Source: Cellvibrionaceae bacterium
Lineage (GTDB): Bacteria > Pseudomonadota > Gammaproteobacteria > Pseudomonadales > Cellvibrionaceae
Length of the DNA stretch: 43,506 bases
Direction of reading: 5' to 3'
NCBI GenBank assembly: GCA_025800435.1
Contig: JAOXRV010000653.1
Location: 1 to 43,506, forward strand
Shown: piece by piece, positions 1 to 43,506 of the stretch
How positions within the stretch are numbered: the stretch's first letter is position 1
How the letters are laid out: each line of letters opens with the position of its first letter
Translations under genes and position numbers: made by a program
Notes under the pieces: generated by a model
What the model was told of the DNA's origin: nothing
What the model saw: the letters and a program-made list of their open reading frames with translations, nothing else
Databases searched by the model: none

Positions 1-143
1 TAAATGGATACTTTTTTATGGTTAATCCTGGCTTTAAGCGTGGGAATTTAGTATTAGTTTGCTAGACTGTGCAACTACCTATGGATATGGATTTTCAATC
101 TCCAGGCTCACGTTAAGCCGCTTTCTATTACCCAGGAATACTT

Positions 144-1784
144 ATGCCCCTAGCAAACCTTCGCCCCAAGCTCGCCCTGTGTGCCCTTGCACTGGCCCTT
201 AGCTCTAGCCCTGCCGCCGCTGAACAATATTGGGTTTATAGTATGGTGGATGGGGATAACCTCTGGGATTTTAGTGCCAAGCACCTGGATAAGGTGACCC
301 GCTTTGAGCAGCTGCGCCGTATTAACAATATTCAAAGCCCCACTCAGTTGCGCCCCGGCGCCCTGATTCGGGTGCCTATGTCGTGGGTAACTTCCAACTT
401 GGTGCCGGCACGCATCCACGCCATTAAGGGCGCAGCTGAGCTGGAGCGGGCCAGTGGTGGCGAGCGTGAAGTGGTGACGGCCGCTACCGAGATTCGCCTG
501 GGTGATACCCTGCGCACTGGCGCCAACAGCAGTATTGCGGTGCGCTTTGCGGATAAGTCGGTGGTCACTATTAATGAAGACTCGGTGATTCGCTTTGATC
601 ACCTAAGTGCCCACGGCAGTACCGGTATGGTCGACTCGCGCATTAAATTATTAAAGGGCCGCCTAAGCTCTACGGTTACCCCAGCCAAGGGCCCGGGTTC
701 GCGTTTTGAAATCCACACCCCCTCCGCCATCAGTGCGGTGCGCGGTACTGCCTACCGGGCGGTGGTGGCCGAGGGCGAGGTCTCCAATATTGAAGTGGTG
801 GAGGGCAAAGTTGCCGTGGCCGGTGGCAAGGCCCAAGAGTTGGTGCCGTCGGGTTTTGGCACCCAAGTAAAAGCCGGCGCGGCGCCCACCAAGCCCAAGC
901 CTTTATTGCCCGCGCCCCAGCTGGTAGCACCGAGTAAGGCCATTCGCAAAATTAGCGAGCGTTTAAGCTGGCCAGCTGTTGCCGGTGCAAAAGCCTATCG
1001 CGGGCGCATTAGCGAGGGTGCTGATTTTACTACCGTACTGTGGCAAAAAGTGAGCGAGCAGCCAAAGTTGGCGCTGCCAGATTTACCCGATGGCGATTAT
1101 TTTTTGCGCCTGCGGGCTATTGATTCAATTGGGCTGGAAGGATTAGAGCAACAAGTGCGCTTTAGTTTGGATGCGCGCCCCCAGCCGCCGATGCCCATGC
1201 AGCCCCAAGATGACGCCTTGCTACGCGGCGATGGCCCCCAGTTAAAGTGGACAGCCTCGGCCGATGCGGAGCGTTACCAATTAGAGGTTGCCAGCGATGC
1301 ACAGTTTAAACAGTTGTTGGCAAACGAGACCTTGGCGGCAACTGAGTTTGATACCGCGAGCCTGCCCAAGTTTGGAAAATTTTACTGGCGCCTGAGCAGT
1401 ATCGCCGCCGATGGCGAGGTGGGCCCGCTGGGGGCAGTGCGGCAGTACGAGGTAAAACCCCTGCCGCCAATTCCCGAAGCTTCCGTAAGCACCGGCGACG
1501 ATGGCAAATATGTGTTGAGCTGGCCCCAGACTGGCGAGGGCGAGCGCTATCGGGTGCAATTGGCGGTGGATAAAAACTTTAAAGAGTTAGTCCTTAACGA
1601 GGTGATCGACGAAAATAGATTCGCCATGCAGCCCTATACGGCCGCCGGCCGTTATCTGCGGGTGCAAACCATCGAGGCGGATGGCTTTGAAGGTGCTTGG
1701 GGCGCCAGCCAATATATTGAGCCACTACCCGATCAGCGCCCCTGGTATTTTATTGTGGGCATGATTTTAATTGGCTTGCTGTAA
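144..1784 (+). CDS. Secreted LysM/FecR-domain protein with Ig-like repeats
   Basis: This 546-residue protein is probably exported to the periplasm or cell envelope. The first ~26 residues form a signal peptide ending in SPAAA. Residues ~28-80 resemble a LysM module (a DGDNLWDFSAK segment, then a LRPGALIRVP segment), which in this family binds peptidoglycan. Residues ~95-230 match a FecR domain (RFADKSVVTINEDSVIRFD, then a SAVRGTAYR segment). The rest holds about three fibronectin/Ig-like repeats built around a W-P...A..Y pattern, and the C-terminus is hydrophobic (WYFIVGMILIGLL), possibly a membrane anchor. AGGA six bases before the ATG supports the start. The next gene, a CHASE2 c-di-GMP protein, begins 12 bases after the stop. 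FecR/CHASE2 pairs recur in proteobacteria, so the protein may pass an envelope signal to it; that role is inferred. Confidence 0.85.
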   Translation: MPLANLRPKLALCALALALSSSPAAAEQYWVYSMVDGDNLWDFSAKHLDKVTRFEQLRRINNIQSPTQLRPGALIRVPMSWVTSNLVPARIHAIKGAAELERASGGEREVVTAATEIRLGDTLRTGANSSIAVRFADKSVVTINEDSVIRFDHLSAHGSTGMVDSRIKLLKGRLSSTVTPAKGPGSRFEIHTPSAISAVRGTAYRAVVAEGEVSNIEVVEGKVAVAGGKAQELVPSGFGTQVKAGAAPTKPKPLLPAPQLVAPSKAIRKISERLSWPAVAGAKAYRGRISEGADFTTVLWQKVSEQPKLALPDLPDGDYFLRLRAIDSIGLEGLEQQVRFSLDARPQPPMPMQPQDDALLRGDGPQLKWTASADAERYQLEVASDAQFKQLLANETLAATEFDTASLPKFGKFYWRLSSIAADGEVGPLGAVRQYEVKPLPPIPEASVSTGDDGKYVLSWPQTGEGERYRVQLAVDKNFKELVLNEVIDENRFAMQPYTAAGRYLRVQTIEADGFEGAWGASQYIEPLPDQRPWYFIVGMILIGLL

Positions 1785-1796
1785 GCGGCCAAACAT

Positions 1797-4277
1797 ATGT
1801 GGCGGCATTTAACGGCAAAAGATTTCGCAGTAGTGCTGGCCCTCATGGGCTTGTTATTGGCTTTGCTCAGCGCCTTACAATACAGTGGTGTAAGCGCGCG
1901 CTTTGAAAAGCTAAGCTACGATTTATTGCTGCCCTTACAGGCCCCCAAAATGTCCGACGATATTGTAATTATCGATATCGACGATCGCAGTATTAATGAA
2001 CTGGGGCGCTGGCCCTGGTCGCGGCAGTTACACGCTCAATTACTCGATACCATTAGCCCTGCCGCCCCAAAAGCCATTGGGGTGGATTTTATTTTTTCCG
2101 AGCCCCAAAACCCAGAGGCCGATCGCGCTTTGGCTCGTGCTATTGAAAATAACGGTGATACTTTTTTAATTGCCGCCCCGGTCATGCCCGAGGCCAATAG
2201 CTTGATGGCGGAGTTGTTGCCGCTGCCGGATTTTGCAGCAGTGGCCGCTGGTATTGGCCATGTGGAAGTAGAGCTGGATATTGACGGAGTTAACCGCAAA
2301 CTGCATGTATACGGTGGTATTGGCGATGGCCGCTGGCCCTCGCTGGCCTTGGCCATGTTGCAGCACGGTGGTGATTTAAATTCAAACTTAACTGCCTTGC
2401 AGAGCAGGGCCCAAAGCGAAGAGCTTTCCACTGCATGGTTGCGCAATGGCCGCGGTTTAACCCCGTTTAGCCGCGCCGATGATCAAGCCAAACGAGTATC
2501 CTATGTGGATATTATTCGCGGCCGCGCCAACATTAAACAGCTAAAAGATAAATATGTGTTGCTGGGTGTGACCGCTACCGGTGTGGGCGATCGGATTGCC
2601 ACACCCTTATATCGCAGCCACGAACGCATGCCGGGAGTGGAGCTGCTGGCCCAGCAATTAAATGGTTTATTGCAAAACCGTATTTTGCAAACACTGCCTC
2701 AATACGCTCAGTGGCTGCTGTCGATGCTGTTGTTAGGCACTGTGGTACTGGCGATTGTGTTAAGCCCAGTTCGCTACGGTATTTGGCTGCCCTTTATTGC
2801 CGGCGCTTTTGTGTATCTGGTCTCGGCATTGTTATTAGTATTTGGGCGCTTGTGGTTTGAACCGGCGGCAACGGTTTTTTGTTTGCTGTTGGCCTGGCCG
2901 CTGTGGGCTCTGTGGCGCATTCAGACCGGGGCCATGGCTCAGCAAGAATTACAGCGGCAGCTCGAAAGCTTAAGCAGTTTTAACCCGCTGACGGGCCTGC
3001 CTAATCAAAAGGGTCTAGAGCGGGAGATCAATCGTCGCGTCGGGCAAAAAGAGTCGCCGGCGCTGGCATTGCTAATTTGTCATTTTAACTGGTCTGGCTC
3101 CACCAGCAGCCTCTACGATAAATCGGCCCTTAAGGCTATTGCAGAGCGCCTGGGCCAAATAGGCTGTGATAAATTATTTTTGGCCCACCTCAGCGGTGAT
3201 GAGTTTGCACTGTTGTTAAACGAGCGCAATATCAGCGAGGCCCGAGAATTGTCCGAGCGGGTGTTGGCCAGTTTCAATCGGCCCCTGGCCCATGGCCGGG
3301 ATAATTTGTTGCTGAGCCCTGTGATCGGTATCAGCCGCTGGCCCGAAGATGGCGGCCAGGCCGATGAAATGCTGCGCTATGCAGCCACCGCCCTGTTTAA
3401 AGCTCGCCTGGATGATAAAGCGGCCTTTTGTTTTTACAGCGAATCGGTGGGTCAGGAGGTGGATGCTCGCTATCAATTAGAGCAGGCCCTGGTGCATGCA
3501 ATTGAGCGGGTGGAATTTGAGTTGCACTTTCAGCCTCAGGTGGATGTGCGCAGCAATGGCATTGTCGGGGCCGAGGCGCTGTTGCGTTGGAATAATCCCA
3601 AGCTGGGGTTAATCAGCCCCGATAGTTTTATTCCGGTGGCGGAATACTCGCGCATGATCGGCGCGATTGGCGATTGGGTGTTAAAGAAGGCCTGTTTTGA
3701 ACTCAAGCGTCTGCGGGCACTGGGCTTTACCGATTTTCGCATGGGGGTAAATATTTCGCCCCAGCAATTTAGTTCGCCCAATTTTTGCAGCCGGGTAAAA
3801 TTAATTGTACAAGAGTTGGGCCTGCCGCCCTCGGCGCTATTGTTTGAGGTAACCGAAAAAACGCTGATGCACGACTTGGTGTTGGCACAGCGGGTAATGG
3901 GCCAGCTCAATGATTTTGGTATTGAGTTTGCCATCGATGATTTCGGCACTGGCTACTCCTCCTTGAGCCATCTGCAAAAGCTACCCTATCAATGCCTTAA
4001 AATCGATCAGTCCTTTGTGTTTGAGCTGGGCCAGAGCGCTGGCGCCCAAGAGCTGACCACCAGTATTATCGATATGGCCGCGCGCCTAAGTCTCGATGTT
4101 ATTGCCGAAGGCATTGAAGAGCCGGAACAAGAGCAAATTCTGGTAAAAATGGGCTGTCACAATATGCAAGGCTTTTTATACAGCCAGGCGCTACCCATTG
4201 ATGCATTGATCGAGCTGCTTAAGCAGCGAGAGCTGGGGCTGGCGCCTCAGCCCGAGGCAGCGCAAGAATCCGCCTAG
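1797..4277 (+). CDS. CHASE2-GGDEF-EAL membrane protein, probable c-di-GMP phosphodiesterase
   Basis: The 826 residues read as an N-terminal membrane helix (~10-28), a periplasmic CHASE2 sensor (~35-300, with IVIIDIDDRSINELGRWPW), about three membrane helices (~305-375), a GGDEF domain (~395-555) and an EAL domain (~570-810). The EAL domain keeps its signature: EALLRW at ~593, EVTEKTLM, and the metal-binding DDFGTGYSSL at ~714. Phosphodiesterase activity (c-di-GMP to pGpG) is therefore likely. The GGDEF domain is degenerate: the active-site loop reads SGDEF (~466-470), and the upstream D-x-D-x-F-K region reads CHFNW (~428-432), removing a metal-binding acidic residue. It may serve as a regulatory or GTP-binding module instead of a cyclase. 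It is translationally close to the FecR protein upstream, which may supply the signal. Confidence 0.9.
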   Translation: MWRHLTAKDFAVVLALMGLLLALLSALQYSGVSARFEKLSYDLLLPLQAPKMSDDIVIIDIDDRSINELGRWPWSRQLHAQLLDTISPAAPKAIGVDFIFSEPQNPEADRALARAIENNGDTFLIAAPVMPEANSLMAELLPLPDFAAVAAGIGHVEVELDIDGVNRKLHVYGGIGDGRWPSLALAMLQHGGDLNSNLTALQSRAQSEELSTAWLRNGRGLTPFSRADDQAKRVSYVDIIRGRANIKQLKDKYVLLGVTATGVGDRIATPLYRSHERMPGVELLAQQLNGLLQNRILQTLPQYAQWLLSMLLLGTVVLAIVLSPVRYGIWLPFIAGAFVYLVSALLLVFGRLWFEPAATVFCLLLAWPLWALWRIQTGAMAQQELQRQLESLSSFNPLTGLPNQKGLEREINRRVGQKESPALALLICHFNWSGSTSSLYDKSALKAIAERLGQIGCDKLFLAHLSGDEFALLLNERNISEARELSERVLASFNRPLAHGRDNLLLSPVIGISRWPEDGGQADEMLRYAATALFKARLDDKAAFCFYSESVGQEVDARYQLEQALVHAIERVEFELHFQPQVDVRSNGIVGAEALLRWNNPKLGLISPDSFIPVAEYSRMIGAIGDWVLKKACFELKRLRALGFTDFRMGVNISPQQFSSPNFCSRVKLIVQELGLPPSALLFEVTEKTLMHDLVLAQRVMGQLNDFGIEFAIDDFGTGYSSLSHLQKLPYQCLKIDQSFVFELGQSAGAQELTTSIIDMAARLSLDVIAEGIEEPEQEQILVKMGCHNMQGFLYSQALPIDALIELLKQRELGLAPQPEAAQESA

Positions 4278-4349
4278 CAACCATAGCAAGGCAATAAGTG
4301 GCGTAATAGTGGGCTTGGCCTGTGCAGGCTTGCACATAAGTGCCCTAAT

Positions 4350-4370
4350 CCCCACGCTTACTGGGGCTTT
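4350..4370 (+). terminator. Possible weak terminator after the CHASE2-GGDEF-EAL gene
   Basis: A CCCCA/TGGGG stem with a seven-base loop is followed by CTTT and, a few bases later, TTTT. The stem is only five base pairs, so the call is tentative. Confidence 0.3.
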
Positions 4371-4397
4371 CGAGTTTTATCTTAGCCCTGTTGGGGC

Positions 4398-4403
4398 TAT
4401 AAT
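4398..4403 (+). promoter_or_regulatory. Consensus -10 box (TATAAT) upstream of cytochrome c5
   Basis: A perfect TATAAT lies about 80 bases before the cytochrome start. The region where a -35 would fall (TTTTAT) is a poor match, so this may depend on an activator. It directly follows a small AGCCC/GGGCT inverted repeat. Confidence 0.45.
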
Positions 4404-4483
4404 GCGGGCGCTTTGTTGCGCGTGTTCGGGGTTCTAAATCCCACCAGCGCAGCCAGCCCAGAGCAACCTGAGAGGAATAAACC

Positions 4484-4921
4484 GTGAGTCACGCCAAAAA
4501 AGTAATTAGCCTAGTTTCTGCAGCCGCCCTGGCCGCTGCTGTTTCCGCTGTAGTATGGGCGGGTGAAGCCGACGACACCGTTAAGGCCCGAATCGCCCCA
4601 GTGGGCGAAGTGTGCATGGCCGGCGATGACTGCGCCGGAGCCCAGGCCGCTGCCCCCGCCGCTGCCGCCAGTGGCCCCCGCGCCGGTGCCGATATCTATA
4701 ACAGCGCCTGTATGGCCTGCCACACCACCGGTGCTTCCGGTGCCCCCAAAATTGGCGATGCCGCCGCTTGGGGCCCCCGTGTGGCCAAGGGTATGGATGT
4801 ACTCTACAACAGCGCCATCAACGGCTTAAATGCAGTAATGCCTGCCAAGGGCATGTGCATGGATTGTTCAGACGATGAGCTGAAAGCCACCGTTGACTAC
4901 ATGGTCGAAAACAGCAAGTAA
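4484..4921 (+). CDS. Cytochrome c5 family monohaem protein
   Basis: This is a periplasmic electron carrier of 145 residues with a signal peptide ending near VVWAGEA. The haem-binding CMACH motif is at residues 76-80, and the probable axial methionine is M119 in AVMPAKG. The CMDC pair at 125-128 is typical of cytochrome c5, where it forms a disulfide. The start codon is GTG, chosen because GAGGAATAA provides a ribosome site just upstream and the signal peptide begins there. An Ala/Pro-rich linker (~51-66) separates the haem domain from a short N-terminal segment with two further cysteines (C44, C50), which is not typical of the family. The gene is single and ends with a good terminator. The redox partner cannot be told from the sequence. 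Confidence 0.9.
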   Translation: MSHAKKVISLVSAAALAAAVSAVVWAGEADDTVKARIAPVGEVCMAGDDCAGAQAAAPAAAASGPRAGADIYNSACMACHTTGASGAPKIGDAAAWGPRVAKGMDVLYNSAINGLNAVMPAKGMCMDCSDDELKATVDYMVENSK

Positions 4922-4962
4922 TGTAGTCATTTTTGCTGAGTAAGTTCCTTTGGGAATATGAT

Positions 4963-4989
4963 AAAAAAGCCGCTATATGCGGCTTTTTT
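4963..4989 (+). terminator. Rho-independent terminator after cytochrome c5
   Basis: A GCCGC stem, TATAT loop and GCGGC stem are flanked by six A and six T. The flanking A/T extends the stem, and it works in both directions. Confidence 0.9.
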
Positions 4990-5038
4990 ATTGCCTGACA
5001 ATTACTTAGCTGCCCAATCTAGTTTTTACTTTAAGCTA

Positions 5039-5302
5039 GGGCACCTCCGAATAACTCGGCGATGCTCAGCGGGACCCTAAAGCGTACAGCTGCAAGGCGT
5101 GCTGCGCAGTGAATGCCGGCCGCCTTTACAAGCAGCGCAACGCCGCAGATGTGCGCTTTAGGGCCCGCCCTGCGGGGCCTTGAGGCAAACGCCCTAGCGG
5201 TGTTGCTCACTCTCGACGTGCGCCCAGCATGCCTTCGAGCGAGCGCCTTGCTAGGGCGTTTGCCTCGAGGCCTGAGCGTCACCGAGTTATTCGGAGGTGC
5301 CC
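5039..5302. mobile_element. TA-flanked palindromic MITE-like element, long form (264 bp)
   Basis: The ends are inverted repeats of 31 bases (5039-5069 and 5272-5302, 29/31 identical) starting GGGCACCTCCGAATAACTCGG, less one base. TA dinucleotides lie directly outside both ends (5037-5038, 5303-5304), as expected for IS630/Tc1-mariner-type insertion. Inside are two nested inverted repeats. One is imperfect (5071-5107 with 5132-5166, around ACCCTAAAGCG). The other is nearly perfect (5176-5198 with 5250-5272, 22/23, around GGCAAACGCCCTAGC). There is no transposase, so this would be a non-autonomous element. It shares its first ~70 bases with the 94-bp element at 26521. Confidence 0.75.
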
Positions 5303-5304
5303 TA

Positions 5305-5681
5305 GATAAATCAATAGTTTAGCGATTGATTCCTAGGGTTTATTAAGTCCGCCCTGGTTAGAACAATTCGATTAGTTACGACCGGCCATTTGTCGCCCAA
5401 AACCATGCAAAAGGGTGATTAAATGCGTATGCTTGTTCCCAGACCTTGGGCTCCACCGAGGCCTTTGATGGGTCAAACCACCAGTGCATGGTAACTCCAA
5501 GTTTGGCGGCTTGCGTCGCTCGGCAGAACGGTTGCGCTGTCTTTTTTAAGATTCTAGGTTGGTGATTTGGCTTGTTAAGGCCGTGGGGCTCAGGGCCACC
5601 ATCTTTTTTATCTACTGCGCGCAGCGCGTCGGCCAATGGGGTCATAGAACAATCTTGGATGATTGTTCTATGACAGTAGGT
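5305..5681. other. Intergenic stretch between the palindromic element and rep
   Basis: No recognisable gene is present. A minus-strand frame of 89 codons (5376-5645) is open, but it has no clear ribosome site, starts inside a hairpin, and its product resembles nothing I know. It could be an eroded gene. The right end carries the perfect hairpin listed separately. Confidence 0.5.
5641..5674 (-). terminator. Perfect 14-bp hairpin just downstream of rep
   Basis: GTCATAGAACAATC is followed by a six-base loop and its exact reverse complement, 7 bases past the rep stop codon. There is no T-tract, so it could be a transcript-stabilising or Rho-dependent end, or the scar of an insertion, and not necessarily an intrinsic terminator. 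Confidence 0.45.
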
Positions 5682-7715
5682 TTAAAGATCGGCCAGTAGG
5701 CTGTCCAAGGTCATGCGCCCTTTGTTTTGATTGCGCACCGGGCAATGTTCGTCGAAGTTTTCCATTTCCAGCTCATCCTCAGGTAGCTCTTCTAAAAACC
5801 GCGAGCTGCTGGTGTCGATAATCTCACCGTATTGTTTACGCTTGGCCGCCATGGTGATGGTCAGTGTGCGCTGGGCGCGGGTGATGCCCACATAGCACAG
5901 GCGCCGCTCTTCTTCGACATTGTCCTCTTCGATACTCGTGCGGTGGGGCAGAATATCTTCTTCAAAGCCAAGCATAAACACATGGGGAAACTCCAGCCCC
6001 TTGGAGGCGTGCAGGGTCATCATTTGCACCTGATCAAACTCTTCCTCTTCCTCGTGGCGTTCGAGCATATCGCGCAGTATTAATTTGGCGATCGCCGCTT
6101 CCAGGCCGATGTCCTGTTCCTGCGCATCGTCTTCGCTTAGTTGGCGCTCCAGTAGATTGCGAATGGAGTCGATCAGGTACCAGACATTTTCCATGCGTTT
6201 CTCGGCTACCTTGGGGCTGCTGGCGTTTTGAACCAGCCAGCCTTCGTAGTCGATATCGCTAATCATCTCGCGCAGGGCATTGATGGGGTCGGCGCTTTCA
6301 CACTGCTGGCCAATATGCAGCAGCCACTCCCGAAAGCGGGTCAAGCGTGACAGGGTTTGTTTGGGTATCTCCCGGCTCAGGGCCAGCTCGCCACTGGCGG
6401 CAAATAAGCTGAGTTGGCGCTCGCTGGCGTAGCGGCCCAAAGCTTCTAGGGTACTGGTGCCAATCTGCCGGCGCGGGGTGTTCACCACGCGTAAAAAAGC
6501 GTTGTCGTCGTCGGGGTTAACCAGCAGCTTTAGGTAAGCCATGATGTCTTTGATTTCGGTGCGCGAGAAAAACGAGGTGCCGCCGGATATGCTATAGGGC
6601 ACCTGGGCCTGCTGCAGTTTAATTTCCATCAGTCGGGCCTGGTGATTGCCCCGGTATAAAATGGCAAAGTCTTTAAAGCTAATTTGCCGCTGTAGACGCT
6701 GGGTAATAATCTCATTGGCGACCCGCTCAGCTTCGGCTTCTTCATTGCCACAGCGCAAAATGCGAATTGGCTCGCCGTAAGATTTATCGCTCCACAGGGC
6801 CTTGTCAAACTCGTGCGGGTTGTGGGCAATTAAGTGGTTGGCGGTTTTCAAAATACGTTGGGTAGATCGGTAGTTTTGCTCCAGTTTAATCAAATGTAGA
6901 TTGGGGTAATCCTGCTTTAGCATGCCCATGTTTTCTGGGCGTGCACCGCGCCAGGCGTAAATAGACTGATCGTCATCGCCCACCACCGTCAACGCACCGC
7001 GATCGCCCACCAGTTGTTTTACCAATAAATACTGGCTGGAGTTGGTGTCTTGATACTCATCCACTAATAAGTAGCGAATTTTACGCTGCCAATTTTGTAA
7101 AATATCCGCGTGGGTGTGAAACAGTTGCACCGGTATTAAAATTAAATCGTCAAAATCAACGGCATTATAAGCTTTTAAGGCCTGGGTGTAGCGCTCGTAC
7201 ACATAGGCAATAAATTCTTCGCCCTTGCTCTGGGCGCGACTCTTGGCGTGGGCCGGGGTGACCAGATCGTTCTTCCAATTGGAAATCTGGCTTTGCACCA
7301 TGGCCAGGTGGTCACTGTCGATATCGTTTTCTTTGAGCATCAGCTCTTTCAGTAAAGCGGTAGAGTCCTCCGCATCAAAAATCGAAAAGCCCGGCTTATA
7401 GCCCAGGGTTTTACTTTCTTTGCGAATAATATTTAAACCCAGATTATGAAAGGTAGAGACGGTCAGGCCGCGTCCGGCGCCTTTGGGTAGCAGGCCACTG
7501 ACACGTTCTTTCATCTCGCGCGCGGCCTTATTGGTAAAGGTCAGGGCGGCGATATTGCGGGCGGCCAGGCCGCACTCTTCGATCAGGTAGGCGATCTTGC
7601 GGGTGATTACACTGGTTTTGCCGCTACCGGCCCCGGCCAATACTAGGGTGGGGCCGTCGATATAGAGGACAGCCTCGCGCTGGCGGGGGTTTAGGTGTTG
7701 AATCAGGGCAGACAC
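5682..7715 (-). CDS. rep: ATP-dependent DNA helicase Rep (UvrD/Rep superfamily 1)
   Basis: A 677-residue 3'-to-5' helicase close in length to E. coli Rep (673). It shows Walker A GAGSGKTSVIT (~30), motif Ia ALTFTNKAAREMKERV, motif II VDEYQDTN, motif III VGDDDQSIYAWRGA, motif IV EQNYRS, motif V TLHASKGLEF and motif VI CYVGITRAQRTL. The N-terminal STFHNLGLNIIRKE and the subdomain arrangement favour Rep over UvrD. In E. coli Rep clears protein roadblocks ahead of the replication fork with DnaB. The start, MSALIQHLNPRQREAVLYI, places the Q-motif at the normal distance. comM lies upstream on the same strand, 58 bases away. Confidence 0.95.
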   Translation of the reverse strand: MSALIQHLNPRQREAVLYIDGPTLVLAGAGSGKTSVITRKIAYLIEECGLAARNIAALTFTNKAAREMKERVSGLLPKGAGRGLTVSTFHNLGLNIIRKESKTLGYKPGFSIFDAEDSTALLKELMLKENDIDSDHLAMVQSQISNWKNDLVTPAHAKSRAQSKGEEFIAYVYERYTQALKAYNAVDFDDLILIPVQLFHTHADILQNWQRKIRYLLVDEYQDTNSSQYLLVKQLVGDRGALTVVGDDDQSIYAWRGARPENMGMLKQDYPNLHLIKLEQNYRSTQRILKTANHLIAHNPHEFDKALWSDKSYGEPIRILRCGNEEAEAERVANEIITQRLQRQISFKDFAILYRGNHQARLMEIKLQQAQVPYSISGGTSFFSRTEIKDIMAYLKLLVNPDDDNAFLRVVNTPRRQIGTSTLEALGRYASERQLSLFAASGELALSREIPKQTLSRLTRFREWLLHIGQQCESADPINALREMISDIDYEGWLVQNASSPKVAEKRMENVWYLIDSIRNLLERQLSEDDAQEQDIGLEAAIAKLILRDMLERHEEEEEFDQVQMMTLHASKGLEFPHVFMLGFEEDILPHRTSIEEDNVEEERRLCYVGITRAQRTLTITMAAKRKQYGEIIDTSSSRFLEELPEDELEMENFDEHCPVRNQNKGRMTLDSLLADL

Positions 7716-7773
7716 AGTCTTGGCTTGGAGCTGTTTATGGGGTGGCTATTGTAGCCCCAATAGATCGATAAAC

Positions 7774-9270
7774 CTATAACTCCAACTCCCGATCTAAACC
7801 CCTAAAGCTCAGCGCCTCGGCAATATGGGCCGGTTCTACCAGGGCTTGGTCGTCCAGGTCGGCAATGGTGCGGGCCAGTTTTAGAATGCGGTGGTAGGCC
7901 CGGGTGGAGAAGTGCAGCTGGGCCATGGCCCGGCGCAATTGTTTAAGGGCGGCGCCACTGGCCAGGGGCTCCAGCTCTTGGTTGCGCAGTTGGGCGTTGA
8001 GCTTGCCCTGGCGCTTAAGCTGCAGGGCTTGGGCCACGAGTACTCGGGCCCTGACCTGCTCGCTGTTTTCACCCTTTGCTGTGGTAGCCAGTTCTGCTGG
8101 GGGCAAGGCTTGTACCGGCACCTGTAGGTCGATTCTATCCAGCAGTGGCCCGGAGATCTTTTGTCGATAGCGCTGTACCTGGGCCGGGCTGCAGCGGCAC
8201 TCGCGCTTGTTGCTGCCGGCGTAGCCACAGGGGCAGGGGTTCATGGCTGCAATTAATTGAAACTGGGCCGGGAACTGGGCCCGTGCCTTGGCCCGGGCAA
8301 TACTGATCTCGCCGTTTTCCAATGGCTCGCGCAGGGCCTCCAAAACACTGCGGGGAAACTCCGGCAGCTCATCCAAAAACAAAACGCCGCGGTGGGCCAG
8401 GCTGATCTCGCCGGGTTGGGGGTTGCTGCCGCCACCGACCAGGGCAATGCTAGAGGCTGAGTGGTGGGGGCTGCGAAAGGGCCGCTGGCCCCATTGGCGG
8501 GTGTCGAAAGGTTTATTACAGGAGTGAATTTTGGCCACCTCGATGGCCTCGTCGGTATCCAGAGGGCCCAGCAGGCTGGGTAGGCGCTGGGCCAGCATGG
8601 TTTTGCCGGTACCCGGCTCGCCGTAAAAAATTAGGTTGTGGTTGGCGGCGGCGCTTATTTCCAGCGCGCGCTTGGCCTGGTTTTGGCCGCGCACCTCGGC
8701 TAGGTCAAGCGTATTGGCCGGGGCGAGCAGGGGATGCTGTTCGGCGCGGCTCAGGGGGGTATTACCATTTAGGTGGGCGCAAACCTGGAGCAAATTGGCG
8801 GCCGGCAGGACGCGACAGCGGTTGCTTAGAGCCGCCTCGGCGGCACTGGCCTGGGGCAGGATCAGTTGGCGCTGGGCCAGGCCACAGCTGAGTGCTGCGC
8901 CCAGGCTGGCGGGTATCGCCCGCAGCTCGCCGGAAAGTGCAAGCTCGCCGAGAAATTCGTAGTCTGCCAGGGCGCTGTTGGGCACCTGGCCCGAGGCCGC
9001 CAAGATACCCAGGGCAATGGCCAGGTCAAAGCGGCCGCCATCTTTAGGCAGGTCGGCCGGGGCCAAGTTAATGGTGATACGACGGGGCGGGAACTCAAAG
9101 TGGCTATTGAGGATGGCGCTGCGCACCCGGTCTTTGGCTTCTTTAACGGCGGTTTCAGCCAGGCCAACAATGGTCAGCCGCGGCAGGCCGCCGGAGATAT
9201 GGGTTTCCACGGTAACCAGGGGCGCATCAATACCCAGGCGGGCACGGCTGTAGGCAATCGCCAGGGACAT
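7774..9270 (-). CDS. comM: ComM/YifB family Mg-chelatase-like AAA+ ATPase
   Basis: This 498-residue protein starts MSLAIAYSRARLGIDAPLV, as ComM/YifB proteins do. It has an N-terminal ChlI-like domain (~1-165), a Mg-chelatase AAA+ domain with Walker A GEPGTGKTML (~220) and Walker B VLFLDELPEF, a four-Cys stretch (CPCGYAGSNKRECRC) that may bind zinc, and a C-terminal lid domain. In Vibrio, ComM is a hexameric branch-migration helicase that promotes integration of transforming DNA. Many non-competent bacteria also carry it, so its presence does not prove competence. GAGAGGATT precedes the ATG. It lies between ubiK and rep on the same strand. Confidence 0.93.
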   Translation of the reverse strand: MSLAIAYSRARLGIDAPLVTVETHISGGLPRLTIVGLAETAVKEAKDRVRSAILNSHFEFPPRRITINLAPADLPKDGGRFDLAIALGILAASGQVPNSALADYEFLGELALSGELRAIPASLGAALSCGLAQRQLILPQASAAEAALSNRCRVLPAANLLQVCAHLNGNTPLSRAEQHPLLAPANTLDLAEVRGQNQAKRALEISAAANHNLIFYGEPGTGKTMLAQRLPSLLGPLDTDEAIEVAKIHSCNKPFDTRQWGQRPFRSPHHSASSIALVGGGSNPQPGEISLAHRGVLFLDELPEFPRSVLEALREPLENGEISIARAKARAQFPAQFQLIAAMNPCPCGYAGSNKRECRCSPAQVQRYRQKISGPLLDRIDLQVPVQALPPAELATTAKGENSEQVRARVLVAQALQLKRQGKLNAQLRNQELEPLASGAALKQLRRAMAQLHFSTRAYHRILKLARTIADLDDQALVEPAHIAEALSFRGLDRELEL

Positions 9271-9349
9271 CGCACAATCCTCTCAGACAGAGGCGGTGAG
9301 TCTAGCAAGCTGGCAACTGGCCCTGTATCGGGCAAAAGGGTTGGGCGCG

Positions 9350-9592
9350 CTAGGGCTGGCTGAGCTGGTCGAGCTGGGCCTGTAGCTCGGCCAGTTGCTT
9401 TTCCATTGCTTCAATTTTGCTGCGGCTGCGCTGTAGCACAATGGCCTGGGTATCAAATTCTTCACGGCTGACAAGATTGAGACGCTTAACCGCCGCTTGA
9501 ATCATCTGTTGCAGGTGGTCTTTGGGGGTGGGGCCGCTCTCGATTGCTGTGTGGATATCACTGGCGAGTTTTTGGGCGAAATCTTGCAGCAT
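9350..9592 (-). CDS. ubiK: UbiK (YqiC/BMFP) ubiquinone biosynthesis accessory factor
   Basis: An 80-residue, mostly helical protein starting MLQDFAQKLASDIHTAIESG. It has the BMFP pattern: an amphipathic N-terminal helix, an AVKRLNLVSREEFDTQ core, and a coiled coil (residues ~50-78, EAMEKQLAELQAQLDQL). In E. coli UbiK binds UbiJ and helps the hydroxylation steps of aerobic ubiquinone synthesis. The frame stays open a further 58 codons upstream, but that part (many K, N and R, no family similarity) overlaps the regulatory region of the divergent operon. The internal ATG was chosen because the family begins there. ubiH and ubiI lie elsewhere in this window. Confidence 0.9.
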   Translation of the reverse strand: MLQDFAQKLASDIHTAIESGPTPKDHLQQMIQAAVKRLNLVSREEFDTQAIVLQRSRSKIEAMEKQLAELQAQLDQLSQP

Positions 9593-9685
9593 GTTGTTGG
9601 GCCTTTGTATCAGTATTTTCGGTGCAGCAATTGTAATAGATTCAACAAAAAGAACCAGACTGCACCAATTCAAGGCTTTTTTTCT

Positions 9686-9702
9686 TGCACTATTGTGGCG
9701 CA
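9686..9702. promoter_or_regulatory. Candidate NtrC enhancer site 1
   Basis: TGCACTATTGTGGCGCA matches the 17-bp NtrC palindrome (TGCACYA-N3-TGGTGCA) at all fixed positions but one, and resembles a known NtrC site upstream of E. coli glnA. It sits ~160 bases before the start predicted from the sigma-54 promoter. Confidence 0.6.
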
Positions 9703-9713
9703 CTGTCGAATTC

Positions 9714-9752
9714 CTGCCTTTTCGTGCACAGATTTTGTGCACGAAAAGGCAG
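9714..9752. promoter_or_regulatory. Perfect 17-bp palindrome containing candidate NtrC site 2
   Basis: Arms 9714-9730 and 9736-9752 are exact reverse complements with a five-base centre. The core 9725-9741 (TGCAC-N7-GTGCA) has the GCAC-N7-GTGC skeleton of NtrC sites, centred 39 bases from site 1, close to four helical turns. The unusually long arms could also mean a second regulator or an RNA hairpin. Confidence 0.55.
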
Positions 9753-9826
9753 AGATTATAAGTCAATTTAGCGCTATAGCGCCTAAATGGCGGTTAATTG
9801 ACTGAAAAACCACCAAAAACAAAAGT

Positions 9827-9842
9827 TGGCCCGCTCTGTGCT
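9827..9842 (+). promoter_or_regulatory. Candidate sigma-54 (-24/-12) promoter
   Basis: TGGCCCGCTCTGTGCT fits TGGCACG-N4-TTGCW, with the invariant GG and GC correctly spaced and two mismatches at less conserved positions. Transcription would start near 9853, ~75 bases before the torF-like gene. The gene content (P-II and ammonium transporter) is typical of RpoN/NtrC control. Confidence 0.65.
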
Positions 9843-9926
9843 ATGTCCAGTGTAGGTGTTCACGTCAGGGCGTTTCTTTAAGATTGAGCCCAATAAAATT
9901 AAAAATGAAATGTTTGGAGACTAACA

Positions 9927-10640
9927 ATGAAAAAATTAATTAACTTTGCATCGATAGCAGCTCTGAGTTTTGCCGCCGCCCAGGCCGGCGCAGTCGAAAT
10001 CAGCGGCAATGTCGCCCTGACTACCGACTATAAATTCCGCGGTATTTCCCAAACCGATAATGACCCGGCTATTCAAGGCGGTTTTGATGTCGCCTTTGAC
10101 GGTGGCTTTTACGTGGGCACCTGGGCTTCTAATGTCGATTTTGCCGGCAGCCTAGAGCTGGATTACTACGCCGGCTTTGCCACCGATATCAGCGAAGGCG
10201 TGGGTATTGATGTGGGCGTTCTTTACTACGACTACCCCGGTACCGAAGGTGATGATGACTATGTTGAACTCTACGGTAGCGTTTCCTTCTCCGGCGCCAC
10301 CGTGGGCCTGAACTATTCGGATGATTACTACAATGAGACGGGAGAGTTCTTCTATCTCTATGGTGGCTATGAGTTTAGCTTGCCCGAAGACTTCAGCTTG
10401 GCGATTCACTACGGTTACAACGATTTAGATCGCAATGATGCCAATGCCAAACCCGGTGAAAATGTCTTCCTGACCAACAATGCAGACTCCTATGCGGATT
10501 ACAACATCACTATCAGCAAATCAGTGGCCGGGGTTGACCTGAGCCTGGGTTACTACGATACCGACCTCAGCACGGCTGAGTGTTCTGGTGAGAGCTGGTG
10601 TGACGGTTCGGTTATTTTTACGATAGCCAAATCTTTGTAA
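9927..10640 (+). CDS. TorF-family outer-membrane beta-barrel protein
   Basis: This 237-residue protein has a signal peptide cleaved near AQAGA-VEISG. The mature part alternates polar and aromatic residues in strand-length segments, with the family's opening NVALTTDYKFRGISQTDNDPAIQGG, here in shortened form, and ends in a beta strand (GSVIFTIAKSL). These features match the TIGR02001/TorF putative porin family. Acidic loops (EGDDDY, YSDDYYNETGE) should lie on one face. The gene is the first of the cluster with P-II and amtB, downstream of the predicted sigma-54 promoter, suggesting it helps nitrogen compounds cross the outer membrane when nitrogen is short. Its substrate is unknown. Confidence 0.85.
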   Translation: MKKLINFASIAALSFAAAQAGAVEISGNVALTTDYKFRGISQTDNDPAIQGGFDVAFDGGFYVGTWASNVDFAGSLELDYYAGFATDISEGVGIDVGVLYYDYPGTEGDDDYVELYGSVSFSGATVGLNYSDDYYNETGEFFYLYGGYEFSLPEDFSLAIHYGYNDLDRNDANAKPGENVFLTNNADSYADYNITISKSVAGVDLSLGYYDTDLSTAECSGESWCDGSVIFTIAKSL

Positions 10641-10647
10641 ATGTTAG

Positions 10648-11019
<372 letters not shown>

Positions 11020-11097
11020 GCCTTAAACCCTTAATTAGCAAAGATCATTTTTAGCGGCCGACGGCCGCGATGGGATTCTTTTGTCTGGAGAAAATTG

Positions 11098-12348
11098 ATG
11101 GAAGCACAAGTTACGGAGTTAGCGTACGCCTTAGATACGTTTTACTTTCTTGTCTGTGGTGCCCTAGTTATGTGGATGGCAGCGGGTTTTGCCATGCTCG
11201 AAGCTGGCCTGGTACGGGCCAAAAACACCACTGAAATTTTAACCAAAAATGTCGCGCTGTTTGCGATTGCCTGCACTATGTACATGCTAATGGGTTACAC
11301 CATTATGTATGGTACAGCCGATTGGCTGTTGTCCGGAATAACGGGGGATGGTTTTACCGGAGCCGCCGAGCCCGCGAGCTATGCTCCGTCGGCGGATTTT
11401 TTCTTTCAGGTTGTGTTTGTGGCAACCGCTATGTCGATTGTCTCTGGTGCAGTGGCTGAGCGCATGAAACTGTGGGCCTTTTTGATCTTCGCGGTGTTTA
11501 TGACCGGCGTGATCTATCCCTTAGAAGGTTCTTGGACTTGGGGCGGCAAAGACGTCTTTGGTCTGTATAACCTGGGTGATCTGGGCTTCTCTGACTTTGC
11601 CGGTTCGGGCATTGTGCATATGGCTGGTGCAGCGGCTGCGCTGGCGGGTGTATTGGTACTGGGCCCCCGTAAAGGTAAGTATGGCCCCGGTAATATGATT
11701 ACCCCCATTCCCGGTTGTAACCTGCCACTGGCTACTTTGGGTACTTTTATCCTGTGGTTGGGCTGGTTCGGCTTTAACGGCGGCTCGGTACTGGCTACCG
11801 CCAGTGTAGAGAGCGCCAACAGTGTTGCGGTGGTATTTATGAACACCAACGCCGCCGCTGCCGGTGGTTTGATTGGCGCTCTGTTAGTGGCTCGCCTCAA
11901 GTTTGGCAAGGCCGATCTGACCATGGCCCTCAACGGTGCCCTGGCTGGCTTGGTTGCCATTACCGCTGAGCCTTCTACACCTACCCCACTGGTCGCAACC
12001 CTGTTTGGTATGGCTGGCGGTGTACTGGTTGTGTTTAGTATCCTGACCCTGGATCGCCTGAAAATTGATGATCCCGTTGGTGCTATCTCAGTACACGGTG
12101 TGGTTGGTCTGCTGGGCCTGCTGCTGGTGCCTCTGACCAACCCGCTGACTGAGGATGGCGGTGCCAGCTTTAGCGGCCAGATTATCGGTGCCCTGACCAT
12201 CTTTGGCTGGGTATTTTTGGCCAGCCTGGTGGTGTGGGTACTTATCGATAAGCTGCTGGGTGTGCGTATCAGCGAAGAAGAAGAATACGAAGGCGTGGAC
12301 CTGGTGGAATGTGGTATCGAGTCCTACCCTGAGTTCACCGTTAAATAG
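11098..12348 (+). CDS. amtB: Ammonium transporter AmtB
   Basis: A 416-residue inner-membrane ammonium channel with about eleven helices. The signature is visible: the twin-histidine motif in GIVHMAGAAAAL (pore His 1, preceded by the conserved Asp in DFAGSG) and ISVHGVVGLLG (pore His 2), AERMKLWAF, and FGFNGGSV. I start at ATG 11098, seven bases after GGAG; an in-frame TTG lies directly before it. Unlike E. coli AmtB the sequence has no obvious N-terminal signal peptide, beginning at the first membrane helix region (TFYFLVCGALVMWMAAGFAM). The C-terminal tail (RISEEEEYEGVDLVECG) contains the conserved GlnK-contact region. The gene is flanked by P-II genes on both sides. Confidence 0.95.
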   Translation: MEAQVTELAYALDTFYFLVCGALVMWMAAGFAMLEAGLVRAKNTTEILTKNVALFAIACTMYMLMGYTIMYGTADWLLSGITGDGFTGAAEPASYAPSADFFFQVVFVATAMSIVSGAVAERMKLWAFLIFAVFMTGVIYPLEGSWTWGGKDVFGLYNLGDLGFSDFAGSGIVHMAGAAAALAGVLVLGPRKGKYGPGNMITPIPGCNLPLATLGTFILWLGWFGFNGGSVLATASVESANSVAVVFMNTNAAAAGGLIGALLVARLKFGKADLTMALNGALAGLVAITAEPSTPTPLVATLFGMAGGVLVVFSILTLDRLKIDDPVGAISVHGVVGLLGLLLVPLTNPLTEDGGASFSGQIIGALTIFGWVFLASLVVWVLIDKLLGVRISEEEEYEGVDLVECGIESYPEFTVK

Positions 12349-12355
12349 CCCCACT

Positions 12356-12380
12356 GGGCGGCCCCAGGGTCGCCCTTGTT
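12356..12380 (+). terminator. Possible weak hairpin between amtB and the second P-II gene
   Basis: GGGCG and CGCCC arms enclose ten bases and are followed by TTGTT. The stem is short and the T-run interrupted; it may only partly attenuate the transcript. Confidence 0.3.
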
Positions 12381-12458
12381 ACAAGAGGTTGAGGGTGAGG
12401 GTGATTTTTAGCCCTATATTGTGTATCTTTGTCGCCTTAACGCGTTACCCAACTATAG

Positions 12459-12806
<348 letters not shown>

Positions 12807-12813
12807 AGTTTTT

Positions 12814-12839
12814 AAGCCCGGCATCGCCGGGCTTTTTTT
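12814..12839 (+). terminator. Rho-independent terminator ending the ammonium cluster
   Basis: AAGCCCGGC, an ATC loop and GCCGGGCTT are followed by a run of T: a strong GC stem with the canonical U-tract. Confidence 0.95.
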
Positions 12840-13143
12840 GATCTTTCTGTTTGTTTTTCTGTTTGATTTCCCGTTCGAAAATCTCCCAAATATCCGCCTA
12901 TATTAAACGCTTGTTCCGCCTAGTTTTGCCTCGGCAAACAGTTGCCTGTGGGTACTGTTTTTATACTTGCCTAATTAATCAGTTCTCGGTCTTTCGTGTC
13001 ATTCGCGCCTAAACTGCCACCAAATTACGCAAATAGAAATTTAGGCGAAATAATTTTTTAAAAAATAAACTGGCCGCCATTGCAGTGCCTAACAGTTGGG
13101 CTATACCTAAACGGTAGGGTGCTTTCTTAGGGTGTTTTACACA
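12840..13143. other. Intergenic region upstream of the sutA-like gene
   Basis: No gene is seen. The stretch is AT-rich. It contains a spaced inverted repeat, CGCCTAAA at 13006-13013 and TTTAGGCG at 13040-13047, which may be a regulator site, followed by a plausible sigma-70 promoter listed separately. Confidence 0.5.
13080..13107 (+). promoter_or_regulatory. Candidate sigma-70 promoter for the sutA-like gene
   Basis: TTGCAG and TATACC are separated by 16 bases, 36 bases before the chosen ATG. The match to consensus is moderate. Confidence 0.4.
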
Positions 13144-13416
13144 ATGGCAACAGTGAAAGATCAAAATAAAATCAGTAACAAAGAAAAACTATTAAGCGAA
13201 GAAAAAACAACAGTGCAAACGGGACTTGAGTCACTGGCAAAACTAGATAAGGAGAATGCCTTTAGCCCCAACTGCCGAGCCGAGCTGCGCGATGAATTAG
13301 AGCGCCAGGTGGAACAATTTTTACAACAGGGTGGTGAGATCAAAAAGATTGAGCCCAATGTCATGGCCGACCCGCCCAAAAAACCGACGAGTAATTACGG
13401 CTCGCGGCCAATTTAA
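13144..13416 (+). CDS. sutA: SutA-like RNA polymerase-associated small protein
   Basis: A 90-residue, highly charged protein with a lysine/glutamate-rich, probably disordered N-terminus (TVKDQNKISNKEKLL), a helical middle (RAELRDELERQVEQFLQQGG) and a conserved C-terminus (IEPNVMADPPKKP, then YGSRPI). That tail closely resembles Pseudomonas aeruginosa SutA, which binds the RNA polymerase beta subunit and promotes transcription during slow growth. I chose the ATG at 13144 because AGGGTG lies upstream; a GTG four codons earlier is possible. The gene is alone and converges on the HAD gene, whose stop is 13 bases away. Function here is inferred from that similarity. Confidence 0.75.
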   Translation: MATVKDQNKISNKEKLLSEEKTTVQTGLESLAKLDKENAFSPNCRAELRDELERQVEQFLQQGGEIKKIEPNVMADPPKKPTSNYGSRPI

Positions 13417-13429
13417 TAACAGCACGTCG

Positions 13430-14152
13430 CTATACCCTCTGCAGCCGTTGCACGGCTGCGGGGATTTGTTTTAGTGATGTCACCTCAATAGTTGGACGGA
13501 AGTCCTGTTCTTGCCAAGTCTCCCCTTTGCGATTAAACCACAAACTGTGCATACCGATGGCATAGGCACCATATATGTCATCGTGGGGGTGGTCGCCAAT
13601 ATGCAGAGCTTGCTCCGGGCTTACTCCAAAATGATCGAGCGCCGCTTCAAACGGTGCCGCTTCGGGTTTGCCAACCCCCAGGGCTTCGGCGCTGATATGG
13701 CGGCTAAAGTAATTGTCCAGGCCCAGGCGGGTGCTGCAGGCATTGCCGTTGGTGATGGCGACCAGCGGGTACTCGGTGCTCAAGGTTTTTAATACCGCTA
13801 GGGCCGAGTCAAAATAAACCGGTTGGTGGCGCAGCACCATAAACTCAGCAAATGCCTTTTCGCTGATGGCGCTGGCCTCGGTTTCGCTGTAACCGACCTG
13901 GCCCAATAGATGCGCCAGTGAGCGGCGGCGCATGGTACCAATTTGGTGGCGCATCTGCGGCTGTTCGGCCAATATCGCCTTCCAATAGCCGAGCCGGGCT
14001 TGAAATAGGCTCATCACATCGCCGTACTGCTCGGTAAGCTTAGGGGCAATCTCTTGCAACAAACCGTAGACACCTGTCTCCGCATCCATCATTACCTGTT
14101 TGGTCGACCACAGGGTGTCGTCTAGGTCAAAGCAGATCAATTTTAACTTCAT
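13430..14152 (-). CDS. HAD-superfamily hydrolase (YigB-like phosphatase)
   Basis: A 240-residue phosphatase with HAD motif I DLDDTLW (~8-14), motif II VAITNG, motif III lysine in GVGKPEAAPF, and motif IV HIGDHPHDDIYGA. The helical cap between motifs I and II (~20-105) gives the C1-type fold of YigB/YjjG. E. coli YigB acts on FMN and on a riboflavin precursor phosphate and lies next to xerC, as here; substrate specificity is inferred from this synteny. The open frame runs 75 codons further upstream inside xerC in another frame. MKLKLICFDLDDTLW is the true start, four bases after the xerC stop, consistent with translational coupling. Confidence 0.88.
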   Translation of the reverse strand: MKLKLICFDLDDTLWSTKQVMMDAETGVYGLLQEIAPKLTEQYGDVMSLFQARLGYWKAILAEQPQMRHQIGTMRRRSLAHLLGQVGYSETEASAISEKAFAEFMVLRHQPVYFDSALAVLKTLSTEYPLVAITNGNACSTRLGLDNYFSRHISAEALGVGKPEAAPFEAALDHFGVSPEQALHIGDHPHDDIYGAYAIGMHSLWFNRKGETWQEQDFRPTIEVTSLKQIPAAVQRLQRV

Positions 14153-14156
14153 GGGC

Positions 14157-15053
14157 TTAATCGCCGTCGTCTTGGGCCCGGGGGTGGGCTTTATCGTAAA
14201 CCTTGGCCAGGTGCTGAAAATCCAAATGAGTATAGACCTGGGTGGTGGAAATATTGGCGTGGCCCAGCAGCTCTTGTACCGCGCGTAAATCGCCGCTGGA
14301 TTCCAAAATATGGCTGGCAAATGAGTGGCGCAACATATGTGGGTGCACCTGGCTGCCCTTTTGCAAGCTCTGGGCACTAAAGCGAGCCTGAATGGCGCGG
14401 CGGCTTAAGCGTTTGCCGCGTTTGCTGATAAACAGCGCCTGCTCATGGTGTTCGGCAACGGCGCTGCGCATTTTGAGCCAGGCCTTTATCGCCGCTATGG
14501 CCTGTTGGCCCAGTGGTAATAAACGTTGTTTTTGGCCCTTGCCGGTAACCTGTACAGTGGCGGCGGCAAAATCCAAACCGCCGAGGTCGAGCGTGTGGGT
14601 CTCGGCCAGGCGCAGGCCCGAGGAGTAGATCAACTCCATAATGGCTTTATCCCGTGCGGCAATAAAATCGTCGTCGTGCTCTAGCTCTAAAAAGCTAGCC
14701 ATCTGGTCAACATCCAAAGTTTTGGGCAGGGGCTTGGGGGTTTTGGGGGCGCGTATGCCGGTGCTGGGATCGGCGTTGAGCCAACCTTGCTTAATGGCAA
14801 ATAAAAACCAGGCGCGCAGGGCCGAGAGCCAGCGTTGCAAACTGCGCCCGGCCAGGCCGCGCCGGTGCAACTGGGCCAGTGCTTGGCGAATGGCCAGGCT
14901 GTCGATATCTGCTAGGCTGTGCAACTCTCGCTGGCGGCAGAAATCCACCAGCTTATCGATATCGCGGCGGTAGCTGTCCAGGGTGTGGGGCGATACCTGG
15001 CGCACCTGTTGGAGGTAGTCGAGAAAGGCCTGGCGCTGCTTGAGTAATTGCAC
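14157..15053 (-). CDS. xerC: Site-specific tyrosine recombinase XerC
   Basis: With a GTG start at 15053 the protein has 298 residues, the same as E. coli XerC. The catalytic set is in place: R148 (SSGLRLAE), K172 (GKGQKQRLLP), H239 and R242 (HMLRHSFASH), H265 (LGHANISTTQ) and Y274 (VYTHLDF). XerC with XerD resolves chromosome dimers at dif. The core-binding domain is ~1-95 and the catalytic domain ~105-290. A longer frame exists, but its N-terminal 44 codons are the DUF484 gene read out of frame. A G-rich ribosome site (CGGGGG) lies before the GTG, 13 bases after the DUF484 stop. Confidence 0.95.
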   Translation of the reverse strand: MQLLKQRQAFLDYLQQVRQVSPHTLDSYRRDIDKLVDFCRQRELHSLADIDSLAIRQALAQLHRRGLAGRSLQRWLSALRAWFLFAIKQGWLNADPSTGIRAPKTPKPLPKTLDVDQMASFLELEHDDDFIAARDKAIMELIYSSGLRLAETHTLDLGGLDFAAATVQVTGKGQKQRLLPLGQQAIAAIKAWLKMRSAVAEHHEQALFISKRGKRLSRRAIQARFSAQSLQKGSQVHPHMLRHSFASHILESSGDLRAVQELLGHANISTTQVYTHLDFQHLAKVYDKAHPRAQDDGD

Positions 15054-15066
15054 ATGGCCCCCGCGG

Positions 15067-15744
15067 TTAGCCCATATGTTTGGGTATGGTACGGTTGAGC
15101 ATATCGGCAATATAAGACAGGAATAGCGTGCCCATACTGGAGCGATAGTACTCGCTATCGCGGTTGCCAACGGCCAGCAGGCCAAAGCAGTTGCCGTGAA
15201 TCAGCGGTGCAATCGCGGCAGAGCCAACCTTGGCCGCATCGTTTTCAAATAAATAGTGAACTGTGTTGCCATCGAAGTGGCCGCAGCTGGCCTTGCCGGA
15301 TTTAATTATTTTACCCAGCGGCTCGCGCGCTTCGCTCAAGCTCACCACCCGCGCTGGCCCCGCCTGCAGCTCGCTGTCATTGCTGAACAATAACAGGGTG
15401 GTGTAGTGAACTTTAAAATCACTGTTAAAGCTGTAGTACAGGGCGTCGGCCACATCACCCAGGTCTTGGGCTTCCATCAAGGCCAGTACTAGGCGTTTGG
15501 TTTTATCAAACAGCTTGTCGTTATCTCGGGCATTGTCGAGCAGATTGCTGAGACGGTGGCGCATTTCAATATTGCGCTCGCGCAGTACCGCCACCTGGCG
15601 CTCGACCAGGGAGATGGCGCTGCCACTGGCGTGGGGCAAGGTAATATCGGCCAGCAGATTGGGGTGTTGCGTAAAGAAGTCTTGGTTTTGTTTTAAAAAC
15701 TCGATCACTTCCTGCTCATCGATTGCGCTGTCGGTATCGCTCAT
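15067..15744 (-). CDS. DUF484 family protein (GAF-like)
   Basis: This 225-residue cytosolic protein matches DUF484. The N-terminus is EVIEFLKQNQDFFTQHPNLL, followed by the LPHASGSAISLVERQVAVLR segment, a helical linker, and a GAF-like C-terminal domain (SAAIAPLIHGNCFGLLAVGN, with the SMGTLFLSYIADMLNRTIP ending). DUF484 genes usually lie between dapF and xerC in gammaproteobacteria, as here, but their function is not established. The start codon overlaps the dapF stop (ATGA), so translation is probably coupled. Confidence 0.9.
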   Translation of the reverse strand: MSDTDSAIDEQEVIEFLKQNQDFFTQHPNLLADITLPHASGSAISLVERQVAVLRERNIEMRHRLSNLLDNARDNDKLFDKTKRLVLALMEAQDLGDVADALYYSFNSDFKVHYTTLLLFSNDSELQAGPARVVSLSEAREPLGKIIKSGKASCGHFDGNTVHYLFENDAAKVGSAAIAPLIHGNCFGLLAVGNRDSEYYRSSMGTLFLSYIADMLNRTIPKHMG

Positions 15745-16571
15745 ATCTTAACTTGTCCGTGAAAAACTGTAGTGGCCGGCCCGCTCATAATAACGGCCTC
15801 ATCCCCACCCGGCCAGCTGATTTGCAAGCTGCCGCCGGGCAGGTTGACCTTAACTTGCTGATCCAGCAAACCCTGTATACGGCCGGCGACCACCGCCGCA
15901 CAGGCGCCGGTACCACAGGCCAGGGTTTCGCCCACACCGCGCTCGTACACGCGCAGATTAATCTCAGTGGGTGACAGCAGCTGCATAAAACCCGCGTTAA
16001 CCCGCTTGGGGAAGCGGCTGTGACCCTCTATTTGCGGGCCCCAATCTTCCACTGGAGCGGTCTCGGTATCGTCCACCAAGGTGACGGCGTGGGGGTTGCC
16101 CATGGATACCGCGCCAATATTGATATCGCCGTGTGCCAGCTGCAGTGGGTACACCGGGGCTTGATGCTCAGCGTTAAAGGGCAGGCTCACGGGGCTTAGC
16201 TCGGGGCGGCCCATATCCACACTGACATCGCCATTGGCCAATACGTTCAATACCATAATGCCGCCGGCGGTTTCGACCTTGATGCGGGCTTTGCCGGTGA
16301 GCTTGCGCTCGCGCACAAACTTGGCGAAGCAGCGGGCGCCATTGCCGCAGTTTTCCACCTCGCTGCCGTCGCAGTTAAAGATGCGGTATTTAAAATCCAC
16401 ATCCGGGCGACTCGGCAGCTCCACCATCAGCAGTTGATCGCAGCCGATACCGAAGCGGCGGTCGGCAAGCTTTTTAATTTTGTCTTTGCTCAGGCGAATG
16501 CGCTGGCTGACTGCGTCAATCATCACGAAGTCATTGCCAAGGCCGTGCATTTTAGTGAATCTCAGTCTCAC
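15741..16571 (-). CDS. dapF: Diaminopimelate epimerase
   Basis: A 276-residue enzyme that converts LL- to meso-diaminopimelate, the precursor of lysine and of peptidoglycan cross-links. The two catalytic cysteines are visible: C75 in ENCGNGARCF and C219 in ACGTGACA. KMHGLGNDFVMID at the N-terminus and SMGNPHAVTLVDD are also diagnostic. The start is GTG, which gives the usual short lead-in before MHGLGNDF; the ATG at codon 8 would cut the first strand. It lies 18 bases after lysA, so the two enzymes of the last steps of lysine synthesis are co-transcribed. Confidence 0.96.
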   Translation of the reverse strand: MRLRFTKMHGLGNDFVMIDAVSQRIRLSKDKIKKLADRRFGIGCDQLLMVELPSRPDVDFKYRIFNCDGSEVENCGNGARCFAKFVRERKLTGKARIKVETAGGIMVLNVLANGDVSVDMGRPELSPVSLPFNAEHQAPVYPLQLAHGDINIGAVSMGNPHAVTLVDDTETAPVEDWGPQIEGHSRFPKRVNAGFMQLLSPTEINLRVYERGVGETLACGTGACAAVVAGRIQGLLDQQVKVNLPGGSLQISWPGGDEAVIMSGPATTVFHGQVKI

Positions 16572-16589
16572 TGGGTATTCCTTTTGCCC

Positions 16590-17846
16590 TTATTGGTCCG
16601 GTAATAGCTGCTCTTGGGCAAATAACTCGGCGATTGTCTCGCGCCGGCGCACCAGGTGGGCACGCTCGCCATCGACCATTAGCTCGGCCGCCCGCGGCCG
16701 GGTATTGTAGTTAGAACTCATGGTAAAACCGTAGGCGCCGGCGGACATGACCGCTAGGTAGTCGCCGGCGGCCAGCGCAAGTTGGCGGTCTTTGGCCATA
16801 AAATCCCCAGTTTCGCACACCGGGCCCACTAAGTCCCAGCTTTGGCTGTCGCCAGCACGCGTTTGCAGGGGCAGTACCTGCTGCCAGGCCTGGTATAGAG
16901 AGGGGCGAATATTATCGTTCATGGCCGCATCGATAATGGCGAAGTTCTTGTGCCCGGTGGGTTTTAGGTATTCCACCTGGGTCAGCAGCACCCCGGCATT
17001 GGCCACAATAGAGCGGCCCGGCTCAAAAATAAGTTGCAATGGCGTCCCGCCGCGTTGGTCGAGTCGGGCTTCTACCGCGGTAACCAAATCGGCAATGGCC
17101 GGTGGCGCTTCATCTTGGTAGCGCACGCCCAGGCCGCCACCCAAGTCTAGGTGCTCTAGCTCAATGCCATCGCTCGCTAATTGATCGGTAAGGGCCAGCA
17201 GCCGCTCCAGCGCATCCAGAAAGGGGGGCAGCTCGGTCAGCTGGGAGCCGATATGACAGTCGACCCCTTTAATGGCCAGGCTCGGCAGCTCGGCTGCACG
17301 CCGGTATACGGCGGGCGCCTGCTGGATATCGATGCCGAATTTGTTCTCTTTTAGGCCGGTAGAGATATAGGGGTGGGTTTTGGCGTCTACATCTGGGTTT
17401 ACCCGCAAAGAAATAGGGGCCACGGTTCCCTGGGCCGCCGCCACTTCGGCCAACAGCTCTAACTCGCTGGCCGATTCCACATTAAAACAGTGGATGCCCA
17501 CCTCTAACGCGCGGGCCATTTCCCCGGCTTTTTTGCCAACCCCAGAGAAAACAATGCGCTCGGGCTTGCCGCCGGCGGCCAATACTCGCTCTAGCTCGCC
17601 TTCAGAGACGATATCAAAACCGGCCCCCAGTTGGGCCAGCTCGGCCAGAATGGCCAGGTTTGAGTTGGCCTTAACCGCGTAACAGGCCATGCCGCGCCCT
17701 GCCAAGGCGTCGGCATAGGCCAGGTAGTTGCGGCGAATGGTGGCCCGGCTGTAGACATAGCAGGGGGTGCCGTACTGCTCGGCAATGGCTGTTAATGAGG
17801 TTTGCTCGGCCATCAGGCCGTTGTCGCTATAGTGAAAGTCTTGCAT
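16590..17846 (-). CDS. lysA: Diaminopimelate decarboxylase
   Basis: A 418-residue PLP enzyme that makes L-lysine from meso-diaminopimelate. The PLP lysine is K59 in YAVKANSN. Other family marks are GFDIVSEGEL, the glycine loop DLGGGLGVRY, the phosphate-binding EPGRSIV, and GPVCETGDF, whose cysteine reaches across the dimer interface. It is fold type III (alanine racemase-like barrel, residues ~30-290) with a C-terminal beta domain. Order lptM-lysA-dapF is standard in gammaproteobacteria. It begins 38 bases after lptM. Confidence 0.96.
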   Translation of the reverse strand: MQDFHYSDNGLMAEQTSLTAIAEQYGTPCYVYSRATIRRNYLAYADALAGRGMACYAVKANSNLAILAELAQLGAGFDIVSEGELERVLAAGGKPERIVFSGVGKKAGEMARALEVGIHCFNVESASELELLAEVAAAQGTVAPISLRVNPDVDAKTHPYISTGLKENKFGIDIQQAPAVYRRAAELPSLAIKGVDCHIGSQLTELPPFLDALERLLALTDQLASDGIELEHLDLGGGLGVRYQDEAPPAIADLVTAVEARLDQRGGTPLQLIFEPGRSIVANAGVLLTQVEYLKPTGHKNFAIIDAAMNDNIRPSLYQAWQQVLPLQTRAGDSQSWDLVGPVCETGDFMAKDRQLALAAGDYLAVMSAGAYGFTMSSNYNTRPRAAELMVDGERAHLVRRRETIAELFAQEQLLPDQ

Positions 17847-17884
17847 CTTGGTATTTCTTAGAATAGATGATCGGCTGAGAGAAC

Positions 17885-18025
17885 TCAGTTGGCTTTGGCT
17901 TTGGCTTGCTCGCTCTGGTCGGTCTCAGCTGTCTCTGTGGGCAGCTGCAAAGGCCCTTTTTGGCCACAGGCGCTCAGTGCCGCCATAGCGGCCAGCAGCA
18001 GGCCAACTTGGATGATGTGTTTCAT
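17885..18025 (-). CDS. lptM: Small outer-membrane lipoprotein LptM (YifL)
   Basis: A 46-residue lipoprotein. Residues 1-19 are a signal peptide and LSAC (17-20) is the lipobox, so mature protein would start at Cys20. The family signature CGQKGPLQLP follows at once, then an acidic/Lys-Ala tail. In E. coli, LptM assists oxidative folding and assembly of the LptD/LptE lipopolysaccharide translocon. The gene lies directly upstream of lysA, the conserved position. No LptM-type start ambiguity exists, since only one ATG fits the signal peptide. Confidence 0.92.
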   Translation of the reverse strand: MKHIIQVGLLLAAMAALSACGQKGPLQLPTETAETDQSEQAKAKAN

Positions 18026-18183
18026 GGTGTACTACCTGTCTGTTAATGGGCAGAGTATACGGGAAAGGCCGTTTGGGTTAAATCCACGGCTTTGCCCAAG
18101 CAAAAAGCATGGTTTTTCAGGGGCTTGAGTAAAAGCGCTGGGGCGGCGATACTCGGGCTCAAACGGTTTATGGAACAGTTAAA

Positions 18184-18507
18184 ATGAACGAAGCAGAGTT
18201 TATGGCCCAGGCCGAAGCGACTATGATGCAATTAGAAGACGCCATCGATACTGGCGATGGGGCCCTGGACTATGAAAGCAACGGCAGCGTGCTCACCATC
18301 GAGTGTGAGGACAGTGCCACCCAGGTCATTATTTCGCGTCAACTGGCCACTCGGGAAATTTGGGTGGCGGCCAAGTCTGGCGGCTATCACCTGGGCTGGC
18401 AGGCCGGGCAGTGGCACTGTGCCAGCAGCGACGAGAGTTTGATCCAGCTATTGGAGCGAGTCCTAACTGAGCAGTCCGATGGGCCAGTTAGCTTGGGGCA
18501 TGTCTAA
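18184..18507 (+). CDS. cyaY: Iron-sulfur assembly protein CyaY (bacterial frataxin)
   Basis: This 107-residue protein has the frataxin fold pattern: an acidic first helix (EAEFMAQAEATMMQLEDAID), the acidic ridge, and beta strands with VLTIECED, QVIISRQLATREIWVAAKSGGYHL and WQAGQWHC. CyaY binds iron and modulates the IscS cysteine desulfurase. It is transcribed divergently from lptM, the standard arrangement, and the 158-base gap must hold both promoters. It ends 29 bases before the crotonase gene. Confidence 0.93.
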   Translation: MNEAEFMAQAEATMMQLEDAIDTGDGALDYESNGSVLTIECEDSATQVIISRQLATREIWVAAKSGGYHLGWQAGQWHCASSDESLIQLLERVLTEQSDGPVSLGHV

Positions 18508-18536
18508 AAATAAAGTATAGAGAAAGGCTTACTATA

Positions 18537-19226
18537 ATGGTGAATTATAAAGTGCAGGGCAATGTTGCTCTGATTGAAATTGATAACGGTAAGGTGAACG
18601 CCTTGTCGCCAGCGGTGATCGCTGCCTTTAACGAGTGTTTGGATAAGGCCGAGGCCGATGCTAAAGCGGTGGTGTTTACCGGCAGCCCCGGTATTCTCTC
18701 CGGCGGTTACGACTTGACGGTGATGCAACAGGGAATCGAGGCCGCGCGCGAGCTGGTCAATGCGGGCTCGTGCCTGACCCGCCGCCTGCTGGCCTTCCCC
18801 TATCCTGTGGTTGCGGCCTGTAATGGCCACGCCATCGCCAAGGGGGCATTTTTGTTATTGGCGTCCGACTACCGCATTGGGGTGGCCGGCGATTTTAAAA
18901 TCAGCCTCAACGAAGTGGCCATCGGCATGACCATGCACCATGTGGGGATTGAGTTGTGTCGGGGGCGTTTGGCACCGATGTATATAAACCGAGCAGTGAT
19001 CAATGCTGAGGTGTTTAATCCCGAGGGGGCAATTAACGCGGGCTTTTTAGATGGCACCGTGGCCGATCAGGCCGAGTTGCAAGCGGCCGCTATGGCCCAG
19101 GCCGAGCAGATGATGAGCTTGAACCTGCCCGCCTTTAAAGCCACTAAATTAAAAAGCCGGCGCCAGTGGTTGGAGAAACTCGATTGGGCCATTGCCGAAG
19201 ACTATGCGGCAAAGCCGCTACCCTAG
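18537..19226 (+). CDS. Crotonase/enoyl-CoA hydratase-isomerase family protein
   Basis: A 229-residue member of the crotonase superfamily. The two oxyanion-hole segments are visible: GSPGILSGGYDLTVM (~43-57) and ACNGHAIAKGAFLLLASDYR (~86-105). The position usually taken by the first catalytic glutamate in hydratases has no clear Glu (NEVAIGMTMHHVG follows), so hydratase activity is not assured and an isomerase, hydrolase or other CoA reaction is possible. Length is shorter than the ~260 usual for fatty-acid hydratases. It follows cyaY by 29 bases and may share its transcript. Confidence 0.8.
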   Translation: MVNYKVQGNVALIEIDNGKVNALSPAVIAAFNECLDKAEADAKAVVFTGSPGILSGGYDLTVMQQGIEAARELVNAGSCLTRRLLAFPYPVVAACNGHAIAKGAFLLLASDYRIGVAGDFKISLNEVAIGMTMHHVGIELCRGRLAPMYINRAVINAEVFNPEGAINAGFLDGTVADQAELQAAAMAQAEQMMSLNLPAFKATKLKSRRQWLEKLDWAIAEDYAAKPLP

Positions 19227-19264
19227 GCTTTAATAGGGGCTGCATTCCGTAAGGGGGGCACGCT

Positions 19265-20500
19265 ATGAGCAAAAGGCATTTACCGGGGCGGACACTAATG
19301 TGTTTGCTGTTGGGCTTGCTTAGTGCTTGTGGTGGCCTGCCGCTGGATGCTCCGGCTGGACATCAACTGGCGGCGATTGAGAATTTTTTAGCGGCTTATC
19401 CTGGCAACCAAAAAATTACAGAAGGCCGGCGCTTTATCGAATTAAGCGATGAGATGAAGCGCTATACTGATTTTCACGTCAATCACAAGGGCCATGTTCA
19501 AACCCGGTTAAAGCAGGTGTTTCGGGCCAGTAAAAGCCCTTCTTTGGGAATAACTTATGATGCCGGTGCCCATCTCAATGCCGCTCAAGTGTTTGAGCAA
19601 GGCAAGGCCAATTGCCTGTCCTTTTCTGCCCTAATTATTGCAATGAGTCGCTACAGTGAACTGCCAGCGAGTTTTCAAGAGGTGGAGCTGCCACCTAGCT
19701 GGAGTTTGGGTAATGACGATTTATTGATGCGCTTTCGCCATGTGAATGTGGTTGTCTCGATCGGCAGGGGGCGAGAAAATATTATTGATTTCCGCATTGA
19801 TCGCTTTAGCCATTTTTATCCGCGTCGCAAGATAAGTGATCAACAGGCACTGGCATTACATTTTAACAATTTGGCCATTGAGGCCATGTTGGCGGAAGAT
19901 TGGTCACAGGTATTCAGTTATCTCAATGCAGCTAAAAAAGCTGACCCACAATCGGCCACTGTATGGGGAAATTTAGGCCTGGCTCTGCGCAGGCAAGATA
20001 AATTACAGCTGGCCGAGGCGGCCTATTTAAAGGCGCTAACCTTGCACCCTCACGACTATGGCGTGATGAATAACCTCGCCCAAGTTTACAGCAAAACCGG
20101 GCGCCCAGAATTGGCCGCGCGCTATCAACAGCGCTCGTCTCGCCACCGCCTAAACAACCCTTATTATCACTTTGCCAATGCCCGCCGCCATTACAGTGTG
20201 CAAAACTATTCCTCGGCCCTAGAGAATCTTGAACAGGCTCTTCGTCGCAAGCCCGAAGAGGGAAATTTTATGCAGCTCAAGGCCTATATTTATTGGCATA
20301 CCGACAAGCGTCAGGCGGCAGTACAATGGATGCGACAGGCCTATCGGTTGGAGCAAAATCGGCGCACCCAAAAAGCCATCAGGGCGCAGCTGGACAGCTG
20401 GCACAGTACACTTGGGCTTAAGGCGAGCGACATTGAACTAAAGGCTACACCACTTGATGGCGCGGTGCTTGAGGAAGCGCTTAATAATGAACAGGAGTAA
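19265..20500 (+). CDS. Lipoprotein with transglutaminase-like and TPR domains
   Basis: This 411-residue protein has a lipoprotein signal (LLSAC, lipid-modified Cys22). Residues ~95-185 resemble a transglutaminase-like cysteine protease fold, with a possible Cys-His-Asp triad in ANCLSFSAL, RHVNVVV and IIDFRIDRF. The C-terminal half is at least three TPR units (SATVWGNLGLALRRQDKL, YGVMNNLAQVYSKTGRPEL, YHFANARRHYSVQNYSSAL), which bind protein partners. AGGGGGGC precedes the ATG. The next gene, a hydrolase, starts three bases after the stop. An envelope amidase or protease role is possible, but no function is known to me. Confidence 0.75.
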   Translation: MSKRHLPGRTLMCLLLGLLSACGGLPLDAPAGHQLAAIENFLAAYPGNQKITEGRRFIELSDEMKRYTDFHVNHKGHVQTRLKQVFRASKSPSLGITYDAGAHLNAAQVFEQGKANCLSFSALIIAMSRYSELPASFQEVELPPSWSLGNDDLLMRFRHVNVVVSIGRGRENIIDFRIDRFSHFYPRRKISDQQALALHFNNLAIEAMLAEDWSQVFSYLNAAKKADPQSATVWGNLGLALRRQDKLQLAEAAYLKALTLHPHDYGVMNNLAQVYSKTGRPELAARYQQRSSRHRLNNPYYHFANARRHYSVQNYSSALENLEQALRRKPEEGNFMQLKAYIYWHTDKRQAAVQWMRQAYRLEQNRRTQKAIRAQLDSWHSTLGLKASDIELKATPLDGAVLEEALNNEQE

Positions 20501-20503
20501 GGC

Positions 20504-21526
20504 TTGAATTTAGAACCAAAATACTACCCCAGCCAAGCGTGGTTTAGCCTAAAAGAGGCGGATAAGCTGCGCCAGCAGTTACCGCCGCTTAGCTTGCAGG
20601 CTACTGATCTGTGGCCCGACGATGAGGCTTTGGCGCTACTGTGTCAGCGCTATTTGAGTTTTTACAATATTGATTTTTGCGAAGAGTTTGGTGCCGACAA
20701 GCTCAGCCATTACTGGGGCTATGTGGACAGCGGCGACTATCGCTTGGCCTGCCACTACTGGCGCCCAGAAAACCCCTTGGCCAGTGTTGTTTTGCTACAC
20801 GGTTACTACGACCATATGGGCATCTATCAGCACATTATCCGTTTTCTGCTGAGCAAAAATTATGCGGTGCTGGGTTTTGACTTGCCGGGTCACGGGCTCA
20901 GTTCCGGCGCGCGCGCGGCAATTCCCAGTTTTGATTGCTACAGCCAAGGCTTGGCCGATGTGCTGAGTTTTGCTGTGGATGATTTGCCAGGTTCTGTTAA
21001 TCTAATTGGCCAAAGCACCGGCTGTGCGGCCATTATGAATTATTTATTGGGCCGGCCCGCTCACTCTGTTGCCAAGGTGGTACTGTTGGCGCCACTGGTA
21101 AAGCCCATTGCCTGGAACAGTGGCCAGTGGTTGTATAAGTTATTGAGTAAAGGCCTGAACACCATGCCGCGCCGCTTTGCTGTTAACTCTCACAATGCCG
21201 AATTTATGCGGTTTTTGGCTGAGTTTGATGTGTTGCAGCCCAAACAGCTATCGGTTGAGTGGGTGGGCGCGATGAAGGCGTGGATTGATAAAATGGCCGA
21301 CCTCGGCAACGGCGAAAGCCCCAAATGCGAGCGGCCGCTATTGATTATTCAAGGCACCGACGACAAAACTGTGGATTGGGAATATAACTTGCCCCAGATC
21401 GAGCAGGTGTTTGCCAAGGTTAAAGTAGAGTTGATAGAAAACGGTCGCCACCAGCTGGTGAATGAATCCAAGCCCTATCGTGAGCAAGCCTTCGCTCTGC
21501 TGAGCCAGGCCCTGGGGTCGGATTGA
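20504..21526 (+). CDS. Alpha/beta hydrolase, monoacylglycerol-lipase-like (S33/Hydrolase_4)
   Basis: A 340-residue serine hydrolase. The nucleophile elbow GQSTG (Ser ~168), the oxyanion HGYYDHMG, the FDLPGHGLSSG signature, the acid in GTDDKTVDW and the histidine in ENGRHQLVNES complete the catalytic set and match lysophospholipase/monoacylglycerol lipase-like enzymes. There is no signal peptide, so it acts in the cytosol or on the inner face. The start is TTG, supported by AGGAG six bases upstream and by its tight spacing to the upstream lipoprotein gene. Substrate unknown. Confidence 0.82.
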   Translation: MNLEPKYYPSQAWFSLKEADKLRQQLPPLSLQATDLWPDDEALALLCQRYLSFYNIDFCEEFGADKLSHYWGYVDSGDYRLACHYWRPENPLASVVLLHGYYDHMGIYQHIIRFLLSKNYAVLGFDLPGHGLSSGARAAIPSFDCYSQGLADVLSFAVDDLPGSVNLIGQSTGCAAIMNYLLGRPAHSVAKVVLLAPLVKPIAWNSGQWLYKLLSKGLNTMPRRFAVNSHNAEFMRFLAEFDVLQPKQLSVEWVGAMKAWIDKMADLGNGESPKCERPLLIIQGTDDKTVDWEYNLPQIEQVFAKVKVELIENGRHQLVNESKPYREQAFALLSQALGSD

Positions 21527-21623
21527 CCAAAAGGCAGGCCGTTTAAGCACTGTTTTTTTGGCCGGGCTGTTTTACTGTAGGGCTATTACTCCAACTAATA
21601 ATAACTTATAGGCAGCTAAACCA

Positions 21624-22850
21624 ATGATTGAATGGAATGAAACCCAGCGCACAGTGCAGGGCATGGTGCGAGATTTCGTCGAAAAGGAAATTGTGCCCCA
21701 TATCGATGAGTTGGAATATGGCGGCATGCCCCCCTACGATATTCTGCGCAAGTTTGTAAAAACCTTCGGCCTGGATGAAATGGCCAAGGCCAATTTTGAT
21801 AAGCAAATTGCCAAAGAAGAAGCTAAAGCCGCCGGTGCCGAACTGCCCGAAGACAGCGCTGGTGACAGCATGCGCGACCCCGGGCTCAGTCTAATTCCTA
21901 CCATTGAGATCAGCCGCCATGCCCAGGGCCTGGTAACGGCAATGGGCGTATCGATGAGCTTAACCGGCGGCGCCATTATGAGCAAAGGCACCCTAGAGCA
22001 GAAAAAGCGCTGGGCCCTGCCGCTGCTAACCTTGGACAAGGTGGGCGCCTGGGCGATAACCGAGCCCAACTCTGGTAGTGATGCCTTTGGCCAAATGAAA
22101 TCTACCGCCAGGAAGGTGGATGGCGGCTATTTGCTTAACGGCAACAAGACGTTTATTACCAATGGCCCCTTTGCGGATACCATTGTTTTTATCTGTAAAT
22201 TGGATCAGGCGGGGGTAGCGCCCAAACACCGCAAAGTGGTTTCTTTTATATTGGATTCGGGCATGCAAGGCCTGACTCAATCCGAGCCCTTTAAAAAAAT
22301 GGGCATTGGCGCTTCACCCACCGGCGAGCTTTTTTTGGATGATGTGTTTGTCGAAACCGACCGCCTATTGGGCGGCAGCGAAAGCGGCTATGGCCGCGGT
22401 GGTGCCAAGGCCACCTTTGCCCAAGAGCGCGCCGGCATCGCCGCCATGGCCCTGGGTATTATCGAGCGAGCGCTAGAACTAAGCCTAGATTACGCCAAAA
22501 ACCGTGAGCAATTTGGCCAGCCCATCGGCGAATTCCAGCTAATTCAGTTAAAACTGGCGAAGATGGAGGTGGCTCGGGCCAATGTCCAGAATATGGTGTT
22601 CCGCTATATCGAGATGTCCACTAAGGGCATCCCCATGACCATGGCCGAGGCCTCGGCGATGAAGTTTTACGCCGCCCAAGCCGCGATGGAGGTCACCACC
22701 GAGGCGGTACAAATCTTTGGCGGCAATGGCTATATGCGTGAATACCGAGTCGAGCAGCTGATGCGCGATGCCAAGATTCTACAGATCTATGGCGGCACCG
22801 ATGAAATGCAGGCCATTGCCATCGCCAAGGACCTGCTCAAACGCGCCTAA
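21624..22850 (+). CDS. Acyl-CoA dehydrogenase family protein
   Basis: This 408-residue flavoprotein shows the acyl-CoA dehydrogenase signatures: WAITEPNSGSDAFGQMKSTA (FAD/substrate site), NGNKTFITNGPFADTIVF, NREQFGQPIGEFQLIQLKLA, and FGGNGYMREYRVEQLMRDAKI. In MCAD the base lies in YEGT; here that site reads YGGTDE, and a glutamate in helix G (AQERAGIAAMALGI) takes the position used by isovaleryl- and long-chain acyl-CoA dehydrogenases. The enzyme should introduce a 2,3-double bond and pass electrons to ETF. No ETF or thiolase genes are close, so the substrate chain is unknown. Confidence 0.9.
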   Translation: MIEWNETQRTVQGMVRDFVEKEIVPHIDELEYGGMPPYDILRKFVKTFGLDEMAKANFDKQIAKEEAKAAGAELPEDSAGDSMRDPGLSLIPTIEISRHAQGLVTAMGVSMSLTGGAIMSKGTLEQKKRWALPLLTLDKVGAWAITEPNSGSDAFGQMKSTARKVDGGYLLNGNKTFITNGPFADTIVFICKLDQAGVAPKHRKVVSFILDSGMQGLTQSEPFKKMGIGASPTGELFLDDVFVETDRLLGGSESGYGRGGAKATFAQERAGIAAMALGIIERALELSLDYAKNREQFGQPIGEFQLIQLKLAKMEVARANVQNMVFRYIEMSTKGIPMTMAEASAMKFYAAQAAMEVTTEAVQIFGGNGYMREYRVEQLMRDAKILQIYGGTDEMQAIAIAKDLLKRA

Positions 22851-22876
22851 GACTTTTACTGGGTGATGGGGAAATA

Positions 22877-22896
22877 GGGCGCTATAATGCGCCTTT
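22877..22896 (+). terminator. Terminator whose loop is a perfect -10 box (TATAAT)
   Basis: GGGCGC, TATAAT and GCGCC followed by six T reads as an intrinsic terminator for the dehydrogenase gene. The loop itself is a consensus -10 element for ppnP, 35 bases upstream of its ATG. There is no convincing -35. Confidence 0.55.
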
Positions 22897-22922
22897 TTTG
22901 TAAAGCCCCCAAAGAGGAAGTT

Positions 22923-23234
22923 ATGTCTACCTTTGAAAACGTCACCGTCGTTAAGCAGGCCAATAGTTATTTTGATGGCAATGTTACCAGCCGCGCGCTT
23001 ATCTTTGCCGATGGCAGCAAAAAGACCCTGGGTATTATGATGCCAGGCGAATACGAGTTTGGCACCGAAGCCGCCGAAATTATGGAAATTATGGCCGGCG
23101 AGCTGGAAGTATTATTGCCAGGCCAGCAGCAGTGGCAAGCGATTACAGGCGGCGAAAGCTTTGAGGTGCCGGCCAATGCTAAGTTTGGGGTTAAAGTGAA
23201 GGTTTTGACTGATTATTGTTGCTCGTATTTATAA
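22923..23234 (+). CDS. ppnP: Pyrimidine/purine nucleoside phosphorylase PpnP (YaiE, DUF1255)
   Basis: A 103-residue single-domain cupin. GIMMPGEYEFGTEAAEIMEI, GELEVLLPG and FEVPANAKFGVKV match the PpnP/YaiE pattern, as does the C-terminal CCSYL, which recalls LCRYL in E. coli. PpnP phosphorolyses a wide range of nucleosides to the base and ribose-1-phosphate, salvaging or breaking them down. AGAGGAAG before ATG 22923 decides the start; the frame opens twelve codons earlier without a ribosome site. Confidence 0.9.
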   Translation: MSTFENVTVVKQANSYFDGNVTSRALIFADGSKKTLGIMMPGEYEFGTEAAEIMEIMAGELEVLLPGQQQWQAITGGESFEVPANAKFGVKVKVLTDYCCSYL

Positions 23235-23258
23235 AAAAAGCACCCGTTAAGGGTGCTT
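23232..23258 (-). terminator. Bidirectional terminator between ppnP and the secreted paralogues
   Basis: AAGCACCC, a five-base loop and GGGTGCTT. In the minus direction it is followed by a run of T, so it best serves the two minus-strand genes; in the plus direction, after ppnP, the tract is interrupted. Confidence 0.8.
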
Positions 23259-23289
23259 AATTAGCTTGTATAGCTCTAGATAGGTGCTC

Positions 23290-24048
23290 TTAGTCTAGCG
23301 TCAAAAAGATCGGCATGTCTTCTTCTGCACGGTTGAAGCTGGATTCACCGGCGGGCGATAGCGTGATTAAACCACCGCTATCGGCACCAACCGGTATGAT
23401 GTGAACAGGCTTTGTCTCATCGTAATCTTCAGAGAAAATCTCCACATTAATAGGCTCGTTAAATGGTGATTTGATTGTAATAACTGCGGGCTTATCGGCG
23501 GTGCTAAAACTCATGGTGGTTGAGGTTCTGTTTTTCTCGATAACAGTCATTGCCCAGTCGGTATCAGCAGGGTGAGAATCCACAATTACAAAATTTTGGT
23601 GGGCCTCAGACCACATTAACTCGGTGGTTTGGCCTGCGGTAGGGAAGTTATTCACCGCGAATGTTGCGTCTATACCCTTTAGAAATTTGTTGGTTGGGCT
23701 GGCGACTGTAAAAGTTCTGCTGCTTACTTTTTTGTCGTCAATGTATAGGTCTATGGTGTGTTCGCCAGTACCGTATAGCCCATAAAAAATGGTTGCGGCA
23801 TAACCATTATCAGTATCGCCACATGCGCTCTTGGTGTCGCCGCGGGATCCGCCGTATGGTAACTCCAGTTCATGTTCGTCATCGACAACCATCTTGACTT
23901 GTTTGGCATCGCAGGCCCAGCCGCGAATAATTCCAATGCCACTTTGTTCTGAGTTGGCCGCGGGGCTTTCAAAGTTCTGCTGTGATAGGGCAAGGTGAGA
24001 GCTGGCTAATAGGCTAAGCAATAGGGGGTATTTAACTAGATTTTTCAT
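23290..24048 (-). CDS. Secreted protein of unnamed family, paralogue A
   Basis: 252 residues with a signal peptide (cleavage near residue 22). Residues ~25-158 align with the neighbour: ESP...SGIGIIRGWACDAK, VVDDEH, RGDT, a second Cys (C46 and C76 could form a disulfide), DNGYAA, and VNNFP...LMWS..HQNFVIV. I know no named domain with this pattern. The C-terminal half (~160-252) is different, beta-rich and acidic, ending PIFLTLD. GGAGACCCCC precedes the ATG, nine bases after paralogue B, so the pair is one operon. The sequence does not say what it does; a secreted or surface binding role is only a guess. Confidence 0.8.
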   Translation of the reverse strand: MKNLVKYPLLLSLLASSHLALSQQNFESPAANSEQSGIGIIRGWACDAKQVKMVVDDEHELELPYGGSRGDTKSACGDTDNGYAATIFYGLYGTGEHTIDLYIDDKKVSSRTFTVASPTNKFLKGIDATFAVNNFPTAGQTTELMWSEAHQNFVIVDSHPADTDWAMTVIEKNRTSTTMSFSTADKPAVITIKSPFNEPINVEIFSEDYDETKPVHIIPVGADSGGLITLSPAGESSFNRAEEDMPIFLTLD

Positions 24049-24057
24049 GGGGGTCTC

Positions 24058-24891
24058 CTACAGCTTTTCAGCATTAATGGTTATGGCGATGTCGCCAGTT
24101 GTACTAGAGCTGGATCGCACAAAGGTAATAGAGAAAGGACCGCTAAAGTTTCCTGTGCTGTTGTAGGAGTTGCCGGTACAAATTCTACTGCCTGAAATGT
24201 TGAGGTTCGGCAGAGAGGCGTCGCTGATGCAGAAAGTGTCGCTCGCGGTTATAGATAATCGGTAGCGTCCGTTTTGAGCAAAGGTGTGGTCAAATGTAAC
24301 CGAAGGCTGCCCGGCCGCTAAGGTGATGGTACGTGGAAAGCCAGTGGGGTCACCAGAGCCGGGGCCTGGATTTGGGCTTGGGTCTGGAGCACTTGGGCCT
24401 TTGACCAAAATAAAATTCTGCAGTGGCGTAGACCATTTAAGGCGATTATCGCTTGTGCCGCGGGGAAAATTGTTTACGGTTGCGGTTTTACTCAAGTTAA
24501 GGTTGTAAGTGGCACTTGCCGCAGCGACATGAAAAACATGGCTTGCTGATTTTTTATCATCTAAAAAAAGATCCACTTTGTGTGCACCCAAACCAAAATT
24601 GGGCCAAAACATCACCATGCCAAAGCCGTTGTCACCCTCGTTCGCACAGGTCTCAGCGGTGTCTCCACGCTGGCTGCCGCTGGGAATGTTAAAGGTGTGC
24701 TTGTCATCCACGACAATATGAACTTTTTTCGCCTCACAGGCCCAGCCGCGGATAACCCCTACGCCGCTTTCAAAACTTCGGTGGCCGGGGCTCTCTAGAT
24801 TGAATTTACCTTGAGCAAGGCTGAGGGGGCTGATACTGGCAGCACTTACAGCAATGCTAAAGGCAAGAGTTTGAGGTATGCACTTGGGCAT
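24058..24891 (-). CDS. Secreted protein of unnamed family, paralogue B with second beta domain
   Basis: 277 residues, signal peptide cleaved after residue ~26. Residues ~31-163 are homologous to paralogue A (GVGVIRGWACEAKKVHIVVDD, less one residue; cysteines 52 and 82; VNNFPRG, LKWSTPLQNFILV). A proline/glycine linker (~168-184) follows, then a C-terminal beta-sandwich-like domain (~185-277, GRYRLSITASDTFCISD, NFSGPFSITFVRSS) with its own cysteine pair. I chose ATG 24891 because AGGAGAG lies five bases upstream; the frame can extend six codons to a TTG. First gene of the pair, so the promoter should lie in 24892-25128. Confidence 0.8.
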   Translation of the reverse strand: MPKCIPQTLAFSIAVSAASISPLSLAQGKFNLESPGHRSFESGVGVIRGWACEAKKVHIVVDDKHTFNIPSGSQRGDTAETCANEGDNGFGMVMFWPNFGLGAHKVDLFLDDKKSASHVFHVAAASATYNLNLSKTATVNNFPRGTSDNRLKWSTPLQNFILVKGPSAPDPSPNPGPGSGDPTGFPRTITLAAGQPSVTFDHTFAQNGRYRLSITASDTFCISDASLPNLNISGSRICTGNSYNSTGNFSGPFSITFVRSSSSTTGDIAITINAEKL

Positions 24892-25128
24892 AGTGTCTCT
24901 CCTGCACAAAATATAGATGGATTTAAGGCACGACTAAAACGCCAATAAGTACTTTTTTAGTTTTACTGTGGTTGTTGCTAGTACTGGAGGCTGGGCTGAA
25001 TCTCAGCTGAGTTAGCCAGTGCTCGAATCTGTAATCTATGGATAGACCGAGTCGAGCACTATCGAGCAAAGGTAGGGATTAGATAAATAGTTGCTAGCAA
25101 GATAGTTTGGTTTGTGTTGTTTAGGCAC
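24892..25128. other. Intergenic region upstream of the secreted paralogue pair
   Basis: No gene is seen. It is AT-rich and must hold the promoter for the minus-strand pair. No clear consensus box was identified by eye. Confidence 0.4.
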
Positions 25129-25161
25129 AAAAAAGCCCCGGACTAAAGTAGTGCGGGGCTT
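25129..25161 (-). terminator. Rho-independent terminator after serA
   Basis: On the minus strand AAGCCCCG, a variable loop and CGGGGCTT are followed by six T, starting 21 bases after the serA stop. Confidence 0.85.
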
Positions 25162-25182
25162 GATAAGAAGTTGGCTATGGCC

Positions 25183-26412
25183 TTAAAACAAAACCCGACA
25201 GCGCATAGTTCCTTCGATATTTTTCAGCTGCTGTAAGGCAACATCGCTGTACTCTGCATCCACATCAATGACCACATAACCAACCGACTCATTGGTTTGC
25301 AGGTATTGGCCGAGGATATTGATATTATTATCTGAGAACACCGAGTTGATGGCCGATAGCACCCCGGGTACATTGCGGTGCACGTGCAGAAGGCGGTGTA
25401 CCTCAGAGTGGCTGGGTAGGGCTACCTCGGGGAAGTTGACTGCGGTTATGGTGGTACCGTTGTCGGAGTATTTTACCAGCTTCTCGGCAACTTCCAGGCC
25501 AATATTTTCTTGCGCCTCTTGGGTGGAACCACCGATATGGGGGGTCAGTAGGGCATTGTCGATACCGCGCAGTGGGCTGATAAACTCGTCGTCGTTTCCG
25601 CGCGGCTCAACCGGGAACACATCGATGGCGGTGCCGCCGAGTTTGCCGCTGTTTAAACCTTCGGCCAGGGCGTCGATATCCACTACGGTGCCGCGCGAGG
25701 CATTGAGCAAAATGGCTTTGTCTTTCATCTGTTCGATTTGCTTGGCGCCAATCATCATCTTGGTGTCTGCGGTCTCGGGTACATGCAGGCTGACGATATC
25801 GGCTTTGGCCAACAGCGCGGGCAGGTTGCGCACCTGGCTGGCGTTGCCCAGGGGCAGCTTGTTGATGGTGTCGTAGAAGATCACATTCATGCCCAGTGAC
25901 TCGGCCAGCACGCTAACTTGGGTGCCGATGGAGCCGTAGCCGATAATGCCCAGGGTTTTGCCGCGAATCTCGTAGGAGCCAACAGCAGTTTTTTGCCAGC
26001 CGCCACGATGGCAGACGGCGTTTTTTTCGGGGATACCGCGCAGCAATAGAATCGCTTCGGCGATCACCAGCTCGGCCACCGAGCGAGTGTTGGAGTAGGG
26101 CGCGTTAAAGACCACAATGCCCAGTTCTTGGGCGGCCTTGAGGTCGACCTGATTGGTGCCAATACAAAAGCAGCCAACGGCAATTAGCTTAGGTGCGGCC
26201 TCTAGCACTTTGCGGGTCAGCTGGCTGCGCGAGCGGATGCCGACAAAGTGGGCATCGGCCAACTTTTCAATCAGTTGCTGCTCGGGCAATGCGGTTTTTA
26301 GGTATTCCACATTGGTATAGCCGGCGGCATTGAGGGTATTGATGGCGGACTGGTGCACGCCTTCGAGCAAGAGGAACTTAATCTTGCTCTTCTCCAGGGA
26401 AATACTGGCCAT
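25183..26412 (-). CDS. serA: D-3-phosphoglycerate dehydrogenase
   Basis: A 409-residue enzyme (E. coli SerA 410) that oxidises 3-phosphoglycerate to 3-phosphohydroxypyruvate, the first step of serine synthesis. It has an NAD-binding domain with GYGSIGTQVSVLAESLGM, the catalytic Arg in LNASRGTVVD, a Glu in the DVFPVEP segment, and His in TPHIGGSTQEAQENIG. The C-terminal ACT domain (~335-409, HRNVPGVLSAINSVFSD) is the serine feedback site. GLITHEMG-type C-terminal extensions are absent. The upstream intergenic space to the FAH gene contains a palindromic element. Confidence 0.96.
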   Translation of the reverse strand: MASISLEKSKIKFLLLEGVHQSAINTLNAAGYTNVEYLKTALPEQQLIEKLADAHFVGIRSRSQLTRKVLEAAPKLIAVGCFCIGTNQVDLKAAQELGIVVFNAPYSNTRSVAELVIAEAILLLRGIPEKNAVCHRGGWQKTAVGSYEIRGKTLGIIGYGSIGTQVSVLAESLGMNVIFYDTINKLPLGNASQVRNLPALLAKADIVSLHVPETADTKMMIGAKQIEQMKDKAILLNASRGTVVDIDALAEGLNSGKLGGTAIDVFPVEPRGNDDEFISPLRGIDNALLTPHIGGSTQEAQENIGLEVAEKLVKYSDNGTTITAVNFPEVALPSHSEVHRLLHVHRNVPGVLSAINSVFSDNNINILGQYLQTNESVGYVVIDVDAEYSDVALQQLKNIEGTMRCRVLF

Positions 26413-26520
26413 GGTGGGTCTCGTCGCTATTGAGTCAATCTATATAAGCCCGCTCTCTATGGCCCATTGTCTATGGGCTGCTGTTCGAGGGGGCGGCTAT
26501 GATAGCATAAGCAGGTAATA

Positions 26521-26614
26521 GGGCACCTCTGAATAACTCGATGATGCGCAGCGCGCCTTGCAGCTGTACGCTTTAGGGTCCCGCTGAGCATCATCGAGTT
26601 ATTCAGAGGTGCCC
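26521..26614. mobile_element. TA-flanked palindromic MITE-like element, short form (94 bp)
   Basis: The arms 26521-26553 and 26582-26614 are inverted repeats, 32 of 33 bases paired, starting GGGCACCTCTGAATAACTCGA less one base. TA flanks both ends (26519-26520, 26615-26616). The inner sequence, in reverse complement, is the ACCCTAAAGCGTACAGCTGC module also found in the 264-bp element at 5039. It lies between the divergent starts of serA and the FAH gene. A folded transcript or cruciform is possible. Confidence 0.8.
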
Positions 26615-26643
26615 TAATTCTACGTATATGGAGTTCTAAGCTT

Positions 26644-27339
26644 ATGGCCATTACTGTTCTATTGGATGACCAGCCCTTTGCCGGTGGTGATACCGGCCGG
26701 CCGGTGGGCAAAATAGTCTGCGTGGGGCGCAATTACGCCGATCACGCCGCTGAGCTTAACAATCCAGTACCCACAGAGCCCATCTTATTTATCAAGCCTG
26801 CCACTGCGCTGGCCAATATCAGCCCCTATTTTAGTATTCCGCTGGATCAAGGGGAGTGTCATATCGAAACCGAGATAGCGCTGCTGATTGGCTCGGAAAT
26901 AGCCCGGGCCACGGATTACCAAGCGCAAATGGCCATTGCAGGTATCGGCATCGGCCTGGATCTAACCCTGCGCGAGCGCCAAAGCGAGCTAAAAGCCAAG
27001 GGCCTGCCCTGGGAAAAGGCCAAAGCCTTTGATGGCAGCTGCCCTATTTCAGGGTTTATTAGCCCGGCCGACGACGAAGATTGGGAAAACCTGGATATTC
27101 GCCTAGAGCGAAACCATGCAGTGCAGCAAGCGGGCAATAGTGGCCAGATGCTAACCCCAATTTTGCCCCTAATGGGGCATATCACGGCGCACTTTACCTT
27201 GATGCCCGGGGATATTGTGCTGACCGGCACCCCGGCCGGAGTGGGGCCGCTCAGCCCCGGTGATGAGTTGACGCTCGGTCTCGGCAGCGCCGCTGGCGAT
27301 ATGGCGCTGCAGACGGAGGTGGTGGCTAAAGTACCCTAA
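26644..27339 (+). CDS. Fumarylacetoacetate hydrolase (FAH) family protein
   Basis: A 231-residue FAH-fold enzyme. CVGRNYADHAAELNN, LFIKPATAL, the metal-binding CHIETEIALLIG (Glu/Glu, with a downstream Asp in GLDLTLRERQ) and GDIVLTGTPAGVGP match the family, which includes acylpyruvate hydrolases, oxaloacetate tautomerases and isomerases. It needs a divalent metal. Length and N-terminus resemble E. coli YcgM. Which reaction it carries out cannot be decided by eye. Its stop codon overlaps the stop of the convergent fau gene by three bases. Confidence 0.88.
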   Translation: MAITVLLDDQPFAGGDTGRPVGKIVCVGRNYADHAAELNNPVPTEPILFIKPATALANISPYFSIPLDQGECHIETEIALLIGSEIARATDYQAQMAIAGIGIGLDLTLRERQSELKAKGLPWEKAKAFDGSCPISGFISPADDEDWENLDIRLERNHAVQQAGNSGQMLTPILPLMGHITAHFTLMPGDIVLTGTPAGVGPLSPGDELTLGLGSAAGDMALQTEVVAKVP

Positions 27340-27935
27340 GTTTGGGCGCGGATATACTCGCGGTTGGTCACTATGCCATGTAGGGGAATATCCCAATTAT
27401 CAGTCTGCAGTTCGTTTAGCTCCTGCATACTGTGGGCCACCCCGATCAAGGTGGGTGCTAGTTTTGGGTTGCCGGCCTTAAAAGAAAAGGCCCGGTCATA
27501 GTAGCCGCCGCCCATGCCAAGGCGTTCGCCGTTGCGGCAAAAGCCCACCAGCGGCAGCAGCACTAAATCTAGCCGATCCACCGCAATGGCAGGCCCGGGT
27601 TCTAGTGGTTCGGCAATGCCAAAGCGGTTGAATTGGGTTGCGGTGTCGCGCTCATAAGGCACAAATGTCATTTGCTGAAACTCGCCTACGACCGGTACAT
27701 AACAGTGTTTACCTCGGTACCAGGCGGCGTCAAAAACCGGGCTTAAATCCAGCTCACCGTCACCGGCTATATAAGCAGCAATGGTGTCGGCTTCTCTAAA
27801 CAGCGGTGATTTGAGTAAAATTTCGGCAGCTTCATCGGCGTGTTGCTGTTGTGCCGCAGGGCTGAGGTCTCTGCGTTGCTGGCGCAACTGCCGGCGCAGG
27901 CGCTTTTTTTCGTGTTCGCTGATGCGTTTAGGCAT
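27336..27935 (-). CDS. fau: 5-formyltetrahydrofolate cyclo-ligase
   Basis: A 199-residue enzyme that uses ATP to convert 5-formyl-THF to 5,10-methenyl-THF. Marks are LRRQLRQQRRDLSP at the N-terminus, AAYIAGDGELDLSPVF, LVLLPLVGFCRNGERLGMGG, GGGYYDR, and the basic C-terminus. ATG 27935 was chosen because the family begins with a basic helix (MPKRISEHEKKRLRRQLR); the frame extends 22 codons further, but that stretch is the 3' part of 6S RNA. The order zapA, ssrS, fau is conserved in gammaproteobacteria, and fau is often read through from ssrS. Confidence 0.93.
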   Translation of the reverse strand: MPKRISEHEKKRLRRQLRQQRRDLSPAAQQQHADEAAEILLKSPLFREADTIAAYIAGDGELDLSPVFDAAWYRGKHCYVPVVGEFQQMTFVPYERDTATQFNRFGIAEPLEPGPAIAVDRLDLVLLPLVGFCRNGERLGMGGGYYDRAFSFKAGNPKLAPTLIGVAHSMQELNELQTDNWDIPLHGIVTNREYIRAQT

Positions 27936-27947
27936 GGATTTACCTGT

Positions 27948-28126
27948 GCGATAGGACCCCAGGGCGCCGCGGTCGACTTGGCCTTGAACCCGACGGCTCA
28001 AGGGGGGGATTTCTGCGTTGTATTAGGCTTTCCAGCAGGTGGACGTGCACACCAACAACGGCGAGAAAAACCCGGTTTCTTCATTATCGGCTCGAGGACT
28101 CGTCAACGGGCGAACACCTCAGGGTT
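27948..28126 (-). ncRNA. ssrS: 6S RNA
   Basis: On the minus strand this ~180-nt RNA shows the conserved 5' block CCUGAGGUGUUCGCC, the GAGCCGAUA block, a central GUUGUUGGUGUG region, GGAAAGCCUAA, and the 3' CUUGAGC..GGGUUCAAGG hairpin. The 3' end (GGCGCCCUGGGG) can pair with the 5' block to form the closing stem. It lies between zapA and fau, the normal place. 6S RNA mimics an open promoter and holds sigma-70 RNA polymerase in stationary phase. The exact ends are estimated. Confidence 0.9.
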
Positions 28127-28132
28127 AGACTT

Positions 28133-28160
28133 AGTATAGCCTAAGCCCACTGGCTGCAAA
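28133..28160 (-). promoter_or_regulatory. Promoter of 6S RNA
   Basis: On the minus strand TATACT (28138-28133) is a good -10, with a weak TTTGCA -35 sixteen bases upstream. The predicted start is near 28126, matching the 5' end expected for 6S RNA. Confidence 0.6.
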
Positions 28161-28255
28161 ACCAAATTGAGGTAAATGTGGGTTTGGGTGTAGGGGGAAT
28201 GATCAGCTTGGCTGACCAGTCGCCGGGCTGTACAAAAAGCCAGCGGGGTCGGTGC

Positions 28256-28552
28256 TTATTTTAGGGCTTGGTCGAGCTTGTCGGCCAGGCGCCCCAGTAA
28301 ATCTTCATCTAGCCCGGTTTCGGCCAGTTGCAATTGCTTTTGCACGCTCAGCAGCTCGTGGCTTAGGTTGAGGGCCACCATTACCGCGATACGCTCAAGG
28401 CCAATTACGGTACCGCTGCTGCGCACCTGGCGCATGCGGGTATCGAGGTTGCGGGCAGCTTGCACCAGGGCATCGCGCTCGTCCGCTGGGCAGGCGACCT
28501 GATACTCTTTATCGAGAATCTTTACATACTCTGTCTGTGCTGAATCGCTCAC
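28256..28552 (-). CDS. zapA: Cell division protein ZapA
   Basis: A 98-residue protein that cross-links FtsZ protofilaments. The N-terminal dimer domain (EYVKILDKEYQVACPADERD, then ALVQAARNLDTRMRQVR) and the C-terminal coiled coil (ALNLSHELLSVQKQLQLAE) follow the ZapA pattern. I take GTG 28552 as start because GGAGAG lies six bases upstream and the family begins close to VKI; the frame opens further upstream at a TTG with no ribosome site. It lies 85 bases downstream of the ZapB-like gene. Confidence 0.9.
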   Translation of the reverse strand: MSDSAQTEYVKILDKEYQVACPADERDALVQAARNLDTRMRQVRSSGTVIGLERIAVMVALNLSHELLSVQKQLQLAETGLDEDLLGRLADKLDQALK

Positions 28553-28637
28553 CGTCCGCTCTCCTTGGGCCGCCATTGGCTCGGGGTTGCTTACCAAGAT
28601 CTCTTGCCACCGTAAAAGTTCAGCCCCAGTAGGGGCA

Positions 28638-28844
28638 TTATTGGGAACTGGCCTCTAAATCCTTTAGCCGGCTGATCATTGATTCCACCCGCGTGCGTGC
28701 CAGTTCGTTTTTTTCGACCAGGCGGCCTCGCTCTTGCAACCACTGGCCCTGTTCCTGTTTTAATAAATGGTTCTCTTGCTGCAACATGCGGCAGCGCTGT
28801 ATTAACAGGTCTAGCTTTTCTTCTAATTGGTTAAGGTCTGCCAT
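28638..28844 (-). CDS. TIGR02449/ZapB-like coiled-coil protein
   Basis: This 68-residue protein is a single coiled coil throughout (LNQLEEKLDLLIQRCRMLQQ, then ENHLLKQEQGQWLQERGRL) with heptad spacing and no other domain. It matches the short family annotated TIGR02449, which sits beside zapA in many gammaproteobacteria and may be a functional analogue of ZapB. Whether it binds ZapA here is not shown by sequence. It starts at the only ATG and is divergent from ygfB. Confidence 0.85.
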   Translation of the reverse strand: MADLNQLEEKLDLLIQRCRMLQQENHLLKQEQGQWLQERGRLVEKNELARTRVESMISRLKDLEASSQ

Positions 28845-28988
28845 AGTGCTCGCCTAGTTAAACACCGTTACTATATTGCCCCTGTTTGGGCGGGTCAATC
28901 ATTGTTAAAGCAGTTTATCAACAGTTTAGTCTAATAGTATGGAATATTGGGGTTTTTGTAATGCTTTGTGATAAGTGCACGGATTTTA

Positions 28989-29007
28989 GCTGGGCCCTTG
29001 GCCCAGC
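28989..29007. promoter_or_regulatory. Perfect 8-bp hairpin next to the -10 of the ygfB-pepP-ubi operon
   Basis: GCTGGGCC, CTT and GGCCCAGC lie just before a TAGAAT box at 29012-29017, ~30 bases before the GTG start of the first operon gene. It could be an operator or a cruciform; no T-tract follows. Confidence 0.4.
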
Positions 29008-29047
29008 GTGTTAGAATAAGCCGCTTTACCCCCCAAGGATTTACGCC

Positions 29048-29611
29048 GTGCCCCTGAGTTTTGATGAATACTGCGATCTTTTTGCCCCAATTGGTGCCCT
29101 AAACAGCCCCGCCGAGCTGCACGGCATGCTCTGTGGCCGGCTCTGTGGCGGCGCCCGTCAGCAGCGGGATAAGTGGCTGAAACTGGCCTGGGAGTTTCTC
29201 GACCTGGTGGATCTGGCGCAGGTTTCTATTAGCAGCGAGCTGGAAACCGCAGTGGCCGACCTCTATACCCAAACCCTGGCCTCGCTAGAGGATGAAAACT
29301 TAAGCTTTAATCTGCTGATCCCGGCTGAGGATACCGATATGGCCCAGCGCCTAGAGGCCCTGGGGCAGTGGTGTCACGGTTTCCTTACCGGCTTCGGCAG
29401 CTCTGGCCTTGGCGGCGAGCAGAGCTTTAGCCCGGAATCTGCTGAAGCCCTGCGCGATATGGCCGCTATCGTGCAGATAGCCACCGACGAAGAAGACAGC
29501 GAACAATCCCAGGCGGATTTGTTTGAAGTGAGCGAATATGTGCGCCTGGCCGCGGTGACCTTATTTTTAGAGTTCAACAGCGCTCAAAAGCCCCCCAAAA
29601 CCCTGCATTAA
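29048..29611 (+). CDS. UPF0149 (YgfB/YecA-like) family protein
   Basis: A 187-residue, helix-rich, acidic protein. SPAELHGMLCGRLCGG, WCHGFLTGFG and YVRLAAVTLFLEF match the UPF0149/YgfB family, which sits upstream of pepP in gammaproteobacteria. In Pseudomonas aeruginosa YgfB influences AmpDh3 and beta-lactam resistance; otherwise the role is poorly defined. The start is GTG; AAGGA lies nine bases upstream and the preceding bases carry a TAGAAT box. It is the first of five tightly packed genes (gaps 11, 9, 7 and 20 bases). Confidence 0.88.
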   Translation: MPLSFDEYCDLFAPIGALNSPAELHGMLCGRLCGGARQQRDKWLKLAWEFLDLVDLAQVSISSELETAVADLYTQTLASLEDENLSFNLLIPAEDTDMAQRLEALGQWCHGFLTGFGSSGLGGEQSFSPESAEALRDMAAIVQIATDEEDSEQSQADLFEVSEYVRLAAVTLFLEFNSAQKPPKTLH

Positions 29612-29622
29612 AAAGGAAGCCT

Positions 29623-30945
29623 ATGGCAATCAAAGCTGAGGAATACGGCCGCCGGCGCCAGCGCCTGATGGAGATGATGGAGCCCAATAGCATTGCCATT
29701 ATCGCCGCCGCCACCGAGCAGCTGCGCTCTAACGATACCTATTTCCCATTTCGCCAAAACAGCGATTTTTACTACCTCAGTGGCTTTGCCGAGCCAGATG
29801 CGGTATTGGCTTTGATTCCCGGGCGCGAGCAGGGCGAGTTTGTGGTATTTTGCCGGGATAAAGACCCGGAGAAAGAAGCCTGGGACGGCTACCGCCACGG
29901 CCCCGAAGGTGTATGCCAGCAATTTGGCGCCGACGATGCCTTCCCGGTGGATGATATTGACGATATCTTGCCCGGTTTGATCGAGGGCCGCACTCGTATC
30001 TATTACGCCATGGGCCGGGATAAAGGCTTTGATCGCCAGGTGATGGATTGGGTCAACACCATTCGCAGCAACAACCACGCCGGCGCCGCCCCACCGGGGG
30101 AGTTCCAAGAGTTGGACCACCTGCTGCACGAGCTGCGCCTCTATAAAAGCGCGGCCGAAGTTAAACTGATGCACAAGGCCGCCAAGATTAGCGCCCAGGC
30201 CCATATTGAGGCCATGGGGGTATGTAAGCCAGAAATGTACGAATACCAGCTTGAAGCTACCTTGCACTACCACTTTGCCATGGCCGGGGCTCGTTGCCCA
30301 GCCTATAACACCATTGTTGGGGCCGGCGCCAACGGCTGTGTGCTGCACTATGTAGAAAACAGCAAAAAAATGAAGGCCAGCGAGTTGGTACTGATTGATG
30401 CGGGTTGTGAATACCAATACTACGCCGCGGATATTACCCGCACCTTTCCGGTTGGCGGCCGCTTTAGCCCCGAGCAAAAAGCCATTTATGAGATTGTATT
30501 AAAGGCCAATCAGGCCGCCATTGCCGAGGCGGTGCCGGGCAATCACTGGGATAAGCCCCACGAGGTTTCGGTGCGCATTATTACCGAAGGCCTGGTCGAG
30601 CTGGGCCTGCTTGAGGGCGATGTCGACCAGCTGATTGAGGCGGCGGCGTTTAGGCGGTTTTATATGCACCGGGTCGGCCACTGGCTGGGCCTGGATGTAC
30701 ACGATGTGGGCGATTACCGGGTGGATGATCAATGGCGCCTGCTGGAGCCGGGCATGGTGATGACCATTGAGCCGGGTATTTATATCGCCCCCGGCGATGA
30801 CAGTGTGGCCCCCAAATGGCGCGGTATTGGTGTGCGCATTGAAGACAATGTGGCGATCAATAAAAACGGCAATACCGTACTGACCGAGGCCGCCCCCAAA
30901 ACCGTGGCCGAGATAGAAGCTATAATGGCCGGCAATATTTTGTAA
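29623..30945 (+). CDS. pepP: Xaa-Pro aminopeptidase
   Basis: A 440-residue metallopeptidase that removes an N-terminal residue before proline. The five metal ligands of the pita-bread fold are seen: Asp in LVLIDAGCEY and Asp in AADITRTFPV, His in VGHWLGLDVHDVG, Glu in MTIEPGIYI, and Glu in GVRIEDN. The N-terminal domain (~1-170) fits aminopeptidase P. The N-terminus MAIKAEEYGRRRQRLMEMM is typical, and a ribosome site (AAGGAAG) precedes the ATG. pepP-ubiH-ubiI is a conserved operon in gammaproteobacteria. Confidence 0.95.
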   Translation: MAIKAEEYGRRRQRLMEMMEPNSIAIIAAATEQLRSNDTYFPFRQNSDFYYLSGFAEPDAVLALIPGREQGEFVVFCRDKDPEKEAWDGYRHGPEGVCQQFGADDAFPVDDIDDILPGLIEGRTRIYYAMGRDKGFDRQVMDWVNTIRSNNHAGAAPPGEFQELDHLLHELRLYKSAAEVKLMHKAAKISAQAHIEAMGVCKPEMYEYQLEATLHYHFAMAGARCPAYNTIVGAGANGCVLHYVENSKKMKASELVLIDAGCEYQYYAADITRTFPVGGRFSPEQKAIYEIVLKANQAAIAEAVPGNHWDKPHEVSVRIITEGLVELGLLEGDVDQLIEAAAFRRFYMHRVGHWLGLDVHDVGDYRVDDQWRLLEPGMVMTIEPGIYIAPGDDSVAPKWRGIGVRIEDNVAINKNGNTVLTEAAPKTVAEIEAIMAGNIL

Positions 30946-30954
30946 GGCGAGTTC

Positions 30955-32214
30955 ATGAGCGAAGCAAAACCCTATGATCTAGTCATTGTCGGCGGCGGTA
31001 TGGTCGGCGTTAGCCTGGCGCTGTTGCTGGCCGAACAAGCCAGTGCCTGGCGCATTGCGCTGGTCGAAACCTTTGCCATGCCCAGTGCCGAGGCAATATA
31101 CCAACCGAGCTTTGACGCCCGCACTACAGCGCTGTCCCTGGGCACCATTGAAATTCTGCAACAGCTCGGCCTGTGGGGTCAGCTCAGTGCACATCACACA
31201 CCTATCCACAAGGTTCACGTGTCCGATCGCGGCCACTTTGGCGGCAGTGAAATCTGTCGCCAGCAAGAGGGGGTCGAACTGCTGGGGGCAGTGGTGGCAA
31301 ACGCTTGGCTGGGGCGGGTTTTGCTCGGCGCCTTAAGTGCCTGCGCCGGGGTGGATATATACGCCCCGGCCACGGTGGCCAAGCTCAGCCCCAAACAGCG
31401 GGGCTCGGTATTGCAGCTGCAGCAGGGGGACGAGAGTTTTGCGCTGAGTAGCCAACTGGTGCTGCTGGCCGATGGTGGCGATTCGCCCCTAAGCCGCAGC
31501 CTGGGGCTGGAATCGGTGGTCGAGGATTATTACCAAAGCGCCATTATAGCCAATGTTGAGTTTGAACAGCCCCACAATGGCACCGCCTTTGAGCGTTTCA
31601 CAGAAGATGGGCCACTGGCCTTATTGCCCTTGGGCGAGGGGCCAAAGAGCCGTCGCTCTGCCCTGGTGTGGACCCAGCCGCGCGCCGCTACCGAGCAAAT
31701 ATTAGCGCTGGGCGAGGCGGAGTTTTTACAGCGTTTGCAACACAGTTTTGGCCAGCGCCTGGGCCGTTTTACCAAAGTGGGCGAGCGCAGCAGCTATCCC
31801 TTGCAGTTAAAAATAGCCCGCGAGCAGGTTCGCAGCGGCCTGGTTTTAATGGGCAATGCGGCCCACTATTTACACCCGGTGGCGGGCCAGGGCTTTAATT
31901 TGGCGCTGCGCGATTGTGCGGTATTGGTCGAGCAGCTCAGCGGTGCCCAGCAGCAAATTGATCGCGGTGGCGCCAATGCTCCCCAGTATTTAGGCGAGCT
32001 GTCGGTGCTACAGCAATACCTCGATAAACAACAGCTGGATCAAGATTTAACCGTGGGTTTTAGCGATAGTATTGTGCGTTTGTTCTCCAGCGCCAATAGC
32101 GCCAAGCAGGCCGGCCGTGCCCTGGGTCTATTGGGTTTAGAGCTGCTGCCCGGGGCGAAAAAAATTCTGGCCCAGCAGACCATGGGTTTGGCCGGGCGCA
32201 AGCCGCGTATTTAG
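30955..32214 (+). CDS. ubiH: FAD-dependent 2-octaprenyl-6-methoxyphenol hydroxylase UbiH
   Basis: A 419-residue flavoprotein monooxygenase of ubiquinone synthesis. It has the dinucleotide fold DLVIVGGGMVGVSLALLLAE at the N-terminus, the second FAD motif LLADGGDSPLSRSLG, and GNAAHYLHPVAGQGFNLALRD, which binds the FAD pyrophosphate. In E. coli UbiH adds the C1 hydroxyl. Assigned as UbiH instead of UbiI because it directly follows pepP. The two hydroxylases lie seven bases apart. Exact site specificity is not readable from the sequence, and UbiF/UbiM-like alternatives exist. Confidence 0.88.
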   Translation: MSEAKPYDLVIVGGGMVGVSLALLLAEQASAWRIALVETFAMPSAEAIYQPSFDARTTALSLGTIEILQQLGLWGQLSAHHTPIHKVHVSDRGHFGGSEICRQQEGVELLGAVVANAWLGRVLLGALSACAGVDIYAPATVAKLSPKQRGSVLQLQQGDESFALSSQLVLLADGGDSPLSRSLGLESVVEDYYQSAIIANVEFEQPHNGTAFERFTEDGPLALLPLGEGPKSRRSALVWTQPRAATEQILALGEAEFLQRLQHSFGQRLGRFTKVGERSSYPLQLKIAREQVRSGLVLMGNAAHYLHPVAGQGFNLALRDCAVLVEQLSGAQQQIDRGGANAPQYLGELSVLQQYLDKQQLDQDLTVGFSDSIVRLFSSANSAKQAGRALGLLGLELLPGAKKILAQQTMGLAGRKPRI

Positions 32215-32221
32215 GTGAAGC

Positions 32222-33454
32222 ATGCAACAAAGCAAACAATTTGATATCGCCGTGGTTGGCGCTGGTTTGGTCGGCGGCAGTGCCGCCCTGGCCCTGGCCC
32301 GGCTGGCCGGCGAGCTGAACATTGCGCTGATCGATGCCGGCACCGAGCCCCAAGCCCTGGCTGCCCACCAGTGCGCAAACCCCGAGGTGGCGGATTTCGA
32401 TCCCCGGGTGGTGGCCCTAACCCGCAGCTCGGAAGAATTTTTTCAAAGTTTGGGGGTGTGGCGAGCGGTCGCAGAAACCCGCATTGGCCCCTATACCAAT
32501 ATGGCGGTGTGGGATGGTGAAGGCACCGCCCGCATCGAGTTTGACTGCTGCGAAGTGGGCCAGCGAAACCTCGGCCATATCGTTGAAAACCGCCTGTTGG
32601 TCAGTGCCTTGTGGCAGGCTATTAGTACCCGAAAAAATATTAGTAGCCATTTAAATTGCAAGGTGGCCGAGCTACGAAGTGAAACGGATGGCCAGTATTT
32701 ATTGCTACAAGATGGACGCCAACTAAAAGCCAAACTGGTGCTGGCCTGTGATGGCGCCCACTCGCCCCTGCGCGAACAGCAGGGCTTGGCAACTCGTGAG
32801 TGGGATTACGGGCACCAGGCTATTGTCACTACGGTTAAAACCGAACGGCCCCATGGTCGGGTAGCGCGCCAGCGTTTTATGGCCACCGGGCCGCTGGCAT
32901 TTTTGCCCCTGGCCGGCGGTGTTGAAAGTGGCGAGCACTATTGCTCCATCGTCTGGTCCTGTGTGCCCGAGCTGGCCGAACAGTTGATGGCCCTGTCAGA
33001 AAAAGAGTTTAGTGTCGAGCTGGGCCGGGCATTGGAATATGAGCTTGGCGAGATTCAAGCTGTGGCCAAGCGCTTTTGCATCCCTCTGCGCCAGCGCCAC
33101 GCCAGCGAGTACATTAAACCGGGCTTTGCCCTGGCCGGCGATGCCGCCCACACCATTCACCCCTTAGCCGGACAGGGAGTAAACCTGGGCCTGCAAGATG
33201 TGATGGCCTTTGTTGAGCAGGTGGAATACGCCCAGCGTCGCGGTTTGGGGCTTGAGGATATCAGCGTGCTGCGCCGCTACCAGCGCGCCCGCCAGCGCGA
33301 TAATTTAACCATGATGGCGGCGATGGAAAGTTTTAAGCGTTTATTTGGCAGCGGTAATATCGGCCTGCGCTGGCTGCGCAATGAAGGCATGCGCCAGCTG
33401 CAAAACCTGCCCTGGTTAAAACATAAAATTATTCGCCAGGCGATGGGGCTTTGA
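32222..33454 (+). CDS. ubiI: FAD-dependent ubiquinone hydroxylase, UbiI (VisC)-like
   Basis: A 410-residue paralogue of the preceding gene. FAD motifs are DIAVVGAGLVGGSAALALAR, LACDGAHSPLREQQG, and GDAAHTIHPLAGQGVNLGLQD less one residue. In E. coli the third gene of this operon, ubiI, hydroxylates C5 of the ring. The assignment rests on operon position and the close VisC-like C-terminus (LFGSGNIGLRWLRNEGM). All three aerobic hydroxylation steps need UbiJ/UbiK; ubiK is also in this window. Confidence 0.86.
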   Translation: MQQSKQFDIAVVGAGLVGGSAALALARLAGELNIALIDAGTEPQALAAHQCANPEVADFDPRVVALTRSSEEFFQSLGVWRAVAETRIGPYTNMAVWDGEGTARIEFDCCEVGQRNLGHIVENRLLVSALWQAISTRKNISSHLNCKVAELRSETDGQYLLLQDGRQLKAKLVLACDGAHSPLREQQGLATREWDYGHQAIVTTVKTERPHGRVARQRFMATGPLAFLPLAGGVESGEHYCSIVWSCVPELAEQLMALSEKEFSVELGRALEYELGEIQAVAKRFCIPLRQRHASEYIKPGFALAGDAAHTIHPLAGQGVNLGLQDVMAFVEQVEYAQRRGLGLEDISVLRRYQRARQRDNLTMMAAMESFKRLFGSGNIGLRWLRNEGMRQLQNLPWLKHKIIRQAMGL

Positions 33455-33474
33455 ACCAGCCATGAGTAGCGGGC

Positions 33475-34407
33475 ATGAGTAACGAGCAAGACTTGCTAAG
33501 CGCTGAGCTGGCGCAAAACTTTGAGCGATACCCAAAACAAGTGGCTCGGCTGTTTCACGGCAGGGGGCGTTTTTTTAAGGGTTTAGAGTCGCTGGTGATC
33601 GAGTGGTACCCGCCGGTTTTGCTGCTGCAGTGCTATGACGATTGCCTTAGTGATACTGCCCTGGCCGGCGTGCAGGCCTTTTTTAAGGCCCAGCCGGCGA
33701 TTGAAACTGTGGTGTTGCAAACCCGACCCTGGCCCGACTTTAGCAGCGAGATTCTATTTAGCCGGGCCGCTGAAGGTGGGCAGTTACCGATGGAGTTTGA
33801 TTGCCCCCTAAACCCTGAGTTGCAGTGCCAAATCAGCCTGGGTAAAAACCGTAACACTGGCGCTTTTCCCGATATGCGCGGTGGCTGGTATTGGCTGCGC
33901 GATCAGGCGGCCAATAAGCGCGTATTAAATTTATTTTCCTATACCGCGATTTTTTCCCTATATGCCCTGCAAGGGGGCGCCAATAAGGTGGTCAATATCG
34001 ATATGTGCGGCAGTGCCACCAAAACCGCCAAGTACAACCATGAGTTAAATGGCTTGCTCGATGAGCGGGTTTCTATTTGGAAAAAGAATATTCTTAAATC
34101 CAATAGCCAAATTGCCAAACAATCGAAGTTTGATATTGTAGTGCTGGACCCGCCGCCGTTCCACAAGGGTTCGTTTAAAGGTTGGCCCGATTATCAAAAA
34201 TTGTTGCGCCGCTGCGCCAGTTATACGCGCGTGGGCGGTACAATTTTGGCGGCGCTCAATCATCAACAGCTCACATTTTTCGAATTTGAGCGTGATATTC
34301 GAGCCACGCTCGACGACGTTAGCGCCATTACAAAGTTGAGCCTCAGCGATGAAATTAAAGAGTTAGAGCAAGACAAGGGCTTAAAGCTCGCCTTAATTCG
34401 CCTATAG
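33475..34407 (+). CDS. Class I SAM-dependent methyltransferase (RlmI/RlmK-like, COG1092)
   Basis: A 310-residue Rossmann-type methyltransferase. NRNTGAFPDMRGGWYWLRD resembles the RlmI/RlmK lead-in. VLNLFSYTAIFSLYALQGGA is the SAM-binding motif I, VVNIDMCGSATKTAKYN motif II, and VVLDPPPFHKG, which carries DPPPF, is motif IV of N/C5-type rRNA methyltransferases. It lacks the N-terminal PUA domain of RlmI. The substrate is probably RNA but is not settled. It ends the ygfB-pepP-ubi transcript, 20 bases after ubiI. Confidence 0.85.
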   Translation: MSNEQDLLSAELAQNFERYPKQVARLFHGRGRFFKGLESLVIEWYPPVLLLQCYDDCLSDTALAGVQAFFKAQPAIETVVLQTRPWPDFSSEILFSRAAEGGQLPMEFDCPLNPELQCQISLGKNRNTGAFPDMRGGWYWLRDQAANKRVLNLFSYTAIFSLYALQGGANKVVNIDMCGSATKTAKYNHELNGLLDERVSIWKKNILKSNSQIAKQSKFDIVVLDPPPFHKGSFKGWPDYQKLLRRCASYTRVGGTILAALNHQQLTFFEFERDIRATLDDVSAITKLSLSDEIKELEQDKGLKLALIRL

Positions 34408-34785
34408 CGCCGGCTTTTTCTAATACTTAGCGCGCTCCTGCCACATTTAAATAATACGATAATATTTATTTCATCGACGTTCTCATGAACTGAGAGCTAT
34501 TCAGAGGTGCGCTAGCTTTCTTGGCATTGATGGCAGGGTGCCATAAGTCAATACTAAGCGTCACGAGAAACTTCAATTTTTCTAGCGTTTAGACCAGATA
34601 CCGAATCAACTTAAAACTTCTTTAGCACTTAAGGTTAGGTTGCGTTTTAGCCCTGTCAATACGATAAGCCCAATTTGATCGCCTGTATTAGCGGCTTATA
34701 GTTTTTGCTTTACTCCTGGCAGTAGAATGGCTTAGCTTTTTTTCTATTAAATGGCAATAGCGCAATTATTTTTAGGGAGACTCAT
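34408..34785. other. AT-rich intergenic region before the giant repeat protein
   Basis: No gene is seen. It holds a remnant end of the palindromic element (34494-34514) and a possible TAGAAT -10 box at 34723-34728, ~60 bases before the start of the giant gene, with no convincing -35. Confidence 0.5.
34494..34514. repeat. Solo-end remnant of the TA-flanked palindromic element
   Basis: GAGCTATTCAGAGGTGCGCTA matches the right end of the complete elements (consensus GAGTTATTCAGAGGTGCCCTA) with two changes. No opposite arm was found within about 100 bases, so the rest has been lost or the end was transposed alone. Confidence 0.65.
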
Positions 34786-37700
34786 ATGACCATCACTCTG
34801 CAAGTGTTTACCGCCACTGACACCGACCGCAAGGTTGATCTGCAAAACCAAAGCGTATACGCCGGCGCCAGCTATGAATTTTCAGGCACTGCTGAGCCAG
34901 GCGGCCAGGTAAAAATTTTTGATACAGATAATCTGTTCGCAGTAGCAGATGTGGCTGCCGATGGTAGCTGGAGTCATCAAGTTGATAGCATTAAACCGGG
35001 GGGGCACGAATTTACGGCCGCAGCCTATGATAGCAATGCTTCACTTGTCGGGCGCAGTGAGTCTTTTGCGCTAACGGCTGAAACCGTCGCGGCGCCTAAA
35101 CCGGTTGAGTTGTCCAACTATGCCAACTACCTGGGCGATGCAGGGTCAGAGTCGGTTAGTGGCAAAAATGCCGAGAATATTGATTTGGGTGAGGGCGATA
35201 ATTCTCTTAGTCTCAGCGGTTATGTGTACGACATCATTGCCGGTGCAGGCGACGATGTGGTTAATGTGGGCTCGGTGCACTGGAGCTATTCCAGCAACCC
35301 CGGTGTTCACCTGGGTGGCGGTAACAACACCTTTAGCAGCGACGGTATGATGCAAAGCCAAATTTTTGAAACCGGTGATGGCAACGATAATGTCACTATT
35401 GGTGGTGCATTCGGCTACAGCAGATATTACCTAAGCGACGCCGACTTTGGTGCGGGTAACGACACTCTGACCCTTAGCAGCAACCGTTATGCGGATATCG
35501 ACATGGGTGACGGTGACGATACCGTGACTAAAGGCGATACCGATAGTCGATCTAGCTTTCACTATGGCGAGCTAGATATGGGTGAGGGTAATAATACCGT
35601 TGATCTGAGCGGCTATATTTTCGGTGATATCAAAACCGGCAGCGGTAATGACAGCATTGTGCTCGCTGCTGACGTCTATTCCAATGTCGATGCTGGTGCT
35701 GGCAATAACTCGATCAATATATCGGGAACTATGAACGGTGAGCTAACTGTGGGTGACGGCAATGATAATATTGTCATTGATGGAAAAATCGGCAACCTTT
35801 CAGTGGGCGGGGGTGATAACACCATCGACGTAAGCGAAGTCAGTCATATTTCAGCCGGTGCAGGTAACGATACTGTCAAAGTCGGTCAGACGCGTTACGA
35901 AAGCGTCGATTCAGTCAACTTGGGTGATGGCGATAATACCCTGAAAAGTAGCGGTATTGTGGAGGAATATCACGGCGGAGATGGCAACGATACTATTGAT
36001 GCTTACGCAGTTTATGCGGCTAATTTGGGTGATGGCGATAACTCCCTCAGCCTCAGTGGTTACGCCTATGACATTATTGCCGGTGCTGGTGACGATGTGA
36101 TTGAGGTGGACTCAATATGTTGGAGCTATTCCAGTAACCCAGGTGTTGACCTGGGTGACGGTGATAACACCTTTGTCAGCGAAGGGCGGGTTAACAGCGA
36201 ATATTTTAAAACCGGTGATGGTAACGATAATGTCACTATTGGTGGTGCATTCGGCTACAGCAGATATTACCTAAGCGACGCCGACTTTGGTGCGGGTAAC
36301 GACACCCTGACCCTTAGCAGCAACCGTTATGCGGATATCGACATGGGTGACGGTGACGATACCTTTAAATCTGTTTCAACCCCCAGGAATTATCATCATG
36401 GTGATGTCGATATGGGTGAAGGCGATAATGAGGTAGTAATTTCGAACGGCCAAATTCATGGGGGTATAACAGCCGGAGAGGGTGATGACACGGTTTATGT
36501 TGGCGGCTCCATGACGGGTGATATTAATGTCAGTGGCGGCGACAATAAAGTCGTGGTAGCAAATATTTCCGGTAATGTTACCAGCGGTGACGGCGATGAT
36601 GTGGTTGGTGTTGTAGATTTGCTTAGCGGTTTGTTGGACACGGGTGACGGCAATGATACGGTTTTGGCCAATAGCCTTGACTATGGTGCACAGATAAATC
36701 TGGGTAGTGGCAGTGACGAGCTGGAACTGTCGAATAGTGGATACGGTGTCGTAAATGGTGGTGATGGCATCGATACCCTGCGGCTTAATGATGTCAGCTT
36801 AGCCCAGTGGAATGCGAATAGCGGTGATATTCAAAATCGGGTTTCGGGGTTTGAGGTGGTGATATTGGCCGATAATCTTGTGGTGTCTTCACCAACACCC
36901 AAGGTCAGTTTTTATCGCGCTGTACAGGCTGATGGTAGCTTGACAGGGTTTAGTGGCACTAATATGCCCGTTGCCGTTATTGGTATCTTATCGAACCGAC
37001 TGCAGTACAATCAGGCAATTGAAATTAGCACCGATGGTGGTTTGATTTGGGACGAAGTTGAAGTTGATGGACTTCAATGGCGTTTTGATAATGACAGTGA
37101 ACAAAATGGCAGCTTTAGCTACCAGATTCGTATTGTCGAGGGCGACGAGCAACTTGGAGAGCTCGTTGAGCAGCAGGTAATAATTGAAACTGTGATCCAT
37201 GAAACCTCAGGTGCAGATGAGCTAGTCACTGTTAAACCCCAGGGTGATACTAACAATAATGATTCCGAAGCCAATGACTCAGTAGCTGACGATATTGACA
37301 AGGTTCAAGTGGAAGCATCAGCAGATGCACAAGGCGATAGACCCGATGGTGCTGAATTAGCGCAAGATACAACATCGAATACAACGGTGCTTAATACTCA
37401 AGCTAATCGTGGCCCTAGTATTGAATCCATTGAAGATAATGTGGGTGTTATTCAGGGGGAGCTCGAAAACGGCGGCCATACGGATGATGACATACCAGCC
37501 TTAAGCGGCACGGTCGGAGCCTTCGAGCAGGTCGAAATTTATGATAACGGTGTTTTGACCGGCACCGTGTTTGCAAATTCACAGGGTGCTTGGCGCTATT
37601 CTCCGACCACAGCGCTGCCCGAGGGCGAACACAAATTTAATATTGTGGTTATTGATCTCGATGGCAATCGCAGTGAGCCAAGCGAAGAATTTAATATAGT

Positions 37701-39582
37701 TGTCGATCGCACGGCGGAGGTTGTCACTGACTTTCGGGCGCTGGATGATGTCGGTGCCCAAGTGGGCCTGATTGGCCAGGGTGAAACTACGGATGATCAA
37801 CAGCCTACCATTCGAGGTGGCGGCTCAGTCGGTGCCAAGGTAGAAATTTACGATAATGGAACCCTACTTGGCGCCACAATTGTGGATGCAAACGGCGAGT
37901 GGGAGTTTAGCTCTGTGTTGGCGCTCGGTGAGCATCGCCTGGTGGCTTATCATACCGACTTGGCTGGTAACACTGGCCCGGCCTCGGAAGAGCTTTACTT
38001 TATTGTCGGGCTGGATAATGCTGAGCCGGTGGCTGGGGTAACAATCCTGGATGGTGGTGACGAGCACTTGTCGTCGATAGAACTCAGCGCCAAAGTGGGC
38101 GTTGAAATCGAGTTGAGTGATGACATTAAAGTGGGTGACCGGGTTGATGTGGATGTCAACGGTGATGGTATCGCCGATGGCAGCTATACAGTCACTGGCG
38201 ACGATATCGGCAAGGTGATTCAGGTTGATATCGACGGCAGTGAATACGCAATCGCTAATGATAACTCGGTAACCGCCACCGCCGTTGTGGTTAATGAAAA
38301 TGGGCTGGCCAGTGATGGTGTAAGCGATAGCAGTAACACCGGCCCGCGCGGGCTCGCCGGTATTGAAGCGACCAATTTGCAAGATGCAAGTTATACCCAT
38401 TACCAATACTGGTATGTGGGCCAAAAAAGATACGAGTCGGGCGGTGATAGCGGTGAAGCCGGTCGCGCCGCTGTTGCTGTTGATCAGCTAATTGCCGATG
38501 GCTCAGAAGAGCTGGTGTTGGGTTTGCGCGGCCTGCCGGATCATTGGTTCGTAACCGATTTGGCCGGCAATCGGGCAGATTTTGTCAATGGTTACGCTGA
38601 TGTGTCTAAGCTTAACTACGCTGGCGACTTTTACTTCCACTCGGAAATTGGTCTGTCCCCCTACAACCCAGGCTCAACACCCCCACCTGAAGTCGATACT
38701 TCTGAGTACCATAAATTAATTGCCTCTGAATTGGATTCAGCCAGTTTCACAGTGACATTTGAAGCCCAAACCCGGGATGTTGTGACTGGCCAGTTATCAG
38801 CCAAGCTAAGCGCCGAGTTTGAAATGGGTCAGGTAACTACTCTTCAGCTGTCCTATTGGGCCAGCCCCTTAATCCTCGACCTAGATGGCGATGGGGTAGA
38901 AACAGCCGGCCTAGCCGAGGGCGTGCAATTTGATATTGACGCCGACGGCAGTGACGATCGTATTGGCTGGGTGGGCAGCGATGATGCATTGTTGGTGCGC
39001 GATCTGAACGGCAATGGTTTGATCGATAACGGCGCTGAGCTATTTGGGGATTCAAGCGTAACCTCAAGTGGACGGGCCGAACACGGCTTTGCCGCCCTGG
39101 CCGATTTGGATAGCAATGCCGATGGGGTGTTTGACAGCAGTGACACCACTTACCATGAGTTGCAGATTTGGCAGGACCGCAATAGCGACGGCATTAGCCA
39201 GGCCAATGAGCTGACCGGCCTGGCGCAAGTGGGGGTGGCCTCGATTGATTTGACCGCCACGGAGATTGCTGAATACAGCAATGGTAACAAGCATGGTCTG
39301 CGTGCTAGCTGGACCGATAACAGCGGCCAACAGCACCAGATCGACGATGTGTGGTTTGCAATGGCCCCGAGCGCTGCTGCCAGCCCCGCGCTGGAAGATT
39401 TACTGGTGCCGAACGAGGCCAGCTTGGATGGCTTGTTACCAGTCACCCAGATCGCTAATGGCGCCGCTATTTCAACCATTACAACAACTGCAAGCAGCCA
39501 GGCAGACTCTGCGGTGCTGGCAAGCTTGGATAATCTGCGCTTAGCTCACACGATCGAGCTTGAAACCAGCCAGGGCGTATAG
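34786..39582 (+). CDS. Giant RTX-like/Ig-like repeat protein, probable type I exported adhesin
   Basis: A 1598-residue acidic protein. There is no signal peptide. It begins with an Ig/BapA-like module (~20-105), then many glycine/aspartate repeats (~130-690) of the type GDGDNTxxxSG / GAGNDTxxxG, loosely resembling RTX calcium-binding nonapeptides. An acidic linker (~830-895) follows, then two Ig-like modules (~900-975, GTVGAFEQVEIYDNGVLTG; ~1000-1075), and near the C-terminus a calcium-loop block (LILDLDGDGVET ~1363, DIDADGSDDRIGW ~1385, DLNGNGLIDNGAELFGDS), typical of type I secreted proteins. AGGGAGACTCAT precedes the ATG. No ABC/HlyD/TolC genes are nearby. It should be secreted or surface-bound, with an uncleaved C-terminal signal; adhesion is inferred. 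Confidence 0.85.
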   Translation: MTITLQVFTATDTDRKVDLQNQSVYAGASYEFSGTAEPGGQVKIFDTDNLFAVADVAADGSWSHQVDSIKPGGHEFTAAAYDSNASLVGRSESFALTAETVAAPKPVELSNYANYLGDAGSESVSGKNAENIDLGEGDNSLSLSGYVYDIIAGAGDDVVNVGSVHWSYSSNPGVHLGGGNNTFSSDGMMQSQIFETGDGNDNVTIGGAFGYSRYYLSDADFGAGNDTLTLSSNRYADIDMGDGDDTVTKGDTDSRSSFHYGELDMGEGNNTVDLSGYIFGDIKTGSGNDSIVLAADVYSNVDAGAGNNSINISGTMNGELTVGDGNDNIVIDGKIGNLSVGGGDNTIDVSEVSHISAGAGNDTVKVGQTRYESVDSVNLGDGDNTLKSSGIVEEYHGGDGNDTIDAYAVYAANLGDGDNSLSLSGYAYDIIAGAGDDVIEVDSICWSYSSNPGVDLGDGDNTFVSEGRVNSEYFKTGDGNDNVTIGGAFGYSRYYLSDADFGAGNDTLTLSSNRYADIDMGDGDDTFKSVSTPRNYHHGDVDMGEGDNEVVISNGQIHGGITAGEGDDTVYVGGSMTGDINVSGGDNKVVVANISGNVTSGDGDDVVGVVDLLSGLLDTGDGNDTVLANSLDYGAQINLGSGSDELELSNSGYGVVNGGDGIDTLRLNDVSLAQWNANSGDIQNRVSGFEVVILADNLVVSSPTPKVSFYRAVQADGSLTGFSGTNMPVAVIGILSNRLQYNQAIEISTDGGLIWDEVEVDGLQWRFDNDSEQNGSFSYQIRIVEGDEQLGELVEQQVIIETVIHETSGADELVTVKPQGDTNNNDSEANDSVADDIDKVQVEASADAQGDRPDGAELAQDTTSNTTVLNTQANRGPSIESIEDNVGVIQGELENGGHTDDDIPALSGTVGAFEQVEIYDNGVLTGTVFANSQGAWRYSPTTALPEGEHKFNIVVIDLDGNRSEPSEEFNIVVDRTAEVVTDFRALDDVGAQVGLIGQGETTDDQQPTIRGGGSVGAKVEIYDNGTLLGATIVDANGEWEFSSVLALGEHRLVAYHTDLAGNTGPASEELYFIVGLDNAEPVAGVTILDGGDEHLSSIELSAKVGVEIELSDDIKVGDRVDVDVNGDGIADGSYTVTGDDIGKVIQVDIDGSEYAIANDNSVTATAVVVNENGLASDGVSDSSNTGPRGLAGIEATNLQDASYTHYQYWYVGQKRYESGGDSGEAGRAAVAVDQLIADGSEELVLGLRGLPDHWFVTDLAGNRADFVNGYADVSKLNYAGDFYFHSEIGLSPYNPGSTPPPEVDTSEYHKLIASELDSASFTVTFEAQTRDVVTGQLSAKLSAEFEMGQVTTLQLSYWASPLILDLDGDGVETAGLAEGVQFDIDADGSDDRIGWVGSDDALLVRDLNGNGLIDNGAELFGDSSVTSSGRAEHGFAALADLDSNADGVFDSSDTTYHELQIWQDRNSDGISQANELTGLAQVGVASIDLTATEIAEYSNGNKHGLRASWTDNSGQQHQIDDVWFAMAPSAAASPALEDLLVPNEASLDGLLPVTQIANGAAISTITTTASSQADSAVLASLDNLRLAHTIELETSQGV
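35371..35523 (+). repeat. 153-bp near-identical internal repeat, copy 1
   Basis: It is repeated at 36211-36363 with two base differences, embedded in a longer protein-level duplication (~residues 131-246 and 411-526, 280 residues apart). The identity at silent positions points to a recent duplication or gene conversion. Confidence 0.9.
36211..36363 (+). repeat. 153-bp near-identical internal repeat, copy 2
   Basis: Matches 35371-35523 except for two bases, exactly 840 bases downstream and in the same reading frame. Divergence rises sharply outside it, as after conversion of a central tract. Confidence 0.9.
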
Positions 39583-39593
39583 CCCTAGTTAAT

Positions 39594-39624
39594 CACCCAA
39601 GCGCCTGTTTAGGGCGCTTGGGTG
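39594..39624. terminator. Strong hairpin after the giant repeat gene
   Basis: CACCCAAGCGCC, a seven-base loop and GGCGCTTGGGTG form a perfect 12-bp stem. Only TTGG follows on the plus strand, so termination may be Rho-assisted. It could also end the convergent NRAMP transcript. Confidence 0.65.
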
Positions 39625-39634
39625 TTGGCTGAGT

Positions 39635-39655
39635 GAGTTGTTCAGAGGTACCCTA
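39635..39655. repeat. Solo-end remnant of the palindromic element, supplying the NRAMP stop codon
   Basis: GAGTTGTTCAGAGGTACCCTA matches the right end of the complete elements with two changes. Its last bases (39653-39655) are, in reverse complement, the TAG stop of the NRAMP-like gene. Confidence 0.7.
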
Positions 39656-40855
39656 GAACAGCACCCACAATTTATATAACCCCAGCGCGCAGACCACCGC
39701 GACCACCATAAGCCCTAATAAATTGGCGAGCCAGCCATTGCGATATTGCCCCAGCAGCTTTTGCTGATTAACCGCAATTAATAAAAACACGGCAATCAGC
39801 GGCAGTAACAGGCCATTAGCCGCCTGAGCGAAAATAATAGCGGCCAGTGGTTTGCTGCCGGCGATTGCAAAGCCGGCGCCACTGACCAGTACCGCCAACC
39901 ACACCAGCCGAAAAATTGGGCTGCTAAAACTGATCTTCCAACCCATCGCACCACATACCGCATAAGCCGCGGCTAAAGGCGCGGTAATCGCACTGGTAAG
40001 ACCGGCGGCGAACATACCGGCGGCAAAGCAGTATTTGGCGGCGGGGCCCAGCAGCGGCTCCAGTTGTTGGGCCAGCTTGCTGGGGCTAAAGCTTTCGGCC
40101 TGGCCAAAAAAAGCGGTCGCCGCAGTGGCCACAATGGCCAGGGTGATCAAACCGCCAAAACCGATGGATAGGCCCGTATCCCAGCGGCTGTGGCTGAGGG
40201 CTTCATCAATATTGTCGTTGCCTGCTTCTGGGTAGCGTTGGCAGACGCTGCTGGCGTGCAGAAATAAATTATAGGGCACCACCGTGGTACCAATTAGGGC
40301 GATCACCAATAAGGTGCTGCCCTCAGGTAGGCTTGGGGTAAATAAGCCGCTGAATATGCCGCTCCAATCAGGCTGTATCCACAGCAGGGTGGCTAAAAAC
40401 ACCAGACTCATCAACAACACCAAGCCAATTAATACCCGCTCCAGTAACCGGTATTTGCCACTGGCCAATAAGCCCAGGGCCAGGGCCGCAATAATGGCCG
40501 CCGCCGTGCCACTGGATATATCTAATACTGCGCTGATACCGAGACCAGCGCCGGCAATATTGCCGGTTTCATAGGCTGCGTTACCAATGCCGATGGCCGC
40601 CACGATTAGGGCGATGGCCAGTTTTTGCAGTAGCGGTTTATCAAAACTTTCGCGCACCGCTTCGGCCAAGCCTTTGCCGGTGGCCAGTCCTAAGCGTGCG
40701 GCCATCTCTTGCAGCACAATGGTGGCGATTACTGAAAACAGCAAAGCCCACAGCAGGGTAAAGCCAAAGCCGGCGCCGGCCTTGCTGGCGGTGGCGACGG
40801 TACCGGGGCCGATAAAGGCAGCGGCGACAAGCAGGCCGGGGCCGAGTTTTTTCAC
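39653..40855 (-). CDS. NRAMP-family transporter with atypical metal-site motifs
   Basis: A 400-residue inner-membrane protein with about eleven helices that fits the NRAMP/LeuT fold. In helix 1 the usual DPGN reads GPGT (residues 16-19, FIGPGTVATAS). In helix 6 the usual MPHNLYLHS reads VVPYNLFLHA (~residues 190-200). The aspartate, asparagine and methionine that bind manganese or iron in classical NRAMPs are thus missing. NRAMP-related proteins with changed ligands, including magnesium transporters, are known, so the substrate may differ. The start is GTG with AAGGA upstream; its stop falls in an element end. It follows the acyltransferase gene by three bases. Confidence 0.85.
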   Translation of the reverse strand: MKKLGPGLLVAAAFIGPGTVATASKAGAGFGFTLLWALLFSVIATIVLQEMAARLGLATGKGLAEAVRESFDKPLLQKLAIALIVAAIGIGNAAYETGNIAGAGLGISAVLDISSGTAAAIIAALALGLLASGKYRLLERVLIGLVLLMSLVFLATLLWIQPDWSGIFSGLFTPSLPEGSTLLVIALIGTTVVPYNLFLHASSVCQRYPEAGNDNIDEALSHSRWDTGLSIGFGGLITLAIVATAATAFFGQAESFSPSKLAQQLEPLLGPAAKYCFAAGMFAAGLTSAITAPLAAAYAVCGAMGWKISFSSPIFRLVWLAVLVSGAGFAIAGSKPLAAIIFAQAANGLLLPLIAVFLLIAVNQQKLLGQYRNGWLANLLGLMVVAVVCALGLYKLWVLF

Positions 40856-40858
40856 AGT

Positions 40859-41581
40859 TTAATCCTTATTCGTGCGCATAAATACCGAGCGCAGCCAGCC
40901 CCAAAAACTATTGCCGTGCATTACATAGCGGTCTAGATCCTGCTGGTTTTGCACATAGTGTTCGCCATCGGTGAACATTAGCTCGCGCTTTAACATGCGC
41001 CGTTTTGGGTCTAGGGTTTTAATAATTTTTGCGGGGTTACCGCCGACCACGCTATTGGCGGGTACATCTTTAACCACCACCGCACCGGCGGCCACCACCG
41101 AGTTTTCACCGATGGTAACACCCTTGCCGACTTTGGCGCCGTGGCCAATCCAGACATTGTCTTCTAACACGATGGGCTTGCTACAGCGAAACGGGCGCAG
41201 TCGATTATAGAGCCCGTGCCAGTCGCTATCGGCAATATAGCAGTCGGCGGCAAACATACAGTTATCGCCAATTTCGATGCTGGCAGCGGAGGTAATGGTG
41301 GTGCCGGGCGATAATAAACAATAGCTGCCAATGGTGATGCGGCCGTCGAGGTTTTTACCGCTCCAGGTGGTTAGCCGCACTGGCTTATATTTAGAGCTGA
41401 TAATATGGGGGTAATCGCCAATCTTAATTTGGCGGCCGAACACCTCTACTGTCTGGGGCTGTAAAATTGCCGGGGTGGTGCCCATGGCATCAAACTGGGG
41501 GCGCAAAAAGCGCTCTATCCACCAGCCTTGGTATTTGCTGATCCAGTATTTTACCCAAAAGGGTCGGTGTTCCCGGCGCAT
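40859..41581 (-). CDS. Left-handed beta-helix (hexapeptide) acyltransferase
   Basis: A 240-residue acyltransferase. The middle (~65-180) carries the hexapeptide repeats [LIV]-G-x4 ([49 protein letters not shown]) that build the prism, with the catalytic-type DSDWHGLYN loop, and ends with the [11 protein letters not shown] of the CAT/maltose-acetyltransferase group. The first 50 residues and the last 40 are specific to this protein. It probably O-acetylates a sugar or other envelope component. It lies two bases after the sterol-desaturase-family gene and three before NRAMP. Confidence 0.85.
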
Positions 41582-41583
41582 AG

Positions 41584-42417
41584 TTATTCCTTATTATCAG
41601 TTTGGCCAAAGTTGCGGCGAAAGGGGGCCAGCAGCAGCTGATCCAAGCGGGATTGTTTTTTCTCGCGCATATATTCTAAACCAATACGGTGCTGTTTGAG
41701 TTGCTCGGGGCTGAGCAAGCGGGCGGTGCCAAAGATATGGTCGTAAATCGACAGGGCGGTACCGTAGTTGCTATCGGTATAGTATACCTCGTCAAAGTGG
41801 TGAACACGGTGAAAATTGGGGGTCGCCAGTACCGGTCGCAAAATCTTATCCAGCCATTCGGGCAGCAGGGTATTGGAGTGGTTAAAGGCAATCAAAAACA
41901 AGCGCAGTAAGGGATACCAAATAGAAGCCATTAACGGCACCCCCGCCGCCACAAATAGGGGGGCGGCGATAAAACTGATGCTAATGCTCTCGATCGGATG
42001 GTGGCGGTGGGCGGTACTGGCATCGATACGGGTATCCGAGTGGTGTACCGCGTGCAGGCGCCACAGGGGCTTCCATTTATGGGCCAGTATATGCATCAAG
42101 TAGTCCACCAACTCCATCAGCAAAATACCGGGAATAAAATAATAAGCCCAGTGATAGTCCATTGAAGCCAGTGGCGGTGACCAGGGGATTACATTGCTAA
42201 GAGCCTCGCTCCAGGGATCTAATATTTCTGACAATACCCAGATAGACAGGCCAATACTGATAAAAGTTAGGCCGAAGTTGCCTAGCCAGCGTTGCCACTG
42301 CAAACCGTCCAGGGTAGAGGTCTTATTAATATCATCCCAAATAAGCAGTAATAAAATGCTCAATAGGGTGCAGACAAACATCACTTCATGTTGGTTAACA
42401 TAGATATAATCTGACAT
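41584..42417 (-). CDS. Sterol desaturase/fatty acid hydroxylase superfamily membrane protein
   Basis: A 277-residue membrane protein with about five helices. The di-iron histidine motifs are present: HILAH (HX3H), [13 protein letters not shown] (HX2HH) and HRVHHFDE. They mark the ERG3/SUR2 superfamily, which uses di-iron and oxygen to hydroxylate or desaturate lipids. HRHHP (~135) adds further histidines. The C-terminus is basic. It is the first gene of the three-gene minus-strand unit with the acyltransferase and the NRAMP-like gene; the lipid substrate is unknown. Confidence 0.88.
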
Positions 42418-42601
42418 CTTTCGAGTCTCGAATTAAAGCACACGCCAATCTTGGCAGATTGACCTCTATTTGGCCATGGAATGGATCACTTAGCGGTCAA
42501 TTGAGCCCAATAAATAGCCTTGGCTAAAGCTTGCATGGCTTGGCATAAGCGGCTTTAATGCGCGTCTATTTAAATGGCCGCAGCCGCGAGGAGCAATAAG
42601 C

Positions 42602-43219
42602 ATGTCCATCCAGTTACCCATTGATATCGACTCCGTTAAGGGCTTTCTCGCCGCGGATGAGGGCGAGGCTTTATACCAATACGCCCAGGCGGCAGCCGAA
42701 CTCGGCCCGCTATTAGAAGTGGGCAGCTACTGTGGTAAGTCCACGGTTTATCTGGGCGCTGCCTGCCGAGATAAGAACTCGGTGGTGTATGCGGTCGATC
42801 ACCATCGCGGCAGCGAAGAGCACCAACTGGGTGAGGAGTACCACGACCCGGATTTATACGATGCCAGTGTCGAATTAATGGATAGCTTTAAGGCCTTTCG
42901 CACCACCATGCGCCGGGCCGGTTTAGAGGATACGGTGGTGCCGGTAGTGGCCAGCTCGGGCCTGGCCTCGCGCCACTGGCACACGCCCTTGGGCATGGTG
43001 TTTATCGATGGCGGCCACAGTGAAGAGGCGGCTCAAACCGATTACCGCAGCTGGGTCAGCCATATTGTACCCGGCGGTATCCTCGCCATTCACGATATCT
43101 TCCCCAACCCCGCCGATGGCGGTCAGGCCCCTTATAATATTTGGAAGCTGGCCAAGGCTTCGGGCTTGTTCGAAGAACTGCCGACGGTAAATACACTGGG
43201 TTTATTTCGACGTAAATAA
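42602..43219 (+). CDS. Class I SAM-dependent methyltransferase (Methyltransf_24-like)
   Basis: A 205-residue soluble methyltransferase. Motif I is LLEVGSYCGKSTVYLGAACR, motif II VVYAVDHHRGSEEH, then MVFIDGGHSEEAAQTDY and GGILAIHDIFPNP complete the fold. The HDxF and GGHS segments are typical of the Methyltransf_24/CmcI-like group, which modifies small molecules or sugars. GAGGAGCAATAAGC precedes the ATG. It stands alone, divergent from the sterol-desaturase-family gene, so its partner is unclear. Confidence 0.85.
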   Translation: MSIQLPIDIDSVKGFLAADEGEALYQYAQAAAELGPLLEVGSYCGKSTVYLGAACRDKNSVVYAVDHHRGSEEHQLGEEYHDPDLYDASVELMDSFKAFRTTMRRAGLEDTVVPVVASSGLASRHWHTPLGMVFIDGGHSEEAAQTDYRSWVSHIVPGGILAIHDIFPNPADGGQAPYNIWKLAKASGLFEELPTVNTLGLFRRK

Positions 43220-43284
43220 CAGCCTGGCTATAACTGAAAAAACTACTACCTACATGTACGGATGTAAAGTCAGGCTAATTGCAG

Positions 43285-43394
43285 AGCCTTGAGGTGGGTA
43301 AGGGGTTCTGGGGGCTTGGGAGCCAGGGATGGCGGACGAGAGCTCCAGGGATGGATTTATGCGTCCCCCAGAACCCCTTACCCACTTCAAGGCT
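43285..43394. repeat. 110-bp inverted-repeat element (second family)
   Basis: The 30-bp arms 43285-43314 and 43365-43394 are reverse complements at 29 of 30 positions, around GGTGGGTAAGGGGTTCTGG. The centre contains a smaller GGCT/AGCC hairpin. There is no coding potential. It is unrelated to the TA-flanked family by sequence. Confidence 0.75.
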
Positions 43395-43414
43395 CGGACC
43401 GAAGCCACCTTACA

Positions 43415-43459
43415 ACAAACCAACAAACCAACAAACCAACAAACCAACAAACCAACAAA
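43415..43459. repeat. 8-bp tandem repeat (ACAAACCA x5 plus part)
   Basis: Five exact ACAAACCA copies and a partial sixth lie 20 bases beyond the 110-bp element. The unit length is not a multiple of three, so copy-number change would alter the frame of any gene reading through; none is seen here. Confidence 0.85.
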
Positions 43460-43506
43460 GAAAACAAAAGTGATACCATAGAAACTATGGATTCCCTCAC
43501 CCTCAC

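Follow-up and report, generated by a model that had tools for sequence, protein, structure and literature searches.

The region from 9661 to 9842 on the forward strand of the analysed DNA (the window, 43,506 nucleotides) very probably controls an NtrC-activated, sigma-54-dependent torF-glnK-amtB operon in which TorF would act as a nitrogen-scavenging channel. NtrC/sigma-54 control of glnK-amtB is textbook knowledge, both genes being classic targets of NtrC. The part worth following is the conserved porin, which takes the place of the leading cistron and, judged from sequence comparisons, apparently is an NtrC target in its own right.

The first gene of the cluster (9927 to 10640, forward strand) encodes a torF-like putative outer-membrane porin of the Gcw_chp family. 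The protein is above both family cut-offs, i.e., 203 bits vs. 47 for TIGR02001 (E 4.5e-60) and 132 bits vs. 24 for PF09694. On the same strand follow glnK, which codes for a P-II protein (10681 to 11019), a gene for an amtB-type ammonium transporter (11098 to 12348; above cut-off for TIGR03644/TIGR00836) and, as fourth gene of the conserved cluster, a second P-II gene (12468 to 12806) which probably also belongs to the operon. The divergent neighbor is ubiK (BMFP; 9350 to 9592, reverse strand). The structure predicted for TorF with 39 relatives is a 12-strand barrel (pLDDT 91.6), and an outer-membrane location of this β-barrel is predicted. The closest solved folds by rmsd are the KdgM/NanC-type monomeric porins, also with 12 strands (KdgM 4fqe, TM 0.73 by target length, rmsd 3.8; NanC 2wjq, 0.65). 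At 8–10% identity this is a likeness of fold class only, from which a substrate is not inferable.

The sigma-54 promoter is predicted at 9826 to 9842 (forward strand), where inspection of the sequence reveals the -24/-12 element TTGGCCCGCTCTGTGCT. GG at 9828–9829 and GC at 9840–9841 are ten bases apart and form the invariant GG-N10-GC in the context of TGGCAC-N5-TTGCW. The two mismatches to this consensus, already counted in the initial annotation, both lie outside the invariant pairs. Transcription is predicted to start at about 9853, which leaves a 74-nt leader upstream of the torF ATG at 9927. Taken alone the pattern is at chance level, one match vs. 0.71 expected in 43.5 kb. Within the 9 kb that surround the operon the coding strand has no other match exceeding 11.5 bits, and the window scan found no separate element above this score ahead of glnK, amtB or the second P-II gene. 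Scanning 9500 to 9960 for sigma-70 promoters and terminators yielded none.

Upstream of the promoter three NtrC-like boxes are located, all on the forward strand. The middle box TGCACTATTGTGGCGCA (9686 to 9702; centre 9694, about -159) has one mismatch. The proximal box TGCACAGATTTTGTGCA (9725 to 9741; centre 9733, about -120) possesses a perfect TGCAC-N7-GTGCA core. These correspond to the two sites which had initially been read from the sequence, a 17-bp site with one mismatch and a second with a GCAC-N7-GTGC core, with centres about 39 bases apart and some 110–160 bases upstream of the predicted start. Absent from that first list was a distal, half-conserved box, TGCACCAATTCAAGGCT (9661 to 9677; centre about -184), which is weak and reaches 6.8 bits on its own. 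Two centres and a weak third fall into the range of about 80–200 bp upstream of the start, where an NtrC-activated operon is expected to have at least two boxes. The boxes agree with the E. coli NtrC consensus TGCACCANNNTGGTGCA which, like the RpoN consensus, is given in PMC8743547. Individually they are expected by chance: the pattern of the middle box has one match vs. 0.70 expected in 43.5 kb, the core pattern of the proximal box three vs. 2.3. Because each motif is singly at chance level, the case rests on arrangement and conservation. The joint sigma-54/NtrC arrangement scores 29.9 vs. 25.0 for the 99.9th percentile of shuffled upstream regions.

Conservation was first of all evaluated within the genus, i.e., in the window and four other species. 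The synteny is the same in all five, with comM-ubiK divergent from torF-glnK-amtB-P-II-sutA. Ahead of the porin gene no conserved stretch is longer than the -24/-12 block, and AAAAGTTGGCCCGC-N2-TGTGC is identical throughout. All five species have the three NtrC-like boxes, always exactly 25 and 39 bp apart, the middle box being weak in one congener (L015); the DNA between the boxes has diverged, the spacing is kept. In all four congeners the distal box attains 10.6–10.9 bits at the same 25-bp distance, and their best box, 14.6–17.8 bits, is at the place homologous to the proximal box of the window. The array of the window is situated 10–12 bp further upstream than that of the congeners, a shift which would correspond to about one helical turn. 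According to the initial annotation, a lack of conservation in relatives would speak against its proposal; the sites are conserved in all four congeners.

The comparison was extended to 108 torF loci from relatives in the whole order. The DNA ahead of each gene was scored for an NtrC box that precedes a -24/-12 element by 40–250 bp. The matrices followed the published consensus, and the threshold lay at the 99th percentile of the scores from 4,320 dinucleotide shuffles (1% false positives). The arrangement passes in 45 of 54 torF loci linked to glnK and/or amtB vs. 15 of 54 unlinked ones (Fisher p 8e-9), with the reservation that locus counts overstate independent events because the compared genomes are related. 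The passing linked loci are spread over 13 family-level groups of the TorF protein tree. Nine linked loci remain below threshold; in four of these (L019, L034, L039, L147) the -24/-12 element has at least 13 bits and only a good NtrC box is missing.

Could the sites, in evolutionary terms, serve glnK-amtB only, with torF as a passenger between promoter and glnK and devoid of a nitrogen role? torF is missing from many genomes of the order, and glnK-amtB without torF is the classic arrangement, as in E. coli (PMC8743547). Yet torF is the first gene in all of the 13 groups mentioned above, and the unlinked loci also argue against a passenger. In three of the 15 unlinked passers (L038, L114, L120) the sequence ends soon after torF, and these may be linked after all; the remaining 12 have neither glnK nor amtB downstream of torF and keep the sigma-54/NtrC promoter nevertheless. 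Several passers are nested in linked clades (L020/L022 by L021; L112, L115 and L120 with L028; L134, L038 and L040 with L037), which suggests that torF took its nitrogen promoter along when it moved. Conversely, torF paralogues without glnK/amtB exist which are without the sites (L156, L023, L035, L073). A mere passenger is, thus, unlikely. Most simply, nitrogen would control the porin itself, and the porin gene would have retained its promoter after leaving the operon. The initial view that the outer-membrane porin would come under the same control is supported by the sites kept in linked and in several stand-alone torF loci.

Two individual cases are worth recording. L156 (contig C5 of the relative G002) is an extra torF, 67% identical, lacking glnK/amtB as well as sigma-54/NtrC sites. 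L127 and L129, which belong to a divergent clade, are torF genes standing alone; they have good sigma-54/NtrC pairs and adjoin a convergent patatin-like gene (GGGARAAYQVGALRG and GTSAG motifs).

The proximal box lies within a perfect 39-bp palindrome (9714 to 9752) with 17-bp arms at 9714–9730 and 9736–9752 and a 5-nt centre, a point absent from the first reading. The palindrome itself might be the functional element, e.g., as an RNA hairpin, a terminator or a binding site for a different regulator, and would then contain the NtrC core by coincidence. Its hairpin is very stable (z -8.3), and it runs 11 bp beyond the NtrC box on each side, compared with at most 3 bp for the best boxes of 60 torF loci. 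This interpretation is nonetheless very unlikely. The palindrome is positioned upstream of the predicted start and has no T run, it occurs once in the genome and not in the congeners, and the latter have an ordinary NtrC box at its place with the same spacing. A dispersed repeat, which was also considered, was rejected on account of the single copy. The palindrome is more likely an ancestral NtrC box that was enlarged by template switch in this species only, because the right arm is similar to the sequence of the congeners and the left arm is the mirror image of the right.

The genome encodes the required regulators. NtrC is at C30:62878-64251 (762 bits, cut-off 558.6), and RpoN scores 505.7 bits (cut-off 277). 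glnA is present, too, with a -24/-12 element of its own, CTGGCACACTATTTGCG, which two NtrC boxes precede by 87 and 100 bp; on contig C865 a comparable but weaker pair accompanies a glutamine-synthetase-like gene. Places matching the NtrC box number 21 in the genome vs. 2 for a reversed control pattern. Together with the conserved sites and the 45 linked loci, the ntrC and rpoN genes and the glnA promoter support the NtrC-sigma-54 control of the torF-like/glnK/amtB cluster which the initial annotation had predicted. That the -24/-12 element is real, yet mainly another sigma-54 activator acts on boxes which merely resemble those of NtrC, is very unlikely: the genome does encode several other NtrC-like activators, and L034, L039, L147 and L136 combine a good -24/-12 element with weak NtrC boxes, but the boxes fit the E. 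coli NtrC consensus, the glnA upstream region of the same genome has the same kind of pair, and GlnK and AmtB are classic targets of NtrC (PMC8743547). As a separate observation, a second amtB/P-II cluster of the same genome (L154, contig C865, about 1774–5691) adjoins the glutamine-synthetase-like gene with its own -24/-12 element and NtrC-like boxes.

The preferred reading, NtrC-activated transcription of a porin-first operon, entails the following sequence of events. Upon nitrogen limitation NtrC would be phosphorylated and would bind to all three boxes, with centres at about -184, -159 and -120. Its ATPase would then remodel the RpoN holoenzyme on the -24/-12 element. The transcript would begin near the predicted start with the porin as first cistron, and the downstream genes would be co-transcribed. 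TorF would provide the outer-membrane channel in an uptake route for scavenging nitrogen, its substrate being a matter of inference. With a nitrogen switch ahead of a porin-first operon, ammonium uptake is probably stepped up in the outer and the inner membrane at the same time.

The spacer between torF and glnK contains a GC hairpin, GCCGGC-TGCG-GCCGGC (10649 to 10664, forward strand), with a 6-bp stem, followed by ATTTTT, a short T run. In a single window such matches occur at chance frequency. Among the relatives, a stem length of 8 bp is reached or exceeded in 25 of 49 torF-glnK spacers vs. 2.4% of shuffles, and in only one of 47 glnK-amtB spacers of the same loci. The spacer hairpins are GC-rich and differ in sequence from relative to relative (L012, L013, L086, L098, L106 and others). 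A search for known RNA families in 9270 to 12500 returned only a snoRNA match far below the gathering score. Intercistronic hairpins are known to stabilise a message or to terminate transcription in part. By analogy, the hairpin after the porin cistron would do one or the other and would probably raise the amount of porin above that of GlnK and AmtB. The recurrent torF-glnK hairpin appears to be a new feature.

In E. coli glnK-amtB is among the targets of RpoN and NtrC, and a -24/-12 element with upstream NtrC boxes drives both genes (PMC8743547). The present operon is alike in this respect. It differs in that a porin comes first, three boxes are spaced by 25 and 39 bp, amtB is followed by another P-II gene, and a hairpin lies between porin and glnK. 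The TorF family is named after the porin torF (SO4694) of the Shewanella TMAO-reductase system, which is annotated to TMAO respiration (PMC5955497). In contrast, torF of the window resides among ammonium-uptake genes behind a nitrogen-type promoter, and nothing in this comparison favours a TMAO role for the glnK-linked TorF clade. A literature search, with subscription journals outside its reach, found no paper linking TorF to glnK/amtB, nothing on the TIGR02001/Gcw_chp/TorF family putative porin beyond an unrelated proteomics mention, and no description of a Gcw_chp/TorF porin in the conserved position of leading cistron and, apparently, as an NtrC target by itself.

The passage of ammonium across the outer membrane is usually assumed to proceed via general porins. 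We tentatively propose, as a possibility that we hold to be less likely than not, that the glnK-linked TorF clade forms a channel in the outer membrane dedicated to ammonium or small amines, that NtrC targets it directly in the whole order, and that the conserved hairpin raises its expression above that of GlnK-AmtB. If true, this clade would be a hitherto unrecognised outer-membrane half of ammonium uptake. A porin which is first in an ammonium-uptake operon order-wide and which apparently keeps its nitrogen promoter when moved provides the family with a testable physiological role.

Finally, two observations concern the distal end of the cluster. The second P-II protein is 98% identical to its counterpart in congeners, the first 90–91%. 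Directly downstream of the ammonium cluster is sutA, coding for an RNA polymerase-binding factor (13132 to 13416), and this neighborhood is kept in the genus.
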